Shown one piece after another: positions 1 to 64,000 of a stretch of 64,000 nt of DNA. Source of the DNA: Nitrosarchaeum sp. (GTDB lineage Archaea > Thermoproteota > Nitrososphaeria > Nitrososphaerales > Nitrosopumilaceae); assembly GCF_025699065.1 (NCBI RefSeq), contig NZ_JAILWF010000003.1, positions 124,001 to 188,000 of the forward strand. Direction: 5' to 3'. The first letter of the stretch is position 1, and each line of letters begins with the position of its first letter. The position numbers and the translations under genes were made by a program. The notes below the pieces were generated by a model. That model had not been told where the DNA came from. It did not search any database and saw only the letters and a program-made list of their open reading frames with translations.

Positions 1-502
1 CGGGTTTTCTAAAATCTGATGCAATTTTGGAAATTAATTTGTTTGAGGAAACTCCTATTGAACAACTAAGTTTTAATTTTTCTCTAACTGCGTTTTTGAT
101 CTGTTGTGCTAAATGACTAGCTGTGTCAAAATTTCCATCTACTCTATCTGTGACATCTAAATATGCTTCGTCTTTTCCTACATATTCAAAAATGTCTGCA
201 CTTTTCTTAATAATGTCCATAGCCTTTTGAGACATCTCTTCATAATAATCAAAATCGACTGGAAGAAACATTGCATCTTTTCTTTCTTCTAATCTTTTTT
301 TTGCAAAAATAATTGGTATTCCTGATCTTACCCCAAATTTTCTAGCTATGTAATTTGCAGTTGCAATTGCTCCACTATCCCCTCCTCTATCTGAAAAAAC
401 ACAAACACATACTGGTTTTGATTTTAAATCTGGCGTTCTTACCTCCTCACACTGTGCAAAGAAATAATCAAAATCTATATGGAAAATTATTCTAGACTCC
501 AA
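1..502 (-). CDS. dinB: DNA polymerase IV / Dpo4 (DinB, Y family), 3' part cut by window edge
   Basis: Translesion DNA polymerase of the Y family; the N-terminal 167 residues are visible and the rest lies beyond base 1. The palm begins with the family signature HIDFDYFFAQCEE, whose Asp and Glu ligate metal. Further conserved pieces are the SGIP segment and the GKDEAYLDVT segment with catalytic Asp-Glu. The Cys-Ser-Ile-Gly-Val-Ser-Ser-Asn-Lys block is where Y-family enzymes enter the thumb. The start is a TTG with a strong Shine-Dalgarno AGGAGG six bases upstream (509-514 on the reverse strand), which decides this start over internal codons. Family assignment is secure; cellular role (lesion bypass) is family knowledge. 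Confidence 0.9.
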   Translation of the reverse strand, partial: MESRIIFHIDFDYFFAQCEEVRTPDLKSKPVCVCVFSDRGGDSGAIATANYIARKFGVRSGIPIIFAKKRLEERKDAMFLPVDFDYYEEMSQKAMDIIKKSADIFEYVGKDEAYLDVTDRVDGNFDTASHLAQQIKNAVREKLKLSCSIGVSSNKLISKIASDFRKP

Positions 503-568
503 TATGTTCCTCCTATGATTATCTTTCTATTGTGTATCATCTAAATATTGAACATTTTTAACAATATT

Positions 569-820
569 ATGACTTATCCTATTTCATCTGATGAAAATGG
601 TATTAACATAAAGCCAGAATTGATGGAAAAAGAAAAACTATATCATTTTGTGTTCAAAGATAAAGTTCTATTGCTGTTCAAAGATTCCCAAGATTTCCTA
701 AATTGTTATGAGATTGAAGAAGAAGAATTAGTAAATCAAGTAAAGAATAGCGAAACTGATGAGGAAGTTGAAAAAATCTTTGAAAAATACATCCAACGTG
801 ATGACCCAAAAATTAAATAA
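569..820 (+). CDS. Conserved hypothetical acidic small protein
   Basis: An 83-residue protein without a family I recognise. The N-terminal half is beta-like, with an LYHFVFKDKVLLLFKDS stretch, and the C-terminal half is a highly acidic helix (EIEEEELVNQVKNSETDEEVEKIF). There is no signal peptide or membrane segment. I chose the ATG at 569 because a TATA-like CTAAATATT lies at 541-549, about 25 bases upstream, the spacing of a leaderless archaeal transcript. A TTG at 548 in frame is the alternative. It is read in the same direction as the following Alba gene, 37 bases away, and may share a transcript with it. Confidence 0.6.
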   Translation: MTYPISSDENGINIKPELMEKEKLYHFVFKDKVLLLFKDSQDFLNCYEIEEEELVNQVKNSETDEEVEKIFEKYIQRDDPKIK

Positions 821-857
821 AAGACAATGAAGATTTTGTTATTAAAGGAACAATAAA

Positions 858-1433
858 TTGAGTGAATCAAAAAAATCTAAAGACGCGGAAGACATTTTGT
901 CTGAATTTCATGACACTCATGTATCCTCTGAACCAGAACCAGCATTATCTTCACCAGAACCAGAACCAGCATTATCTTCACCAGAACCAGAACCAGCATT
1001 ATCTTCACCAGAACCAGAACCAGCATTATCTTCACCAGAACCAGAACCAGCATTATCTTCACCAGAACCAGCATTATCTTCACCAGAACCAGCATTATCT
1101 TCACCAGAACCAGCATTATCTTCTCAAAATGCTTCATCCACTGAAAGTAAACATGATCCTGAAGAACGAGATGTAATTTTTGTTGGCAATAAACCCATAA
1201 TGACATACGTCTCAGCTACTTTAACACAACTTTCAACAAGACATACAGTTACCATTAAAGCTAGAGGCAAAAAAATTACACAGGCAGTTGATGTATCTCA
1301 AATGATTGTTAAAAGAATGAATACTGTGGGATATGTTATTAGTGATGTACGAATATTATCTGATTCACTTCTTTCTCAAGATGGTAAATTACGTAATGTT
1401 TCTACAATTGAAATTGACATTACAAAAAATTAA
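858..1433 (+). CDS. Alba-family DNA/RNA-binding protein with N-terminal PEPEPALSS repeat tail
   Basis: The C-terminal ~90 residues form a complete Alba domain: an FVGNKPIMTYV start, a KARGKKITQAVDVSQ motif with the nucleic-acid-contacting basic residues, and the closing NVSTIEIDI strand. Alba dimers coat DNA or RNA in archaea. Unusually, about 65 residues of near-perfect Pro-Glu-Ala-Leu-Ser repeats precede the domain: five units of about nine residues, then three seven-residue PEPALSS units. Ordinary Alba is about 90-100 residues; this one is 191. The tail is acidic, probably disordered, and could act as a spacer or partner-binding arm (inference). The start is TTG. Its stop overlaps the next small membrane gene. 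Confidence 0.85.
   Translation: MSESKKSKDAEDILSEFHDTHVSSEPEPALSSPEPEPALSSPEPEPALSSPEPEPALSSPEPEPALSSPEPALSSPEPALSSPEPALSSQNASSTESKHDPEERDVIFVGNKPIMTYVSATLTQLSTRHTVTIKARGKKITQAVDVSQMIVKRMNTVGYVISDVRILSDSLLSQDGKLRNVSTIEIDITKN
931..1124 (+). repeat. 27-bp and 21-bp tandem repeats inside the alba gene
   Basis: Tandem units of CCAGAACCAGAACCAGCATT plus ATCTTCA (27 bp) are followed by shorter units with one CCAGAA less (21 bp, three copies). Units are identical or nearly so at DNA level and stay in frame, so copy-number changes would lengthen or shorten the protein tail without a frameshift. Confidence 0.9.
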
Positions 1434-1656
1434 AACTATTAGAACATTATTCTTAATATCTGCAGGCATTTCTGCTGTTATCTTGTTATTGGGATTTATC
1501 TTATCTTCTTGTGGGATACAACATATTATAATTATTAATGATTTAAAATTGTATGAATCTTCTTTTGATCCTGAATTTTGTGATGGTTTAGTTGAAAGAA
1601 TTAATTTATTTAATGTTGAATGTGAACCTAAAGTTGAAATTGTAGATTGTGGTTAA
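1414..1656 (+). CDS. Small single-pass membrane protein, hypothetical
   Basis: An 80-residue product of unknown function. Residues ~10-32 form one hydrophobic membrane helix (TLFLISAGISAVILLLGFIL), followed by a short predicted outside part with three further cysteines (EFCDGL, NVECEP, IVDCG). I chose the TTG at 1414, which overlaps the last 20 bases of the alba gene; longer in-frame starts inside alba give a reading that simply shadows it. The overlap suggests translational coupling to alba. Its stop overlaps the convergent LysE gene by four bases. Confidence 0.6.
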   Translation: MTLQKIKTIRTLFLISAGISAVILLLGFILSSCGIQHIIIINDLKLYESSFDPEFCDGLVERINLFNVECEPKVEIVDCG

Positions 1657-2270
1657 ATAATATCTGATATGAATGATATTCCAAAATAAATTAACATAGA
1701 ACTCAAGACAATCATTAAAATTTTATAATTTCTGCTAGAAAGAATTTTAACACTTTTAGATGCAAAATATGCTATTGAATACAACCATGCAAAATCCATC
1801 CAAATATGTAACGCAAAAACAATTAGTATTCCTGCAAATGCCCATATTAGCATTGCATCTGAAATTAATTTAAAACCAATACTTAACCACCAAATAATAA
1901 AAAATGGGTTTAATGCACTAAGAATAATTCCTGAAAATATCGCTCCGTGTTTTGGACTGAATTGTTTTGTATCTTTTCTTTGTAATGTTGTTTTAATCTG
2001 TAATCCTGCAAAAACAAAAAGTACCATAGCTCCTAAAATGGAAATTACAGTTCTAAATTCTGGAAAAATTTCTAATGAAAATACTCCAATTCCTAACAAA
2101 ATTACTAATGGTAGTTCTACTATTGTATGTCCTATTGCCATTTGTATCCCTGCTTTTCCTCCACCACGCAAGCCTTGTGCTATATTCGCTGCAAATAACG
2201 GTCCTGGAGCCATTACCCCTGATGCCGAAATCAAAATAACAGTTAATGCAAATTCTGGTATTTGGTTCAA
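1653..2270 (-). CDS. LysE/RhtB-family amino-acid exporter
   Basis: A 205-residue inner-membrane protein with about six hydrophobic segments. The N-terminus carries the family-typical pattern, a helix ending in SGVMAPGPLFAANIAQGLRGGGKAG, followed by an amphipathic GHTIVELPLV segment. LysE/RhtB proteins export amino acids such as lysine, threonine or homoserine, or other small amines; substrate cannot be read here. The gene stands alone on this strand, convergent with the small membrane gene after alba. No regulator is adjacent. Confidence 0.85.
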   Translation of the reverse strand: MNQIPEFALTVILISASGVMAPGPLFAANIAQGLRGGGKAGIQMAIGHTIVELPLVILLGIGVFSLEIFPEFRTVISILGAMVLFVFAGLQIKTTLQRKDTKQFSPKHGAIFSGIILSALNPFFIIWWLSIGFKLISDAMLIWAFAGILIVFALHIWMDFAWLYSIAYFASKSVKILSSRNYKILMIVLSSMLIYFGISFISDII

Positions 2271-2328
2271 TGATTTTCTATTGTTGTTGATTACGTTATA
2301 AAATAAACCTGACAGTGTTGTACTTTTA

Positions 2329-3042
2329 TTATCTGTAAATTGAATCTTTTATGTTTCGTGTTTCTTCATCTGTTTCTTTAATTGCTATCTCTGCTTTTTC
2401 TGCCTCTTTTTGTAATAATGGAATATCGCATGAAGTTCCAGGAATTAATTTTGCTATTCCCATACATAATTCTGCACTTGATCTAAAATCAGGACCAGTT
2501 CCATCTGTTTGAAAAAGAACCACAATTACATCTTGATTTGTAATGCTGCCCTCATTAAGTAACACCCCAGGAATTCCTGGAATTGTTCCATGCTGAAGAA
2601 TTTTTAATCCTGATTTTTTTAATTTTTCTCTTGCAGATTCTGTATTGCCTACAGCAACCATTCCTCCTAATCCTCCAAGAGATTTTACTGCAACACTACT
2701 TACCACTAGTTCTATTTTTTGTTTTTTTGCCCACTTGAGCATTGTTCTTGCAATCGATCTATGTAATGATTCATGAATGGTGAGATAAGATAAGAAAATT
2801 GAAACTTTGAGATCATCATTGATAAAAATTCTTGTTGGATAGTTTGGTTTTCCTTCTTTAACAACGCTAATAGTTGGAAAATTATCTGAATCAATAATTC
2901 CTGCTACGCTAAACTGTGATGTCTGAATCATTGATTCGGTTGCAATTGCACTAGCAAATCCCATGGAAGGAAATCCATCTATTAGGTATCCTCCTTCTAC
3001 ATTGATTGGTCTTAATTCTTTAATTCTAATTTTAGAGTACAA
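2329..3042 (-). CDS. PAC2-family protein (archaeal proteasome-assembly-chaperone-like)
   Basis: A 237-residue soluble protein of the PAC2 family. Visible signature parts are the N-terminal YLIDGFPSMGFASAIATESMI segment, the SSVAVKSLGGLGG turn, and TIPGIPGVLLNEG before a C-terminal alpha/beta part with a charged tail helix. In eukaryotes PAC2 proteins help assemble the 20S proteasome; in archaea the role is less settled and these proteins often bind proteasome core particles. A proteasome beta gene is in this window but 44 kb away. The start is the TTG or ATG region near 3042; coding is unambiguous. Confidence 0.8.
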   Translation of the reverse strand: MYSKIRIKELRPINVEGGYLIDGFPSMGFASAIATESMIQTSQFSVAGIIDSDNFPTISVVKEGKPNYPTRIFINDDLKVSIFLSYLTIHESLHRSIARTMLKWAKKQKIELVVSSVAVKSLGGLGGMVAVGNTESAREKLKKSGLKILQHGTIPGIPGVLLNEGSITNQDVIVVLFQTDGTGPDFRSSAELCMGIAKLIPGTSCDIPLLQKEAEKAEIAIKETDEETRNIKDSIYR

Positions 3043-3075
3043 TGTATTATGTTAAGATTTGGTGAATAATAGTTT

Positions 3076-4026
3076 TTATCCGATTATTTTTTTTAATTTT
3101 GCACTTAATGCAGCATAAATAAAAGGCAAAATGGTTGTAACTTCTGCATGAAGTGTAGACTGTCTTGCCTGTTGTGTGACCTTTCCCCATGAAATAGCTT
3201 CTCTTACAAGTGCACCGCTTAAACTACCATCAAATTCTTGTGCAGTTGTAATATAAAATGCATAATCTAAACCCTCTCTGTACTGATTCCACCATAATGT
3301 ATGGTGTTTTGAAATTCCTCCCCCAATCATCAAAGCTCCTGATTTTTTTGCTTTGAATATTAATCCTGATAATAGTTCTGAATCTGCCGTAATGTTTAAT
3401 TTAAAATCATTATGTTTTTGTGTGAATAACCATATTTGACTACCTACTGCTCCGTCCATAATCCCAGGTACTACCACATCAATATTATTTTTGTAAGCCC
3501 AATACAGAAATGAATTTTCTCCTAAATGTTTTCCAATCATCTTGCATATTTCTGCTGTCGACATTTCTTTTACTCCTTTTTTGTATTCTTCGTCTAAAAA
3601 TGACTGCATCTTTTCTTCAATGAGTGGACCATAGCTTTCCATTGGTACTAAAATATTTCCAAGTCTGTGAATGTGTTGATCTGCCAATTCCCCATCATCC
3701 ATAGTGAATGACCCCTCTTTGTAATTTGAAAAATGTCTAGCAATGTCATGATCCAAAGCTCCACAAGTTGTAATTGCAACGTCAAACCACTTGTTTTTTA
3801 TCATGTCTTTGATGATCCCTCTTAATCCTGTAGATATTACAGCTCCTACAAAGGACACAAACTTTAGGCATTCTTTATCCGAAATCATAGTTGTTAAGAT
3901 GTCAAGACCATCTGAAAGATTAACTGATTCAAATCCACCTGATTTAGATATCTCGTCAAAGATTTTTTCTATCGACGTGTTTGAATCTATTTGAATGTCT
4001 TTTACAGGACGACCGGGCTCTATCAT
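3076..4026 (-). CDS. dys: Deoxyhypusine synthase
   Basis: Transfers the aminobutyl group of spermidine to a lysine of translation factor aIF5A, using NAD, the first step of hypusine formation. At 316 residues the length is normal. Family blocks are clear: the TTCGALDHDIAR segment, the PGIMDGAVGSQIW segment, and the C-terminal GGGISKHHTLWWNQYREGLDY block whose Lys240 corresponds to the catalytic lysine of the human enzyme, then TAQEFDGSLSGA and EAISWGKV. A TATA box lies 25 bases upstream of the ATG, so the mRNA is probably leaderless. Confidence 0.96.
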   Translation of the reverse strand: MIEPGRPVKDIQIDSNTSIEKIFDEISKSGGFESVNLSDGLDILTTMISDKECLKFVSFVGAVISTGLRGIIKDMIKNKWFDVAITTCGALDHDIARHFSNYKEGSFTMDDGELADQHIHRLGNILVPMESYGPLIEEKMQSFLDEEYKKGVKEMSTAEICKMIGKHLGENSFLYWAYKNNIDVVVPGIMDGAVGSQIWLFTQKHNDFKLNITADSELLSGLIFKAKKSGALMIGGGISKHHTLWWNQYREGLDYAFYITTAQEFDGSLSGALVREAISWGKVTQQARQSTLHAEVTTILPFIYAALSAKLKKIIG

Positions 4027-4047
4027 AATGTGATTTTTTTTGAGCTG

Positions 4048-4055
4048 TATAAAAT
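4048..4055 (-). promoter_or_regulatory. TATA box of dys
   Basis: TTTTATAC on the reverse strand, centred about 25 bases before the dys ATG at 4026. That spacing puts the transcript start at or next to the start codon, so no leader or Shine-Dalgarno is expected. Confidence 0.5.
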
Positions 4056-4120
4056 TCCTGCCTTAATCTGTCTATTTTTACTAGGAGAAATTCCAAGTTT
4101 ATCTTTATAATGCCTTAAAC

Positions 4121-4177
4121 GAGAAACAGATTCACATGATATCAGGCTGAGCCTGACAAGAGATCGTCCTGCTTCTC
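4121..4177. other. Long imperfect hairpin in a 410-base gene-free stretch; possible small RNA
   Basis: Between dys and the zinc-ribbon gene (4027-4439) I find no protein gene. The stretch holds an island of higher GC. GAGAAACAG (4121-4129) pairs with CTGCTTCTC (4169-4177) with one mismatch. Inside it TCAGGC (4142-4147) and GCCTGA (4151-4156) form a perfect 6-bp stem with a TGA loop. A TATA-like CTTTATAA lies just before it (4103-4110). This would suit a structured non-coding RNA, but strand and ends are uncertain and it matches no RNA family I know. The rest (4180-4439) is AT-rich with no visible structure beyond weak inverted repeats. Confidence 0.3.
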
Positions 4178-4439
4178 ACCAATATAGTGTGTTTTTACCT
4201 AAAAAGGAACGCGTATCATTTGTTAGTTGATAATGCCTGAATGTTATTGCTTTTTGAATTTATCAAGTATTTTACCCTCAATTCATAATATGTCTATTTT
4301 TGAATTCTTTATCGTTAACATTCTAAATCCTTAACATGAATTTTTAATTGATTTAATTTAAAATATGTATTCTATCATCCATCTGATTTTTGATTTTAAA
4401 ATTATGAATCATGTAATTAAAAAATATATGAATTAGAGA

Positions 4440-4643
4440 TTATGCAGTTGTGATTGGAAAAATCTGTACCGGCGGCTCTATCATCGACATCATCTCAAAT
4501 CCTGATGAACATCTACTGTGAATTCTCTCTAGTGTTGCATAACTGCATTCAGAACAAATTTGTTGAATCGGTTCCTTGCATGTGAAACACTTGTTTTGTA
4601 CTTGAAGATTCATTCCACAATTTCTACATAATTCATCTGGCAT
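4440..4643 (-). CDS. Small zinc-ribbon protein
   Basis: A 67-residue protein with three CxxC knuckles: CRNC near the N-terminus, CFTC around residue 20 and CSEC around residue 31, plus a further Cys in HSRCSSG. Such spacing is typical of zinc-binding ribbons in archaeal microproteins. The ATG at 4643 is preceded by AGGTGAT four bases upstream, a perfect match to the archaeal 16S 3' end, which favours it over the GTG nine bases earlier. Function unknown; the last ~20 residues are hydrophobic and uncharged. Confidence 0.75.
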   Translation of the reverse strand: MPDELCRNCGMNLQVQNKCFTCKEPIQQICSECSYATLERIHSRCSSGFEMMSMIEPPVQIFPITTA

Positions 4644-4763
4644 TTTTATCACCTTGTTTTGAAAATTGGATGAGTGGAAAAAACTTTCCCATCCATAATT
4701 TCATATGATGTGACAATGTTTGAATGGTTGATGGAATACTTTGAATAATCATTTCCAATCTCC

Positions 4764-5261
4764 CTATTCTACTGATACTCTCTTGCCTTTTGGTTTTTCT
4801 TCGGCAAGGGCCAAGGTCAGCTCCAGTATTCCATTGGTGTATTGTGCCTTAGCTGAATTTTCATCTACTTTGTACTTCAATGGAATTTTTGTACTGTATT
4901 TTCTGTCTCCATGTTTGGCAGAAATCTCTACTACTCCTTCTACTATGTTTACATTGATGTCTGATTTTTCAATTCCTGGCATCTCTGTAATCATCTTTAG
5001 AGTACGGCTTTTTTCGTCAACGGATTCGTCCACATATGGTTCTCTGACATCTAACTCAGTCAGTGAACCCTTAGGCTTTACATTTCCCCATTCTTTTACA
5101 TGAGGTTTTCCGTTAGGTCCTATGGTCATCTCATAGCCATAGTAATACGGGCCAAATGTTTGAATTTTTGAATCATTTGGAAATTCAAAGATGTCATCCG
5201 TGGCAAAAAAAGGATCAGACAATCTTCGAAATGCTCTCTCGAATTGGTTATCAAACCACAT
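4764..5261 (-). CDS. Hsp20 / alpha-crystallin-type small heat shock protein
   Basis: A 165-residue small heat-shock chaperone. Residues from about 75 to the end form the alpha-crystallin domain: the MITEMPGIEKSDINV segment, the VEISAKHGDRKYS strand pair and the NGILELTLALAEE closing strand, the A-x-x-x-N-G-[IV]-L-x-[LI] signature being clear. The N-terminal part (WFDNQFERAFRRL) is the variable oligomerisation arm. It holds unfolding proteins for refolding. Start ATG 5261 is preceded by GGTGAAT three bases upstream; a GTG nine bases earlier is the alternative. A palindrome abuts the TATA box (see 5279-5303). Confidence 0.93.
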   Translation of the reverse strand: MWFDNQFERAFRRLSDPFFATDDIFEFPNDSKIQTFGPYYYGYEMTIGPNGKPHVKEWGNVKPKGSLTELDVREPYVDESVDEKSRTLKMITEMPGIEKSDINVNIVEGVVEISAKHGDRKYSTKIPLKYKVDENSAKAQYTNGILELTLALAEEKPKGKRVSVE

Positions 5262-5278
5262 TTTATTCACCGAATGTA

Positions 5279-5303
5279 TGTAATATACATTACATTATAT
5301 AAA
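5279..5303 (-). promoter_or_regulatory. hsp20 promoter with palindromic operator-like site
   Basis: The AT-rich element TTTATATAA (reverse strand, 5295-5303) is a good archaeal TATA box. Directly downstream of it is an interrupted palindrome, TGTAAT-4-ATTACA (5279-5294), covering the expected transcription start. A repressor bound here would block RNA polymerase, a layout known for archaeal heat-shock regulators; the identity of any regulator is not evident. Confidence 0.5.
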
Positions 5304-5383
5304 TATTTTGCAAATTATATGGATATATGACTGATTGTCATTTTTATGACAATGTTAAAATATGATTCTTCTGAGTGATACTT

Positions 5384-5590
5384 ATGCTAAATTCCATTCT
5401 TGCATATGAAGAAATTCAATCAAAACCGAGAACTGAAAGACAGGTGACATATTTTTGTAGATTGTGTAGAGAGTATGGAATAAAAACACGAAAAGCACAT
5501 TTACAAAATTATCATAATGCCAATCGCGATACAGTAACAAAGAGAAGCAATCAGGATCTAGTTGATGTTATTTTTATAGAATCTAAATAA
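5384..5590 (+). CDS. Small C2H2-type zinc-finger protein
   Basis: A 68-residue protein with a single classical-looking finger: FCRLC, then a basic helix GIKTRKAH and a closing NYH (C-x2-C...H-x4-H). A zinc finger of this sort may bind DNA, RNA or protein. The ATG at 5384 has GAGTGAT four bases upstream; an in-frame GTG at 5375 lies within that ribosome-binding sequence and is less likely. Divergent from hsp20 with 120 bases between them. Confidence 0.7.
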   Translation: MLNSILAYEEIQSKPRTERQVTYFCRLCREYGIKTRKAHLQNYHNANRDTVTKRSNQDLVDVIFIESK

Positions 5591-5641
5591 TGATTTTAAT
5601 GTTTAATTATATTTTATTAGCAACCTCGATTAGTATTTCCT

Positions 5642-6022
5642 ATGTCTAAACCATTGAAATCTAGTTTTATTGATCATATCAATATGGAAGTAAAAGATTT
5701 AGAACAAAGTGTAACATTTTACAAAAATCTTTTTGGATTTGAAATTAAAAAAGAGCAACCTGAAGAGAAATCAAAAATTATTGGTAATGCTAATATCAAA
5801 CTCTGTCTGTATGAGAATCCTGAGATGAAACCTGAAGGTGCAATTACTCATTTTGGTTTTCATGTTGAAAATTTTGATGAAATAATAATGACATGTAAAT
5901 CTTTAGGTGTTACAATTCATTATGATGGTCCTGTTCAATTTGAAAAGTCACGTTCTATATACATAAGTGATCCAAATGGATATGATATTGAGCTAAGCGA
6001 AGTTTTTGGAGATGGATTATAA
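5642..6022 (+). CDS. VOC-family (glyoxalase/dioxygenase-fold) protein
   Basis: A 126-residue single VOC unit: FIDHINMEVKDLEQSVTFYKNLFGFE at the start, the central THFGFHVENFDEI strand and the closing SIYISDPNGYDIELSE with a Glu at the usual metal-ligand position. His13 (DHINM), a His in the THFGFHV strand and Glu of IELSE are the expected ligands. VOC proteins include glyoxalase I, bleomycin-resistance proteins and methylmalonyl-CoA epimerase; the reaction cannot be read from this sequence. The epimerase-like gene follows at once. Confidence 0.82.
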   Translation: MSKPLKSSFIDHINMEVKDLEQSVTFYKNLFGFEIKKEQPEEKSKIIGNANIKLCLYENPEMKPEGAITHFGFHVENFDEIIMTCKSLGVTIHYDGPVQFEKSRSIYISDPNGYDIELSEVFGDGL

Positions 6023-6056
6023 TGAATACCATTTCAAAAATAATGAGACAAACACA

Positions 6057-6944
6057 ATGAATATACAAGATACTCGTATACTGATTACTGGTGGAACAGG
6101 ATTTATTGGTTCTAGACTTGCAAAAAAACTACATGATTCTGGTGCAGATATAACAATTCTTGCTAGAAGAAAGCAAGAAAACTTACCTTTTAAAATAATT
6201 CTGGATGATCTAACAAATCCTAATTTACACTTTGAACAAAAATTTGATGTTGTGTATCATTTGGCATCTGTGACACCTCTCGAAAAAAATAAAAAAATAA
6301 TTCGTTCTGTAAATTACGATGGTGTAAAAAATCTTTTTTCTGCTGTATCTGGCGCTAAATTGTTTATTTATATTTCAGGTTTAGCTGTATTTGATCCAAA
6401 ACACGACAAAATTATAGAAACAACTCCTAAAAAATTTGATACTGAATTCATTAAAACGCGAATCAAAGCGCAAGAATTCCTAGAAGAAAACTGTAAGAAA
6501 TCAGGAATAAATTTTTCTGTGGCATATCTGGGGGATATCGTATATGGTGACGGTGGATTTTTCAAATCAATGATACTTGATAGAATGCAAAAAGGTACAT
6601 TCAGAATCCCTGGAAATGGTAAATACATCAAAAATTTCATTCATGTTGAAGATGTTGTTGGCGCATTAATTGAAATTATTCAAAAGGGAGAAACTGGTTC
6701 CTATATTTTGACTGATTCTAAACCTATGCCGTTTGTAGAATTTCTAAATTATATCTCTGATAATCTTGGAGTCAAAAAATCAAAAACGGTTCCAACTGCT
6801 TTGGCAAAATTAGTATTAGGTTCAGATGCAATTAAACTGTTAACCCGTTCAGTCAGTGCGTCAAATCATAAAATCTCCCAAATCTATGATTTCAAGTTCC
6901 CAACTTACAAAGAAGGTCTAAGTAACGTACTTCCTAAATTATGA
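6057..6944 (+). CDS. NAD-dependent epimerase/dehydratase-family protein with altered catalytic pair
   Basis: A 295-residue extended short-chain dehydrogenase. ILITGGTGFIGS (Gly12-Gly13-x-Gly15-x-x-Gly18) is the Rossmann nucleotide-binding loop and YHLASVTP is the conserved fourth strand. Where sugar epimerases carry Tyr-x-x-x-Lys, this protein seems to read Phe131-Ile-Lys-Thr-Arg135, so the catalytic pair is apparently replaced. It keeps the later GDIVYGDGG and IHVEDVVGALI blocks. It may bind cofactor without standard epimerase chemistry. I took the ATG at 6057; the frame is open to 6006 but that would overlap the VOC gene. Confidence 0.82.
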   Translation: MNIQDTRILITGGTGFIGSRLAKKLHDSGADITILARRKQENLPFKIILDDLTNPNLHFEQKFDVVYHLASVTPLEKNKKIIRSVNYDGVKNLFSAVSGAKLFIYISGLAVFDPKHDKIIETTPKKFDTEFIKTRIKAQEFLEENCKKSGINFSVAYLGDIVYGDGGFFKSMILDRMQKGTFRIPGNGKYIKNFIHVEDVVGALIEIIQKGETGSYILTDSKPMPFVEFLNYISDNLGVKKSKTVPTALAKLVLGSDAIKLLTRSVSASNHKISQIYDFKFPTYKEGLSNVLPKL

Positions 6945-7008
6945 CTCTACATGTATATTTTTTATGAATTAGAAAACTTAAAACCTGCATCCTGTCTTTG
7001 ATTTTTGA

Positions 7009-8103
7009 ATGGGAAATAGAATCAGAGTAGGATTAGTAGGTATAGGTAATTGTTTTGCAGGCTTAATACAAGGAATTGAATACTATAGACAAAACCCTTC
7101 TCAAGAGGTAACAGGTATAATTCATGATAAACTAGCTGGATATGGAATTCATGATATTGATTTTGTATGTGGTTTTGATGTGGGCGATAACAAAGTTGGA
7201 ACTCCTCTAAATGAAGCAATTTACGCATACCCCAACATGGTTGATTGGATTCCAAAAGAGAAAATGCCAAAAACAAATGCCAAAGTCTATGAAAGTCCAC
7301 TGTTAGATGGAGTAGGAATTTGGGTTGAAAACCGAATCAAACCTCTTGAATCTAAAAAAACCCATGAACAAATCACTGAAGAAGTAAAAAAAATTATCAA
7401 AGAAAATAATGTTGAAATTATTGTGTCTTACTTGCCTGTAGGCTCTGATAAAGTGACAGAATTTTGGGCTCAAATCTGTCTTGACACAAACACTGCTTTT
7501 GTAAACTGCATACCTTCCTTTATTGCATCTGATGAAAAATGGGCAAAAAAATTCAAAGAAAAAAATATTCCAGTAATTGGTGATGACATTAAGGGTCAAG
7601 TCGGAGCTACAATCGTTCACAGAACACTTGCAAAACTCTGCAGTGATCGTGGAACTAAAATTGAAAAAACTTACCAAATTAACGTAGGTGGAAACACTGA
7701 TTTCCTAAACATGAAAGAACAAGACCGTTTAGCCTCAAAGAGAATATCTAAAACAGAAAGTGTTCAAAGTCAACTCAAGGAGAGATTAGCGGATGATCAA
7801 ATTTATGTTGGCCCATCTGATTTTATTCCATTTTTAGGCAATACTAAACTAATGTTTATGCGAATTGAAGGTAGACAATGGGCTAACATTCCGTACAATA
7901 TGGAAGTTCGTTTAGAAGTAGATGATAAGGCAAATTCTGCTGGTATTGTAATTGATGCTATTAGATTAGCAAAGATTGCACTAGATAGGGGTGTAGGAGG
8001 CCCAATTATTCCTGCAAGCGCATATTTAATGAAACATCCTCTTGAACAAATGCCAGATGTTCAAGCGAAAAAAGACTGTGAAAAGTTTGTTGAAGGAAAA
8101 TAA
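7009..8103 (+). CDS. ino1: myo-Inositol-1-phosphate synthase
   Basis: Converts glucose-6-phosphate to myo-inositol-1-phosphate with bound NAD, the entry to inositol phospholipids of archaeal membranes. The 364-residue length is that of the short prokaryotic form. RVGLVGIGNCFAGLIQG is the NAD-binding loop. CIPSFIASDEKWAKKF, DDIKGQVGATIVHRTL and INVGGNTDFLNMKEQDR are conserved active-site blocks with the catalytic lysines. It is a single gene, 64 bases after the epimerase-like gene in the same direction. Confidence 0.95.
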   Translation: MGNRIRVGLVGIGNCFAGLIQGIEYYRQNPSQEVTGIIHDKLAGYGIHDIDFVCGFDVGDNKVGTPLNEAIYAYPNMVDWIPKEKMPKTNAKVYESPLLDGVGIWVENRIKPLESKKTHEQITEEVKKIIKENNVEIIVSYLPVGSDKVTEFWAQICLDTNTAFVNCIPSFIASDEKWAKKFKEKNIPVIGDDIKGQVGATIVHRTLAKLCSDRGTKIEKTYQINVGGNTDFLNMKEQDRLASKRISKTESVQSQLKERLADDQIYVGPSDFIPFLGNTKLMFMRIEGRQWANIPYNMEVRLEVDDKANSAGIVIDAIRLAKIALDRGVGGPIIPASAYLMKHPLEQMPDVQAKKDCEKFVEGK

Positions 8104-8400
8104 CCCTTAAAATTATTAGATTCTGAATTTATTTCTATTATCTTTTTAAAAGAATCCCTTTGATTTCTTATTTTGGCTCAACACTTTATACGTAAAAATA
8201 TGATCTAATTCTATTTTTATATAAAATTTAGGCTCGATTTTTAGTATTTCTAATCGTTGAAAATCTATGCTAAATGATATTCTAATTTCATAATAACCAC
8301 CGTTACGAAAAAAATGATAGTAAACCAAGAAAAATTAATCAATTATGTCAACTAAACTTGTTAACCATCGATTATCCAACCAATTGAGAAAATAATTTCA
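8104..8400. other. Gene-free spacer before smc
   Basis: About 300 AT-rich bases between ino1 and smc. A 60-codon reverse-strand frame (8146-8328) exists, but it has no Shine-Dalgarno, no recognisable motif and an erratic composition, so I do not call it. No hairpin or repeat of note. The smc promoter should lie in its last 60 bases, but no clean TATA box stands out. Confidence 0.4.
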
Positions 8401-11400
8401 TTGGTTCATATTAAAAAAGTAGAGATCTTTGGTTTCAAATCATTTGGGTTCAAAAATACTACAGTTATGTTTGAACCAGGATTAGTTTCGATCTCTGGTC
8501 CAAACGGTTCTGGAAAAAGTAACATTCTTGATGCAATAATTTTTGCACTTGGTGAAAACAAACCAAAAATGATGAGAGTGGACAAACTTCGATCTCTTAT
8601 TCATGATATTGAAGGTAATAGACATGGACCAAAGATGGCCCGATCTAGTGTTCATTTTGATAATTCCGACAGAAAAATTCCTGTAGATTCTGATTCAGTA
8701 GAAATTACTAGAGAGATGGATGATAAGGGTGAAAATAATTATTATCTAAATAAAAAACCAATCAATCGAAGTCAGATATTAGATTTATTGGATGTTGCAA
8801 ATGCTGGGTTGGGTCAGCTTAATGCAGTGCAACAAGGAACTGTTACTAGGATTTCTGAATTTACATCTGAAGAAAAACGAAAAACAATTGAAGATTTAAT
8901 TGGTCTGTCTTACTTTGATGAGAAAAAAACTGAAGCCATCAAACAACTTGATGATGCTGATAGACGATTAGAGATTGCACTAGCAAAGATGGGTGAAATT
9001 AAAAAAAGAATTGATGATCTTGAAGAAGAAAGAAATCAAAAACTACGCCATGATATTCTTGAAAGAGAACTAAATCGTTACAAAGCTATTGCCGCCTCAA
9101 ATAAACTACGCCTAATAATAAGTCAAAAGACCTCCAAAGAAGACACATTTAACAAAATTAATACGGAAATTAAGACATTTGATGAAGAGAGAATTCAGAT
9201 TAGAAATGAAATTAATGCTTTAGATGCTGAAAAATCAAAATTAATGACTGCTGCAAATGATTACAGTCAGGCTAAGGCTGCTATTGATTCTGAACTAAGT
9301 GCTGCAATGGAACAATACGAAATCGATAACAGTGCAATTGTTGCATCAAACCAACGACTAAAACAAATTGAAATAAGAATTCCTGAAATTCAAAATGAAA
9401 TTGAAGCAATTAATCAAACTGGACAAGAAATCCAATCAAATATTTTACAATGTCAAGAATCAATCAATGAAATTAACATAAAAAAGAATAAAATCAATGA
9501 TGACTTAGAAGTTATTGATTCTGAAAGAAATAAAATACTAACAGAACAATCTATTGCAGCATCTAAAAAATCTGAAATAGATAATAAGATAAAATTGCTC
9601 TCTGATCAACTTAATGATACAAAACTTAAACTATCGAAAGTTGAAAATGAAAAAGATGAATCCCAAATTAAAATTAAATCCAATTCTACACGATTATCTG
9701 AATTGGAACAAGATGTTGTAAAACTTTCTACCTTAAAATTAAGATTAGAAACTATCATTGCTAATCATAATGCTTCTATCTCTGAATTACAATCAAGAAT
9801 AGCAAGATTAAATTCCAAAAAATCAAAAACTGTAAATGATATTGAAGAACTTGATTTAATTTTAGAAAAATCTAGTAAGGCTGCTGCTCAATATGAATCA
9901 AAAATTAAAACTGTAAAAGGAATAATGCATGAAGATTACACTGTTGCTAAATTGAAAGAAGATGCAGATAAGCTTGGAATTCAAGGTTTAGTTTATGAAA
10001 TGATTTCTTGGGATAAACAATATGAGCGTGCAGTACTTGCTGTAAGCTCTGATTGGATTAAGGCAATCGTTGTACCTGACTTTGCAACTCTACTTGGAAT
10101 TGCAGAAGTCGCACGTTCAAAAAATCTACCAAAATTAAAAATAATACCGCTTGACGCAATTCCAAAATTCAAATTAGATTTACCAAAAGATCCTGGTGTA
10201 ATTGGTGTGCTTTCCGACTATGTGAAATGTGATCAATCACACTCATCTCTCAAAACATTTCTTTTTGGAAATGTGGTTCTAGTTGATTCTAGGGATTCTG
10301 CGTATAGAATCTCTAAACTTGGTCATAAGGCTGTGACTATAACTGGTGAGTATTTTGAGGCTAAAGGTGGGGCAGTCATTATTGATATTAATTCAAAAAT
10401 TTCTAAATTAACCAAAATCATCTCGATGAGTACTGATATTGATGGCTTGCTAGAATCTATCAACCTTCTTAAAAAATATGTTTTAAAGAAAAAAAACTCC
10501 TTGAAGAAACTTGAAGATTCTATTCAGAGTTATACTAAGAGATTATCCCTTTCAGAACAGGGTCTTGCATCTACAGATGAAAATTATTCTCATTTGAAAT
10601 CAAGAATTTCATCTGCAATTAATATGAAGCAGCAATTAACTGAAAGAATTTCTGAATTAAACAAACGACATGCTACTTTGCTTGTAGATGTATCTTCCAA
10701 TGAATCTCATATAGAATCACTTAACTCAAGAATTACAATTGTTGAAGAAAACTATGCAAGTGGAGAGCAAACACGTATTGCAAATGAACTATCTAAAATT
10801 AATGAAAAGAAATCTAATCTTGAAAAACTTTACACAACTATAATGAATGAATATCGTGATAAAGATTCACAGTTGACAACATTACTAAATGAAGAGAATA
10901 GAAAACAATCTCTAATAAAAAGTCTTAATGATGAAATATCTTCGTTAAATTCACAACATGAAGAATTAGAAAATAAAATTAAAGAATTAGAAATAAGAAA
11001 GGAATCTAAGACAAGCATGCTTGTAACACTTAGAGAAAAAGAACAAGAACTAATTTCTACTTCTGGTTCTTCTATTGGTCAGCTTAAAGAATATGATGAT
11101 AAATTAAAAATTCTTTCAGAAAAAGACAAAGAGCTTACTAAGGAAATTAACTCACTTGAAAGACAATCTGATTCTCTTACTCGTGATTTACATGAGTTAA
11201 ATGAAAATGAAACAAAACTTAATGCAATTTTGTCATCATTTGGATTTGATAAAAACATAGAGATATTTGATGTTGAACCTATAGTTCATGGATTAACTAC
11301 TGAGTTTAACTCTCTTAATGCTCTTAATGCAAAAGCTCCTGAGACTTATCTTGAAGTATCTTATGGTTATCGTTCTATGTCTGTACGTAAAAATTCATTG

Positions 11401-11925
11401 GAAGAAGAACGAAATTCTATTGTTAAATTTATTGAAGATATTGAAAAAGATAAACGTCAAACCTTCTTGGATGCATTTGACAAAGTTGACAAAGAAATAC
11501 GTCTTATCTTCAGTAAAATGACTGGTGGTAACGCTTGGCTTGAATTACAAAATGAAGATGATATTTTCAATTCTGGTATATCTTACATGATTCAATTTCC
11601 AAATAAACCAAAAAGAGAATCAACATCAATTAGTGGTGGTGAAAAAACTCTTGCGGCAATTGTCTTTGTATTGGCACTTCAAAAATTAAAGCCATCTCCA
11701 TTTTATCTATTTGATGAGGTGGATGCACATCTTGATGCACCAAACTCAGAACGACTTGCTAAAATTTTAGAAGAACGTTCACAAGAGAGCCAATTCATTA
11801 TGGTATCTCTAAAAGACTCTGTTGTACAAAAAGCCAAACTAATCTACGGTGTTTATCCAAAAAATGGTGTATCCTATGTTGTTACATACAAAGACAAACG
11901 TATGCCTTCAGTTAAAACATCTTAA
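8401..11925 (+). CDS. smc: Chromosome segregation protein SMC
   Basis: A 1174-residue SMC ATPase that shapes and separates chromosomes. The N-terminal head has the Walker A loop GPNGSGKS at residues 33-40. Two long coiled coils (about 170-500 and 660-1020) flank a hinge beginning near GLVYEMISWDKQYERAV (~529). The C-terminal head has the ABC signature SISGGEKT (~1076) and Walker B FYLFDEVDAHLD (~1102). Length is normal. The start is TTG (VHIKKVEIFGFKSF), the family's usual beginning. No scpA or scpB gene is nearby in this window. The stop overlaps the convergent ABC gene by four bases. Confidence 0.98.
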   Translation: MVHIKKVEIFGFKSFGFKNTTVMFEPGLVSISGPNGSGKSNILDAIIFALGENKPKMMRVDKLRSLIHDIEGNRHGPKMARSSVHFDNSDRKIPVDSDSVEITREMDDKGENNYYLNKKPINRSQILDLLDVANAGLGQLNAVQQGTVTRISEFTSEEKRKTIEDLIGLSYFDEKKTEAIKQLDDADRRLEIALAKMGEIKKRIDDLEEERNQKLRHDILERELNRYKAIAASNKLRLIISQKTSKEDTFNKINTEIKTFDEERIQIRNEINALDAEKSKLMTAANDYSQAKAAIDSELSAAMEQYEIDNSAIVASNQRLKQIEIRIPEIQNEIEAINQTGQEIQSNILQCQESINEINIKKNKINDDLEVIDSERNKILTEQSIAASKKSEIDNKIKLLSDQLNDTKLKLSKVENEKDESQIKIKSNSTRLSELEQDVVKLSTLKLRLETIIANHNASISELQSRIARLNSKKSKTVNDIEELDLILEKSSKAAAQYESKIKTVKGIMHEDYTVAKLKEDADKLGIQGLVYEMISWDKQYERAVLAVSSDWIKAIVVPDFATLLGIAEVARSKNLPKLKIIPLDAIPKFKLDLPKDPGVIGVLSDYVKCDQSHSSLKTFLFGNVVLVDSRDSAYRISKLGHKAVTITGEYFEAKGGAVIIDINSKISKLTKIISMSTDIDGLLESINLLKKYVLKKKNSLKKLEDSIQSYTKRLSLSEQGLASTDENYSHLKSRISSAINMKQQLTERISELNKRHATLLVDVSSNESHIESLNSRITIVEENYASGEQTRIANELSKINEKKSNLEKLYTTIMNEYRDKDSQLTTLLNEENRKQSLIKSLNDEISSLNSQHEELENKIKELEIRKESKTSMLVTLREKEQELISTSGSSIGQLKEYDDKLKILSEKDKELTKEINSLERQSDSLTRDLHELNENETKLNAILSSFGFDKNIEIFDVEPIVHGLTTEFNSLNALNAKAPETYLEVSYGYRSMSVRKNSLEEERNSIVKFIEDIEKDKRQTFLDAFDKVDKEIRLIFSKMTGGNAWLELQNEDDIFNSGISYMIQFPNKPKRESTSISGGEKTLAAIVFVLALQKLKPSPFYLFDEVDAHLDAPNSERLAKILEERSQESQFIMVSLKDSVVQKAKLIYGVYPKNGVSYVVTYKDKRMPSVKTS

Positions 11926-12887
11926 TCTAGACTAACATAACAAGCAACAAAGTGATCTTTTTCTATATTTTCCAAAATTGGTTCGATTTTACATTTCTCG
12001 AGGGCATATGGACATCTTGCTCTAAATCTACATCCTGAATAAACATCAATGTCGAGAGGATCATTGATTCTAATTATTTTTTCTTTATTGAGATTTTCTG
12101 GGTTTGGTTCGGAAATTGCATCAATTAGAGCTTGCGTGTATGGATGCTTTGGTTTTAACAATATTTCATCAATTGCCCCTATCTCTACAATTTTTCCAAG
12201 ATACAGAATTCCTATTCTTTGGCCAAAATGTCTAGCAGTAGCTAAATCATGTGTAATGTAAACAAATGAAATTTGATATTTCTTTTGTAGTTCGTGCATT
12301 AATTCAAGCATTTCAGCTCTAATTGATACATCTAACATTGAAACAGGCTCATCTGCGATGATTATTTTTGGTCTTAACGCTAAGGCTCTTGCAAGTACTA
12401 CTCTTTGCCTTTGACCTCCTGATAACATATGTGGATATTTTTTCAGAATATCTTCAGTCGACTCTAGTTTCACTTCATGTAATGCCTCAATGACTCTTTT
12501 TTTCCTGCCTTCTTTATTCCCAATCTTGTGTATCTCCAAGGGTTCTGAAACAATATCTTCAATATTCATTCGTGGATTGATTGAATCATACGGATCTTGA
12601 TGTATCATTTGACAGTTCATTCTAATTTTCTCTAAACTTTTTTTATCATCTTTGATTTCTTCATTTTCAAAAATTATTTTTCCAGAGTCTGCTTGAATGG
12701 ATTTAAGAATTAATTTTGCAATTGTAGATTTACCAGATCCTGACTCTCCAGCTAATACAAATACTTCTCCTTTACTTAGACTAAATGATATATCATCAAC
12801 TGCTTTTATTGTAACTGTTTTTGTTCTAAAGATACTTTTTTTAATAAAACTCTTCTTCAAATTTTCTATTCTTAGAATTTCATCCAA
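11922..12887 (-). CDS. Oligopeptide/dipeptide-type ABC transporter ATPase (DppF/OppF-like), orphan
   Basis: A 321-residue ATPase: Walker A GESGSGKST, ABC signature LSGGQRQRV, Walker B IIADEPVSMLD and the H-loop of YITHDLAT. The C-terminal tail CRFRARCPYALEKC is the Cys-rich oligopeptide-transporter extension, seen in DppD/DppF/OppD/OppF. No permease or binding-protein gene adjoins it, so partners must be encoded elsewhere or it has another use. I chose the TTG at 12887 (LDEILRIENLKK), since GATATAC lies about 25 bases upstream; the frame is open ten codons further. Confidence 0.88.
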   Translation of the reverse strand: MDEILRIENLKKSFIKKSIFRTKTVTIKAVDDISFSLSKGEVFVLAGESGSGKSTIAKLILKSIQADSGKIIFENEEIKDDKKSLEKIRMNCQMIHQDPYDSINPRMNIEDIVSEPLEIHKIGNKEGRKKRVIEALHEVKLESTEDILKKYPHMLSGGQRQRVVLARALALRPKIIIADEPVSMLDVSIRAEMLELMHELQKKYQISFVYITHDLATARHFGQRIGILYLGKIVEIGAIDEILLKPKHPYTQALIDAISEPNPENLNKEKIIRINDPLDIDVYSGCRFRARCPYALEKCKIEPILENIEKDHFVACYVSLD

Positions 12888-12983
12888 TGTATAGAATTGG
12901 ATAAAGAGGTATATCAAGAAATATCATTCATGCCTGATGATTTATCATAAGGCATTTATGTTAAAAAAAGTCTGTTTTATTAC

Positions 12984-14009
12984 TTGAGTAAAACAATCCA
13001 AAACAGTCTAAATTATAAAAAATATGTAGTTGATTCTAAATTGCAATATTTTAAACCTAATTCTGCTAAAATTGAAAAGAGTTTTGCAGATGAAGTTTCT
13101 TTTAGCCTAACTCAAAATTGTAAATTTATTAACCCAAAATTCTTTTATGATAAAAAAGGTTCTGAATTATTTGAAAAAATATGTGATTTATCTGAATATT
13201 ATCCTACTAGGACAGAAATTAATATCCTCCAAAATCTAAAAGAAAATTTTGTTAAATATGTTGATCGTTCATTTCGATTAGTAGAACTTGGTAGTGGCTC
13301 TTCGGTTAAAACAAGGCTGATTTTAGACATTTTAAATAATTTTCAAGAAAAAATTGAATATTTTCCAATCGATATTTCTGAAATTTTAACTGAAAGTTCT
13401 TCTTTACTTCAAAAAGATTATGAAAATTTGCATATCACTGGAATAATTGATACCTATGAGGGTGGTCTTGAATTTATAAAAAATTATGATAATAAAAAAA
13501 ATCTAATTATTTTCTTAGGTTCTAGTTTTGGGAATTTTGTTCCTGAAGATGGAAAAAAATTTCTAAAAAAAATCAATTCTACTATGAAAGATAATGATTT
13601 GTTTTTAATTGGTTTGGATTTAGTAAAAAATAAAGAAACTTTGGAAAATGCATATGATGATTCTAAAGGAATAACTGCACAGTTTAATCTTAATGTTTTA
13701 TCTAGAATCAATGATGAATTAGATGCTGATTTTAATCTAAATAATTTTAGCCATTATGCAAGATATAATGAAAATGAACAAAGAATTGAAATGTATCTGA
13801 AATCTTTAGTGGAACAATTTGTTGTTATCCAAAAAGCTAATCTTTCAATAACATTAAAGAAAAATGAATTAATTCATACTGAGCATTCACACAAATACAA
13901 ATTATCCCAAATTAAAGAATTAATGACCCAAACTGGGTTTGACATTAAGCATATTTGGTTAGACGAAAATAATTACTTTGCATTGACTTTGGTATCCAAA
14001 AGATCTTAG
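12984..14009 (+). CDS. egtD: L-histidine N-alpha-methyltransferase (ergothioneine biosynthesis EgtD)
   Basis: Adds three methyl groups from S-adenosylmethionine to histidine, giving hercynine, the first step of ergothioneine synthesis. The 341-residue protein shows the EgtD layout: FFYDKKGSELFEKICDLSEYYPTR near the N-terminus, SAM loop LVELGSGSSVKT, IDISEIL, and FLGSSFGNF. Start TTG at 12984. It is convergent with egtB, whose stop lies three bases away, so the two pathway genes are neighbours but not in one operon. Confidence 0.92.
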   Translation: MSKTIQNSLNYKKYVVDSKLQYFKPNSAKIEKSFADEVSFSLTQNCKFINPKFFYDKKGSELFEKICDLSEYYPTRTEINILQNLKENFVKYVDRSFRLVELGSGSSVKTRLILDILNNFQEKIEYFPIDISEILTESSSLLQKDYENLHITGIIDTYEGGLEFIKNYDNKKNLIIFLGSSFGNFVPEDGKKFLKKINSTMKDNDLFLIGLDLVKNKETLENAYDDSKGITAQFNLNVLSRINDELDADFNLNNFSHYARYNENEQRIEMYLKSLVEQFVVIQKANLSITLKKNELIHTEHSHKYKLSQIKELMTQTGFDIKHIWLDENNYFALTLVSKRS

Positions 14010-14011
14010 TT

Positions 14012-15322
14012 CTAATTATTTTCAACACATCTGAATCCTGAAAATAGCCATCTTTCATCTAATCTGAAAAAATTTCGATAACTTCCACGAACAGACATCT
14101 TTGGCGTTCCAAATGAACCACCTCGTAATACTTTTTGATTTGTAAACCACTTGTCATTATATTCATCAAATCCAGATCTGAATCCAGGATAACCTGTGAA
14201 CTCTGATGCTGTCCATTCCCAGACATCGCCAATCATTTGATGACACCCTGATGAACTTATCCCATTAGGATATGATCCAATTTCTGTACATCTCCAATGA
14301 TATGATTCTAATAAGTTGGCATTTTGTTCTGTTGGAGGTTCATTTCCCCAAGGAAATATTGTTTTTTGTTGTTTTTCTTCATCCCAACAAGCAGCTTTTT
14401 CCCATTCTGCTTCTGTTGGTAGTCTCTTTCCTGCCCATTTGCAATATGCATCTGCTTCATAATAGCTAACATGGCATACTGGCTCTTTTGGATTTAATTT
14501 TCGAGTTCCTATAAAATCTCTAACTTTCCATTGACCGTCAATTTTTTCCCAATACATCGGTGATTTCCAATCATTTTCTTTTACTTTTTCCCATCCATCC
14601 GATAACCAATGTTTGTAGGTATCATATCCACCATCCTCCATAAATTTTAGATACTGTTCATTGGTAATCGGAAACACATCAATTGAATAATTTTCTAGAT
14701 ATACTTTGTGTTCTGGTAGTTCAATATCATAACAATATTCATTACCATTATACCCCATTGTGTATATGCCTCCTTTGATTTGAACTGATTTTTGTTCAAC
14801 ATTTTTTGATTTTGGTATTTCATTTTTTTTGATTGGTATGTATTGATCTGCCAATAAATGTTGTAAATCATACACTAGTAATTCTTGATGTTGACACTCA
14901 TGATGTAGTCCTGTAATAATTAATTTTATTGCGTTGTTATTTAATGAATTTGATTCGATAAGATGATTCACTCTTTGACTAATCGTATTAAAATATTGAA
15001 AAATTTGTTCAGTTGTAGGTCTTGATATGATTCCTCTTTTACTCTTGTCATGAGGAACTCCAAATTGTTGATAATAAGAGTTTAGATACTCTGAAAATTC
15101 TTTAGAGTAGAACTCATATTTGTTATTTATCTTACTCATAATTGTTTCATAGATCCAACTCACATGACCGACATGCCATTTTACAGGACTAGTAAAAAAT
15201 GCAGTTTGTACTATGAAATCATCTTTTTCAAGAGTTTTTACTAATTCTAAAGTTCTGTTTCTTGTTTCTTTGAATTGCTCTAAAAGTGATTTATTTTCTT
15301 CCACATCTGTGGCAGTTTTCAT
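14012..15322 (-). CDS. egtB: Ergothioneine biosynthesis sulfoxide synthase EgtB
   Basis: A non-haem iron enzyme that joins hercynine to a sulfur donor (gamma-glutamylcysteine or cysteine) using oxygen. The N-terminal DinB-like domain holds the expected iron ligands: His53 in VGH and His141/His145 in HHECQHQE. The C-terminal ~250 residues form the formylglycine-generating-enzyme-type domain with GGIYTMGYNG, RLPTEAEWEKAACWDE, GDVWEWTASEF and RGGSFGTP. At 436 residues it is full length. It follows proS after three bases on the same strand, so the two share an operon. No egtC or egtE is nearby, so the donor and lyase are open questions. Confidence 0.93.
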   Translation of the reverse strand: MKTATDVEENKSLLEQFKETRNRTLELVKTLEKDDFIVQTAFFTSPVKWHVGHVSWIYETIMSKINNKYEFYSKEFSEYLNSYYQQFGVPHDKSKRGIISRPTTEQIFQYFNTISQRVNHLIESNSLNNNAIKLIITGLHHECQHQELLVYDLQHLLADQYIPIKKNEIPKSKNVEQKSVQIKGGIYTMGYNGNEYCYDIELPEHKVYLENYSIDVFPITNEQYLKFMEDGGYDTYKHWLSDGWEKVKENDWKSPMYWEKIDGQWKVRDFIGTRKLNPKEPVCHVSYYEADAYCKWAGKRLPTEAEWEKAACWDEEKQQKTIFPWGNEPPTEQNANLLESYHWRCTEIGSYPNGISSSGCHQMIGDVWEWTASEFTGYPGFRSGFDEYNDKWFTNQKVLRGGSFGTPKMSVRGSYRNFFRLDERWLFSGFRCVENN

Positions 15323-15325
15323 TTT

Positions 15326-16780
15326 TTAATAGCCTCTTGCAAAAATTGGTCTTTCTTTGCTTTGTTCATTACAGTAAATGCATTTTCCATTAGTGTTTTC
15401 ACTATCAAATGGAATTACTCTTATATCTGCTCCAGTTTCCTCTTTGATTTTTTCTTCACATTCTGTTTTACCGCACCAATATGCATTGAAAAACCCACCT
15501 TTTCCTATTTTTGATTTGAATTCTGAATATTCTGAAATATTTATTGTATTTTGTTTAGCTTTCACTTTTGCAATTTCTAACATGTCTTTTTGTATTTCAT
15601 CTAATATTGTGGATATTTTTTCAATTTCATTGAATCCTATGCTTATTTTTTCTCGATTGTATCTTTTTGCTAAAACAATTTGTTGTTTTTCAATATCTTT
15701 TGGACCAATCTCTATTCTTAATGGGATTCCTTTTAGCTCCCAATCATTGAATTTGTAACCTGGCGTCAGTTCGTTTCTATCATCTACATGAACTCGAATT
15801 TTTTTAGATTCTAGTTGTTGACGAATTTCATTTAATTTTGGAAATATGACATTTTTTGCATCATCAGATTTGTAAATTGGAACAATTACTACTTGAATCG
15901 GTGCTACTTTTGGCGGAAGCACGAGACCTTTGTCGTCACCATGCACCATGATCATTGCTCCAATAAGTCTCCATGATACTCCCCATGATGTTTGCCATGC
16001 AAATTGTTCAACATTATCTTTATCTGAAAATTTTACTTCAAATGGTATTGAAAAGTTCTGTCCTAGAAAATGTGATGTTCCCATCTGAAGTGCTTTTCCA
16101 TCTGGCATTATTGATTCCATAGTGGTGGTGTATACAGCTCCTACAAATTTTTCTTTTTCACTTTTCTTGCCTGTAACTACAGGAATTGCTAATTCATCTT
16201 GAACCGTATTTTTATAAATTTCAAGAATCTCCATGACTTCTCTTTCAGCTTCATCCTTAATTGCATGTACAGTATGGCCTTCTTGCCATAAAAATTCTGA
16301 AGTCCTAAGAAATGGTTTTGTAGCTTTTATCTCTGCTCTTAATGCTGTATTCCAAAAATTAATTTTAAGAGGTAAATCTCTCCAACTCTGAATCCATTTT
16401 GAATACATTGTGTATGCTAAAGTTTCTGAAGTTGGTCTAAGTGCTAATCTATCACCTATTTCGTTTTCTCCTGAATGTGTAACCCAAAACACTTCTGGAT
16501 TAAAACCTGCAAAATGTTTTTGTTCTTTTCCTAAAAGTGATTCCGGAATTAAGACTGGAAGAAAACCATTTCTGATTCCCTTTTCAAAGAATTTTTCATC
16601 AAATGTATTTCTTAATGATTCCCAAATAGAATATCCATCTGGTCTTAACACTATTAGTCCTTTAACTGGTGCATAATCTGCTAACTTTGCTTTGAGTACG
16701 ACTTGTGTGTACCACTCACTGAAATCTGCCTCTTTTGAAACTGTAATTCCGATATCTTCTTTACTCAAACTAGAATTCAA
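15326..16780 (-). CDS. proS: Prolyl-tRNA synthetase (archaeal/eukaryal type)
   Basis: Charges tRNA-Pro with proline. The 484-residue protein has class II motifs: motif 2 near LRAEIKATKPFLRTSEFLWQEGHTVH and motif 3 near GVSWRLIGAMIMVHGDDKGLVLPP. An anticodon-binding domain follows. The C-terminal zinc-binding domain has the Cys pairs of WCGKTEC and CIYC and ends in the RPIFARGY typical of this type. The TTG at 16780 and another at 16768 are both possible starts. It heads a proS-egtB transcript, linking a housekeeping gene to ergothioneine synthesis. Confidence 0.97.
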   Translation of the reverse strand: MNSSLSKEDIGITVSKEADFSEWYTQVVLKAKLADYAPVKGLIVLRPDGYSIWESLRNTFDEKFFEKGIRNGFLPVLIPESLLGKEQKHFAGFNPEVFWVTHSGENEIGDRLALRPTSETLAYTMYSKWIQSWRDLPLKINFWNTALRAEIKATKPFLRTSEFLWQEGHTVHAIKDEAEREVMEILEIYKNTVQDELAIPVVTGKKSEKEKFVGAVYTTTMESIMPDGKALQMGTSHFLGQNFSIPFEVKFSDKDNVEQFAWQTSWGVSWRLIGAMIMVHGDDKGLVLPPKVAPIQVVIVPIYKSDDAKNVIFPKLNEIRQQLESKKIRVHVDDRNELTPGYKFNDWELKGIPLRIEIGPKDIEKQQIVLAKRYNREKISIGFNEIEKISTILDEIQKDMLEIAKVKAKQNTINISEYSEFKSKIGKGGFFNAYWCGKTECEEKIKEETGADIRVIPFDSENTNGKCIYCNEQSKERPIFARGY

Positions 16781-16838
16781 AGAAATAATTTTACTAATGA
16801 GCCTTTCGTGATGATTCTACCTGTTTTGTTTAATTTTT

Positions 16839-17144
16839 TTATTTTAAAGGGTCACCTTTACAGAGGACTTTACCCATTACTCTGCTTTGAAAATTCGGGC
16901 AAACAAAACACTGGATAAATTGAATATCTTCTTTTAATACTGGGCATTTTACAAATTCTTGCTTCATTTTTTTAAGCATTTTTGGGCTGACTCCTTTTAG
17001 TTTTAATTTTCCTTTGTCGTCCATCATGCCTGATTCTTTAAGCTCATTTTTGACATCTTCTGGAAGTTTTTGTTTATCTTCTGTCATGTCGATTGTTACT
17101 TCATATTTATGTTCTAATTCTTCCATGAGATAACCTATCATCAA
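16839..17144 (-). CDS. Conserved hypothetical protein with Cys cluster
   Basis: A ~95-101-residue soluble protein. The first part is charged and helical. The second part has a basic KLKLKGVSPKMLKKM segment and four cysteines spaced as CPV...QCFVCPNF...LCKGD, which could bind zinc or an iron-sulfur cluster. I recognise no family. The start may be either of two adjacent ATGs at 17141-17144 or the MEELEHKYEV ATG at 17126. It lies 58 bases upstream of proS and in the same direction. Confidence 0.6.
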   Translation of the reverse strand: MMIGYLMEELEHKYEVTIDMTEDKQKLPEDVKNELKESGMMDDKGKLKLKGVSPKMLKKMKQEFVKCPVLKEDIQFIQCFVCPNFQSRVMGKVLCKGDPLK

Positions 17145-17373
17145 CCTTGATTTATTACTAGCGTTTTTGATATTAGAAAAAATTATGCTTTAATATCCTG
17201 AACCATTTTGATATTAAATACCTCTAACAAATATCAAATTTTTATAAAAACAAGCACTTTTGATTTTTTAATATATTCAATATGAAATATACTAGATTTC
17301 TGGTCTGCGTAAATATTGTATGTAATTCAATACACATACGGTTCCTTATGTTTGTAGAAAATTATTATTTGAT

Positions 17374-17514
17374 ATGACAGATAAACGTCAGATTTCTAAT
17401 GATAAAGAAAAATCTGCCTCAAAAACATTGGTGACTTCAAAATCTTTGGACTCTAAAAATAAAACAATTGAAGAAAAACGACTAAAACTTGCATTAGACT
17501 TACGTAAATTCTGA
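17374..17514 (+). CDS. 46-residue charged microprotein (tentative)
   Basis: A short open frame starting ATG (MTDKRQISNDKEK) and ending LALDLRKF. It is rich in Lys, Ser and Asp, with a helical, basic C-terminus. Coding is suggested only by its clean start and amino-acid composition in an otherwise empty 460-base spacer. No motif is recognised, and the surrounding bases (17145-17373) show nothing else. Confidence 0.4.
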   Translation: MTDKRQISNDKEKSASKTLVTSKSLDSKNKTIEEKRLKLALDLRKF

Positions 17515-17610
17515 AACTTTAGAATTATTTTGGTTAATGCGATCATTTAATGTGTACCTGGCATATTGAGTGTGAATTTACACTCAACTTTAATATAATT
17601 AGTAATTTTT

Positions 17611-18279
17611 TTGCAAATTAGAAAACAATTGCTGGCAATTTTTGATGTTGAAGGAGTTCTATATGATGCAGAATATCTTCCAATTCTTGCAGAAAAACTC
17701 CATAAAGAAGATGAAATTTGGGAAATTACAAAAAAAGGCATACAAGGTGTGATAAATTGGGAAGACGGTCTTAGAACAAGAGTTGAAGCATTAAAGGGAC
17801 TAGATTATGAGACATGTAAAGAAATTGCAGATGCATTACCAATAATGACTGGCGCAAAAGAGGCGTGTAGAGTTCTAAAAGCTGCAGGATGGAAACTATT
17901 AGCTGTTTCTGGTGGATTTACAATAATGACTGACAGATTAAAAAAAGAATTAGACTTGGACTATGTCTATTCAAATGAATTGGTATTCAAAGATGGTAAA
18001 CTAGATGGACTTGTATTACATGTAGATTCTGATAAATCAAAATCCGCAAAAATAAAAATTGCAGAATGGAATGAAAAAAAAGAAGATATCATATGTGTTG
18101 TAGACGGTGCAAACGATGTCAAGTTATTTGATATATCTGGTCTAGGAATTGCATATAGAGCTCAGGATGTTGTAAAGGATTTGGCAACTACCACATTAGA
18201 AGAAAAAGATCTTTCAAAAATCCTTGATATTATAAATAAACATTATCATCTGACACTTGAAACTCAAACTCCTGCATAA
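17611..18279 (+). CDS. HAD-family phosphoserine phosphatase-like protein
   Basis: A 222-residue HAD phosphatase resembling SerB, which releases serine from phosphoserine. Motif I reads FDVEGVLYD, so the nucleophile is Asp12, but the second acid is Glu14 where SerB normally has Asp; the D-x-E-G-V form is also found in ThrH-type enzymes. Motif II is the Ser of LLAVSGGF, motif III a Lys near SKSAKIKIA, and motif IV VVDGANDVKLF. Substrate is therefore probably phosphoserine but not certain. Start TTG at 17611. It is followed by cofE after 34 bases. Confidence 0.85.
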   Translation: MQIRKQLLAIFDVEGVLYDAEYLPILAEKLHKEDEIWEITKKGIQGVINWEDGLRTRVEALKGLDYETCKEIADALPIMTGAKEACRVLKAAGWKLLAVSGGFTIMTDRLKKELDLDYVYSNELVFKDGKLDGLVLHVDSDKSKSAKIKIAEWNEKKEDIICVVDGANDVKLFDISGLGIAYRAQDVVKDLATTTLEEKDLSKILDIINKHYHLTLETQTPA

Positions 18280-18313
18280 ACAATATCTTACTGTATTTTT
18301 ACAACTAATGTAA

Positions 18314-19039
18314 TTGCAAATCATTCCTATACACATAGAAAAAGAAATTGAACCTGATGAGGATTTATCTGAACTAATAATAAATTCACAGGAAATACAT
18401 GATGGCGATGTTTTAGTTATTGCTCAAAAAATAATCTCTAAACAAGAAGGTCGTATAGTTGAACTCTCATCTGTAGTTCCTTCATTATTAGCTGAAGGTA
18501 TTAGCTCCGAATACGAAAAAGATCCAAAGCTCATACAATTAATTCTAAATGAATCAAAACAAATTATACGAATGGATCGTGGAATAATCATAGTTGAAAC
18601 AAATAATGGATTTATTTGTGCAAATGCCGGTATAGATGAAAGTAATGTTCCAAATGGATATGCAACTCTACTTCCGCTTAACTCAGATCTTTCTGCAGAC
18701 TCTATTCGTAATGAAATATTGAAAAAAACCAACAAAACAATTTCTGTTATAATCTCTGATACATTTGGTCGTCCATTTAGAATGGGGCAAACTAATTGCG
18801 CCATTGGTATTTCTGGTATGAATCCAATTCTTGATTATGCTGGCACTAAAGACTCTTTTAACAAAACATTACGTGTAACAGCAATTGCAATTGCTGATGA
18901 ATTATGTAGTGCGGCTGAATTAGTTATGAAAAAAACAACCAATTGCCCTGCTGTAATCATACGTGGTTATGATTTCAAAAATGAATCCTCATCCATAAAA
19001 TGTCTTGTTCGTCCAGAAAAAGAAGATCTATTTAGATGA
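18314..19039 (+). CDS. cofE: Coenzyme F420-0:L-glutamate ligase
   Basis: Adds glutamate residues to F420-0 with GTP in coenzyme F420 synthesis. The 241-residue length is right for the stand-alone archaeal CofE. Visible family blocks are DGDVLVIAQKIISKQEGR, ICANAGIDESNV, IISDTFGRPFRMGQTNCAIG, IADELCSAAELVM and the C-terminal CPAVIIRGYDF. The start is TTG at 18314. Ammonia-oxidising archaea use F420 in some dehydrogenases; no other F420 gene is in this window. Confidence 0.96.
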   Translation: MQIIPIHIEKEIEPDEDLSELIINSQEIHDGDVLVIAQKIISKQEGRIVELSSVVPSLLAEGISSEYEKDPKLIQLILNESKQIIRMDRGIIIVETNNGFICANAGIDESNVPNGYATLLPLNSDLSADSIRNEILKKTNKTISVIISDTFGRPFRMGQTNCAIGISGMNPILDYAGTKDSFNKTLRVTAIAIADELCSAAELVMKKTTNCPAVIIRGYDFKNESSSIKCLVRPEKEDLFR

Positions 19040-19089
19040 GTAGATATTTGCAATAGGATTATAATCAAAGAATATAATTTTACATTTAA

Positions 19090-20004
19090 TTGATTATTAA
19101 AACCGAATTACATTGTCACAACTCATTCTCAAATTTTCATGTGGGGGATAAAGAAGCACCATATGATTGTGATATATCGATAAGAGATCAACTTGAACGC
19201 TCTTTTCGTTTAGGATTAGGTGCAATCTTTGTTACCAATCATAATACTTTGGATGGATACCACCAGTTATTACAATATAAAAAAAATCATTCAAAATTTC
19301 AAAATATTGAAGTTTATCCTGCAGAAGAGATCACAACTGATACTGGAGCTCATGTTCTAGCATATGGGATTCATAATGCTATAAAACCTGGAATGACTTT
19401 GGATGAGATTATTGATCAAGTAAAAAGCCAAGGTGGTGTTTCATCTGCACCACATCCATTTAGTTTACTTGATGCTCTCCGTGATGATGCTAAAAAATGT
19501 GATATGGTTGAGGTTTTCAATAGTAATAACATTGATATTCTTTCAAATGCTAAGGCCACCCAATTTGCAATGGATAATAAAATGATACAGGTATCTGGTA
19601 GCGACTCTCATGTTCTTTCAACATTAGGTCGCTGTGTGAATTTAATAGATTCTGAAAATAACCTTGATAGTATATTACACTCAATGAAACATGGTAAAAT
19701 TGAAATTTTGCAAACTGGCTATGCATTACAAAATGAAACACTTGATCATCTAAAATACAAAATTCATAATTCAAAAGATTACCTGATAGATTATATCTCT
19801 GAGCATTATCCTCATGCAAAATGGCTTTTGATTTTTCTGCTAAAAATATACGATGTGAATCAAAATAGTCATGTATGGGCTTTATTTTATAAAATTGCAT
19901 TATTCTTGATGAAGAGAATTTCTCAAAAAATTAATTTCCAAAATCATGATCCAGGATTTATGAAGGATCGAAATCTTACAACTATGTTTAAAATGGCACT
20001 ATAG
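19090..20004 (+). CDS. PHP-domain metal-dependent phosphoesterase
   Basis: A 304-residue protein with an N-terminal PHP domain: ELHCHNSFSN (first metal ligands), FVTNHNTLDGY, a VYPAEEITTDTGAHVLAYG block, SSAPHPFS and SGSDSHVLSTLGR. These histidines and acids make a trinuclear metal site. PHP proteins act on phosphate esters such as RNA ends or histidinol phosphate; substrate unknown. The C-terminal ~90 residues (about 215 on) carry hydrophobic helices such as WLLIFLLKIY and may be a membrane-contact extension. Start TTG at 19090. Confidence 0.83.
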   Translation: MIIKTELHCHNSFSNFHVGDKEAPYDCDISIRDQLERSFRLGLGAIFVTNHNTLDGYHQLLQYKKNHSKFQNIEVYPAEEITTDTGAHVLAYGIHNAIKPGMTLDEIIDQVKSQGGVSSAPHPFSLLDALRDDAKKCDMVEVFNSNNIDILSNAKATQFAMDNKMIQVSGSDSHVLSTLGRCVNLIDSENNLDSILHSMKHGKIEILQTGYALQNETLDHLKYKIHNSKDYLIDYISEHYPHAKWLLIFLLKIYDVNQNSHVWALFYKIALFLMKRISQKINFQNHDPGFMKDRNLTTMFKMAL

Positions 20005-20074
20005 TCAAAAATACGATATTAGAACTCGTATGATTTTAATATGACAAAACATGCATAATGGATTAGATAACATT

Positions 20075-20311
20075 ATGTCTGAATCAACTGAAAAAAAATT
20101 AGATGCAACTGGATTGTTTTGTCCAGAACCTGTATTTAGGACCAAAATTGAGATTGAACGAATGCAAGTAGGACAAGTGTTAACTGTATCTGCAGATGAC
20201 CCTGCAGCAGAAGAAGACATATCCCGATGGGTTACAAGAAATGGTCATGAATTATTAGACTTGAAAAAAGATGGTAATACTATAACATTTCAAATTAAAA
20301 AGGTAAAATAA
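20075..20311 (+). CDS. TusA-family sulfur carrier protein
   Basis: A 78-residue TusA/SirA-like protein. The defining Cys-Pro-Glu-Pro is in LDATGLFCPEPVFRTKIEIE; the Cys carries persulfide sulfur. VLTVSADDPAAEEDISRWV is the second family block. Start taken at ATG 20075 (SESTEKKLDAT); an ATG at 20051 adds eight residues. It is followed after nine bases by a cysteine synthase, which suggests the two work together in sulfur handling (inference from context). Confidence 0.9.
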   Translation: MSESTEKKLDATGLFCPEPVFRTKIEIERMQVGQVLTVSADDPAAEEDISRWVTRNGHELLDLKKDGNTITFQIKKVK

Positions 20312-20320
20312 ATTAATATC

Positions 20321-21313
20321 ATGGCATCTGTCACTAGTTCTGATATTTTAAATCGAGTAGGTAATACTCCACTAGTAAAATTAGATTCCCTTTCGAATTC
20401 AAGAATTAATTATTTTGCAAAACTTGAAGGACATAATCCATTTGGTTCTGTTAAAGATCGGGCAGCATATTGGATGATTAAAGACGGTGAAGAGAAAGGT
20501 AAACTGACGAAAGGAAAAAGTATCATAATTGAACCAACATCTGGAAACACTGGGATAGCATTAACTGGTATTGCAAATTTACTTGGTTACAAAGTTGAAA
20601 TTGTAATTCCTGAAAAAGCCAGTAATGAAACTAAAGATATAATTCGTAAGTTGGGTGCTAAAGTTTTTGAAACTAGTGATGATCTTTGTCCTAAAGTAGG
20701 AGCTGGAACTGATCAAAGTATAGCACTGGCAACATCCATAGCCTCATCTAGACCTGACACATATTATTCCCCTAACCAATATGCAAATGAGGCCAATTTT
20801 ATGGGTCATTATGTTGGTACAGGCCCTGAAATTTGGAAACAAACAGATGGAAAAGTCACTCATTTCTTTACTGGTGTTGGAACTGGTGGAACAATCACCG
20901 GAATTGGTGCATATCTTAAAGAAAAAAATCCACATATTCAAATAATTGGTTGTCAACCACAACAAAATCATCTTATTCAAGGATGGAGAAATTTTGAAGA
21001 GTCGGCAAAACCTGATTTATTTTTAAAACGCGAAAACATAGTTGACGATTGGGTATCTGTTGATAATGACGAAGCTTTTTCAGTTGTAAAAGATGTACTT
21101 AGAAAAGATAAATTATTAATTAGTCCTTCTTCTGCCGCTGTTTATGCCTGTATGAAAAAATATCCTGTGGATGGAGAGGCATGTATAGTTGGAATATTTG
21201 CAGATGATGGAAGAAAATTCAAAAGTGTTTATTCTACACAAAACATAATGACTGAAACCGAATTTGATGATGCTTTAAAAGAAGCAAAACATATGTCTGA
21301 ACTGGCATACTAA
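20321..21313 (+). CDS. PLP-dependent cysteine synthase-family enzyme
   Basis: Beta-replacement enzyme of the CysK/CysM family, 330 residues, forming cysteine from an activated serine and sulfide or a sulfur carrier. The PLP lysine is in NPFGSVKDRAA (~residue 45). The substrate loop is PTSGNTGIAL and the phosphate-binding loop TGVGTGGTITG. The KLISPSSAAVYA block follows. The donor (acetylserine, phosphoserine or other) is not evident. It forms a two-gene unit with the upstream TusA-like carrier. The C-terminus extends past the catalytic fold by about 20 residues. Confidence 0.92.
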   Translation: MASVTSSDILNRVGNTPLVKLDSLSNSRINYFAKLEGHNPFGSVKDRAAYWMIKDGEEKGKLTKGKSIIIEPTSGNTGIALTGIANLLGYKVEIVIPEKASNETKDIIRKLGAKVFETSDDLCPKVGAGTDQSIALATSIASSRPDTYYSPNQYANEANFMGHYVGTGPEIWKQTDGKVTHFFTGVGTGGTITGIGAYLKEKNPHIQIIGCQPQQNHLIQGWRNFEESAKPDLFLKRENIVDDWVSVDNDEAFSVVKDVLRKDKLLISPSSAAVYACMKKYPVDGEACIVGIFADDGRKFKSVYSTQNIMTETEFDDALKEAKHMSELAY

Positions 21314-21324
21314 TTTTCAGTTAT

Positions 21325-21816
21325 CTATTTTTTAGGTTCATCTTCTTCTAACATATTTTTCAAATGTTTTTCATAAAATTCTCTAAAAAACTTATTCATA
21401 TCCATTTCATGATGAAGACATGCATTACTTGTTTCTATTAGTTTTTCTCTTAGTTCTTTACTCCATTTACTTTGTTGCTTGTCATTTGATTTGATGCTTG
21501 ATGGATTTTGTTTTACTTCTTCCATGTTTGTAATTAATTTTAATCCTATTTGGCGAAATTTACTAATGTTAAGTAAAAATAAACCTGATTGCTCCTTATC
21601 TGCTAAATTCATTAATGCGTGAGCTTGAGTATAATATTCTGTTCCCTTTTCACTATATTTTTTAAATTCATTGACACGTTTTTGCCAATATTGTTCGGTA
21701 GCATTTTCAATTACTTTGTAATTAAATTGAATTTCTGATAATTCTTTTCCAAGATTTGCTAAACTGTTACTGTATTCTTTGGCTGTTTTTTTTAATTTTT
21801 CAAGATCTTCGGCCAT
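21325..21816 (-). CDS. Conserved hypothetical helical protein
   Basis: A 163-residue all-helical, charged protein without membrane segment or signal peptide. The N-terminus (LEKLKKTAKEYSNSLANLGKEL) looks like an amphipathic coiled coil. A CLHHEMDMNKFFREFYEKH stretch near the C-terminus has Cys and two His that could bind metal, though this is weak. I recognise no family. Convergent with the cysteine synthase, twelve bases apart. Confidence 0.65.
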   Translation of the reverse strand: MAEDLEKLKKTAKEYSNSLANLGKELSEIQFNYKVIENATEQYWQKRVNEFKKYSEKGTEYYTQAHALMNLADKEQSGLFLLNISKFRQIGLKLITNMEEVKQNPSSIKSNDKQQSKWSKELREKLIETSNACLHHEMDMNKFFREFYEKHLKNMLEEDEPKK

Positions 21817-21854
21817 AAGTTCTCAATATTTTCCTTCAATAAAGAGTTTGAAAT

Positions 21855-22073
21855 CTAATTTTTGGAATCATTCTTCCAAACCTCAAAAGAATTTTTTGAA
21901 TAATTCATCATGCATTTTTCACAAAATGAATTCCATTCATCAACTTCTAAATTTTTGAAAAATTCCACGGTCCATGCATATGGTGGCTCTTTTCTATATT
22001 GAAATTGCTGAATTGTGTAAATATCTTTTTCATTAAATTTATTTAAACACTTTTTACATTGAACATTCTTCAT
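21855..22073 (-). CDS. Small putative zinc-binding protein
   Basis: A 72-residue protein with two CxxC pairs, QCKKC at the N-terminus and FCEKC around residue 53, separated by an aromatic-rich stretch (FQYRKEPPYAWTVEFF). Two such pairs suggest one structural zinc site. Function unknown. It lies 38 bases upstream of the helical hypothetical gene on the same strand. Confidence 0.65.
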   Translation of the reverse strand: MKNVQCKKCLNKFNEKDIYTIQQFQYRKEPPYAWTVEFFKNLEVDEWNSFCEKCMMNYSKNSFEVWKNDSKN

Positions 22074-22192
22074 TTAATATTTCATCATCTATGTTGGTTA
22101 TTTAGTAATTTTTAATTCATAAAATCTATATCTAGTCATATGCATTGTTACACACAAAATGGTATTGATAAAATAAAATTCATCCTTAAATT

Positions 22193-22498
22193 TCAGATGA
22201 ATTTTTCTGGTCTTAGTACTTGAACATCTGAAAGATATACTATAATTGCAAAATCTGAAAATAGAGAACGTGTAATTTCTTCAACTATGTCTTTTAGCCT
22301 TGCTTCTGTGGAAATAATTTCTATCTTTAGATTTTTTTCATTTTTAAATCCCTGTCCTCTAACTCCTTTAGACCCATTTCCATCAACCTCATACAATGTA
22401 TATCCTGTAATACCATGTTTGTTTAGTATTTCTAAAATATTTTTTTGAGCAAGTATCTCACATGTTACAGTTAGTAATTTAACATCAAATAGTTTCAT
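22193..22498 (-). CDS. sbtB: PII-like regulator of bicarbonate transporter (SbtB-like)
   Basis: A 101-residue PII-superfamily protein. Beta-alpha-beta strands LLTVTCEIL and LKIEIIST surround a loop YEVDGNGSKGVRGQGF that matches the T-loop of SbtB proteins. In cyanobacteria SbtB binds adenylyl nucleotides and shuts SbtA. Its ATG overlaps the end of sbtA by four bases (ATGA type), so the two are translationally coupled. The cyanobacterial C-terminal Cys pair is absent here. Assignment rests on fold pattern and gene pairing together. Confidence 0.82.
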   Translation of the reverse strand: MKLFDVKLLTVTCEILAQKNILEILNKHGITGYTLYEVDGNGSKGVRGQGFKNEKNLKIEIISTEARLKDIVEEITRSLFSDFAIIVYLSDVQVLRPEKFI

Positions 22499-23580
22499 AT
22501 CAAATTAATTCCTAAATAATTGAATAAGTTTATCGGTGCTTCTAAATTATGTAGCATTGAAGATACTGTAAACATTATTGGTAATAAAATTATGATGTTA
22601 TATGGAAAAGTTATTCCAAGTGCAGATGTTATGTACAAGCTTGGTTTTGCTTGTGGTATGGCATGTCTTAAAACTGCAGGTGCAGCAATAAATGATGCAC
22701 TTGCCATCAATAATCCAAACATCACTGCTCCTCCTAGACTCAATCCTAATGCAGTCGCTACAAGTACGCCAATAATTCCATTGAATGTAGGAAGTAATAT
22801 TGAAAATGTGACTAAAAATAATCCCACTTTTTTAATATCATCTAGTCTTTGACCTGCTATTATTCCCATCTCTAACAAAAATATTGCAATAGCTCCTGTA
22901 AACAATTCGTCAAAGACTATGCTAATAGAATCAAATCCTTTATCCCCTATAAGATATCCAATTACTATTCCTCCGAGTAGAATTACGATTGCTTTTCCTG
23001 TTATTGATTCATGTAGTACCTTGAAAATATTGGTTTTATTTTGTTCTACTACTTTTTCATTATTGTCTAACGTTCCCTCTGGTAGTGATTGTTTTTTTGA
23101 TTGAATTTGTTTTGAAACTGCCATGTTTGTAAGAAATATTGCTAGAATAAAGCTTACAGGTTCCAATACTGCCAAAATTGCTGCAAGATATCCTTCTGAT
23201 TCTACACCTTGATTTTTCAAAAATGATAATCCTACTGAAAAAGTTACGGCTCCTACTGCTCCATATGTTGACGCGAGAGCGTACGAATCAAAAATATTGA
23301 ATTTTCCAAGCCTTCTTAATATTTGATAATGGTTTAATGTGAATACTAAAGAAAGTCCAATAGCTACTATCATTGGAATTAATATATCTGAAAATCCAGT
23401 ATTTCTCATCTCCAACCCTCCATGAAGGCCAATTGCTGCAAGAAGATAGATTGGCAAAAATTCTGAAATTGCATCAGGCATCTTCAAATCTGATTTTATT
23501 CTTGCTGCGACAACTCCTAAAATGAAAAATAATACTACTGGAGTTAGTATGTTTGCTTGAATTAACCCTAAAATATCCAT
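22495..23580 (-). CDS. sbtA: Sodium-dependent bicarbonate transporter SbtA
   Basis: A 361-residue membrane protein with about ten hydrophobic helices, of the SbtA (DUF897) family. Family-typical blocks are PDAISEFLPIYLLAAIGLHGG near the N-terminus, DSYALASTYGAVGAVTFSVG, and in the second half ELFTGAIAIFLLEMGIIAGQRL and LMASASFIAAPAVLRHAIP. SbtA imports bicarbonate with sodium, which would feed the bicarbonate-using carbon-fixation cycle of ammonia-oxidising archaea (established for the group, inferred here). It is the first gene of an sbtA-sbtB pair. Confidence 0.92.
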   Translation of the reverse strand: MDILGLIQANILTPVVLFFILGVVAARIKSDLKMPDAISEFLPIYLLAAIGLHGGLEMRNTGFSDILIPMIVAIGLSLVFTLNHYQILRRLGKFNIFDSYALASTYGAVGAVTFSVGLSFLKNQGVESEGYLAAILAVLEPVSFILAIFLTNMAVSKQIQSKKQSLPEGTLDNNEKVVEQNKTNIFKVLHESITGKAIVILLGGIVIGYLIGDKGFDSISIVFDELFTGAIAIFLLEMGIIAGQRLDDIKKVGLFLVTFSILLPTFNGIIGVLVATALGLSLGGAVMFGLLMASASFIAAPAVLRHAIPQAKPSLYITSALGITFPYNIIILLPIMFTVSSMLHNLEAPINLFNYLGINLI

Positions 23581-23631
23581 TTGAATTAATAAATTACTTT
23601 TTTGCTCCCATAAAAATTAAAGATGTGTTTT

Positions 23632-24624
23632 TTATGATTTTTCTGTAAGATACTTGTCTACATCAATTGCAGCCATGCATCCATATCCTGCTGCTGTAAT
23701 TGCCTGTCTGTAATTTCTATCATGTACATCTCCTGCTGCAAAAACTCCTTCGATATTTGTATGAGTTTTATTTTTCAAAATTATGTATCCTTCATTATCT
23801 AGTTCAATTTGTTTTTTGAAAAGTTTGGTATTTGGTTCATGTCCAATTGCAACAAAAAGGCCTCCTACATCAAGTGTTTTTTCTTCACCTGTTTTGATAT
23901 TTTTTAATACCGCTTGACGCATTTTTTGATCTCCTTTAATGTCTATGATCTCTTGATTCCAATGAAATTTTATTTTGTTATTGTTGAATGCTCTTTCTTG
24001 CATTATTTTACTTGCTCGTAATTCCTCTCGTCGGTGAACCAGATGAACTGTTGTAGCAAATTTGGTGAGAAATGTGGCTTCTTCAATTGCTGAATCTCCA
24101 CCTCCAACTACTATCAACTCTTGATTTCTAAAAAATGGTCCATCACATGTGGCACAATATGAAACTCCTTTTCCTGCAAATGTTTGTTCACCCTCCAATC
24201 CTATTTTTCTAGGATTTGCCCCAGTTGCAATAATTACTGCTCTTCCTTCATATTCTTCTGATGCTGTTAGAACTTTGAATGGTTTATGTCTAAAATCTAC
24301 ATCAACTACTTCATCATCAATAATTGTTGTTCCCATTCTTTGTGTTTGTTTTCTCATTTCAATCATTAAATCCGGACCCATAATTCCTTTTTCAAATCCT
24401 GGATAATTTTCAACTTCAGTGGTGTTTACTAGTTGACCGCCAGGCAATATTCCAGATAAAATCAGTGTGTCATACCCTGCTCTTGAACTATAAATCCCAG
24501 CTGTATATCCTGAAGGCCCAGCTCCGATAATTATTATGTCAAATTTTGTTTTCTTTTTATCAGGCATTTTAGGTGGATCTCCTTTGTTTTCTTGAATTGT
24601 TGCACTAGAGTCTGCTGCCATCAT
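23632..24624 (-). CDS. trxB: Thioredoxin reductase
   Basis: FAD-dependent reductase that passes electrons from NAD(P)H to thioredoxin. FAD loop IIIIGAGPSGYTAG, redox motif CATC (Cys157 and Cys160 from this start), second nucleotide loop VVGGGDSAIEEA and the closing GVFAAGDVHDRNYRQ block are all intact. A GGGGGT ribosome site sits just before two tandem ATGs (24624, 24621), favouring them over an ATG at 24645. It has an extra ~25-residue hydrophilic N-terminal tail before the FAD domain. Confidence 0.95.
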   Translation of the reverse strand: MMAADSSATIQENKGDPPKMPDKKKTKFDIIIIGAGPSGYTAGIYSSRAGYDTLILSGILPGGQLVNTTEVENYPGFEKGIMGPDLMIEMRKQTQRMGTTIIDDEVVDVDFRHKPFKVLTASEEYEGRAVIIATGANPRKIGLEGEQTFAGKGVSYCATCDGPFFRNQELIVVGGGDSAIEEATFLTKFATTVHLVHRREELRASKIMQERAFNNNKIKFHWNQEIIDIKGDQKMRQAVLKNIKTGEEKTLDVGGLFVAIGHEPNTKLFKKQIELDNEGYIILKNKTHTNIEGVFAAGDVHDRNYRQAITAAGYGCMAAIDVDKYLTEKS

Positions 24625-24710
24625 ATAACCCCCTTTGAATTTCATTAATTTAAGTTGTTAATCGTAAATCCCCATTGTTATGATCTAAATCATGCTTCCA
24701 AAAATTATAG

Positions 24711-25064
24711 TTATTTTGTAATTTTGTATGTTTCATGAAACTCTTTGCATATTGTGTATGCTATGTTTTCTATGTGGAAGACCTCTGATATGTTTTTTTT
24801 ACCTTTAGCAATTTCTCTCATGATGGTCATACATTTGGTGTTTTTTATCGAATCTGGCTCTTTCTCATCTGTCCAAATCTTAAAACATTCTTCAAAGTCT
24901 AGGCAGAACTTTAAAATGATTACTTCCCAATCTTCTGTAGATTTTGGAATTGCTAATGTAGTTGCTAATTCTTGAAACTCATTCTTTCTATCTCGTAGTA
25001 GTAAATTCAAAGTTTCTCTGGCTCTCTTCTCGTCATAGTCTCCGATCAATCTAATTCTGTTCAT
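24711..25064 (-). CDS. Conserved hypothetical protein
   Basis: A 117-residue soluble, mostly helical protein (NRIRLIGDYDEKRARETLNLLLRD at the start). Three cysteines are scattered (KFCLDFEECF, KCMT, TICKEF) without a clear metal-site pattern. No family recognised. Single gene, upstream of trxB on the same strand. Confidence 0.65.
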   Translation of the reverse strand: MNRIRLIGDYDEKRARETLNLLLRDRKNEFQELATTLAIPKSTEDWEVIILKFCLDFEECFKIWTDEKEPDSIKNTKCMTIMREIAKGKKNISEVFHIENIAYTICKEFHETYKITK

Positions 25065-25163
25065 TTCTTATTCCATGTTCTTTCATTATTAAAAAGCAAT
25101 CTTCTGTTTTCATCTCTGAAAATCAATAGGATGTTCTTAACTGATTAAGTTTATTATTTATTT

Positions 25164-25286
25164 ATGATTGCTGATTCTTTCTGTCATTGTGGTTTATGCG
25201 GTCATGAATCTATAAGTGAATGTTATTCTAAACAGTGTCCCTGTTGTTTGACTGATCATCAAGGGGCATTTGGAAAAAATAGGTAA
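25164..25286 (+). CDS. Cys/His-rich microprotein (40 residues)
   Basis: Starts at ATG with MIADSFCHCGLCGH and continues ECYSKQCPCCLTDHQG. Seven Cys and three His in 40 residues, arranged as CHCGLC...C...CPCC...H, fit one or two zinc sites. Composition is far from chance for this AT-rich spacer, so it is probably a real gene. Function unknown. Confidence 0.6.
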   Translation: MIADSFCHCGLCGHESISECYSKQCPCCLTDHQGAFGKNR

Positions 25287-25316
25287 TTTCTATTAATGCC
25301 TTGTCTTAATTTTTAA

Positions 25317-26102
25317 TTATTTACTATTATGCTCATTTAGTTTATTTAATACTAGTCGATGTTTTTCGCATAATTTTCTATTTTCTAATTGTGAATACAA
25401 TAAATCTTTTTGCCAATGTGCATTAAAAAGTCGACATTCTATTTCATTGCAAAATGCATCTCCTGTTTCAAAATAAAATATGGCCTGTAAAAGATATCCT
25501 TCTATGATTTGAGATAAGCGAGTGTCGTTGTATTCTAAATACGTTCCTTTGTATTTTTGTTTTATTGATTCTACGTTTATTCCTTGAGCATAATTTGATA
25601 TTAATTCTAAATAATACTCTCTTGGTTTTGCAGGAGCTTCAATTATCCCTGTGGTTGAAATTATTGAAGGATTTGCACCAATTAATGCTCTACCATGATA
25701 TCTATAATCATCGTTGTCATAGGTACAAGTTAATTTATTTGTGAAAAATATGTGAAATGCTTCTAAATTTCTTTCTTTCTCTGGAATTAATTCTGTTAGT
25801 ACTTTTTGTATTTCAAATCCATCATACATGACAATGTTTTCTGTTTTTGCCGTGTTTTCAAAATTTGCTTCTTCAAAAATAATTTCATCTTTATTTGGAT
25901 TATGCTTTTGATATGGTTTTCTGAGATTGAAAATTCTACATGCTGCAATTTTTTCAGCTGTATCTTTTTTTGAGAATTTTAAAATATTCTCTCTCGTTTC
26001 AATTGGAATTGAAAATGTTTTGTTTAGAAAAACAGCTAATTTATCGAGTCGAATTTGAGTTACTGCCGGTTCATCATACAAAAATACTTTTGAAATCTTC
26101 AA
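25317..26102 (-). CDS. Putative metallopeptidase-like protein (DUF6775 type)
   Basis: A 261-residue soluble protein. It begins KVFLYDEPAVTQIRLDKLAVFL, a pattern I associate with archaeal DUF6775 putative metallopeptidases. Towards the C-terminus, CNEIECRLFNAHWQKDLLYSQ and RKLCEKHRLVL contain the Cys/His set that resembles the zinc-binding tail of archaemetzincins. A clean HExxH is not visible in the middle, so activity is doubtful. The family name is from memory and moderately sure. Confidence 0.65.
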   Translation of the reverse strand: MKISKVFLYDEPAVTQIRLDKLAVFLNKTFSIPIETRENILKFSKKDTAEKIAACRIFNLRKPYQKHNPNKDEIIFEEANFENTAKTENIVMYDGFEIQKVLTELIPEKERNLEAFHIFFTNKLTCTYDNDDYRYHGRALIGANPSIISTTGIIEAPAKPREYYLELISNYAQGINVESIKQKYKGTYLEYNDTRLSQIIEGYLLQAIFYFETGDAFCNEIECRLFNAHWQKDLLYSQLENRKLCEKHRLVLNKLNEHNSK

Positions 26103-26125
26103 TGAATCAATAAACTTGTAATAGT

Positions 26126-26953
26126 TTATCTTTCTAACTCTTTAATTTTTTCCGCTGTGATCTCGGCAGCTCTTCTTCCTGAAAATAGCATTGACCCATA
26201 TGTTGGACCCATTCTTGCTAATCCATGTGTTTCAGTCACAGACATTCCAGCAGCTACTAGTCCTGGATAGACTTCACCAGTTTTGTTAACTACATGCTCT
26301 TCTCCTTCATTTACGTACATTGGGTTCATCCCTTTCCATTCCACCAATCCTCTATCGACTAATCGTTTTACTGCAACAGAATCATGTCCTGATGCATCAA
26401 TGATCATTTTTGCTTCAAGTGCAATTGGATCTACGCAGGTGATATTTCTTGGTAATGCTGATACTGGCATCCAATTAACAACAATGCCACAGACTCTACC
26501 ATTCTTTAAAACAAGATCATCAAACTTTGTAAGATTGAGGAATTTTACTCCGGCATCGCATGCTGCTGCAATTAATTTAGAAACTGCATGTGGTCCTGGT
26601 GTCAAGTATAATCCTTCTGAAACTTTTTTGTATGGGACTCCTAATTCATCCCAAATTTTTTGAGCTGGTTCTCTAACAGTTACTGGATTCATCATATATC
26701 CACCTAGCCAATAACCTCCTCCAAGGTAATTGTTTTGTTCAATAACTAAAACTTTGAAACCCATGTTTGAAAGATCTCGACTTGCTGTTAATCCTGCAGG
26801 GCCTGCACCGATAATTATTACATCTGATTGTGCCCTATCTATTAGAACTGAATGCCATTCATTTGCAATTGCTCGAGTAATCTCAACCTCACTAACATCT
26901 GTGAATATTTTTGTTGATTTTTCTGCAACAGTAGCTTTTTGCACGAAAATCAA
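26126..26953 (-). CDS. thi4: Thiamine thiazole synthase Thi4 (Cys type)
   Basis: Makes the ADP-thiazole precursor of thiamine from NAD, glycine and a sulfur source. FAD/NAD loop DVIIIGAGPAGLTA, the LGGGYWLGGYMMNP segment and the C-terminal GLARMGPTYGSMLFSGRRAAE are clear. At the decisive position the sequence reads Cys173-Val-Asp-Pro, aligned with yeast Cys205, where methanogen Thi4 enzymes have His. This suggests the protein gives up its own cysteine sulfur and works once (inference from the residue). Start TTG 26953; a GTG three codons later is possible. Confidence 0.93.
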   Translation of the reverse strand: MIFVQKATVAEKSTKIFTDVSEVEITRAIANEWHSVLIDRAQSDVIIIGAGPAGLTASRDLSNMGFKVLVIEQNNYLGGGYWLGGYMMNPVTVREPAQKIWDELGVPYKKVSEGLYLTPGPHAVSKLIAAACDAGVKFLNLTKFDDLVLKNGRVCGIVVNWMPVSALPRNITCVDPIALEAKMIIDASGHDSVAVKRLVDRGLVEWKGMNPMYVNEGEEHVVNKTGEVYPGLVAAGMSVTETHGLARMGPTYGSMLFSGRRAAEITAEKIKELER

Positions 26954-27091
26954 GATTCATAGAACCAATTAATACTTTACCACTTTTTAAAATTAGGATG
27001 AACTAATTCTGAATCACTGGCAATTTTTAACATGAGGAAAATTCATGTATGGTATTGAACCGTTTTCTCCTAAACTTCCCTATATCAAAAA

Positions 27092-27099
27092 TTTATATC
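27092..27099 (+). promoter_or_regulatory. TATA box of the sulfite reductase operon
   Basis: TTTATATC centred about 29 bases before the TTG start at 27125, with no Shine-Dalgarno in between. This implies a leaderless or nearly leaderless mRNA. The spacer is shared with the divergent thi4 gene. Confidence 0.5.
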
Positions 27100-27124
27100 A
27101 TAACTCAAAGCACTTTCTATTGTA

Positions 27125-28933
27125 TTGACAGTAACTGATCTTAAACAATCGTATTCTGATTCTCCCAAGCCTAAAATTAATTGGGCAAGGGTTGAAGAAG
27201 CTGAAAATTTTGCAAATACTGTAAAATTATTCCGTCAGGGTAAATACGACGAAGACAGTTTTAGACGATATAGACTCCAACATGGAGCATATGGCACCAG
27301 AATGACTAATGACTATGCAATGGTCCGAATTAAATTACCTGCAGGGGAAATCTATCCTAATCAAATTGAAAAAATATCTCAACTAAGTGAACAATTTTCT
27401 ATAGGTAGTGCTCATTTTTCTACACGAGAAAATATCCAATTACATTGGGTAATACTAGAAGATGTCTCTGAAATTTTACGTGGATTAGCCGAAGTCGGTC
27501 TTACCTCTCGTGAAGCATGTGGTAATTCTGTACGAAATGTAATGTGCAGTCCTTTATCTGGAGTTTGTCCAGATGAAGAATTTGATTCAACACCATATGC
27601 ACTTGCAACTGCAAGATTCTTTTTGAGAAATCCAATGTCTCAGAATCTCCCAAGGAAATTTAAATTCAATTTTACATGTTGTGAAAAACATGGCATGGTA
27701 AGAATGGTTGATGTTGGATTAATTCCCCAAACTAGAGAATTGGACGGTTCTATCCAAAAAGGATTTAAAATCTTTCTTGGTGGCGGGTTAGGTAACAGAT
27801 CATTTGTAGGTCATCAGTTAGAAGAGTTTACTCCAGAAGAAGATCTTTTGTATACATCAATTGCTGTTTTAAGAATTTTTGACAGACTTGGCGACAGAAA
27901 AAATATGGCACGAAATAGAATGCGTTATCTTGTAAATGATATGGGTTGGGATAAATTCCAAAATTTGGTTCTTAAAGAAAGAGCTATTGTGAGAGCAACT
28001 CAATCAGTTGTAACTAATCTTGAAGTAGATCATACTCTGTCAGTAATTAAAAGACCAATCAAAATATCAGATGAAAGTGGAAGTCCTAATCCTGATGGTT
28101 ACACAAGGTGGTTAAAGACAAATACCCTAAAACAAAAACAATCTCTATATCACTCCGTGTTTATTACTTTAGAGGCTGGCGATATCACCTCTAACCAATT
28201 ATCTGAACTTGCAACTATTATCCGAGAATTTTCCTCTGAAGGACATGCAAGAGCTGGTTTTGTTCAAAACATCGCTTTACGATACGTTCATGAAGATGAT
28301 TTGCCACGGTTATACTCAAAATTACTTGCTGTAGGATTGGCAAAATCTGGTGCATTGACTATGGCAGCACCCATAGGATGCTCCGGTACAACTTCATGTA
28401 ATCTCGCCTTGACTAATTCTCATAGATTGGCAAAGGAAATTCAGAGAAAATTTCTTGAACTGAAATTAGATCAAGATGACGATTTACGTGATTCATCAAT
28501 AAAGATTAGTGGCTGTCCCAACTCTTGCGGTCAACATGGAATTGCAACAATAGGTTTCTTTGGAGGTGGAGGTAGAGTTGGAAAAGAAATGTTCCCTAAT
28601 TATCAGATGTCATTAGGTGGACGTTCTGATGGTGAAACAATGCTTGGAGTAACATGTCATAGAATACCTGCTAAACGAGTCATCCCAGTAATTTTAAAAA
28701 TTATAGAATTATTTAAACAAAACAAAAAATCTGATGATACTCTTAAAGAATGGATTCATAGAATCGTAAATGGAAAAGAAGATTCTGAAATAAAATCTGT
28801 TTTAGATATGAGAAAAGTTTTGGACCCATTAACAATCCCACCAACTAAAGAAGATGATCCTGACTTTTACAATGACTTTGGAAGTGATTCAAGCTATCAC
28901 ACAAAAACAGGAAAAGGCGAATGTGCAGCATGA
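27125..28933 (+). CDS. Ferredoxin-type sulfite (nitrite) reductase, sirohaem protein
   Basis: A 602-residue reductase with two repeated sirohaem/Fe4S4 halves. The cluster ligands are in GCSGTTSCN and SGCPNSCGQHG. The N-terminal half has STRENIQLHW and REACGNSVRNVMCSP. The family reduces sulfite to sulfide or nitrite to ammonia with six electrons; in this sulfur-gene context assimilatory sulfite reduction is more likely. A rhodanese gene overlaps its stop (ATGA), so sulfide and sulfane-sulfur handling are coupled in one operon. Confidence 0.9.
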   Translation: MTVTDLKQSYSDSPKPKINWARVEEAENFANTVKLFRQGKYDEDSFRRYRLQHGAYGTRMTNDYAMVRIKLPAGEIYPNQIEKISQLSEQFSIGSAHFSTRENIQLHWVILEDVSEILRGLAEVGLTSREACGNSVRNVMCSPLSGVCPDEEFDSTPYALATARFFLRNPMSQNLPRKFKFNFTCCEKHGMVRMVDVGLIPQTRELDGSIQKGFKIFLGGGLGNRSFVGHQLEEFTPEEDLLYTSIAVLRIFDRLGDRKNMARNRMRYLVNDMGWDKFQNLVLKERAIVRATQSVVTNLEVDHTLSVIKRPIKISDESGSPNPDGYTRWLKTNTLKQKQSLYHSVFITLEAGDITSNQLSELATIIREFSSEGHARAGFVQNIALRYVHEDDLPRLYSKLLAVGLAKSGALTMAAPIGCSGTTSCNLALTNSHRLAKEIQRKFLELKLDQDDDLRDSSIKISGCPNSCGQHGIATIGFFGGGGRVGKEMFPNYQMSLGGRSDGETMLGVTCHRIPAKRVIPVILKIIELFKQNKKSDDTLKEWIHRIVNGKEDSEIKSVLDMRKVLDPLTIPPTKEDDPDFYNDFGSDSSYHTKTGKGECAA

Positions 28934-29733
28934 GCCAAGAAAAAGCAATCAAGACAACAACTAACGTTGATTCATTAAGATCTGAAATTAGGGATAAAAG
29001 TGTCAGAGTAATTGATGTGCGAAGAGAAGATGATTATAAACAAAGTCATATTCCAACTGCAGTTAATCTTCCACTGGCACATTTATTATCTGATGATAGT
29101 CCAGAACGTGTTTTAAAACTTGTAAATTCAATGGGTATAGATGATGAAACTCCCGTAGTTATTTATGATGATACATTTGGTGCACTTGCATCTAGAGTTG
29201 CCTGGACATTGGAATATCTTGGTCATTCTGATGTGTCTTTGCTTGAAACGACTTTTAGTACGTGGAAATCCTTAGGTTTGGAAAATGATAATCTAGTACC
29301 AAATATTCAAAGTAAAGAACATTCCATTCATTTAAGACCTGAAATTTTAGCTACTTCTGATTATTTGGAAAAATCTAAGGATAACTCTGGTGTTATTCTA
29401 ATTGATAATAGAGAGAGGTTAAACTACCTTGAGCAACACATCCCAGGTGCGATTAATATCCCATATAGAACGCTTGCAACTCAAGATAAAATTTTACGAT
29501 CTAAGGACGATATGAAACGACTTTTAGAAAATCGTAGAATTTCAGGCGATTCTGAAATCATTACTTACTGCGGTAGTGTAGGAACTTTATCTGGTTTGGC
29601 ATATTATGCATTAAAATCAGTGGGATTGTCAAATGTCAAATTGTATGTCCGTTCTTTTAAAGAATGGAAAGGCCTTGAAAAACCCATAGTGAAACAACAA
29701 GATGCTCACTATTGGGATTTATCTGCAGAATGA
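28930..29733 (+). CDS. Two-domain rhodanese / 3-mercaptopyruvate sulfurtransferase-like protein
   Basis: A 267-residue tandem rhodanese. Domain 1 (about 12-115) has IDVRREDDYKQSHIPTAVNLP but reads YDDTFGA where an active Cys would be, so it is structural, as is usual for N-terminal halves. Domain 2 has IDNRERLNYLEQHIPGAINIP and active Cys in TYCGSVGTLSG. It moves sulfane sulfur to an acceptor. I placed the start at ATG 28930, which overlaps the reductase stop codon; a start nine bases earlier is possible. Confidence 0.92.
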   Translation: MSQEKAIKTTTNVDSLRSEIRDKSVRVIDVRREDDYKQSHIPTAVNLPLAHLLSDDSPERVLKLVNSMGIDDETPVVIYDDTFGALASRVAWTLEYLGHSDVSLLETTFSTWKSLGLENDNLVPNIQSKEHSIHLRPEILATSDYLEKSKDNSGVILIDNRERLNYLEQHIPGAINIPYRTLATQDKILRSKDDMKRLLENRRISGDSEIITYCGSVGTLSGLAYYALKSVGLSNVKLYVRSFKEWKGLEKPIVKQQDAHYWDLSAE

Positions 29734-30852
29734 CTAGGTTATTTCGTTTCTAAGTTTTTTGGTAATTGTCACTTCTACATTATCAAAAAGATTTAGCATC
29801 TTTGTTTTATTTTCAATAAGATAATCTACACCTCTATCTTTTAATCTGATTTTCCATAATCTTATCTCTCTGTGTTCTTCAAAGAATTGCTCAATCATTT
29901 GCTCTCCTGATTTTGTTGGGTCGATAAATACTTCAAAAAGATCCATTGTCTTTTCAATATCTTCTTCTTCTATCGCTTCTCTAACTGATTGTATTGCTTG
30001 GCTAATCTCTTTTAGATTCTTAACAGGTTTTGGTAATTGTTTTTTTGTAATTCCAAATAATCCTTTCTTTTCTTTTCCCATTCTTTCTGCAACTTCTCTT
30101 GAAAGATCATATATTGGAATTTTACTTAGACCGTCTCGTTTTTCATTTTGGACGATTAATCCCTTCTCCAGTAATTTTCTTAATGCATCTTCCGCATCAA
30201 CTTTATCTAGAAACGTTGTCCATACAATAGAACCAAGTGTATGATATCCTTGTCGTATTGATTCTAAAACCACGACTTCTACAATTCTTTTAAAACCTTC
30301 TTCAATTCTGACATTTGCAAAATCTTTATCTCTAATTGATTTTCTTGCATTTTTTACATCAATCTCAATTGAGCGCTTTAATGCTTCAAGTGATTCTGGA
30401 ACTTGATTTACTAGTGACAGAAAACATGCTTTGTTATACCATGCCATTGCGTATGTTGGATCTGATTCTACTGCTTTTTCAATTGCATCAAGTGCTTTCG
30501 CATAATTTTTTTGCTCATAATGAACTAATGCCTTTAAATTCCAGGCCTCTGGATTGGTGACATCTATATCTAAAATTTTATCATAAATCTTTAGTGCATC
30601 ATTATAATCTTCTAAATGAAATCTTGCATATCCTAATTTCATCAATGTTTCAATGTTGTCTGGTTCTATTCGTAATGCTTGCTCGAATATATCTGCTGCT
30701 TCCTCAAGCTTTTCATCTGCCATGAGGTTTATGCCTTTTTTGAATAATTTTTTACGATTATAGTCTGGATCTACTAAGCTAGTCTCAGTTCCGAGTTCTT
30801 TTTCTTCCCCATTGTCTTTATCCTTTGACTTTTTTTGAAATAGTTTCTTCAC
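29734..30852 (-). CDS. TPR-repeat protein
   Basis: A 372-residue soluble protein. After a highly charged ~30-residue start, residues ~35-165 hold about four tetratricopeptide repeats (for example LEEAADIFEQALRIEPDN, YNDALKIYDKILDID, YAKALDAIEKAVESDP). The C-terminal half, from about 170, looks like a winged-helix-type segment (DAEDALRKLLEKGLIVQNEK) followed by helices. TPRs mediate protein contacts; partner unknown. Divergent from the collagen-like gene and convergent with the rhodanese gene. Confidence 0.85.
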   Translation of the reverse strand: MKKLFQKKSKDKDNGEEKELGTETSLVDPDYNRKKLFKKGINLMADEKLEEAADIFEQALRIEPDNIETLMKLGYARFHLEDYNDALKIYDKILDIDVTNPEAWNLKALVHYEQKNYAKALDAIEKAVESDPTYAMAWYNKACFLSLVNQVPESLEALKRSIEIDVKNARKSIRDKDFANVRIEEGFKRIVEVVVLESIRQGYHTLGSIVWTTFLDKVDAEDALRKLLEKGLIVQNEKRDGLSKIPIYDLSREVAERMGKEKKGLFGITKKQLPKPVKNLKEISQAIQSVREAIEEEDIEKTMDLFEVFIDPTKSGEQMIEQFFEEHREIRLWKIRLKDRGVDYLIENKTKMLNLFDNVEVTITKKLRNEIT

Positions 30853-30928
30853 TAGCTCATCTTTGGGCTTTTGTCTAGATAAATACTATCCTGATTTGAG
30901 CCTAGTTCTACATGAATTATTATTTCTA

Positions 30929-31084
30929 ATGGACATTTTTTTGAGGCTAATTGACTTCACTGGTGATAAAAAAACCGGTTATTTTGCACCAAATACAGAA
31001 ATACTTGGAATTTACACAAACGATTATGTCTTCAAGGTTGGAGGTTCACGGTCAAGCCCCATTCAAACAATCTGGTATCTATGA
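30929..31084 (+). other. Out-of-frame 5' piece of the collagen-like gene (likely frameshift)
   Basis: From ATG 30929 this frame reads a sensible beta-strand-rich peptide ([17 protein letters not shown], then [12 protein letters not shown]) and then loses sense after base 31039. GGTT-GGA-GGTT at 31036-31046 is a 7-bp tandem duplication. Removing 31040-31046 joins this frame to the downstream one as [15 protein letters not shown], a smooth continuation. I infer that the ancestral gene began here and suffered a 7-bp insertion, or that the sequence holds an error there. Confidence 0.45.
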
Positions 31085-32633
31085 GGTGCAGATCTTCATT
31101 ACTGACTCTAAACCATCTGTTGATAAAATTAGAACTAAGCAATTTTCTTCACTCTGGAAAGGAAACTTCCATCTTAGAGTGAAGGATGGAATGTTTGCCG
31201 AGACACTTGGTTCTGACACAAATCCAATTCCATCATCTATTTCTGATCTTGATACTATTTGGATTGTAGTCGTTGATCTATTTTCTTCATTACATTCTGT
31301 ATTTGATGTGTCATTAGGTTCTGGTGAAAGTAAACCTGAAAGTAAACCAGAACCTAAACGTGAAACTAAATCTGAAATTGAATCTCCAAAACCACAACGT
31401 ACTGCTAAGTCGTCTTCTGATTCTATGCATGGCGCACCCGGTCCAATGGGTGACAAAGGTCCAACAGGTCCACCCGGTCCAATGGGTGACAAAGGTCACA
31501 CAGGACCCACTGGTCCACCCGGTCCAATGGGTGACAAAGGTCCAACAGGTCCTCAGGGGTTTCCTGGTGACAAAGGTCCACAAGGTGACAAAGGTCCAAT
31601 GGGTGACAAAGGTCCACCTGGAGAAAAAGGAATTACTGGAGATAAAGGAGATAAAGGTGATAAGGGAATTTTTGGTCCTCCTGGAGAAAAAGGTGACAAA
31701 GGTTCAACTGGTCCAATGGGTGACAAAGGTCCCGAAGGAATACGAGGTCCCATTGGTCCTCCTGGAGATAAAGGATTAACTGGTCCAACTGGCGATAAAG
31801 GCCCAATTGGATTACGGGGAATCCCTGGAGAAAAAGGTGACAAAGGTCCACAAGGTGACAAAGGTGAAAGAGGATTAACAGGTCCAACAGGTCCTATTGG
31901 GGATAAAGGTCCTACCGGACAATCTGGTGTTCAAGGAGAAAAAGGTATTCAAGGTCTTCCTGGACCAATTGGAGAAAAAGGTCCAACTGGCCCTATTGGT
32001 GACAAAGGCCCAATTGGTATGCAAGGTCCAACTGGAGATAAAGGATTAACCGGTCCAACTGGACCCCTTGGTGACAAAGGTCCAATCGGACCACCTGGTC
32101 TAATTGGAGAAAAAGGTCCACGAGGTCCTGAAGGTCCTGTTGGAGAAAAAGGTCCACAAGGTCCACAAGGTCCTGCAGGTGCAAAAGGTCTAACAGGCGT
32201 ACCTGGTCCACAAGGAGAAAAGGGAGAAAAAGGTCCAGTTGGTCTACAAGGTGATAAAGGATTAACAGGTCCGACTGGTCCTGTTGGAGAAAAAGGTCCA
32301 CAAGGTCCACAAGGCCCACAAGGTGAAAGAGGAGCATCTGGACCTTCTGGTGAAGAGGGTCCACAAGGTCCACAAGGTATTCAAGGCCCACAAGGCGAAA
32401 GAGGTCAAACTGGCCCATTAGGTCCACAAGGAGAACGCGGTCCTATAGGCGAGCAAGGTCCAGTTGGTCCTGCAGGACCTAGAGGTCCACCAGGTCCACC
32501 CGGAGAAAAAGGTCCAGCTGGTGGAATGTCAATTGAACAAAAGGCTCTGTTTAAAGAACTTTTAGAAATACTAACTACTAAAAATATCATCAGTACTGAG
32601 GACCAAATTAAATTAATGAGTTATCTTTACTAA
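31026..32633 (+). CDS. Collagen-like protein with 121 uninterrupted Gly-X-Y triplets
   Basis: As read here, 535 residues from ATG 31026. Residues ~1-105 form a beta-rich domain ([32 protein letters not shown]). A Pro/Lys/Glu/Ser linker follows to ~135. Then comes a perfect triple-helix region of 121 triplets rich in GPP, GPT, GDK and GEK, ending in a ~35-residue helical tail ([15 protein letters not shown]). Lys and Asp/Glu at neighbouring triplets are known to stabilise collagen without hydroxyproline. No signal peptide is visible, so location is unclear. The true start may be 30929 if the 7-bp duplication upstream is real. A small gene follows after 22 bases. Confidence 0.85.
31431..32519 (+). 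repeat. Gly-X-Y coding repeat of the collagen-like gene
   Basis: 1089 bases made of 9-bp units GGNnnnnnn, with recurring 18-27-bp blocks such as GGTCCAATGGGTGACAAA. The near-identical blocks would allow slippage or recombination that changes triplet number in frame. The antisense strand stays open by the same periodicity and does not code. Confidence 0.9.
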
Positions 32634-32655
32634 TGAATAACAACGTGAAATACTG

Positions 32656-32940
32656 ATGAGTGAAAATCCAGAAAAAATAGAATTTAAGATGTTAGATTAC
32701 AAACGTCTTGAAAATGATTTTGTATCTTTTGAATTAGAAGATGGAACAATCGTGAAAGTAAAAGTTGATTTAGATAGAGTTGGAATTGCTGTTAATTTCA
32801 AAAATCCTGATGGTACTCCTCATTATGCAATTAATACATCAGTAAAGCTTTCGATCACGCCTCCTAACAAAACATTTACAGTTCAAAAAAATAATATCAA
32901 AGGAAAAAGCTCACAACCGCCAAGTCAAATGTTCTCGTAA
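32656..32940 (+). CDS. Hypothetical small protein downstream of collagen-like gene
   Basis: A 94-residue soluble protein with a beta-strand pattern: FVSFELEDGTIVKVKVDLDRVGIAVNF, then a Ser/Gln/Pro-rich tail. Spacing of 22 bases to the collagen-like gene suggests one transcript, so it may act with it. I recognise no family. Confidence 0.7.
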   Translation: MSENPEKIEFKMLDYKRLENDFVSFELEDGTIVKVKVDLDRVGIAVNFKNPDGTPHYAINTSVKLSITPPNKTFTVQKNNIKGKSSQPPSQMFS

Positions 32941-33111
32941 TCAAAATTTCTACAAATTATGTATTGTTTATTTTAAATTCTTTTAATATCCTATAATGTG
33001 TTTTTGACCCATGTTAATCTTTATGGCCATTACGTTTGCTTTTGGAATTGTACTGGTACATTCATAGAATGTACCGATTTTCTTTTTATGATAAATGTAA
33101 TGTCATATCTG

Positions 33112-33963
33112 ATGACGACAAAAACTATCTTGATGATGTTGCCAATTTTATGTGCAATTGCATTATTGTTTACTCCGTCTGCAGTATATGCTCATGCCGG
33201 ACATAGTCACGGTGGCGGTGGTGGATGTTCAAACTGTACTCCTCCTACATTGGGCGTTGATGATAGTGGTAAAAGACTGGTTTCTGGAGGATTCGCTATC
33301 AATGATCAGACATTTGATGTAGAATTATTCCGCCAAGATCTCGACTCTCAAATTCTTCAAATTGGAGAACCTGTAGAAATCACCCTGAAAATATATGATG
33401 ATTCTGGGTATGATGCACTAAAACATGTTGAGCTGAATCTGGGTTATGAGGAAAAATTCTTGTCTGGAGTAATGGTTCCACATCATTCAGTTACTATTGA
33501 ATGGAGTAAGACGTTTGATGGAAAAACCACAACAGCCGTTTTTGACAAACAACAACTAGTCAAAGATGTCAGTGTTCAAGTTATTGACAATAATCCAATC
33601 GTTGGTGTAAAGTTCACTTTTACACCTGTACAAAAATTTGATGCAAATACAATTGTCACAAAGATCTGGGATCAAAAGAGAAATGCCAGTATAAACTATT
33701 TCCATAACGTACTCGATATAGTCTCAAATGAACCTGCATCCGTTTTGGTAAATTCTGTGAAATCCATGCCTGAAAAAATATCTGAGAAAACCACACAAGA
33801 ATCAACCATTTCCAATTCTCTAATTGACAAAGTAAATCAGGACATCAAATGCAGTACAAAAGATGTACATCTATTACGTGCATCAGATAACAGTCCCGTT
33901 TGTGTCGATGCGTACCAAGCGTCAATACTAATCCAAAACAATTGGGCAATTCCCGCCCAATAA
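33112..33963 (+). CDS. Exported protein with His/Gly/Cys-rich mature N-terminus
   Basis: A 283-residue secreted protein. Residues 1-27 form a signal peptide (ILMMLPILCAIALLF...VYA). The mature end then has HAGHSHGGGGGCSNC, a strong candidate metal (Cu or Zn) site. The body is beta-rich (EITLKIYDDSGYDALKHVELNL) like an immunoglobulin-type domain. The C-terminus has CSTKDVHLLRASDNSPVCV, a Cys pair seen in other exported proteins of this group. Start taken at ATG 33112; the frame is open 38 codons further but that part is not coding-like. The next exported gene follows after 11 bases. Confidence 0.8.
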   Translation: MTTKTILMMLPILCAIALLFTPSAVYAHAGHSHGGGGGCSNCTPPTLGVDDSGKRLVSGGFAINDQTFDVELFRQDLDSQILQIGEPVEITLKIYDDSGYDALKHVELNLGYEEKFLSGVMVPHHSVTIEWSKTFDGKTTTAVFDKQQLVKDVSVQVIDNNPIVGVKFTFTPVQKFDANTIVTKIWDQKRNASINYFHNVLDIVSNEPASVLVNSVKSMPEKISEKTTQESTISNSLIDKVNQDIKCSTKDVHLLRASDNSPVCVDAYQASILIQNNWAIPAQ

Positions 33964-33974
33964 TTTTTTTTAAC

Positions 33975-34718
33975 ATGGCTTCTAAATTATTTCTTATTTT
34001 TACATTAATGCTTTTTACATTTGGAATGTTTTCTACGGCATTTGCCCATTCTACAAAAGTTGTTGGAGATTTTAAAATAGAAACAGGTTGGGAAAACGAA
34101 CCACCTTTGATGGGAATGGATAATGCAATAGAAATTACAGTGTCACTAGCAGAAGAGTCTGATAAGCTGATCTATGATATGGTTTTTTTTAATAAAATAG
34201 ATGATTCTACAGACAAAGCAATTGAGAAACATCTTTCTGGACTTGCAGATAAAATTGAGGTCAGTATATCTACAGGTGGATCAAAAACATTTCTTTTACT
34301 AGAAGAGAATAAAGAAAATTTGGGTGTATATCATGCCAAATTCGTACCTATTAATCCAGGAGCACACACAATTCATTTGTATGGTATTATAAAGAATCTA
34401 GAGTTTGAGATGACGTCTCAAATCGAAGCAGTAAAAATATCTGACAGCGCACAAATTCCTGATTGGATTAGAAACAATGCAAAATGGTGGTCAGATGGAG
34501 CAATAACGGATGCAGATTTTGTTAAAGGAATACAATTTCTAGCGCAACAAGGTATAATCAAAATAGAACAAACAACAGAATCTTCTGTCACATCTCAAGA
34601 GATACCTCAATGGATTAGAAACAATGCAAAATGGTGGTCAGATGGAGCAATAACGGATGCAGATTTTGTTAAAGGAATACAATTTCTAGCGCAACAAGGT
34701 ATAATCAAAGTTTCTTAA
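33975..34718 (+). CDS. Exported protein with two identical IPxWIRNNAKWW repeats
   Basis: A 247-residue secreted protein. Signal peptide residues 1-24 (KLFLIFTLMLFTFG...AFA). An N-terminal beta-sandwich-like domain (~25-155) resembles that of its upstream neighbour. Then two copies of a ~35-residue repeat, IPxWIRNNAKWWSDGAITDADF through to GIIK, a motif I know from many exported thaumarchaeal proteins, probably a surface or protein-contact module. The two copies are identical over 99 bp of DNA. Start ATG 33975 lies right after the previous gene. Confidence 0.82.
   Translation: MASKLFLIFTLMLFTFGMFSTAFAHSTKVVGDFKIETGWENEPPLMGMDNAIEITVSLAEESDKLIYDMVFFNKIDDSTDKAIEKHLSGLADKIEVSISTGGSKTFLLLEENKENLGVYHAKFVPINPGAHTIHLYGIIKNLEFEMTSQIEAVKISDSAQIPDWIRNNAKWWSDGAITDADFVKGIQFLAQQGIIKIEQTTESSVTSQEIPQWIRNNAKWWSDGAITDADFVKGIQFLAQQGIIKVS
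34464..34709 (+). repeat. Two perfect 99-bp direct repeats, 147 bp apart
   Basis: 34464-34562 and 34611-34709 are base-for-base identical, from TGGATTAGAAAC to GGTATAATCAAA, including third codon positions. This indicates a recent duplication or gene conversion within the exported-protein gene. Confidence 0.92.
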
Positions 34719-34827
34719 TCTATTTTTCTGCTTGTTACAATTTTACTTGATACATTACAATAATTCGTTTTTATTATGAATTAATCCGTGTTGTCTTGAT
34801 TGTTTTTATCTAATAACAAATGTTTTC

Positions 34828-35034
34828 TTAGAGTTCGACTTTTGGATTTTTATTCTCTTTTCTAAGTTTTTTAAGAAATACGGATGTTTTGACTTTTAAT
34901 TCCAACAATACTTCTTGCATTTCTTCTCTATAGTCCTGTTTGACATCATCCAAATTAATCCCTTTTAGATAATTATCAAATGATGATTTAACTAATACTG
35001 TTCTTTTCTTCATTTTTTGAGACCAATTTGGCAC
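34828..35034 (-). CDS. Hypothetical small basic protein
   Basis: A 61-68-residue lysine-rich helical protein (FDNYLKGINLDDVKQDYREEMQEVLLELKVKTSVFLKKL). The start is either GTG at 35034 or ATG at 35013; a TTTTAAAAATAC stretch about 25 bases before the GTG favours a leaderless GTG start. No family recognised. A role with nucleic acid is possible from its charge only. Confidence 0.6.
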   Translation of the reverse strand: MPNWSQKMKKRTVLVKSSFDNYLKGINLDDVKQDYREEMQEVLLELKVKTSVFLKKLRKENKNPKVEL

Positions 35035-35158
35035 AATCTCTTTTACGTATTTTTAAAATTTTTCTTGGATTTTTCTGATAATTGTAGGTTTGTTATTAGA
35101 AATTAGAAAAAGGAAAACGAATCGTCATCCTATGACGATTGTTAATGTTTTAGACGTT

Positions 35159-35374
35159 TTATCGTCGTTTTTTTGCGGCTTTTCTTTTTGGAGCTGCTTT
35201 TTTTGCTGCGGCTTTTCTTTTTGGAGCTGCTCGTCTTTTTGGAGCTGCTTTTTTTGCTGCGGCTTTTCTTTTTGGAGCTGCTCTTTTAGCTGCTTTTCTT
35301 TTTGGAGCTGCTTTCTTTCCTGCAGATTTTTTTACAGATCTACGTTTAGAGGCAGCTTTTCTTTTTGTAGCCAT
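35159..35374 (-). CDS. Histone H1-like Lys/Ala/Pro-rich basic protein
   Basis: A 71-residue protein made almost wholly of Lys, Arg, Ala and Pro, in repeats of AAPKRKAAAKK form. It resembles eukaryotic H1 tails and bacterial H1-like proteins such as HctB, and should bind DNA or RNA by charge. The repeats are also tandem at DNA level, so copy number may vary. It is a single gene with an ATG start. The plus-strand reading over it is Cys/Phe/Trp-rich nonsense. Confidence 0.8.
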   Translation of the reverse strand: MATKRKAASKRRSVKKSAGKKAAPKRKAAKRAAPKRKAAAKKAAPKRRAAPKRKAAAKKAAPKRKAAKKRR

Positions 35375-35678
35375 TAATAATTCGGCATTTTCATCGTTTT
35401 TCTATAGTACGACTAAATAAAATTACACAAATTGATTACTATTTGTCAACGAAATTTTATTATGAAAATTATTTTTGATCGGAAAAATTTTTCTAAATTA
35501 ATTATTTTTTAAATTTCATTTACAATGTAACTTTTTCTCAATTATTGTCACATTTGCATTGTCTTTTACGCATAAATGTTATAGTTTCAAATAAAAATAC
35601 TTGTGATTTTATTTTTGTAATGATGTGAGATTGTGTTTTTATTTTATTTGTTGATCTCTTTTATTATTAAAAATTAAT
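35375..35678. other. AT-rich spacer
   Basis: About 300 bases between the H1-like gene and the GTPase gene. Strongly AT-rich, with no open frame, RNA-like stem or repeat that I can support. It should contain the H1-like gene's promoter near 35400; AATAAAATTTCG-like stretches are present but none is a clear TATA box. Confidence 0.4.
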
Positions 35679-36788
35679 TCATGCTCCACGTGTTTTAATT
35701 ATTGTTAATACATCTTCATCTTGCACAATGTGATCTAATCCTACTCTTTGCCCTCCAAATTTTACGCTTTTCCCCCAAATTAACCCATATCTGAATTGTC
35801 TTTTCATACTTCGATGTAATTTATTGCAAATATCTTCAACTGTATCCCCTTCTCTTGCAATTAGCGGTTCTTTAAAATCCGTTTCACCTCCCTTGGGTCT
35901 CATGTATATTCTTATGAAATTGAGTTTGTCATAAATTTTCTCTTTTAATAGTTCAATATTGATATCTGAATTAGCAGATACTTCTATGACTTCTGATTTT
36001 ATTTTTGTTTTTAGATCTTCTAAAAATTCTCGATCGACAAGATCTATTTTATTTAGAATTGTAAGTGATTTTGAATAACTAATATTGCCTGCTATGTGAT
36101 CTGCAAGCTGTTCTGATGTGATGTCCTCTCTGATGACTACTCTTGCGCTAACTATTCCATAAATGTGTAAAATATCTTTGAGATGCTGTTCTGAAATTTT
36201 TGTTAATTTTACCTGTTGTGCAACTGCAATTCCACCCATCGGGGATTTTTCAATTGTAATGTTTGGTGGTAACCGATTTAATCTAATTCCTATGCTCCCT
36301 AATTCGTTAACCAGTACATCTTCGTGAAAAGGCTGAAAAACATCTAACATCAGTAAAACTAAATCTGCAGTCCTTGCAACTGACAATATTCTTTTACCTA
36401 ACCCTTTCCCACTTGATGCGCCTTTGATGATTCCTGGTAAATCCAACACCTGAATCTTTGCTCCTCTATAATTCATCATTCCAGGAACCACTGTTAAAGT
36501 TGTAAATTGGTAAGCTCCAACTGTTGATTTGGCATCTGTTAATTTATTTAGTAATGTAGATTTTCCAACACTTGGTAATCCGATAAACACAACTGTTGCA
36601 TCTCCTGATCTCCTTACATCAAACCCATCAGTTTTTACACCACTTTTTTGAATTTCTCTATCTTCTTGTTCTCGTTTTAGCTTTGCAATTTTTGCTTTTA
36701 GTATGCCAATATGGTGGTTGGTAGCTTTGTTGATCTGAGTTTTTGCCATTTCATCTTGAATGGCTTTAATTTTTTCAGGAATTCCCAA
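35679..36788 (-). CDS. DRG-family GTP-binding protein (OBG/DRG, TGS domain)
   Basis: A 369-residue translation-linked GTPase of the archaeal DRG type. N-terminal helix-turn-helix (KIAKLKREQEDREIQ), G1 GLPSVGKST, G3 DLPGIIKGASSGKGLGKR, G4 NKID, G5 near SANSD, then a C-terminal TGS domain (RSMKRQFRYGLIWGKS...VGLDH). Start TTG at 36788 with GGAGTGAT upstream. The DUF504-type gene ends two bases before it, so both share a transcript. Confidence 0.93.
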   Translation of the reverse strand: MGIPEKIKAIQDEMAKTQINKATNHHIGILKAKIAKLKREQEDREIQKSGVKTDGFDVRRSGDATVVFIGLPSVGKSTLLNKLTDAKSTVGAYQFTTLTVVPGMMNYRGAKIQVLDLPGIIKGASSGKGLGKRILSVARTADLVLLMLDVFQPFHEDVLVNELGSIGIRLNRLPPNITIEKSPMGGIAVAQQVKLTKISEQHLKDILHIYGIVSARVVIREDITSEQLADHIAGNISYSKSLTILNKIDLVDREFLEDLKTKIKSEVIEVSANSDINIELLKEKIYDKLNFIRIYMRPKGGETDFKEPLIAREGDTVEDICNKLHRSMKRQFRYGLIWGKSVKFGGQRVGLDHIVQDEDVLTIIKTRGA

Positions 36789-36790
36789 AT

Positions 36791-37018
36791 CTAATCACTC
36801 CTTTGTCTGTTCTTTTCAAATAAAATCCTATGATTTTTCTTTATTATTACTATTCTTGTGATTGGAATTGTTTGAAAATTATTTGATTCTTTAATAAATT
36901 CAGGCAAGGTGGTTTCTTTAATTTTTTTAAAATCTCTGTATTGTATAGTGTATTTTTTTGCATCGTCTGCAAATATTGCCTTGCTAAAAATTTCTTCAAT
37001 CACTCCTTTTTTTGTCAT
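36791..37018 (-). CDS. UPF0248/DUF504-like protein
   Basis: A 75-residue protein with the pattern of DUF504 (MJ1316 domain, proposed to recognise RNA ends): an N-terminal helix GVIEEIFSKA, a strand YTIQYRDF, and the closing IPITRIVIIKKNHRILFEK where the family has its Pro-x-His/Arg RI block. Assignment by pattern only. It is the first gene of an operon with the DRG-type GTPase, two bases away. Confidence 0.6.
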   Translation of the reverse strand: MTKKGVIEEIFSKAIFADDAKKYTIQYRDFKKIKETTLPEFIKESNNFQTIPITRIVIIKKNHRILFEKNRQRSD

Positions 37019-37129
37019 TTTTATTACTTATTTTCATTCTACTATGTTGTGATTCTTAAATTGTATTTGAAACCACTCTTTTTCATCAATTACATCGGTA
37101 TTTATCCCCGATAAACGTAAAGATACGAC

Positions 37130-37225
37130 TTGGTTACTTGCGATAAATGTTATCATGAACATCATGATCAATGTATGGAAAAAGCTGGAATGTTCAAGTG
37201 TGATTGCAAGTGTATTATATCTTGA
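37130..37225 (+). CDS. Cys/His-rich microprotein (31 residues)
   Basis: Reads VTCDKCYHEHHDQC...KCDCKCIIS: seven Cys and three His in 31 residues, enough for two zinc sites. Starts TTG at 37130, with TTTATC about 27 bases upstream (37101-37106), as in leaderless genes. Too short for most gene finders, but the Cys/His pattern is very unlikely by chance. Confidence 0.6.
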   Translation: MVTCDKCYHEHHDQCMEKAGMFKCDCKCIIS

Positions 37226-37294
37226 TTTTTACCCTCTGAAATTTCCTTAAATCGTGATTCTTTGCTTTAAATAACAATGCATTCTAAGTATTAC

Positions 37295-37432
37295 ATGCCT
37301 CAACTACAAATTACTGCAGAAACAATGACTAGAATGAAGACAATCACTGGAATTAGCCATGTCCGTGATGGGGATTTTATGGTTAATGAGTTGATCGATA
37401 TTTTGGAACAAAAAATTCGAGAACGTCAATAA
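37295..37432 (+). CDS. 45-residue RHH-like microprotein
   Basis: Starts ATG (PQLQITAETMTRMKTITG) and ends in a helix (VNELIDILEQKIRERQ). The strand-helix-helix order is like a ribbon-helix-helix DNA-binding monomer. A TTTAAATA box at 37266-37273 lies 25 bases before the ATG, supporting a leaderless gene. No toxin partner is adjacent. Confidence 0.6.
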   Translation: MPQLQITAETMTRMKTITGISHVRDGDFMVNELIDILEQKIRERQ

Positions 37433-37489
37433 TTGAAATATCTAGACTTTGTAATTGTAAAATATGAAAAATAATTGTAAAAAAATCAA

Positions 37490-37645
37490 TTATTCTTTAT
37501 AGTGAACTAATAGCGTGTCTTTCATTACTGGATGAACTGATATTATGTTTTCACCTTTTTCAGCTAGAAATTCATTAACTACGTCTTGAAGAAATACTCC
37601 TTGAGCCAAGTTTACTGCTTCAAAATATTGTATTTTATGAATCAT
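37490..37645 (-). CDS. 51-residue hypothetical microprotein
   Basis: Starts ATG (IHKIQYFEAVNLAQGVFLQDVVNEF) and ends VMKDTLLVHYKE. It has a regular helix-then-strand pattern with normal codon composition. Convergent with the RHH-like gene. Function unknown. Confidence 0.5.
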   Translation of the reverse strand: MIHKIQYFEAVNLAQGVFLQDVVNEFLAEKGENIISVHPVMKDTLLVHYKE

Positions 37646-37731
37646 TGATTAATTGTCTATAAAGTTGCTAATAACCATTCAAATTTTGTAATAGAAACTA
37701 ACAATAAATAACAAGAAAATGTATCTACTTT

Positions 37732-38025
37732 ATGCTAGCTGTAATTCTAATTCCATTAATGATATCTGCGGTTGTTGGAATTATTGGTTACTTGACATAT
37801 CGCTTGATGATCTTTGATTTATGGTGTAATTATTCTGTTAATTCAACTTTAAAAAAATACAATATCAAAAAAACCCAATATCAAATAATAAAAGAATTCT
37901 ATGATAACAAAGGGGAATCGATTTCTGAAAAAAAAATATCTCAACTAGCTAAACACTATAGGCAAAAAGAACCTGAACAATTTCTGGCAATGTATGATTC
38001 TATAAGAGATAAATTAGAAAAATAA
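37732..38025 (+). CDS. Small membrane-anchored hypothetical protein
   Basis: A 97-residue protein: one or two N-terminal membrane helices (residues ~2-30, VILIPLMISAVVGIIGYLTYRLMIF), then a basic, soluble helical domain (KKYNIKKTQYQIIKEFYDNKGE). The cytoplasmic part resembles a degenerate winged-helix segment. Family unknown. Convergent with the SPFH gene, 12 bases apart. Confidence 0.65.
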   Translation: MLAVILIPLMISAVVGIIGYLTYRLMIFDLWCNYSVNSTLKKYNIKKTQYQIIKEFYDNKGESISEKKISQLAKHYRQKEPEQFLAMYDSIRDKLEK

Positions 38026-38037
38026 AATTATTTATGA

Positions 38038-38898
38038 TTATCTAGTTGGAATTTGGATAAATGGTGTTCCACCTTCTCCTACTACGAGTGGCAGTTTACC
38101 ATCCCATGCTTGAACTTTGAGCCATTCTAAATAATTTGGATTCTGAGCTAGTGCTTCATTGATTATTTTAATTGCTTCAGCCTCTCCTGCTGCTTCGGCA
38201 ACATTTGCTGCTGCTATTCCTTTTGCTTGTTGTTCTTGCTGTCTTGCTTCCACTTCTATTCTTCTAAGGTCATTTTCAGCCTTCAGAGCTTTTTGCTCTG
38301 CCTCTACTTTAGATTCTATGGCTTGTGAAAATAACGGTGAAAATTGAAAGTCTGTGATGGATATGGCATCAGTCAATATGTTGTATGGAGTTAGACGGGC
38401 TGTTATCTCAGTCTCTATATCTGCTTTAACAAGAGGTCTTTTTGTAATTAATTCTTCTGCATTATACTTTGCAGTAATCTGTTTTACTACTTCTTCTACT
38501 GCTGGTTGAATGATTCTTCCTTCATAATCTAATCCTACTTCCTGATACAATACATTTACAGAGTTTGGAGCTGCTCTGTAATTGACAGTGACCTCAGTTG
38601 ACACTGTTTGAAGATCTCTTGAAGCGCCAGATGTGGCTTTTACAAACTTGAGCGTTCTAACTTCCATGTTTACCACTTTATCTTGAAATGGGACTACAAA
38701 ATGAAGTCCTTCCTGTAATGGTGGAACAGATGTATCTACTGCACTCCAATGTAGTAAAACTCCTCTATTTCCAGACTCTACTATTTGTACCGATGCAGCA
38801 GATATGGCTGCAATAATAACAAGTGCGATAATGCCTAAAATTGCTAATTTTACTTTCCCAAAATTTACATTCATTTTTGGTTGCTGATATTTTGACAA
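38038..38898 (-). CDS. Prohibitin-like SPFH/Band-7 membrane protein
   Basis: A 286-residue protein with one N-terminal membrane helix (~16-40, KLAILGIIALVIIAAISAAS). It is followed by the SPFH domain (SGNRGVLLHWSAVD, VVPFQDKVVNMEVRT, VNYRAAPNSVNVLYQEVG) and a coiled coil (~205-245, KVEAEQKALKAENDLRRIEVEARQQ broken by AAANVAEAAGEAEA). This is the prohibitin order, forming ring-shaped membrane scaffolds. Partner proteases are not nearby. Confidence 0.93.
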   Translation of the reverse strand: MSKYQQPKMNVNFGKVKLAILGIIALVIIAAISAASVQIVESGNRGVLLHWSAVDTSVPPLQEGLHFVVPFQDKVVNMEVRTLKFVKATSGASRDLQTVSTEVTVNYRAAPNSVNVLYQEVGLDYEGRIIQPAVEEVVKQITAKYNAEELITKRPLVKADIETEITARLTPYNILTDAISITDFQFSPLFSQAIESKVEAEQKALKAENDLRRIEVEARQQEQQAKGIAAANVAEAAGEAEAIKIINEALAQNPNYLEWLKVQAWDGKLPLVVGEGGTPFIQIPTR

Positions 38899-39029
38899 CC
38901 CTTTCTATTACATTTCACTATACATATACCATGTTAATTCGATTTTTTTTAAATATTATTTTTAGTTTTTATTTTTATTATTTTGATAAAAAGACAATGA
39001 TGAAATAGTTACAAAATACATCGTATAGT

Positions 39030-39455
39030 ATGGCCGAAGATGGATTTATCTGGATTTATCTGATATTTTTCTTGATCCCTCTGGCTAGAATTATCCCACG
39101 TTTGATAAAAAAATGGAAAAAACAGTCTGGTGATATGCCTCAACAATATGATTCTCAATATCACGTCTCAAATGATGTTATTTCAGAATCGCCTCCAAAA
39201 AAGCCTGAAATGCCCTCTAAAATTGACTCTAAACCAAAGACTACTGAGATGTTGGTATTGGGTCAACTTACTCGCGGTACAAATAATTTTGATTCTCTTC
39301 AAAAAATATTGGGGATTGATACTGATACTCTGAATTCTGTTTTAGAATCTCTAGAAAAAAATGGGTTTATGCGAGTTGAACAAAAGCAAGGACTATTTGG
39401 TCCAAAAGTTGAATTACGTCCTACCGAAGAAGGAATAAAAAAATTCTATTCTTGA
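39030..39455 (+). CDS. Membrane-anchored winged-helix protein
   Basis: A 141-residue protein with an N-terminal membrane helix (~6-25, FIWIYLIFFLIPLARIIP), a Pro/Lys/Ser linker, and a C-terminal winged helix (~75-141: TEMLVLGQLTRGTNNFDSL, then LESLEKNGFMRVEQKQG). DNA-binding regulators tethered to the membrane are known in archaea; target unknown. Confidence 0.7.
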   Translation: MAEDGFIWIYLIFFLIPLARIIPRLIKKWKKQSGDMPQQYDSQYHVSNDVISESPPKKPEMPSKIDSKPKTTEMLVLGQLTRGTNNFDSLQKILGIDTDTLNSVLESLEKNGFMRVEQKQGLFGPKVELRPTEEGIKKFYS

Positions 39456-39517
39456 TTATATCTTGACCTAGTAAATAGAATCATAGCAAATATTATTCGG
39501 TTCTAAAAATCACTTAT

Positions 39518-40213
39518 ATGAAAACTAAAACATTTGCAGTGGACATTGATGGCACCATTACTGAAAATGGTGTAGGGAGAATTAATTTGGATGCTCTTGC
39601 CGCTTTAAGACATTTGACAAACATAGGTCATAATGTGATCTTTGTTACTGGAAGATCTTCTGTAGAGGCATATTTACTGTCTGTTTTTGGTGGTACTACA
39701 AAAATTGCTGTAGGTGAAAACGGTGGATGTATTACAGTTGACACAAATGAGCATATTTTACTTGGAAACATGCAACAATGCCAACACGCCCTTAACATTA
39801 TTCAAAAAGAAATTGCTAACGTTTCAGAAAAACCTGTATTTCCTAGAATGACTGAAGTGGTATTGGAGCGAACCTTTGATTTAGAACTGGCAAAGCAAGT
39901 AGTATTGGAAAAAAAATTGGATGTTTTACTGTCAGATAGTCAATATGCATTTCATATCAATTCTATAGGAATTGACAAGGGTACTGGATTTCAAAATGTT
40001 ATGAAACGATTATCTATTTCTCGTGATGATGTAATAGCTATAGGTGATAGTTCTACTGACATCCCTTTGTTCAAAATAGCAAAAACAAGCATAGCCTTGG
40101 GAAATTCATCGAAATTTGTAAAATCTCAGGCAACAATAACTACAAATGCTAAATCTGGAGATGGAGTTATAGAAGCATTAGATAAATTAGCACCCAAATT
40201 ATCTGAGATATAG
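39518..40213 (+). CDS. Phosphoglycolate phosphatase (archaeal HAD-IIB)
   Basis: A 231-residue HAD hydrolase: motif I AVDIDGTITENG, motif II FVTGRSSVEA, Lys in GIDKGTGFQ and motif IV IGDSSTDIPLF. It matches the archaeal phosphoglycolate phosphatase group, which removes phosphate from 2-phosphoglycolate. It is followed after two bases by argS and must share its mRNA. Confidence 0.88.
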   Translation: MKTKTFAVDIDGTITENGVGRINLDALAALRHLTNIGHNVIFVTGRSSVEAYLLSVFGGTTKIAVGENGGCITVDTNEHILLGNMQQCQHALNIIQKEIANVSEKPVFPRMTEVVLERTFDLELAKQVVLEKKLDVLLSDSQYAFHINSIGIDKGTGFQNVMKRLSISRDDVIAIGDSSTDIPLFKIAKTSIALGNSSKFVKSQATITTNAKSGDGVIEALDKLAPKLSEI

Positions 40214-40215
40214 TA

Positions 40216-42102
40216 TTGTCCTTCAAATCATTAATCGATGAAATTGAAAATAATCTTCATAAAATATTAGAAGATATGCAGATATCTGATATCCAATTTA
40301 CTGTAGAGCCTGCAAAACCCGGTTTTGGAGATGTGAGTTCAAATATTTCATTTTTACTTGCCAAATCTCTAAAGAAAAGCCCAAAAGAGATCGCAAATTT
40401 GATGTCTGAAAAATATCGGCAATCTCAAAACATACTCGTATCAAAAGTTGAACCACATCCAACTGGGTATCTCAACTTTTTTGCTGATTGGGAAAAACTA
40501 AGCCAATTAATTTTGTCAGAATCTAATTTAGATGAGTTTGGATCTATAGATTTAGGTCATAATTCTTCAATCGTCGTAGAACATACTAGTGTAAACCCAA
40601 ACAAAGCTCTACACATAGGTCATATTCGTAATATCGTCCTTGGTGATACTATTGCTAGAATTTTAAAAAAATCAAATTACAAAGTTAACGTTCTAAACTA
40701 TGTTGATGATTCTGGCTTACAAGTAGCTGATATTATTGTAGGTTTTAAGCATCTTGGATTTGATCAAAAGTCTCCAACTGGAAAAAAGTTTGATCATTAC
40801 TGTGGAGATGATGTTTATGTTAAAACTACTGAAAGATATGAACAAGATCCTAATTTTGAAGAGATTAGAAAAAACATTCTCAAAGAACTAGAAGACGGTG
40901 TATCTGAAACTGCTAAATTTGCTGATACAATAACAAGACGTGTTTTAGAAAATCAGCTTGAAACTTGTTGGAATTTAGGAGTTTATTATGACTGTCTTAA
41001 TTTTGAATCTCAAATAATTCGTTCAGGATTATGGGGTAAGATATTTGAAAAACTCAAAGAAATGAAACTAGTAGAATTTGAAAGTGATGGTAAGAATGCC
41101 GGATGTTGGATTATTCGTGGTGAAAATAATGATGAAGACAAAGTAATCGTTAGAAGTAATGGAACTGCAACTTACATTGCAAAAGACATTCCATACGCTG
41201 CATGGAAATTGGGATTGATTGACGATCCATTTTCATACAAGAAATATGAAAAAACTCAACCTGGAAATAGAATACTTTGGCAAACAACCTTAACAGCAAG
41301 TACTGAGCCAAAACAAAACTTTACTGGTAATAAGGTGATCACTGTAATTGATTCAAGACAAGCCCGACTTCAAAAAATTATTACTGGATTGATGTCAAAA
41401 TTCAAATCCACTGATGATGCATACGTTCATCTAGGTTACGAATCTGTGACTCTTAGTTCTGATACGGCACAAACTTTGGGATTAGATACTGATGGTAAGC
41501 AAGCTCAAATGTCTGGACGAAAAGGTCTCTATGTTAATGCTGATTCTGTTTATGACTTGTTAAAAAATAAAACAATTGAGGAAACCAAAAAAAGACATTC
41601 TGAAATGTCTGACTCTGAAATTGAACAAATTGCTCATTATGTTTCTGTTGGAACATTACGTTATGAAATGATTAAACAGGATCTTGATAAAATGATTACA
41701 TTTGATTTAACAAAATCATTGAGCTTAGAAGGTGACACATCTCCGTACATCCAATATACTCACGCAAGAGCATCAAGAATAATTGAAAAATCTACTAGGA
41801 AGCCATCTATTGATGTTGACTTTTCTTTGTTAAATGATGCTTCTGAATTATCTTTAATCAAAATAATTGGTTTGTTTGAAATCTATGTGTTAGATGCTGC
41901 AAAAAATCTATCTCCAAAAGTTATTGCAAGATACTGTCATGATTTGGCAGTGGCGTTTAATTCCTTTTATGAGCATGTTAAAGTCCTTGAATTAGGTGAT
42001 GAGAAACTAGAAATCTCTAGATTGTGTCTTGTACATTCATTTAAGATAACTTTGGAAAAAGCACTTGAATTGCTTGGCATTACAGCACCTGATAAAATGT
42101 GA
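40216..42102 (+). CDS. argS: Arginyl-tRNA synthetase
   Basis: Charges tRNA-Arg. At 628 residues it has the class I HIGH motif as HIGH at residues 133-136 (NKALHIGHIRN), an N-terminal tRNA-D-loop-binding domain, a QMSGRKG segment in the KMSKS loop position, and a C-terminal helical anticodon domain beginning near TPYIQYTHARASRI-like SPYIQYTHARASRI. The start is TTG at 40216, two bases after the phosphatase stop. Confidence 0.97.
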   Translation: MSFKSLIDEIENNLHKILEDMQISDIQFTVEPAKPGFGDVSSNISFLLAKSLKKSPKEIANLMSEKYRQSQNILVSKVEPHPTGYLNFFADWEKLSQLILSESNLDEFGSIDLGHNSSIVVEHTSVNPNKALHIGHIRNIVLGDTIARILKKSNYKVNVLNYVDDSGLQVADIIVGFKHLGFDQKSPTGKKFDHYCGDDVYVKTTERYEQDPNFEEIRKNILKELEDGVSETAKFADTITRRVLENQLETCWNLGVYYDCLNFESQIIRSGLWGKIFEKLKEMKLVEFESDGKNAGCWIIRGENNDEDKVIVRSNGTATYIAKDIPYAAWKLGLIDDPFSYKKYEKTQPGNRILWQTTLTASTEPKQNFTGNKVITVIDSRQARLQKIITGLMSKFKSTDDAYVHLGYESVTLSSDTAQTLGLDTDGKQAQMSGRKGLYVNADSVYDLLKNKTIEETKKRHSEMSDSEIEQIAHYVSVGTLRYEMIKQDLDKMITFDLTKSLSLEGDTSPYIQYTHARASRIIEKSTRKPSIDVDFSLLNDASELSLIKIIGLFEIYVLDAAKNLSPKVIARYCHDLAVAFNSFYEHVKVLELGDEKLEISRLCLVHSFKITLEKALELLGITAPDKM

Positions 42103-42126
42103 TTAAAAATTTAGTAAAAAAATGAT

Positions 42127-42264
42127 TTAGTGGCTATGTCCACAGCCACAAGAATCATGACCTCCATGTCCTTCAGATGCTTGTCCTGCACATCTGGAAC
42201 ATTTGTCTGAGCCTGTTGGTGAGAAAAATCCTATCCCACATGATACGCATTTCATATTTGCCAT
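42127..42264 (-). CDS. Zinc-ribbon microprotein with His/Cys tail
   Basis: Forty-five residues: MKCVSCG and KCSRCAG form a two-knuckle ribbon, and the tail GHGGHDSCGCGHSH is rich in His and Cys. This could hold a second metal ion. The ATG start is at 42264. Function unknown; similar tails occur on metal-handling proteins. Confidence 0.65.
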   Translation of the reverse strand: MANMKCVSCGIGFFSPTGSDKCSRCAGQASEGHGGHDSCGCGHSH

Positions 42265-42332
42265 AATGAATTCACAAAACTACTGTATTTATTGAATACG
42301 AATGACGTTTTTATCATATGTTTTGATTCTGA

Positions 42333-43469
42333 TCATGGATTGATTGTGGTAGGAATTGAAAACGAGCTTACAAAATTACAACTATCTCCTTCATTTGTTG
42401 GTTCGGTAAGAGGTAAAAAGAATCTCAAGAAATAATCTCCAGGTTCACCATTAAATGAAAATTCACCTATCCAGCCTGTCTGTTCTCCGATCTCACCTAT
42501 TGGTTGACTCGTAAACTCAAAAGAACCAAATTCATTTCCAGGATTCATTTGAATCAAATCATCTCCACTACTTGGAAATGAAAAATATTCTGCTACTGTA
42601 GTAATTACAGCTGGATTGATTTTCTTGTCTGGATCATATTTTTTGAACCATTTATTGGTAGCTGTAAACTCTTCATCAAAAAATATTGTTGATAGACTTT
42701 CTGGAGTTGAAAATCCTATCTTCATTGATGCATCATCATGAATTACTCCGTTAACACAGTCTCCGGTGATCTTAATCTTAACCTGTTTTGGTTTGTTTGC
42801 TTTATCTACATCAACTAATTTCAAATATACGTCTGGAACACCATCGAAGTTAAAATCACCCGTTCCTTCAAATTCTATCATTTTCATTTTTTTTACATTG
42901 GGATCTTTTAGTGACTGTCTAATTAGATCCCATGACTTTAGAAATTTTTTCATTGCTTTATCATAATCGCTATTGCTCAAGAATTCATCTCCTTCCTCAA
43001 AATTTTGTATTGCTTTATCTAGTTTTTTTAATCCCTTTTCACTCATAATTATTTCTTGAATGCTGATAATTGCATTATTTACTAATGCCTTATCGATTTC
43101 TGCAATTTTTAGATTGATCATAAAAATTTCATTTTTGATAATGGGTGATTCTTTTTTATCTTCTAAAATACTATCTAGTTTGTTAATCGAATTTTTATCT
43201 AAATTTAGAACTTTTTCTCCTTCTTTGATATTTAATTCTGAACCATTTTTCCAATATTTTTCATCAAGACTCTCGTTTATTTTTTCAATTGCATCATCGA
43301 TATGTTTTTTAGATTTTTTAGAAATGGCATGGTTATTTTTTAAATCTTCTAAACTCTCTACAATGTTTTGTTTTTCTTGTTTTAGATCTAATCCATAAAC
43401 ATCATTATTCAAAGAATATGAAAATGAAATTAACATTATTGATAAGAAAACCACGATAGCTTTTTTCAT
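42333..43469 (-). CDS. Exported protein with helical repeats and a calcium-loop-like motif
   Basis: A 378-residue secreted protein. Signal peptide residues 1-26 (AIVVFLSIMLISFSYS). Residues ~30-200 are helical and charged. Residues ~200 to the end are beta-rich, with GDFNFDGVPDVYLKLVDVD resembling a dockerin or EF-type calcium loop and two cysteines that may pair (GDCVNG, DSCNFV). Unknown family; probably extracellular. Confidence 0.7.
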   Translation of the reverse strand: MKKAIVVFLSIMLISFSYSLNNDVYGLDLKQEKQNIVESLEDLKNNHAISKKSKKHIDDAIEKINESLDEKYWKNGSELNIKEGEKVLNLDKNSINKLDSILEDKKESPIIKNEIFMINLKIAEIDKALVNNAIISIQEIIMSEKGLKKLDKAIQNFEEGDEFLSNSDYDKAMKKFLKSWDLIRQSLKDPNVKKMKMIEFEGTGDFNFDGVPDVYLKLVDVDKANKPKQVKIKITGDCVNGVIHDDASMKIGFSTPESLSTIFFDEEFTATNKWFKKYDPDKKINPAVITTVAEYFSFPSSGDDLIQMNPGNEFGSFEFTSQPIGEIGEQTGWIGEFSFNGEPGDYFLRFFLPLTEPTNEGDSCNFVSSFSIPTTINP

Positions 43470-43574
43470 TCTGTTTCTATGCTTTACCTCTTTTTAATGA
43501 TTATCCCATTAGATACTCTCTTTTACTTTTAATTCAAGCAGTAGATTCTTATCTAAAATTTTCAGGAAAACTAT

Positions 43575-44423
43575 ATGGTAAAAATTAAGCAAAACTCTTA
43601 CGTGTTGTTTTACTTTAACCACTCAAAAAAATGGCTTGTTAAAATTTCCAAAAAAGACTCACTTCATACTCATATAGGTGTGATAAAACATGCTGATGCT
43701 ATTGGAAAAGAGTATGGCTCTAGACTAGTTACCAACAAAGACAAGTACGTCTATCTAATTGAACCCACAATGTATGACTATGTCATGAAAATTCAGCATG
43801 GCACACAAATAGTATATCCTAAAGATATTGGTTACATTATTGCAAGATCTGGTATTGGTAGCGGTCAAAAAATTCTAGAGATTGGTACTGGCAGCGGCTC
43901 GCTTACTTCTTTTATTGCAAGCATTGTAAAACCTAGGGGACATGTCTATACTTTTGACGTTGATGAAAACTTTATGAAAATAGCTGAAAAAAATATCAAA
44001 AAAGCAGGAATGTCAAAGTATGTTACTCAGCAAAAACTTGATTTGAAAACTTCAAAGAAACTTCCTGTCGAAGAAGCCGATGTGGCTTTGATTGATCTTG
44101 GGGATCCTTGGACTGTTCTGCCACAAGTTCGTAAAATGCTTAAAGGAAGTGGCGCTATCTTTGCAATTTGTCCTACTATGAATCAACTTGAAAAATTAAC
44201 TATCGCTCTAGTTGAAAATGAATTTACTGACATTGAATCCACCGAACACATCATAAGAACAATCGAAGCACGTGAAGGAAAGACTAGACATTCATTCCAA
44301 GGTATTGGTCATACAACGTATTTATGTTATGCACGAAAGGCATTTTTTGGTAGAGGCTCAAAGAAGAAATCTGATTCTTTTGTTGAATCTGAGATTATCT
44401 CTGACGTTGAATCTGATGCTTAA
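43575..44423 (+). CDS. trmI: tRNA (adenine-N1)-methyltransferase TrmI
   Basis: Methylates A58 (and A57 in archaea) of tRNA. The 282-residue protein has a small N-terminal beta domain, IVYPKDIGYIIARSGIGSGQ, the SAM loop ILEIGTGSGSLT, and ADVALIDLGDPWTVLPQ with the catalytic-site Asp. The C-terminal ~30 residues (KKKSDSFVESEII) are an acidic tail not needed by the fold. It is followed by nnrD after 60 bases. Confidence 0.93.
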   Translation: MVKIKQNSYVLFYFNHSKKWLVKISKKDSLHTHIGVIKHADAIGKEYGSRLVTNKDKYVYLIEPTMYDYVMKIQHGTQIVYPKDIGYIIARSGIGSGQKILEIGTGSGSLTSFIASIVKPRGHVYTFDVDENFMKIAEKNIKKAGMSKYVTQQKLDLKTSKKLPVEEADVALIDLGDPWTVLPQVRKMLKGSGAIFAICPTMNQLEKLTIALVENEFTDIESTEHIIRTIEAREGKTRHSFQGIGHTTYLCYARKAFFGRGSKKKSDSFVESEIISDVESDA

Positions 44424-44483
44424 TCAACCTAATTTGCATATTTTTAGATTAAAACAAGATTTATTCCTCTATCTTTAGAATAC

Positions 44484-45353
44484 TTGGTATTGGTTAGAAA
44501 ATTAATTACTGCTACTCAAGTTAAAAAATTCATCCCTGCAAGAAAAGCAAAATCTCGTAAAGGTGATAATGGAACTGTTCTAGTTATTGGAGGCAGCTAC
44601 ATCTATCATGGTGCCCCAATCCTATCCTCAATTGCAGCATTACGATGTGGCGTTGATCTAGTATACACATCAGTTCCAAAAGTAAATGTACCTCCTACTA
44701 GAGCGATATCTCCAAATCTGATTGTAATTCCTCTAGTTGATCAAAAATTAACTCGAGGAGCTGTTAACAAACTTCTTGGTGCATTACCTCACAAATTAGA
44801 TTCTGCAACAATTGGAATGGGGCTAGCAGTTCAAGAACGTGGATCTTTGTTGCTTTTGATAAAGTCTCTTTTAGATAGAGATGTTCGACTTTCATTGGAT
44901 GCAAGTGCACTTGTTCCTGAAGTATTGCCACTATTATCTGACAAAAATGTTGTAGTGACTCCACATGCTGGTGAATTTAAGCGATTATTTGGGATTGCGC
45001 CACCTGATTCTAAAAAGGAAAGAATCAATCTAGTTGAAAAAAATGCTAAGGATAATGGAATTGTTGTGTTGCTTAAAGGCGCAACTGATATAATTTCTAA
45101 TGGTACTACGACATATCTTAATGAGAAAAAAACTCCTGGAATGACTGTAGGTGGAACTGGAGATGTCTTGTCTGGATTGGTGGCTGGAATGCTTTCAAAG
45201 AATCGAAATGCATTAGAGTCTGCAGTTGCTGCAACTTTTATCAATGGATTGGCAGGCAAAGCAACTCAAAAGAAATTTGGGTTGCATATGACCTCCATGG
45301 ATCTATTGGATGAGCTTGCAAATGCAATGAAACCCTTTGATAGAATTGTGTGA
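44484..45353 (+). CDS. nnrD: ADP-dependent NAD(P)H-hydrate dehydratase
   Basis: Repairs damaged (hydrated) NADH and NADPH. The ~289-residue protein has the ribokinase-like fold of the dehydratase alone: GTVLVIGGSYIYHGAPILSS, VVTPHAGEFKRLFG and TPGMTVGGTGDVLSGLVAGML. The epimerase half (NnrE) that is often fused is absent. Its TGA overlaps the GTG start of the M20 gene by four bases. Start TTG at 44484 or 44490. Confidence 0.92.
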   Translation: MVLVRKLITATQVKKFIPARKAKSRKGDNGTVLVIGGSYIYHGAPILSSIAALRCGVDLVYTSVPKVNVPPTRAISPNLIVIPLVDQKLTRGAVNKLLGALPHKLDSATIGMGLAVQERGSLLLLIKSLLDRDVRLSLDASALVPEVLPLLSDKNVVVTPHAGEFKRLFGIAPPDSKKERINLVEKNAKDNGIVVLLKGATDIISNGTTTYLNEKKTPGMTVGGTGDVLSGLVAGMLSKNRNALESAVAATFINGLAGKATQKKFGLHMTSMDLLDELANAMKPFDRIV

Positions 45354-46708
45354 GTAAAATGAATGCCTTAAAACACATTGATAGTCATATGCCACGGTTA
45401 GTCTCTGAATTACAAACACTAATTCAGCAACCTAGTGTTTCTGCAAAAAATGAGGGAATTGAAGAATGTGCACAATTAGTCAAAAAAATACTAGAAAAAT
45501 CTGGAATAAAATCTGAAATCTTGAGACTGAAAAATGTCGCACCATTGGTATATGGTGAAATAAAATCAAAGAAAAATCCAAACAAGACTTTAATGTTTTA
45601 CAATCATTATGATGTTCAACCTGTAGAGCCATTTGATTTGTGGGATGATCCTCCATTTAGTGGAAAAATAAAAGGAAACAAAATTTTTGGAAGGGGTTCC
45701 TCTGATGATAAAGGCGAATTAATCACTAGAATAAAAGCTGTTGAAGCATCTCTAAAAACTACTGGTGACGTTCCATGCAATATTAAATTTGTAATCGAAG
45801 GTGAGGAAGAAACAGGAAGTGCACACATTGATGATTATCTAAAAAAATACCAAAAGAAATTTTCATGTGATGGTGTAATCTGGGAATTTGGCTATGTTGA
45901 TTCACAAAATAGACCAATTATCGGTCTTGGGATGAAAGGATTATTGTACGTTGAATTGTCTGTAAAAGAATCAATTCGTGATGCTCATTCCAGTTTAGCA
46001 GTATTGATAAAAAATCCCGCATGGCGATTAATTGAGGCTGTTCAAACATTAAGAGATTCTGATGGAAAAATTCTCATTAAAGACTGGTATAAAGAAACAA
46101 CCCCTCTATCTAAACAAGATTTGGCGATAATATCAAAAGAACCATTTGACGAACAATCTTTCAAAAAAGAATTTGGAGTGAAATCATTTGTAGGAAATCT
46201 AAAGGGACTGAATGCAAAAAAAGCCCTTGTTGGTGGAGCTACTTGCAATATCGCTGGATTTGTTTCAGGATATACGGGAGATGGTGCAAAAACAGTTCTT
46301 CCTGGTGCTGCTTTAGTGAAAATTGATTTTAGATTGGTTCCTAAAATGGATCCAGCAAAGCAAGTTCTTAGATTAAAAAAACACTTGAAATCAAAAGGAT
46401 TTGGAGATATATCTGTCAAAATTTATCATGGTGAAGCTGCTGCCCGAACAAATCCTACTGATCCGTTTGTAACTAAAGTAAAAGAAGCAGCTGATCAATC
46501 CTTTGGAAAATCAATCATTAATGTTTCAAATGCTGGCACTGGTCCTATGCATTCTTTTGTAAATGTATTACATGCGCCATGCATCTCTATTGGCAGTACC
46601 TACATGTTTGCTCGTATACACTCTCCAAATGAATTTACTAGAATTGATTTACTGAAAAAAACTACAAAATGCATTTATCTTATTATGGAAAAATTTGGAA
46701 AAGACTAG
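45350..46708 (+). CDS. M20-family metallodipeptidase
   Basis: A 452-residue zinc peptidase of the M20 group (CNDP/ArgE-like). Metal ligands: His in FYNHYDVQP, Asp in GRGSSDDKGEL, Glu pair in IEGEEETGS. A dimerisation domain is inserted in the middle. It hydrolyses dipeptides or acylated amino acids; substrate unknown. GTG start overlaps nnrD; the stop overlaps the convergent doxX-like gene. Confidence 0.92.
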   Translation: MSKMNALKHIDSHMPRLVSELQTLIQQPSVSAKNEGIEECAQLVKKILEKSGIKSEILRLKNVAPLVYGEIKSKKNPNKTLMFYNHYDVQPVEPFDLWDDPPFSGKIKGNKIFGRGSSDDKGELITRIKAVEASLKTTGDVPCNIKFVIEGEEETGSAHIDDYLKKYQKKFSCDGVIWEFGYVDSQNRPIIGLGMKGLLYVELSVKESIRDAHSSLAVLIKNPAWRLIEAVQTLRDSDGKILIKDWYKETTPLSKQDLAIISKEPFDEQSFKKEFGVKSFVGNLKGLNAKKALVGGATCNIAGFVSGYTGDGAKTVLPGAALVKIDFRLVPKMDPAKQVLRLKKHLKSKGFGDISVKIYHGEAAARTNPTDPFVTKVKEAADQSFGKSIINVSNAGTGPMHSFVNVLHAPCISIGSTYMFARIHSPNEFTRIDLLKKTTKCIYLIMEKFGKD

Positions 46709-47124
46709 TGTAAGCATCTGGGTAATTTTTTGATAACATGTGCCAGTGATACTCTTCCTGGGCCTGCTGTGATTATTAGTAATGCTCCTCCCAGTATGAC
46801 TAGATCAATTGCATATCCTCCATTTCCTGTGAGGTTTGATGCTTCTTTTACTACAAATATAGCTCCAAGCATAATTATTGCAATCATTGATGCAGAAAGT
46901 CTGGTAAATACTCCTATGATTAGTAATATTCCTGAAATTAATTCTGCAAGTGCAATTGGGATCTGCATCTCTACTGGTATGCCAAGATTACCAAGCATTC
47001 CTGCAAATCCTGGATTAAATTTTCCAGATCCTTGTACGATGAAAACTACACCTATTGCGGCTCTAATCCCCCAATTTGTAATCTCATTTAGCTTTGTATT
47101 GTGAATACTGGATTCAGTCAACAC
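46705..47124 (-). CDS. DoxX-family membrane protein
   Basis: A 139-residue protein with four hydrophobic helices: WGIRAAIGVVFIVQGSGKF, PIALAELISGILLIIGVFTRLSA, a third around MIAIIMLGAIFVV and a fourth around IDLVILGGALLIITAG. The F-x-x-x-G-x-x-K-F near the first helix and the GPGR end are typical of DoxX/DoxD-like proteins of unknown redox role. Divergent from psmB. Confidence 0.85.
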   Translation of the reverse strand: MLTESSIHNTKLNEITNWGIRAAIGVVFIVQGSGKFNPGFAGMLGNLGIPVEMQIPIALAELISGILLIIGVFTRLSASMIAIIMLGAIFVVKEASNLTGNGGYAIDLVILGGALLIITAGPGRVSLAHVIKKLPRCLH

Positions 47125-47189
47125 GAAATTCTGTTTTTTACCATATAAAATATTTTATCCATATTTTGAATCAAAAAAGGAGAAAGCCC

Positions 47190-47197
47190 TTTATTAT
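47190..47197 (+). promoter_or_regulatory. TATA box of psmB
   Basis: TTTATTAT, about 25 bases before the ATG at 47218, with no Shine-Dalgarno between them. A leaderless mRNA is expected. Confidence 0.5.
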
Positions 47198-47217
47198 GCT
47201 GTGAAATCATTTGAATT

Positions 47218-47811
47218 ATGTCTATGTACATGCCAGGAGCAACAGCTGTGGGAATTACTTTTAATGGCGGCATAGTTCTTGCAAGTGAAAAAAGGATCGC
47301 ATTTGGTAACTTTCTTGTAAGCAAATCTTCAAAAAAGACATTTTCAATTACTTCAAAAGTTGGCGCTGCATGTGCTGGTCTAGTAGCTGATATGCAGATT
47401 TTAACATTACAAATTGCAGCACTTGCTAAAATTAGAAAAATGGAACTCAAAAGAGATGTTCCTCCAAACACTGTTGCTAAAATGATGTCAAATATGATGT
47501 ATGAAAGACGATATTTTCCATTATTGACTCAGGTGATTGTTGGTGGTGTGGTTGACAAACCTATCTTGTATACATTAGATCCATTAGGATCTGTTCTCCC
47601 AGATGAATATGCTGCAGTTGGAACTGGTGCTGAAATGGCATTAGGTGTTTTAGATCCACAATTCAAACCAAATATGACTCAAGAAGAAGCAATTGATCTG
47701 GCAAAACGAGCTGTTAGATCTGCAGCACTTCGAGATTCTGCAAGTGGTGATGGACTTGATATACTCGTTGTTACAAAAGACGGTACTAAAGAATTCACTG
47801 AAAAAATCTAA
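47218..47811 (+). CDS. psmB: 20S proteasome beta subunit lacking the catalytic Thr1
   Basis: A 197-residue beta subunit: GIVLASEKRIAFGNFLVSKSSKK (with the Lys33 equivalent), YTLDPLGSVLPDEYAAVGTGAEMA and SGDGLDILVV. Active beta subunits mature at Gly-Thr-Thr-x-Val-Gly; here the sequence is Gly7-Ala8-Thr9-Ala10-Val-Gly, so Thr1 is replaced by Ala. There is almost no propeptide. The same ATAxG form is seen in the Sulfolobus beta1 subunit. It should pair with an active beta subunit encoded elsewhere. Confidence 0.93.
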   Translation: MSMYMPGATAVGITFNGGIVLASEKRIAFGNFLVSKSSKKTFSITSKVGAACAGLVADMQILTLQIAALAKIRKMELKRDVPPNTVAKMMSNMMYERRYFPLLTQVIVGGVVDKPILYTLDPLGSVLPDEYAAVGTGAEMALGVLDPQFKPNMTQEEAIDLAKRAVRSAALRDSASGDGLDILVVTKDGTKEFTEKI

Positions 47812-47919
47812 TTAAAAACACTCTAGTGATTTTGATTTCTAATTATTACTGTAAATTTACTTTAAAGTAAAAATATCTAGATTTCATTTGCCATATCAAA
47901 GTATTTCCATTCAAAAATT

Positions 47920-48039
47920 ATGAGCAGTATCAATCATTGCAGTTGTACTTCAAACTCTGTCTGTCTATTTCACTATTCTCAAATCCATCCAACTTCTGTA
48001 AGAACTCACGAAGTTTTCAATATTAAAAGATCAAAATAG
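47920..48039 (+). CDS. Possible 39-residue Cys/His microprotein
   Basis: ATG-started frame with NHCSCTSNSVCLFHYS: three Cys and two His in 16 residues, then a basic tail ending KRSK. It ends just before the convergent PUA gene. Coding is likely only because of the Cys/His grouping; no homologue is known to me. Confidence 0.45.
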   Translation: MSSINHCSCTSNSVCLFHYSQIHPTSVRTHEVFNIKRSK

Positions 48040-48040
48040 A

Positions 48041-48517
48041 TTACTCGTAAATCGTTTTTCCAATTTCCCAAAACTTGTCTGATATGTAGTGCATATTTTT
48101 TATGACTTCCCCTTTTTCCATTTTTTCTAATTCTGCACTTGACACCAATGATTTTCCTACTGCAAGAAACTTGTGCTGTGATTCCTCAACGATACACACA
48201 ATTTTTTCTTTTTCAAATTCATCATGTGTTTTGATTCCAGGTCTCATTACATTTGCTCCTTTGCACATGAATTTCACAGCTCCCATGTCTACTGTAACAT
48301 GTGGAAATTTTTCAAGCGTCTGAGTTTCTGACAAAAATGGGAGATATTCGTCATTAATTTTTAAAATTTTTATTCCCTGACCCATAATTATTTGTGCATC
48401 ATCTGCAATCTCGTGTACTTTGAGATTTTTTATTTTTGGAAACTCCATTCCCCATTTTTCTGTGACTGTTTTTAGAAGTGTAGCAGTTTCACTCTTTGAA
48501 ATTAAGTTGGATTTCAA
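48041..48517 (-). CDS. PUA-domain RNA-binding protein (MCT-1/Tma20-like)
   Basis: A 158-residue protein: an N-terminal pre-PUA domain (SETATLLKTVTEKWGMEFPKI) and a C-terminal PUA domain (HVTVDMGAVKFMCKGANVMRPGIKTHDEF...FLAVGKSLVSSAELEKMEKGEVIKNMHY). It corresponds to archaeal relatives of MCT-1, which binds the ribosome during initiation or recycling. Its ATG overlaps the homoserine dehydrogenase stop by four bases. Confidence 0.88.
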   Translation of the reverse strand: MKSNLISKSETATLLKTVTEKWGMEFPKIKNLKVHEIADDAQIIMGQGIKILKINDEYLPFLSETQTLEKFPHVTVDMGAVKFMCKGANVMRPGIKTHDEFEKEKIVCIVEESQHKFLAVGKSLVSSAELEKMEKGEVIKNMHYISDKFWEIGKTIYE

Positions 48518-49524
48518 ATTTTTACTATCTCTTGTCTGATGTCTAACAAATCTCTTAGGATAGAGCTTGCTGTTTCCATCCCTCCGGCCCCTTTTCCGAT
48601 AATTGTTTGCGTGCCGGAATGCTCTGATGTGAATGCAATTGCATTTAGTGTTCCATTAACGCATAATGGATCATCTACTGAGACTTCTTTTGGTTCTACT
48701 ATGAGTTCTTTGTTACATGAAGCAATTAGTTTTATGGCGCAATTATTTTTTCTAGCTTTTTTGATATCTTCTTCTGTAACATTACGAATTCCTTTACAAT
48801 TGATATCTGGCATTGTTACTTTCATATCCATTACCCAGTTTGCAAGAATCACTAATTTCGCAGCTGCATCTAGTCCATCCAAATCTAGTGACTCATCTGC
48901 CTCCACATACCCTTTATCTTTGGCATCTTTTAGGGCAGTCTCAAATGATAGTCCATTTGCCATGTTAGTTAGGATGTAATTTGTTGTTCCGTTTAGTATT
49001 CCTGAAAATGAGCTGATTCTTTCCCCTCTAAGGCTATTTTTTGCATAATCTAAAATTGGCGTTCCTCCACCTACGGTTCCACTGAATTTGAAGATGACTT
49101 GATTGTAAATGGCTAATTCCATCAATGATGGAAATGCTAATGCTAATGGACCCTTGTTTACTGATATTACGTGCATACCTCTTTTCATTGCTGTTACTAT
49201 GTGTGTCATTCCAGGTTCTGCATCTTTGTAATTACTTGCAGTAGTTTCTATGACTACATCTGCATCCAAGTTTTTGATCATGTCTATTCCCGACATGTTG
49301 TTTTTTGTATCTGCATAATTTTTTACCGTTCCCGTTTTTTTCTTTACTTCGATTAATTTCTCTAATTCTAATCCTGACTTATCTACTGCACTACCTTTGC
49401 TATCAAATACCCCAACTACTCTTGGTTTTAATCCGTATTCTGCATAAAGATCCTCTGATCTTGAATCAAATAATTTTACTAAACTTTGACCAACAACCCC
49501 AAATCCACAGAGTATTATTCTCAA
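48514..49524 (-). CDS. hom: Homoserine dehydrogenase
   Basis: Reduces aspartate semialdehyde to homoserine for threonine and methionine. The 336-residue stand-alone enzyme has the NAD(P) loop IILCGFGVVGQSLV, the ETTASNYKDAEPG block, VSVNKGPLALAF, SGTVGGGTPILD with GILNGTTNYILT, and catalytic acids in the GYVEADESLDLDGLDAAAKL region. No aspartokinase domain is fused. It is first in a two-gene transcript with the PUA protein. Confidence 0.96.
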   Translation of the reverse strand: MRIILCGFGVVGQSLVKLFDSRSEDLYAEYGLKPRVVGVFDSKGSAVDKSGLELEKLIEVKKKTGTVKNYADTKNNMSGIDMIKNLDADVVIETTASNYKDAEPGMTHIVTAMKRGMHVISVNKGPLALAFPSLMELAIYNQVIFKFSGTVGGGTPILDYAKNSLRGERISSFSGILNGTTNYILTNMANGLSFETALKDAKDKGYVEADESLDLDGLDAAAKLVILANWVMDMKVTMPDINCKGIRNVTEEDIKKARKNNCAIKLIASCNKELIVEPKEVSVDDPLCVNGTLNAIAFTSEHSGTQTIIGKGAGGMETASSILRDLLDIRQEIVKI

Positions 49525-49653
49525 ACCCTTTCATTCCTTCTTGATTTATTATTGTAATTCATTTCTTTGATTTTCTTATCATTAATTGTGTTTTATTAAT
49601 AATTTTTGTATGTTTTCAATCTGTGCTTGGTGGTGCCTGATATTGAAGTATTC

Positions 49654-50055
49654 TTAACCATCTTTTTTCTCAAGATCAAGTGAAATCGAGTTAATACAGT
49701 ATCTGAGATTGGTTGGTTTAGGACCATCATCAAAAACATGACCTAGATGTGCACCACACTTTTTACAGTTTACTTCAGTCCGTACCATTCCGTAAGCATT
49801 ATCTGATATGTATTCTATTTTTTCATCTGAAAGCGGTTTCCAAAAACTTGGCCATCCAGAACCTGAATCATACTTTGTTTCAGATGTGAATAGTGGTTCT
49901 CCACAACAAACGCATTTGTAAGTTCCTTTCTCCTTGTTTTTGTAATATTTTCCTGAAAAAGGTGGCTCAGTTCCTTTGTTGATACAAACTTCAAATTGGT
50001 CTGGTGTCAGTACTTCTTTCCATTCTTGTGGTGTTTTTTCAATTTTCTCTGCCAT
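49654..50055 (-). CDS. msrB: Peptide-methionine (R)-S-oxide reductase
   Basis: Repairs oxidised methionine. The 133-residue protein has structural-zinc CxxC pairs (CVCCGEPL and [12 protein letters not shown]) and the [10 protein letters not shown] motif. The catalytic Cys is in RYCINSISL. Single domain, no MsrA fused. Thirty-five bases upstream lies the ThyX-like gene on the same strand, so they may share a transcript. Confidence 0.96.
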
Positions 50056-50090
50056 GATTCTCTCTCTTTTTGATTATATTAGAATATTTT

Positions 50091-51719
50091 CTATTTTTTA
50101 AACTTCTTTCTTTTTTCTTCAGTTCTTTTTTCTGATTCAAATCTCTCCAAATCATATTCTTTTAAATCCACAAATCTCATTATCTTGCTTAAATTTGGAT
50201 GCACTTTGTTTATCTCTTTGAACATTTGTTGTGCAACTTGTCTATAGTCAATATGTCCTTGTGGCACTGTTCTTAATTCAATTAAATGACAAGCTTCTCT
50301 GAGATTAAATTTCATAAAATACGGATAATTATATGCAAAGTTTACAACGTACTGTCCTTGCTCTGGGTATTTTTTTCTGATTTTATCAAATGCGTGTTTT
50401 GTCTTATTCATGCATTCCTGATAGTCTTTTTCAATTCCTAAGACTTTGATCTCATTTGGAGTGTTATATCCATGATCTGTTGTTAGTAATTGTCTTTCTA
50501 GTGTCAATGCTCTATGTCTATGAAAATCTCTGAACATTCCAAAGTTATTTAGTAAATCAAATGTATAATATATGCTCTCAAATGCTCTGGATGGTCTATG
50601 ACGTCTATTTTTTCTCAATTTTGCAAATGATTCGATTATCTTTATTTTTTTAGTTTGCGATAATTTTTTTACTTGTTGCATTATGTTAAGATATGATGTA
50701 CTTGGAGATTGCTCATAGATTATACTGGTAATGATTTTGTCTATGGCTGTTTTTTCTGATTCGTAATCTACTAACTGTGTTTTAACTCCTGAAATTATTT
50801 TTGGCTTGATTTCTTTTGCTATGTCTTTAGATGTTTTTTTCAAATCTTGAATGTAACTTTGGAATGCTTTACCGTATTTGTCATCAGCTCTTTTTACAAA
50901 AGCCTTGATTGTAACATCTAGTTCTTTTTTGATTTTTGAGGCTAAATTTTGCTCTTCTTCAAGTTCTGATGCCCCAAGTATTGTGAGGAGGTATTCAAAA
51001 GCACGACCATTTCCTGTAATTCCCACGTTTGTTAAAGTTGATGCAGGTAAAAGACCACGTAGAATGTCTAATGCTTTTGCTTTTGTTGAACCATTGTAAA
51101 TCATATTTGCAGATTTGATGTCTTTTTCTTCTTTTAGTTTAGAGAATCCTTTTTCTTTTCCATCTTTTGAATCTTTGAAAGTATATTTTTCAATTGGATA
51201 TTTTTCTCGTATGTATTTTATCATTGGTTCGATGTTTTTTGAATATGTATCAAATGAAAAATTACATGTCTCTAAATACAAATCAGCAAATTTAGAGTTC
51301 ATTAGTTGTGAATCTTTATAGAATCTGTATTCTCCGTTAACTTTTTTATTCCATGCTACGTATCTTGATGATTTTTCTAAATATGATAACCCTATTCTTC
51401 TATCTTCAATTTTTTTAACTGCAATGTTGGATAGACCTTCAATTGCAATTTGGGCTTCTCCTAGTTCTGCTACAGAATCATCTCCATATTCTAACAATAC
51501 TCGATTGTAAAATTCTTCACCTCTGTTCTCATTTTGTAAAAATTCATCTAAGAAAATTCTGCGCATATTTTTGTCTGTTCTACTATATCTTGACATTAAT
51601 GCGCCACGATCTACCTGTCTTGGTGTGATTATTGCAAAAACATTTTCGTCAGTGTTTGAAAAATGCTCTGATAGAATCTTTTTTTCATTACTTGAAAATT
51701 CTGACAATATAGTTGTCAT
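50091..51719 (-). CDS. Double-domain ThyX-like protein with divided signature
   Basis: A 542-residue protein made of two ThyX-like (flavin-dependent thymidylate synthase) units; normal ThyX is about 220-250 residues and works as a tetramer. Unit 1 (~30-260) keeps the end of the RHRx2Sx4SxR signature: Arg-Arg-Ile at 107-109, then Ser112, Ser117 and Arg119. Unit 2 (~330-515) keeps Arg-His-Arg at 401-403 but not the serines. So neither unit alone has the whole signature. Whether it makes thymidylate is open. Start ATG 51719; a TTG nine bases upstream is possible. Confidence 0.8.
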
Positions 51720-51739
51720 TATTTCCAATTATTAATAGT

Positions 51740-52036
51740 CTATTTCTTTTTTCCAATTTGAATTAGATCGGGTGCTTTATTTTTCTCTTGTCCTTTTGAT
51801 TGCCACCTTAGCAATACTTCTTTGAATGCATTGGCATCTCCTTCATTTTCTGTATACATTAGTGCAGTTACCCATCTGCCTTTTCCTGCCTTTCCACCTA
51901 CAGAATTCATCCAAAAATTACTTGGTAATGTCTCCATCAGTTTGTTAGATGGGTCTTTTGTTACCTCTAACCATCTTTGTCCTACGAAATTCAAAATTTG
52001 TTCTAATTCTTCTTTTTGGATCATGATGTTTTTCAT
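51740..52036 (-). CDS. Conserved hypothetical small protein
   Basis: A 98-residue soluble protein with EELEQILNFVGQRWLEVT near the start and a Trp-rich core (SNFWMNSVGGKAGKGRWVTALMYTEN). It has a clear alpha/beta pattern but no family I know. It ends 20 bases before the ThyX-like gene on the same strand, so the two probably share a transcript. Confidence 0.65.
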   Translation of the reverse strand: MKNIMIQKEELEQILNFVGQRWLEVTKDPSNKLMETLPSNFWMNSVGGKAGKGRWVTALMYTENEGDANAFKEVLLRWQSKGQEKNKAPDLIQIGKKK

Positions 52037-52290
52037 ATAATGCTAAATTTTAAAATTTCTAAAGTTTTTCCTCTTTTGTTTTCTTTTACTAAAATTATGT
52101 GGATTTAGGCATGAAACTGCTGATTTGTATGTGTGATGTCATGATTAAAAATATGATTGGATCTTAAGACCAAAAACGATTAGTTGTTTGGTGAGAGTTC
52201 CAATTATTGTTTTTTTGATGATTTAGTATTTAGATCATACTGATAATTTCTACGCGAGTCTTTTATTCCAATTTGGGATATTCTTGTTAT

Positions 52291-52369
52291 TAGATGGGTT
52301 GAGGTTTTTTCGACCATTACCTCACACCATCTAGTTTTAACCGATTAGAAGATTCATGCCCTTCTAATC
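52291..52369. other. Two adjacent strong hairpins in a 440-base gene-free stretch; candidate small RNA
   Basis: Between 52037 and 52475 no protein gene is visible. Hairpin 1: TAGATGG (52291-52297) with CCATCTA (52327-52333), a 2x2 internal loop, then TGAGGT (52300-52305) with ACCTCA (52319-52324). Hairpin 2: GATTAGAAG (52343-52351) with CTTCTAATC (52361-52369), nine perfect pairs and a nine-base loop. The terC TATA box lies further downstream (52444), so the hairpins are not in the terC mRNA. They may be a separate RNA or a terminator-like or protein-binding element. No known RNA family is recognised. Confidence 0.45.
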
Positions 52370-52443
52370 TCTTTATTGCTAATGTATTTCTAAGTTGTAA
52401 CTCTAGTGACTCTGATGGTATAAAGAATAATTTTCAAGATTAG

Positions 52444-52451
52444 TTTATAAT
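52444..52451 (+). promoter_or_regulatory. TATA box of terC
   Basis: TTTATAAT, about 28 bases before the TTG start at 52476. It supports that start and a leaderless mRNA. Confidence 0.55.
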
Positions 52452-52475
52452 TATGCCCAAATCAGAGCTATCAAT

Positions 52476-53456
52476 TTGCCAATAGAATCTGGTATAGTTA
52501 CACTTGAACTGTGGGTTATCTTTTTTGCAATTCTTTCAGTAACTATTGCAATTGATCTTGGATTGATTCATAAAATAAAAAGAAGATTGACTAAAGCATC
52601 ATCATCTGAATTAGAACATGTAATGTCTACCAAAGAGGCACTTGGTTGGACTATTACTTGGATTTCACTTGCAGGAATTTTTGCAGGAATGATCTATTTT
52701 GCACTTGGTAATGATAAGATGATTGAATTTGTAACTGGCTATGCACTAGAAAAGTCTCTTAGTGTAGATAACATGTTTGTATTTTTACTAGTTTTCACTA
52801 CTCTTGGAATTCCTCATAAATATCAGCATAGAGTCCTCTCTGTTGGCATTCTCAGTGCAATTGTAATGAGAATTGCACTAATTCTGGTTGGTGCATCTTT
52901 GCTAGATAATTTCCATTGGATGATCTATATTTTTGGTGGATTGCTTTGGTTTACATCAATTAGAATGATCCTTCAAAAAGAAGAGAAAAAAATTGAACTT
53001 GAAAAAAACATTGCAGTCAGAATTTTAAAAAAATTCATGCCTGTTAACCTAAACTTGGTTGGCAACAAATTCCTTGTATCTATCAACGGTGTAATGCATG
53101 CCACTCCATTGTTAGTGGCACTTGCAATAATTGAGTTGACTGATTTGGTATTTGCAATGGACTCTATTCCTGCTGTCTTGGCAATTACTCGAGATCCATT
53201 CATAGTAATAACGTCAAATGTATTCGCTATCTTGGGTTTAAGGGCACTTTACTTTTTAATTGGTGGTATGATGGAACGATTCCATTATCTAAAACCTGGA
53301 TTAATCGTTCTTTTGATATTTATTGGAACTAAGATGATAATCTCAGAATTCTATCATATTGAAACTGTGACTTCTTTGATTATTGTATTTGTCATTCTTG
53401 TAACTGTAATGGTTGCTTCATTACTAAAAAAACCAAAAACTACAAAATCTGAATAA
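52476..53456 (+). CDS. TerC/Alx-family membrane transporter
   Basis: A 326-residue integral membrane protein with about nine helices. Family marks are the GYALEKSLSVDNMFVFLLVF block, with its acidic residues in the membrane, and the matching IIELTDLVFAMDSIPAVLAIT block in the second half, then FAILGLRALYFLI. Bacterial Alx/TerC proteins export manganese or relate to tellurite resistance; manganese export is the best guess. Start TTG at 52476 fixed by the TATA box. No Mn-sensing riboswitch could be identified upstream. Confidence 0.93.
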   Translation: MPIESGIVTLELWVIFFAILSVTIAIDLGLIHKIKRRLTKASSSELEHVMSTKEALGWTITWISLAGIFAGMIYFALGNDKMIEFVTGYALEKSLSVDNMFVFLLVFTTLGIPHKYQHRVLSVGILSAIVMRIALILVGASLLDNFHWMIYIFGGLLWFTSIRMILQKEEKKIELEKNIAVRILKKFMPVNLNLVGNKFLVSINGVMHATPLLVALAIIELTDLVFAMDSIPAVLAITRDPFIVITSNVFAILGLRALYFLIGGMMERFHYLKPGLIVLLIFIGTKMIISEFYHIETVTSLIIVFVILVTVMVASLLKKPKTTKSE

Positions 53457-53482
53457 TTCATGAATTATTTGTGTTGTATGTT

Positions 53483-53550
53483 AAATGTTAACCTGAATTG
53501 ATCAAATGTTAACCTGAATTGATCAAATGTTAACCTGAATTGATCAAATG
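53483..53550 (+). repeat. 21-bp tandem repeat, 3.2 copies
   Basis: Units of AAATGTTAACCTGAATTGAT plus C at 53483-53503, 53504-53524 and 53525-53545, then AAATG. Each holds GTTAAC and TGATCA palindromes across its joints. It lies between terC and the exported NHL/FN3 gene, upstream of that gene's promoter, so it could bind a regulator or be a termination region. Too few, too short and spacer-free for CRISPR. Confidence 0.9.
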
Positions 53551-53592
53551 GGTAGTGAAATTTATTATCTTATTTATTAAATTTGAATTCAA

Positions 53593-56439
53593 TTGGATAA
53601 GTGTACTTTGAATAGAAAATCATCAGTTGGTCTATGTTTTGGTGTATTGTTGCTAATTAGCATTGTATCAATACAAATGGCATATGCTGAACCTACATTT
53701 TCTTTTAAATTTGGTACTTTTGGAACTGCAAATAATCAACTAAAGAATCCACATGATGTTGATGTAAGTAGTGATGGTAAATCTATCTACGTTACAGATA
53801 CCGATAATCACAGAATTGTTGTATTTGATGACGATGGAGATTATGATTACAAATTTGGTACCTTTTGTAATATGACTTCAATTCAAAACTGTAATGACGA
53901 CGCAGATGGAGCAGACAGCGATGGCGATGGACAATTTAACAATCCATTTGGTGGAGTTTTGGATGGGATTGGAAATTTCTTTGTTGTTGATTCTGATAAT
54001 GAACGAGTTCAAAGATTTGATGACGGCGATGGTCAATTTGAATCAAAATTTGGTTCTTCTGATAATGCAAAACCGGAGTATCTAGGCTCTGCACAAGGAA
54101 TTGCTATACAAAAGTCTACAAAGAAGATTTTTGTATCTAGTATTGAAACCGATTCCATATCGGTGTTTGATTCTTCAGGGACTTTTGTAATTAATTTTAA
54201 AACATTCAACGGTACTCAAACTCTAACGAATCCATCACATATGATAATTGATGATAGTGAAGAGACTCTATATGTTTCTGATACTGGTAATGACAGAATT
54301 GTAGCATTCAAACTTGTTACAGGAACAACATGTCCTGCAGGTACTACTAAAGCTGTAGATGGGATTTGCTATATCAAAAAGTTTGGATCTGCAGGTACAT
54401 CTGACGGTAAATTTGATTCCCCTTCAGGTCTAGCAATTGATTCTGCAAATGATTTACTTTATGTTGCAGATACTGACAATAACCGAATCCAAATATTCAA
54501 ACTAACTACTGATACAACTTGTGCTAGTGGTACAAGTAAAGTTGTCGATGGTGTATGTTTTGTAGAAAAGTTTGGCTCTTTGGGTACATCTGACGGTAAA
54601 TTCGATTCTCCATTGGGACTCGCATTAGATACTACACATAATTTACTTTATGTTGCAGATACTGACAACAGTAGAATTCAGGCATTTACACTTGTATCTG
54701 CTTCTCAAACTCCTAACCCTCCAAAGAATTTGAAAACATCTCCAGTTTCTCCAACATCTGTTTTATTGACTTGGGAAGAACCAGTTTTATCTACTGGTGC
54801 TCCTGCAGTTACTGGTTACAAAATTGAATACAAAACAGCAACTACTGCATATGCTGTTTTAATAGCAGATACCAAAAGTACTTCAACATCATTTCTTCAT
54901 GAAGGTCTAGATTCTAGTAATACTTACACTTATCAAATATATGCAATAAACTCTAAAGGAACAAGTACTCCTTCTTCTAGTTCATCAGTAAAACCTGCGG
55001 AAACTACTACTCCAAGTGGATTGCTTGCAACTGCAATTTCTCCAAATCAAATTAGACTTTCATGGCAAGCTCCATCAAACACATTTGGACAGAGCATTGG
55101 TGGGTATACAATTCAACGCGTAGTTGGACCCGATGTCTATGATGATATTGGTTCAACAAACAGTAAAACAACTACATACACTGTTAATAACTTAACAACT
55201 GATAAATCATATTCATTTGTAGTTCGAGCAAATATTGGATATGGTGTTACAGAACCATCAAATACTGCATCTGCTACTCCTAAAACAACTTCTGTTGATG
55301 TTCCTCAAACCCAAACATCTTCTAATTCTGCTGTAATACAAATTTCTTCACCTCCAATAAAATTAACTGCAACAAGTACTTCATCTACTCAGATTAATTT
55401 GTCATGGAGTCCACCTTCATCTATTGGAAATACTCCAATTACTGGTTACAAAATTGAAATGAAAAAAGATTCTGGTTCTTACTCTGTTTTGGTAGCAAAT
55501 ACAAACAGTACATCCACTACATACTCTCATACAAATCTTACAACAAATTCAAAATACACATACAAAGTATATGCGATAAATAATGCTGGTACAAGTACTG
55601 CGTCTAATGAAGTTACTACAATTCCGACAACTACTTTGAAAATAAATCCTTTAGGTAAGTTGACGATAGATGAAGGTAAATTACTATCTTTTGCTGTAAA
55701 GTTAACTGATCCATCTATGAGTGGTATGGTGTTTAGTTTAGAGAAGAATCCCCCTGCAGGAGCTTCAATTAATCAAAACAACGGAATGTTTAGTTGGACT
55801 CCAAATGATACACAGGGTGGAAAAGCATACATCTTTGATATAGTTGCAAATCTAGGCTCGTTAAGTGATAGACAATCTATTACAATTACCGTCAATGATT
55901 CTATCAAAAAATCTGATCCTGTCAAAGAGCCAGTCAAAGAACCTGAACCAACAAATGAGGAGCCTACTGATGAACCTACTAAACCAAAGATAGCCCCATT
56001 TGTTGATCCTGAAAGAGATCCACAATCCTATGTTGATAGATACAACAATGAACCAAGTTACAAAAAATGGTTTGATAATAATTTCCCAGAATACTCTTCC
56101 ATTTATGAGGCAGTTGGATTAGATACGCCAAAAGGTTTAGCTCCGTTTGTTGATACTTCAAAAGATCCACAATCCTATGTTGATAGATACAACAATGAAC
56201 CAAGTTACAAAAAATGGTTTGATAATAATTTCCCAGAATACTCTTCCATTTATGAGGCAGTTGGATTAGACAAACCAAAAATTGACACACCAAAAACCGA
56301 TGAACCAAAAACTGACACACCAAAAACTGATGAACCGAAATTTGGAATATGTGGACCTGGAACAAAACTAATTGATGGCATATGTACTATTGTCGATATG
56401 CCAAAACCAAAACTAAAGCCTTGGTGGCAATTCTGGTAG
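53593..56439 (+). CDS. Large exported NHL-repeat / fibronectin-III surface protein
   Basis: A 948-residue secreted protein. The signal peptide ends near residue 32 (MAYA). Residues ~35-370 hold about six NHL beta-propeller repeats (for example LLYVADTDNNRIQIF), with an acidic DADGADSDGDGQFN calcium-like loop. Residues ~375-680 hold three fibronectin type III domains (PKNLKTSPVSPTSVLLTWEEP). An immunoglobulin/cadherin-like domain follows to ~780. A Lys/Pro/Glu linker leads to two identical ~36-residue YVDRYNNEPSYKKWF repeats. The protein ends with CGPGTKLIDGICTI. It probably acts on the cell surface in adhesion or binding. Start TTG at 53593. Confidence 0.85.
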   Translation: MDKCTLNRKSSVGLCFGVLLLISIVSIQMAYAEPTFSFKFGTFGTANNQLKNPHDVDVSSDGKSIYVTDTDNHRIVVFDDDGDYDYKFGTFCNMTSIQNCNDDADGADSDGDGQFNNPFGGVLDGIGNFFVVDSDNERVQRFDDGDGQFESKFGSSDNAKPEYLGSAQGIAIQKSTKKIFVSSIETDSISVFDSSGTFVINFKTFNGTQTLTNPSHMIIDDSEETLYVSDTGNDRIVAFKLVTGTTCPAGTTKAVDGICYIKKFGSAGTSDGKFDSPSGLAIDSANDLLYVADTDNNRIQIFKLTTDTTCASGTSKVVDGVCFVEKFGSLGTSDGKFDSPLGLALDTTHNLLYVADTDNSRIQAFTLVSASQTPNPPKNLKTSPVSPTSVLLTWEEPVLSTGAPAVTGYKIEYKTATTAYAVLIADTKSTSTSFLHEGLDSSNTYTYQIYAINSKGTSTPSSSSSVKPAETTTPSGLLATAISPNQIRLSWQAPSNTFGQSIGGYTIQRVVGPDVYDDIGSTNSKTTTYTVNNLTTDKSYSFVVRANIGYGVTEPSNTASATPKTTSVDVPQTQTSSNSAVIQISSPPIKLTATSTSSTQINLSWSPPSSIGNTPITGYKIEMKKDSGSYSVLVANTNSTSTTYSHTNLTTNSKYTYKVYAINNAGTSTASNEVTTIPTTTLKINPLGKLTIDEGKLLSFAVKLTDPSMSGMVFSLEKNPPAGASINQNNGMFSWTPNDTQGGKAYIFDIVANLGSLSDRQSITITVNDSIKKSDPVKEPVKEPEPTNEEPTDEPTKPKIAPFVDPERDPQSYVDRYNNEPSYKKWFDNNFPEYSSIYEAVGLDTPKGLAPFVDTSKDPQSYVDRYNNEPSYKKWFDNNFPEYSSIYEAVGLDKPKIDTPKTDEPKTDTPKTDEPKFGICGPGTKLIDGICTIVDMPKPKLKPWWQFW
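56016..56270 (+). repeat. Two perfect 108-bp direct repeats, 147 bp apart
   Basis: 56016-56123 and 56163-56270 are identical, from AGATCCACAATCC to GTTGGATTAGA, encoding the YVDRYNNEPSYKKWF module. The period is 147 bp, the same as for the repeats at 34464-34709 in another exported-protein gene. Confidence 0.92.
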
Positions 56440-56468
56440 ACTTTATTAAAATATTTTAATTTTAACTT

Positions 56469-56651
56469 TTATACGTGAATTTTTGGATTTGACAAAAATA
56501 CTGCATACTGTTGTAATTTGTATTTCATGAAGAAATTTGCTTTTGCTCTTGGATAGTTTTTGCTTACATAGTCTTTAATTTCTGGTAAGCTCATTTTTGC
56601 TAATTTATAAAATTCCGAATTATATTGAGAAGGTTGTATTGTGATACTCAT
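56469..56651 (-). CDS. Hypothetical 60-residue protein
   Basis: Soluble, basic, helical: SQYNSEFYKLAKMSLPEIKDYVSKNYPRAKANFF then KYKLQQYAVFLSN. Start taken at ATG 56651 (SITIQPSQ); the frame is open to 56693. No family recognised. Convergent with the large exported protein. Confidence 0.5.
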   Translation of the reverse strand: MSITIQPSQYNSEFYKLAKMSLPEIKDYVSKNYPRAKANFFMKYKLQQYAVFLSNPKIHV

Positions 56652-56754
56652 CAAATTATGTTTTGCTATTTTGTTTTTCCAAAGATGAATCAAAAATTGT
56701 TCTAATCTTTGTTAGTTTTCTCAAACCCTTGAAAGATTTTATCAGCAAATGATG

Positions 56755-57063
56755 TCAGTTCTCATAAATCTGCCTCTTAATATCAGAAATATGTTCATTA
56801 AAAATTTCAATTCCTGCATCAAACAATTTCATTGTATTTTCAACAGTGCCTGGTTGATTTTCATCGATTCTTTTGTTTGTTAGATATTGACCCGAATCAT
56901 GAATGTATTTTTGAAGAACCATACCCAAAATACATTCATGCATGTTTTTAATATCCCACTGTTCTTTTGTTGAATTTACCAAATTGAAATATTTTGGAAT
57001 TTGACTAGTCGCTATCTGTAGCAAATTTTCAAGTTCTCTGATATCTTCAATGCTCAGTTTCAT
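56755..57063 (-). CDS. Hypothetical helical protein
   Basis: A 102-residue soluble protein. It starts LSIEDIRELENLLQIATSQI and continues in helices with HECILGMVLQKYIHDSGQYL. The pattern is helical-bundle-like. No known family. Divergent from cdvA, about 190 bases apart. Confidence 0.6.
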   Translation of the reverse strand: MKLSIEDIRELENLLQIATSQIPKYFNLVNSTKEQWDIKNMHECILGMVLQKYIHDSGQYLTNKRIDENQPGTVENTMKLFDAGIEIFNEHISDIKRQIYEN

Positions 57064-57222
57064 CTTACAATTAACCTGATTTGATCTTTCAAATTAATAG
57101 TTTTGATTATTTGAAAAATAACTTTTTTATGAGGCTATTTTTTTATTTTTTGTAAAAAATCATGGTATAATTTCAGCTCAAAATAATCTTACCAAAACTA
57201 GTAACCTTTCTCACACTTTCCC

Positions 57223-57231
57223 GGTTATACG
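57223..57231 (+). promoter_or_regulatory. TATA box of cdvA
   Basis: GGTTATACG, about 24 bases before the ATG at 57251, giving a leaderless or nearly leaderless start. Confidence 0.5.
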
Positions 57232-57250
57232 AATCTCTAAACCACTACAC

Positions 57251-58084
57251 ATGACACACGACGATATCGATATCATCGGTAAAAACGTCAAAGACATGTA
57301 CGGAACATTCATGGGTAAGGTCATTGGAACAATAACTGACATTGATGGAAGCATCCAATCAGTTGGCGTTGACTGCGGTGCTCAAGGATTACAGCAAATC
57401 GCATATGAGCAACTTGTAGTTCAAGGCAGTGTTGTTATATTCATTCCAAAATGGAGACTAGACTCACAAAGACTTCTACGCGAAAAACAACTAACACTGC
57501 GTCGTCTAAAGGCCTTGATTGATATTGTTTCTGAAAATGATGACATGAAAGAAGATGCCGAAATAATTCATGAAAAATACAAGTCAAAACTTGAATCATT
57601 GGATGAATTGGAAAACCAGATCAAATCAAAGCTAGATGCAAGACAAGCAGCGCTAGAGGAACAGCTAAAGTCTACAAAGATGTTGTTATTTGATGCAAAA
57701 GTACAATACAAGAGCAACGAAATCTCAGAGAATACATTTGAGACCGTGAAATCATGTGCTACGGAACTAATTGAGCATGTAACTCACGAATCTGCCGAAA
57801 TCTCAAACGTAAAGAGAAGAATTGCTGATCTTGATGCAGAAGTAATAACTGTGACGACACCTCCAAAAAAAGAAATCCAAGAATCCGCCGTTTCATATCT
57901 GGGCAATTCTGAACAAGAGCAACTAGTTCAGAGCATACTTCCAGAAGCACCAACAGATCCAGTCATTCATTCAGAAGCAACACGTGCTGATGAAACCGAA
58001 TCACATCTGCCGACACCTCCCAAAGAGGTCAAAAAAGAGACATCACACTATGACGACTGGCTAGCTAGAATGGAAGCATCTTAA
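57251..58084 (+). CDS. cdvA: Cell division protein CdvA
   Basis: Founding component of the archaeal ESCRT-type division machinery, forming filaments at mid-cell and recruiting CdvB. The 277-residue protein has an N-terminal PRC-barrel-like domain (IIGKNVKDMYGTFMGKVIGTITDIDG), a central coiled coil (~75-205), an acidic Pro-rich linker and a short C-terminal peptide (SHYDDWLARMEAS) in the position of the ESCRT-III-binding motif. cdvB and cdvC are not adjacent, as is usual in this phylum. Codon use here is slightly more GC-rich than in neighbours, as expected for a well-expressed gene. Confidence 0.95.
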   Translation: MTHDDIDIIGKNVKDMYGTFMGKVIGTITDIDGSIQSVGVDCGAQGLQQIAYEQLVVQGSVVIFIPKWRLDSQRLLREKQLTLRRLKALIDIVSENDDMKEDAEIIHEKYKSKLESLDELENQIKSKLDARQAALEEQLKSTKMLLFDAKVQYKSNEISENTFETVKSCATELIEHVTHESAEISNVKRRIADLDAEVITVTTPPKKEIQESAVSYLGNSEQEQLVQSILPEAPTDPVIHSEATRADETESHLPTPPKEVKKETSHYDDWLARMEAS

Positions 58085-58141
58085 CTTTTTTTAAATTATT
58101 TTTCTTTAACATTTACAAGTCTGAATCTCTATGCTATTTTG

Positions 58142-60058
58142 ATGTCCGAATTTAATATCGGTCTTGGAAATAATGATACTCAAACAAGAAAAGATGCCTC
58201 TTTAGATTTTGTTTCCTTTTGGGATAAACAGGCCAAAAATCTTAGTTGGTTTTCCAGTTGGGACAAAACATTGGACTGGAACCCTCCATTCGCTAAATGG
58301 TTTGTAGGAGGTACAATTAACGCATCATACAACGCCCTTGACATTCATCAGAAAAACAAGGCTGAAAAACCTGCTATATTGTGGGAAGGCGAGAATGGTG
58401 ATTCACGTGTTCTTACTTACAACGATATCTGGATTCAAGTCCAAAAACTTGCAAACGTCCTCAAATCACTCGGTGTAAAGAAAGGTGATAGAGTAACTAT
58501 CTATCTTCCAATGATTCCAGAATTGCCAATATCGATGCTTGCATGTGCAAGAATAGGGGCAACTCATACTGTTATATTTTCTGGATTTAGTGCAGCAGCA
58601 ATTAAAGATAGGATTGAAGATTCAAAATCAAAAATAGTAATTACTGCTGATGGTGGATATCGACGTGGAAATGTAATTAAACTCAAAGAAGTAATAGATG
58701 ATGCAATTAGTGATCTTGATTTTGTTCAAAACGTAATTGTAGTTGAAAGAACAAAAAGTAAAATCAATCTTTCTTCAAAAGACAAGCTTTGGAATCAATT
58801 AATGGAAAATTCATCTTATGTATTTCCTGCAGAAAAATTAGACAGTGCTCATCCTCTTTACATTTTGTATACCTCTGGAACAACAGGAAAACCAAAAGGT
58901 GTGCTCCATGGAACTGGAGGTTATCTGACCCACTTACATTCTACATTCAAGTGGGCATTTGACATTAAAGATTCTGATGTATTTTTTTGTACAGCTGATA
59001 TTGGTTGGGTCACAGGACACAGCTATGTTGTTTATGGTCCACTTTTACATGGTGCAACAGAAGTAATGTATGAGGGTGCGCCAGATTTTCCAGATGCCTC
59101 ACGAATGTGGGATATAATTGAAAAATACAAAGTTACTATTTTTTACACAACACCTACTGCACTTCGAATGTTTATGAAATTTGGAAACGACATTCCAAAT
59201 TCATTTGATCTCTCATCTCTTAGACTTTTAGGAAGTGTCGGTGAACCAATTAATCCTGAAGTATGGAGATGGTATTTCAAAGTAATTGGAAAAGAAAAAT
59301 GCCCGATAATTGACACTTGGTGGCAAACTGAAACTGGTGGGATGTTGATTTCTGCTTTGCCTGGGTTGGAGACAATTCCACTAAAGCCAGGCTCTGGAAC
59401 TCTGCCTATTCCAGGATTACAAATATCTGTAGTCGATGAGTCTGGAAATGACGTACCTGCAAACACCAAGGGATATTTGCTAATCAAAAACCCTTGGCCT
59501 GGAATGCTTTTGACTTTGTGGGGGGATGATAAGAAATATCGTGATGTGTATTGGTCAAAATACAAAAATTGTTACTATCCTGGTGACTATGCACTAAAAG
59601 ATTCAGATGGTTACTTTTGGCTACTTGGTAGAGCAGACGATGTCCTCAAAGTATCTGGTCACAGAATAGGGACTGCTGAGCTTGAAAGCTGTCTTGTATC
59701 TCATAATGATGTTGCAGAATCAGCTGTCTGTGGAATCCCAGATGAGATCAAAGGCGAAATCATAATTGCATTTGTAGTTTTAAAACAAAATATAACAAAA
59801 GATACCGCCATTTTAGAAAAAGAATTATCTACAAAAATAAGAAATGATATTGGTGCAATTGCTACTCCGCAACAAATCTATTTTGTATCAAAATTGCCAA
59901 AAACTCGTAGTGGTAAAATTATGCGAAGACTGCTAAAGGCAATAGCAAACAAAGAGACTATCGGTGATGTCAGTACTTTGGAAGACGGAGCTGCAGTATC
60001 TGAAATTCAATCTGCATTTGATGAAATACAAAAATCAATTCAAAATAAAACAAAATAA
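58142..60058 (+). CDS. acs: AMP-forming acetyl-CoA synthetase
   Basis: Activates acetate (or a close short acid) to its CoA ester via acyl-AMP. At 638 residues it matches Acs. The P-loop-like YTSGTTGKPKG is at ~243-253. WWQTETGG at ~392, whose Trp selects acetate-sized acids, is followed by GRADDVLKVSGHRIGTAE and the C-terminal KTRSGKIMRR with the acetylatable lysine. Start taken at ATG 58142 rather than the TTG immediately before. Fifty-seven bases after cdvA. Propionate or 3-hydroxypropionate are possible substrates. Confidence 0.92.
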   Translation: MSEFNIGLGNNDTQTRKDASLDFVSFWDKQAKNLSWFSSWDKTLDWNPPFAKWFVGGTINASYNALDIHQKNKAEKPAILWEGENGDSRVLTYNDIWIQVQKLANVLKSLGVKKGDRVTIYLPMIPELPISMLACARIGATHTVIFSGFSAAAIKDRIEDSKSKIVITADGGYRRGNVIKLKEVIDDAISDLDFVQNVIVVERTKSKINLSSKDKLWNQLMENSSYVFPAEKLDSAHPLYILYTSGTTGKPKGVLHGTGGYLTHLHSTFKWAFDIKDSDVFFCTADIGWVTGHSYVVYGPLLHGATEVMYEGAPDFPDASRMWDIIEKYKVTIFYTTPTALRMFMKFGNDIPNSFDLSSLRLLGSVGEPINPEVWRWYFKVIGKEKCPIIDTWWQTETGGMLISALPGLETIPLKPGSGTLPIPGLQISVVDESGNDVPANTKGYLLIKNPWPGMLLTLWGDDKKYRDVYWSKYKNCYYPGDYALKDSDGYFWLLGRADDVLKVSGHRIGTAELESCLVSHNDVAESAVCGIPDEIKGEIIIAFVVLKQNITKDTAILEKELSTKIRNDIGAIATPQQIYFVSKLPKTRSGKIMRRLLKAIANKETIGDVSTLEDGAAVSEIQSAFDEIQKSIQNKTK

Positions 60059-60060
60059 TT

Positions 60061-60591
60061 TTATTTTTTTAACGATCTTAAATCAGTTGTTACTAACATA
60101 TCAAACATTTTCCTTAAGCCATCATATTCTGATTTAGAATTTTCATCTAAATTGTTGTATTCGCTTTTTTTAATCTCATCAAGCTTTTCTTTAGCTTCTT
60201 TAAAGTAATCCTCAAACTCTTTAATTTTTTTATCATTTAATTCTGTAAGATCAAAAATTACAGTATTACTTCCAAGCAAGTTTTTCTTCTCATCATAAAG
60301 ACTCACTGCATGCAATATGCCTGGGAATGTGCTTCCATCTTGCTTCTTAAAGGTAATTTCTCTATCTGTGACATTACCTGTCTCAAACCATGTTTTTAGC
60401 GAGTTGTTCATTGCTTCCCATGCGTCTTTAGGCACGTGTTCAAATATCGTTCTGCCTAGAATCTCTGTCTTTGCGTAGCCTAATTTACTAGCATAAGTTG
60501 AATTGCAATCAAGAATAATTCCGATGGAGTTGATTCGTCTCCACATTATTGGGGCGTCCTTGAGAATTTTTCTTGCTTCTGTCTGTGGCAT
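60061..60591 (-). CDS. Stand-alone PAS-domain protein
   Basis: A 176-residue soluble protein: one PAS domain (~10-120, with IGIILDCNSTYASKLGYAKTEILGRTIFEHVPKD and REITFKKQDGSTFPGI) followed by an acidic helix. No kinase, GGDEF or DNA-binding domain is attached, so it must act through a partner. Ligand unknown. Convergent with acs, two bases apart. Confidence 0.85.
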   Translation of the reverse strand: MPQTEARKILKDAPIMWRRINSIGIILDCNSTYASKLGYAKTEILGRTIFEHVPKDAWEAMNNSLKTWFETGNVTDREITFKKQDGSTFPGILHAVSLYDEKKNLLGSNTVIFDLTELNDKKIKEFEDYFKEAKEKLDEIKKSEYNNLDENSKSEYDGLRKMFDMLVTTDLRSLKK

Positions 60592-60779
60592 TTTTTATTT
60601 TACCTTTGACTAGTTATTAAATTGAAATCTTGTCAAATAACATCTGCTGACTTTTTAATATTGAATTATGATGTGTTTTGAAGATCAATCTACCTAGACT
60701 CTAGTATGAATTCCATTTCTAAAAATCAAATGTGATATTATTGTACTTTCTTTTTATGTAATATCTGTATAATTAATTC

Positions 60780-61082
60780 ATGTCAGCAATAGGTGGAAAC
60801 ACAAAGAAAACATCAAAGAACAACTCGATCTTTATTGTTGGTGGTATTATTGCAGCTGGCGCTCTGTTACTATTTGCATATCTGATGTGGTATGTGGCTC
60901 CCGCAGAAAACATGGAGCTAGTTAGAATTGTTGCAGTAACCGGGTCAGGTTGTATTGCAGAAACATCAGATGGATTTGCAGTAAATATTGGTGAATGTAG
61001 GGGAGAGCCAAATCAGTATGTTATGGCACCAGTAGATAAGAAAGTTAGAGAACGTGCAGCATTAATGAATCCTACAACTTAG
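60780..61082 (+). CDS. Small membrane protein with extracytoplasmic Cys pair
   Basis: A 100-residue protein. One membrane helix (~18-40, [23 protein letters not shown]) follows a basic cytoplasmic start. The outside ~60 residues contain [22 protein letters not shown], two Cys that could form a disulfide. Family unknown. Its stop overlaps the convergent fen gene by four bases. Confidence 0.7.
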
Positions 61083-62104
61083 CTAAACCACTGATCTAAA
61101 TTATGACTCTTTTTTTCTAGTGATTTTTTTAGTCGGTTTAAAGAAGATTGAATTCTGTCTTCAGAAAAACTTCTCTCTTTGACTAGATAGTTTGTCATTC
61201 CTTCATAGTCTACTTTTCCAAAGACTATCTCATCTACATCTGTTACAATTGGCTCAAGAAATATTTTGCGAATCTTCTCATACTCAATTGTTTGTAGTTG
61301 CTCTTGAATTTGTGGAATGTCTTCAAGTCTTGAATACTGTTTTATCATTTTTAATGCAGTTTTTGGTCCTATCCTGTCAAATCCATTTGGATTAAAATCA
61401 GTACCAATTAAAATTCCAATATCTACTATTTGCTCTCTGGTAATTTCTAATGCCTCTAGGGTTTTTTGAGTCTCGATAATCTCTGGCTCGATTTCCACAT
61501 ACGTGTTTCTGTTTGGAATCTTTCTTCTTCCGCTGTTTGTAAAATTTCTAATTAACCTCTTTGCACCACAAAGTATGGAATCAAAGTCTTGACTTGCAGA
61601 GGCATAAGCTTGTCCAGTATTTGTTAGATGGGCCGCAGTTGCTTCTCCTTCAGATGCTGCATCAATGTATGGAATTCCAAAGTATGATAAAATTTGTTTT
61701 GATTCCTTAACCATCCCATCTTTCATGCTAGTTGTTTGCTGCGCAAACTTTCTTGCATCTTCTAAATTTCCCTCTGCAATTGCTTTTTCATATTTTATTG
61801 TAGCATCTTTTTTGATCTGCTTTCTTCTTTCAATCTCTGCAGTTTTCAATGACGGTGGCTTTCCATCAAATACATAAACTGGTTTTATCCCTAATGATAA
61901 AAAATTGATATTTCTATAAAGTAATCCGCTAAGATGACTAGTTATCCTGCCCTCAGAATCTGATAACTGTAATCCATCTGGACCCCTAATGCTTGCCAAG
62001 AACTGATAAATTGCATTATACGCGTCAATTGCTATTACTTTTGATGAAAATGATTCTAGAGTTGTTTTCTCTCTTACTACTAACTCTTTGAGGTTTAATC
62101 CCAT
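61079..62104 (-). CDS. fen: Flap endonuclease FEN-1
   Basis: Removes RNA/DNA flaps during Okazaki maturation. The 341-residue protein has the N-terminal nuclease block ([33 protein letters not shown]), the internal metal site ([32 protein letters not shown]), the helix-hairpin-helix [23 protein letters not shown], and a C-terminal SHNLDQWF resembling a PCNA-binding peptide with its first Gln replaced. Confidence 0.97.
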
Positions 62105-62172
62105 TAATTGTTGTTGATTTTTGAGCTATTTTGTCTTTATCGTTTGAATTGCAGATCGTAATAACTGCAATT

Positions 62173-62184
62173 GGATATATAAAA
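62173..62184 (+). promoter_or_regulatory. TATA box of the 62202 gene
   Basis: GGATATATAAAA, centred about 25 bases before the ATG at 62202, one of the clearest TATA boxes in the window. A leaderless mRNA is expected. Confidence 0.6.
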
Positions 62185-62201
62185 AAGAAAAATCTAATCA
62201 C

Positions 62202-62459
62202 ATGGTGAACCGTTTGGATTTATCTGAAAACTTGAGAGAGAAAATATATGACATTAAAGAATCCCAAAATAATTTTTTAAAAATTGTTTCATACTTTCCT
62301 TTATCTGAAGATGAAAAACAATCTATTTTGAAAAAAACTCGACATGTTGATTTTCGTTCAATCTTTTCTGATCATGTGTCTGAAGAAGAATGGAACAAAA
62401 CTAAACATCAGATAATTAAGCGCTTTCAGAATGAACTATTTGATATAGATTCAGCATAA
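62202..62459 (+). CDS. Hypothetical small soluble protein
   Basis: An 85-residue charged helical protein (RLDLSENLREKIYDIKESQNNFLKIV, then a KKTRHVDFRSIF segment). No family recognised. Supported by a strong TATA box at leaderless spacing. It ends 58 bases before the tRNA gene. Confidence 0.65.
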   Translation: MVNRLDLSENLREKIYDIKESQNNFLKIVSYFPLSEDEKQSILKKTRHVDFRSIFSDHVSEEEWNKTKHQIIKRFQNELFDIDSA

Positions 62460-62517
62460 ATTATTTTTAAAAATTGTTTCTGATTTGCTTTATTATGTGG
62501 TAGTTCTAAGATTTCTT

Positions 62518-62599
62518 GCCAGGTTAGCCAAGTGGAACGGCGGCCGTCTCGAAAACGGCTACGCGCAAGCGTGCAGGGGTTCGAATCCCTTACCTGGCG
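62518..62599 (+). tRNA. tRNA-Ser (anticodon CGA)
   Basis: An 82-base tRNA. Acceptor GCCAGGT (62518-62524) pairs with ACCTGGC (62592-62598), with discriminator G at 62599. The anticodon stem-loop has CTCGAAA in the loop, anticodon CGA, decoding UCG as serine. The long variable arm CGCGCAAGCG-like is as expected for Ser. The T-loop GGTTCGAATCC is intact. No intron, and CCA is not encoded. A T-rich tract (62607-62616) follows and may end the transcript. Its 3' end is nearly repeated at 63847. Confidence 0.96.
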
Positions 62600-62605
62600 T
62601 ACTCA
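62589..62605 (+). repeat. Left copy of tRNA-Ser 3'-end repeat (att-like)
   Basis: CTTACCTGGCGTACTCA spans the last eleven bases of the tRNA and six beyond. It matches 63847-63863 at 16 of 17 positions. Integrative elements often leave such a copy when they recombine into a tRNA 3' end. Confidence 0.5.
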
Positions 62606-62727
62606 AGTTTTTCTTTAAATAGTTTGTACCTAAATTTCTTAAAAAATTAAAAACTCTGGTAGGGCGTTGACCTTTACCACTTACACTCTTACTGATAAAT
62701 TAGAAAAAATGGTTTTTGTTTTTTATT

Positions 62728-62859
62728 TTATGTGTTTGGTACATTGCCATCGACATCAAGCAAATTCCCACATGTTTGACATTCCCATTTTTCATCAGAC
62801 ATTAATTGATTGACGTTTGTTACTCTTGATGCGTTACAGACTTTACATTTGGTTGACAT
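62728..62859 (-). CDS. Zinc-ribbon microprotein (43 residues)
   Basis: Reads MSTKCKVCNASRV...KWECQTCGNLLDV, two CxxC knuckles of one zinc ribbon. The ATG at 62859 overlaps the last stop of the preceding C2H2 frame (TAATG). It is last in a run of overlapping reverse-strand microgenes and seems to be the partner copy of the ribbon at 62953-63093. Confidence 0.65.
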   Translation of the reverse strand: MSTKCKVCNASRVTNVNQLMSDEKWECQTCGNLLDVDGNVPNT

Positions 62860-62963
62860 TATTTTGATTTTACTGGGTGTGTTTTTTCGTGCTCTCATAC
62901 TTGCTCAAAAGTATACGAAGTTCCTTCCCACTTGAAATTGCACTCTTTACAGCTATATCTCAT
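62859..62963 (-). pseudogene. C2H2 zinc-finger microgene with an in-frame TGA
   Basis: From ATG at 62963 the frame reads MRYSCKECNFKWEGTSYTFEQV, then TGA (62895-62897), then EHEKTHPVKSK and TAA. Its intact neighbour copy (63093-63215) has CKDCKF.WEG..TFEHVLTHEKTH, so the TGA replaces Leu (TTA) just before the two zinc-binding His. A single T-to-G change would explain it. The broken finger loses both His. It overlaps the ribbon gene before it and the one after it. Confidence 0.65.
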
Positions 62964-63093
62964 TTTTCTCTTCACTATGTTGTTTTTTCCATACATTACA
63001 TGCTGGACAACGACTAATTGTTTTGGATAATATTTTTTTTGAGAATACATTGCCACAGTTTTCACATGTTTTCAAATCATTTAGAGTAACCAT
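62953..63093 (-). CDS. Zinc-ribbon microprotein (46 residues)
   Basis: Reads MVTLNDLKTCENCGNVFSKK...SRCPACNVWKKQ, a two-knuckle zinc ribbon with a basic body. The ATG (63093) overlaps the stop of the C2H2 gene as TAATG. Its 3' end overlaps the ATG of the next C2H2 copy. Confidence 0.68.
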   Translation of the reverse strand: MVTLNDLKTCENCGNVFSKKILSKTISRCPACNVWKKQHSEEKNEI

Positions 63094-63215
63094 TATGATG
63101 TTGCTTCCATTGTTTTTTTGTTTTTCAAATGTGTTTTTTCATGGGTTAAAACATGTTCAAAAGTATCTATCCATCCTTCCCAATGAAATTTACAATCTTT
63201 GCAGTTATACTTCAA
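63093..63215 (-). CDS. Intact C2H2 zinc-finger microprotein (40 residues)
   Basis: Reads KYNCKDCKFHWEGWIDTFEHV then LTHEKTH: Cys-x2-Cys and His-x3-His of a classical single finger, then a basic tail. Start TTG at 63215 overlaps the TGA of the upstream 32-residue gene. Likely expressed by translational coupling in the microgene operon. Confidence 0.65.
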   Translation of the reverse strand: MKYNCKDCKFHWEGWIDTFEHVLTHEKTHLKNKKTMEATS

Positions 63216-63310
63216 TTTTGTTTTGTCTCTTTAGATTCTTTGAATGCGTTTACGTCATTAGATGTCTTTTTTTGGTTTCGTTGCAATTTTGCAAATAGTT
63301 TTTTTAACAT
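63212..63310 (-). CDS. First gene of the zinc-microgene operon, 32-residue basic peptide
   Basis: Reads MLKKLFAKLQRNQKKTSNDV and continues to KETKQN. Basic, amphipathic N-terminus. ATG at 63310 lies 25 bases after a TATA box (63332-63338), so it probably heads a leaderless transcript carrying all the following reverse-strand microgenes. Function unknown. Confidence 0.5.
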   Translation of the reverse strand: MLKKLFAKLQRNQKKTSNDVNAFKESKETKQN

Positions 63311-63331
63311 ACACACATAGGTCATATCTTA

Positions 63332-63338
63332 CATATAA
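63332..63338 (-). promoter_or_regulatory. TATA box of the zinc-microgene operon
   Basis: TTATATG on the reverse strand, about 25 bases before the ATG at 63310. Spacing fits the leaderless pattern seen elsewhere in the window. Confidence 0.5.
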
Positions 63339-63504
63339 GGCAAGGATTATGACAAAATGGATTTTCTTTCGTAGCTGAGTAGTCAATTCAGTCCTTCTTT
63401 TCAGATATGCAAACTCACACCACTACGATACTAGTAATATGTTGATTTTCTTTATAGGACTTCCTCAGAGTGGGTTAATTAAGACGAAATGACGTATGGA
63501 TGTT

Positions 63505-63603
63505 ATGAATACCATCTCATTCCATTGGCAAAAAACATGTATTGATTGCAAGAGAATACATTGCCAAAAGGGCTGTAACTGTGATTGTCATTGGAAACCC
63601 TAG
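63505..63603 (+). CDS. Cys/His-rich microprotein (32 residues)
   Basis: Reads MNTISFHWQKTCIDCKRIHC and continues QKGCNCDCHWKP: six Cys and three His, enough for two metal ions. A weak TATA (TTAATTAAG) lies near 63476-63484. It has a different frame from, and overlaps, a longer but motif-poor reading of the next gene. Confidence 0.55.
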   Translation: MNTISFHWQKTCIDCKRIHCQKGCNCDCHWKP

Positions 63604-63610
63604 ATGTATT

Positions 63611-63730
63611 TTGACATATCCGATTATAACTCAAGACACATGCCCACATGACGCAAAAGTAAAGATGGCAGGATATTCTGGAATGTATGAATGTACAAGA
63701 TGTCATAAATTTATTCGTGATGATAAGTAA
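63611..63730 (+). CDS. Small Cys/His zinc-binding protein (39 residues)
   Basis: From TTG 63611: TYPIITQDTCPHDAKVKMAG then MYECTRCHKFIRDD. CxH near the start and CxxCH near the end make one likely zinc site. The frame is open upstream to 63542, but that part overlaps the Cys-rich microgene, so I prefer the short form. Seven bases separate them. Confidence 0.5.
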   Translation: MTYPIITQDTCPHDAKVKMAGYSGMYECTRCHKFIRDDK

Positions 63731-63846
63731 AATTACAAATATTTTCCTACATTCTTTTGTTATTATGTATTCAATTCATAATTCTTAGTTTCTAATTATT
63801 TTCATGCCTATGTTTTTGTAGGGTGTCAATTCTTTTTACCTTAACT

Positions 63847-63863
63847 CTTACCTGGCGGACTCA
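63847..63863 (+). repeat. Right copy of tRNA-Ser 3'-end repeat (att-like)
   Basis: CTTACCTGGCGGACTCA, differing from 62589-62605 at one base. Just before it, 63819-63850 also loosely resembles 62659-62692 (TAGGG-GT...TTACC...ACTCTTAC). Between the two tRNA-end copies lie all the zinc microgenes. Confidence 0.5.
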
Positions 63864-63873
63864 TACTTTCCTG

Positions 63874-64000
63874 CTAAGATTTTTTCATTTTTTGAAATAG
63901 TTTAAACACTGTTTTTCCTATTTTGACTTGTTTTATAATTTTCAAACTAACTTTCAATATCTTAAATCCTACAAAAACAGGCATAAGTACAAGCATAATT
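63874..64000 (-). CDS. C-terminal part of a basic, hydrophobic protein, cut by window edge
   Basis: The reverse frame ends at TAG 63874 and reads VFVGFKILKVSLKIIKQVKI...FQKMKKS, a basic amphipathic helix set. An in-frame ATG lies at 63996, so it could be a 40-residue peptide or the tail of a longer protein beyond base 64000. No family can be named. Confidence 0.35.
   Translation of the reverse strand, partial: IMLVLMPVFVGFKILKVSLKIIKQVKIGKTVFKLFQKMKKS

Follow-up and report, generated by a model that had tools for sequence, protein, structure and literature searches.

Islands devoid of an integrase and bounded by ssrA repeats have been described in Dehalococcoides and proposed to be cis-mobilizable elements, accretion having been put forward as a hypothesis as well (PMC3146451). 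In Methylopumilus, an additive flexible genomic island located at a tRNA-Lys gene ranges in size from 330 bp to 42 kb (PMC10872708). For thaumarchaea, a survey of integrated elements (PMC6563490) reports att sites with a median length of 17 bp and down to 8 bp, known arrays of elements, XerC/D-type integrases and Zn-ribbon proteins among the commonest genes; the elements were recognised mainly by integrases, signature genes and ORFan-rich loci.

The window, i.e. the whole stretch of 64,000 nucleotides that was analysed, from an ammonia-oxidising archaeon, contains a segment which is bounded, like the Dehalococcoides islands (PMC3146451), by the 3' end of a gene and a copy of it, has no integration module, lies in tandem within a hotspot, adjacent to integrase-bearing islands, and carries a motif upstream of the repeat. 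Unlike the segment, those islands are bacterial, are located at ssrA (tmRNA), depend on a serine recombinase and have 20-bp repeats. Two attachment sites, as in cis-mobilizable elements, are represented by the tRNA tail and its copy, with a right arm at the matching distance and a weak left arm, and integrase and transfer genes of its own are absent. Serial insertions, repeated tRNA tails and content varying among relatives are found at the site, as in additive flexible genomic islands; the Methylopumilus island similarly shows serial tRNA-tail copies and mostly unknown genes, while being bacterial, located at another tRNA and delimited by 20-nt repeats (PMC10872708). Thaumarchaeal elements also target tRNA 3' ends; the smallest cryptic one in the survey, at 2.6 kb, includes an integrase (PMC6563490), whereas neither an integrase nor a signature gene is contained in the segment, which has the short tRNA 3'-end repeat and a degree of empty-site support. 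Tycheposons, as far as they are summarized in PMC10872708, likewise bring cargo to tRNA genes and remodel islands, but use a tyrosine recombinase and measure 4-200 kb; the segment is without a recombinase. A literature search combining Nitrosarchaeum, genomic islands and tRNA returned no paper, and the thaumarchaeal survey (PMC6563490) may list an element at this tRNA. On the best reading of these comparisons, the segment would resemble cis-mobilizable elements or additive islands, and may best be filed as an archaeal variant of the integrase-less or additive kind known from bacteria.

The bracketed segment and its genes

The tRNA-Ser(CGA) gene occupies positions 62518-62599 on the forward strand of the window, whose genome is indicated as G000, and ends at 62599. 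The sequence CTTACCTGGCG-T-ACTCA, at 62589-62605, is repeated as CTTACCTGGCG-G-ACTCA at 63847-63863 on the same strand, forming an attR-like copy of the tRNA end. The exact core of the repeat corresponds to the last 11 nt of the tRNA, and the match extends to 16 of 17 positions when the flank is included (CTTACCTGGCGTACTCA). By using the 16-mer pattern and allowing up to two mismatches, only these two sites were found in the 1.6-Mb assembly, while the reversed pattern, used as a control, gave 0 matches. The original prediction of a 1.27-kb segment bracketed by the tRNA-Ser 3' end and a 16/17 copy is thus confirmed, and no second such pair exists in the genome. When the other 38 tRNAs of the genome were scanned, none was followed within 8 kb by an exact 11-nt copy of its tail, and the one match with a single mismatch was chance-like; other tRNA genes of this genome were therefore rejected as hotspots.

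The tRNA is adjoined by a remnant of 67 bp (62600-62666) ending in CTCTGGTAGGGCG and showing about 86% identity to the corresponding sequence of genome G002. Its last 13 nt (62654-62666), 8 of which match the tail, may represent a decayed tail copy. The left-end sequence TTGACCTTTACCACTTACACTCTTACT follows on the forward strand at 62667-62693, i.e. at +68 from the tRNA, behind this remnant common to G002; the same type of sequence is found directly behind the tRNA in G004, G009 and G016. A zinc-finger block (62740-63807), conserved in G001, G014 and G008, has a phylogeny discordant with its surroundings. To its right, on the forward strand, lie the right-arm motif GGGTGTCAATT (63821-63831), starting 37 nt before the end of the tail copy, and a conserved right-end sequence, TTCTTTTTACCTTAACTCTTACCTGGCG (63830-63857), common to G002, G014 and G005 and weaker in G016. 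Just outside, the 3' part of the gene for the membrane protein F141 (63874-64000, reverse strand) follows the species pattern.

Within the bracket, seven tiny ORFs, 22-62 aa in size, were found, six of them Cys/His-rich, in agreement with the seven very small genes, at least six with Cys/His zinc patterns, noticed originally. Five are located on the reverse strand: F80, a 43-aa C2C2 zinc-ribbon-like protein (62728-62859); F23a, a C2H2 microprotein (62862-62963), interrupted by an in-frame TGA in G000 and intact in relatives; F109, a 46-aa C2C2 microprotein (62953-63093); F23b, a 40-aa C2H2 microprotein (63093-63215); and F88, a conserved 37-aa ORF with no Cys/His pattern (63212-63325). The remaining two, on the forward strand, are ORFf, a Cys-rich ORF of 35 aa (about 32-35) with a conserved ATG at 63505 (63496-63603), and F139, a C/H microprotein conserved from 63629 (63542-63730). 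For six of the seven, F23a being left out, pN/pS was evaluated over four genomes: values ranged from 0.09 to 0.24 for F80, F109, F88, ORFf and the F139 core, and reached 0.50 for F23b. Five of the seven ORFs, namely F80, F109, F88, ORFf and the F139 core, thus look to be under purifying selection. Pfam and NCBIfam searches gave no name above cut-off for the microproteins, the best weak matches being zinc ribbons, and comparison of F80 with PDB gave weak rubredoxin matches. No integrase and no transfer genes were revealed by the ORF list and the Pfam scan of the segment, which bears out the stated lack of an integrase. Neither the zinc-finger family nor the integrase had a confirmed relative in IMG/VR.

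A single strong copy of F80 is present in 17 of 18 congeners. It is located in the tRNA-Ser island of six genomes (G000, G001, G014, G008, G004, G007) and, in the remaining ones, elsewhere or on contigs without the tRNA; the same genes that the original prediction had placed in the bracket, where they are indeed found in G000, also sit outside such a bracket in relatives. In G009, F80 adjoins the genes for TBP and TFB, within a flank common to several other congeners. The cluster of microproteins beside these two genes in G009 includes a zinc-ribbon protein and others. F80 is missing from the orthologous TBP locus in G000, G001 and G014; in G004 and G007, the neighbouring microprotein genes are present there and F80 is absent. 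G000, G001 and G014 have five TBP-like matches each, an expanded set for an archaeon. From its distribution, the zinc-finger module looks host-like and seems to change place.

The insertion site and the zinc-finger block in related genomes

The locus was compared over 20 oriented tRNA-Ser loci, most relatives being represented by draft or metagenome assemblies. Upstream of the tRNA, most members of the genus retain fen1 and other genes. On the downstream side, the conserved genes F32/F34 lie between 3 nt and 14.2 kb from the tRNA: in G015 and G017, F32 begins 3 nt behind it, while in G000 the conserved flank is reached again, with F34, only after 14.2 kb. In G014, a 2.1-kb insert ends in CTCTTTTTACCTAAACTCTTATCTGGTG and is followed, at +2125, by the sequence found directly behind the tRNA of G008 (79% identity over 77 nt between the G008 junction and the G014 flank, E 5e-12). 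Both are single-contig genomes, and G008 represents an empty site for the 2.1-kb insert of G014. A second, degenerate tail copy adjoins F141 in G014, where G000 has an intact one; two tail copies imply at least two insertions, which occurred serially. In general, tail copies are degenerate in sister genomes at the position where the right end of G000 is well preserved, and no recognised copy is found to the right of the block in G008, the closest genome within the block, or in G004.

Inserts with other cargo are found at the same site. The right end of G000 is also that of a 2.7-kb integrase-less insert in G002, whose genes encode a GNAT acetyltransferase and an MFS transporter. In G054, which belongs to another genus, a 3.4-kb insert, with no integrase seen, spans +1 to +3429 of tRNA-Ser(CGA), and its right flank is common to a 30-kb element of G038, a genome of the same genus as G054; this suggests that a single site is used by forms with and without an integrase. 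The cargo of the G054 insert includes an HxlR-like regulator, a methyltransferase-like protein and others. These loci show that the 3' end of tRNA-Ser(CGA) is a hotspot of serial insertion, which repeatedly takes up foreign DNA. Genomes lacking an insert, expected from the original prediction, were found in G015 and G017, and in G008 relative to G014, while the exact empty site of the G000 cassette, with the tRNA joined directly to the F141 flank, was absent from the genomes compared.

The region of G000 from +141 to +1208 aligns with G001, G014 and G008. In the core flanks, G000, G001 and G014 are 93-94% identical, and G008 is at 79-81%; within the block, the best match to G000 is G008 (90.7%), and G001 and G014 are 93.8% identical to each other. 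Informative sites in the block are distributed 38:7:7 in favour of G000+G008 versus G001+G014, with a bootstrap of 1000/1000, and the synonymous divergence between G000 and G008, which amounts to 0.55-0.65 in flanking core genes and to 0.59 in F141, is as low as 0.23 within the block. Genes outside both tRNA ends, including F141, keep the species pattern. The switch from the discordant to the species pattern occurs, on the right, between 63807 and 63880, across the tail copy and, on the left, between the tRNA and 62740. Since the block groups G000 with G008 while outside genes keep the species pattern, it was exchanged horizontally between lineages, with breakpoints near the att-like ends. The discordance demonstrates horizontal exchange and alone is no proof of site-specific movement; as G008 has no tail copy at the end of the block, the exchange could have occurred by homologous recombination.

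Ends of the segment and integrase-bearing elements

A 25-nt right-end pattern was searched in 18 congeners, allowing up to three mismatches, and was found only in G000, G002, G014, G016 and G005, once in each, with 0 control matches. All matches are located in the tRNA-Ser island, except for that of G005, which lies on a 4.8-kb contig without the tRNA. In IMG/VR, the right-end motif gave three exact matches, all located inside phage genes and discarded as due to chance.

Larger elements with the same kind of ends, the existence of which had been left as a question by the original prediction, were found. In G038, a 419-aa PF00589 integrase starts 43 nt behind tRNA-Ser(CGA); in other members of the family and order, homologues are located behind Ser, Met, Phe, Glu and Tyr tRNAs. 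Four full integrase-bearing elements with tail copies, of 30.0, 13.2, 15.6 and 38.7 kb, were identified at Ser and Met tRNAs, among them the 30.0-kb element of G038 at tRNA-Ser(CGA) and the 13.2-kb element of G049 at an intron-bearing Ser(CGA) gene. An N-terminal remnant of the tRNA-targeting integrase was also observed in G020, belonging to another genus, at about +49 to +255 of tRNA-Ser(CGA).

The right arm of these elements, G[GA]GTRTCAAAC, starts 37 nt before the tail end in the G049 Ser element and in the Met elements of G061 and G014, and is displaced by about 2 nt from this position in G038. It approximates the reverse complement of a left-arm motif, GTTTAATACCC, located about +12 behind the tRNA. 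At the fixed 37-nt position, the right arm was detected in G000 (p=4e-4) and G002 (p=4e-4), and scored above every background site in G007; the scoring was trained on four sequences, so that p values are indicative only. In the integrase-less inserts of G014 (2.1 kb), G016 and G054 the right arm is weak or unrecognisable, and in G005 it is one base out of register. The left-arm motif is strong only in G020, G038 and G065, from other genera, moderate in G054 and G002 and not significant in G000; it was accordingly discarded as a general mark of the tRNA-Ser flanks of the genus.

Elsewhere in its genome (C1:20207-21442, reverse strand), G000 encodes an open 411-aa homologue, a tyrosine integrase of the tRNA-targeting family, 49% identical to that of G038. 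It follows a protein gene's 3' end, not a tRNA, and a left-arm-like sequence, CTTTATACCC, is found upstream. That it might act on the tRNA-Ser cassette is speculation.

Origin of the segment

The segment is probably an att-bounded, integrase-less cassette inserted at the 3' end of tRNA-Ser(CGA), a hotspot of serial insertion, with an estimated probability of roughly 0.72. Tyrosine-recombinase elements of the family would integrate by recombination between the tRNA gene and a short copy of its tail, so that the left side keeps a complete tRNA and the right side has a tail copy along with the right-arm motif. Newer insertions would enter beside the tRNA and displace older ones outward, while old tail copies decay. 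The bounded interval carries only a host-like zinc-finger microprotein module, exchanged between lineages, and a related integrase may have moved the cassette, either acting in trans or through accretion with a larger element, its own integrase having presumably been lost by internal deletion; mobilisation in trans and active movement of the cassette are both inferred. Insertion at the tRNA 3' end, as originally proposed, is strengthened by the empty-site genomes, the serial tail copies, the right-arm motif common with integrase-bearing elements and the limitation of the phylogenetic discordance to the bracketed block. Speaking against a cassette are the absence of its exact empty site from the genomes compared, the lack of a tail copy at the end of the block in G008, the non-significant left-arm motif of G000 and the weak, unrecognisable or displaced right arm of several other inserts. 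In addition, its left end is not clean, the 67-bp remnant lying between the tRNA and the left-end sequence, and its genes include nothing able to replicate it.

The tail copy might otherwise be the right end of an old full-size element with its interior deleted, into which zinc-finger host genes entered by homologous recombination, never being mobile as a unit with these ends. Such a history, considered unlikely, would fit the behaviour of F80 as a host gene family, single-copy in 17 of 18 congeners and found at the TBP/TFB locus of G009 and several others, as well as the occurrence of the block in G008 and G004 without a recognised tail copy on the right. The decayed integrase N-terminus of G020 indicates that decay does happen at this tRNA, and one zinc-finger gene of G000, F23a, has an in-frame stop. 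However, the discordance stops near both ends of the bracket, whereas homologous recombination needs matching sequence on either side, and the right end is well preserved in G000, where sister genomes have degenerate tail copies at the same position. A decayed element and a passively moved cassette, both suggested originally, are each compatible with these data and do not exclude each other, because the ends resemble the integrase type, the cargo is host-like and exchanged and the integrase is absent.

A core repeat of only 11 nt could also arise without integration, the tRNA 3' end having been duplicated locally and the genes in between being unrelated. This option of the original prediction is rejected as highly improbable, since the right-end sequence and the arm motif recur with other cargo and in integrase-bearing elements, and empty sites exist. 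Even less credible is an insertion of the casposon type, with the target site duplicated at the tRNA end: thaumarchaeal casposons do make target-site duplications, mainly at ef-2 (PMC6563490), but the tiny ORFs leave no room for cas1 or polB, no terminal inverted repeat was found at the two ends, and tyrosine integrases lie behind these tRNAs in relatives. A Cas1-type integrase, PolB and terminal inverted repeats being all missing from the segment, the casposon was discarded.

Beyond the cassette itself, integrases encoded elsewhere could collect and shuffle host-like modules at tRNA-Ser(CGA) by means of short arm-plus-tail ends, the conserved single-copy zinc-finger module relocating between the TBP/TFB locus and the tRNA site; this wider proposal is tentative and judged improbable. 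The module alternates in place, lying near TBP/TFB genes in some relatives, which poses a question about its role that can be tested. Surveys of archaeal mobile DNA rely on integrases and signature genes, so that integrase-less cassettes are easily overlooked. If cassettes with shared ends were moved in trans, gene exchange in ammonia-oxidising archaea would exceed the estimates of such surveys and, were this true, the arm motif would offer a handle for counting it.
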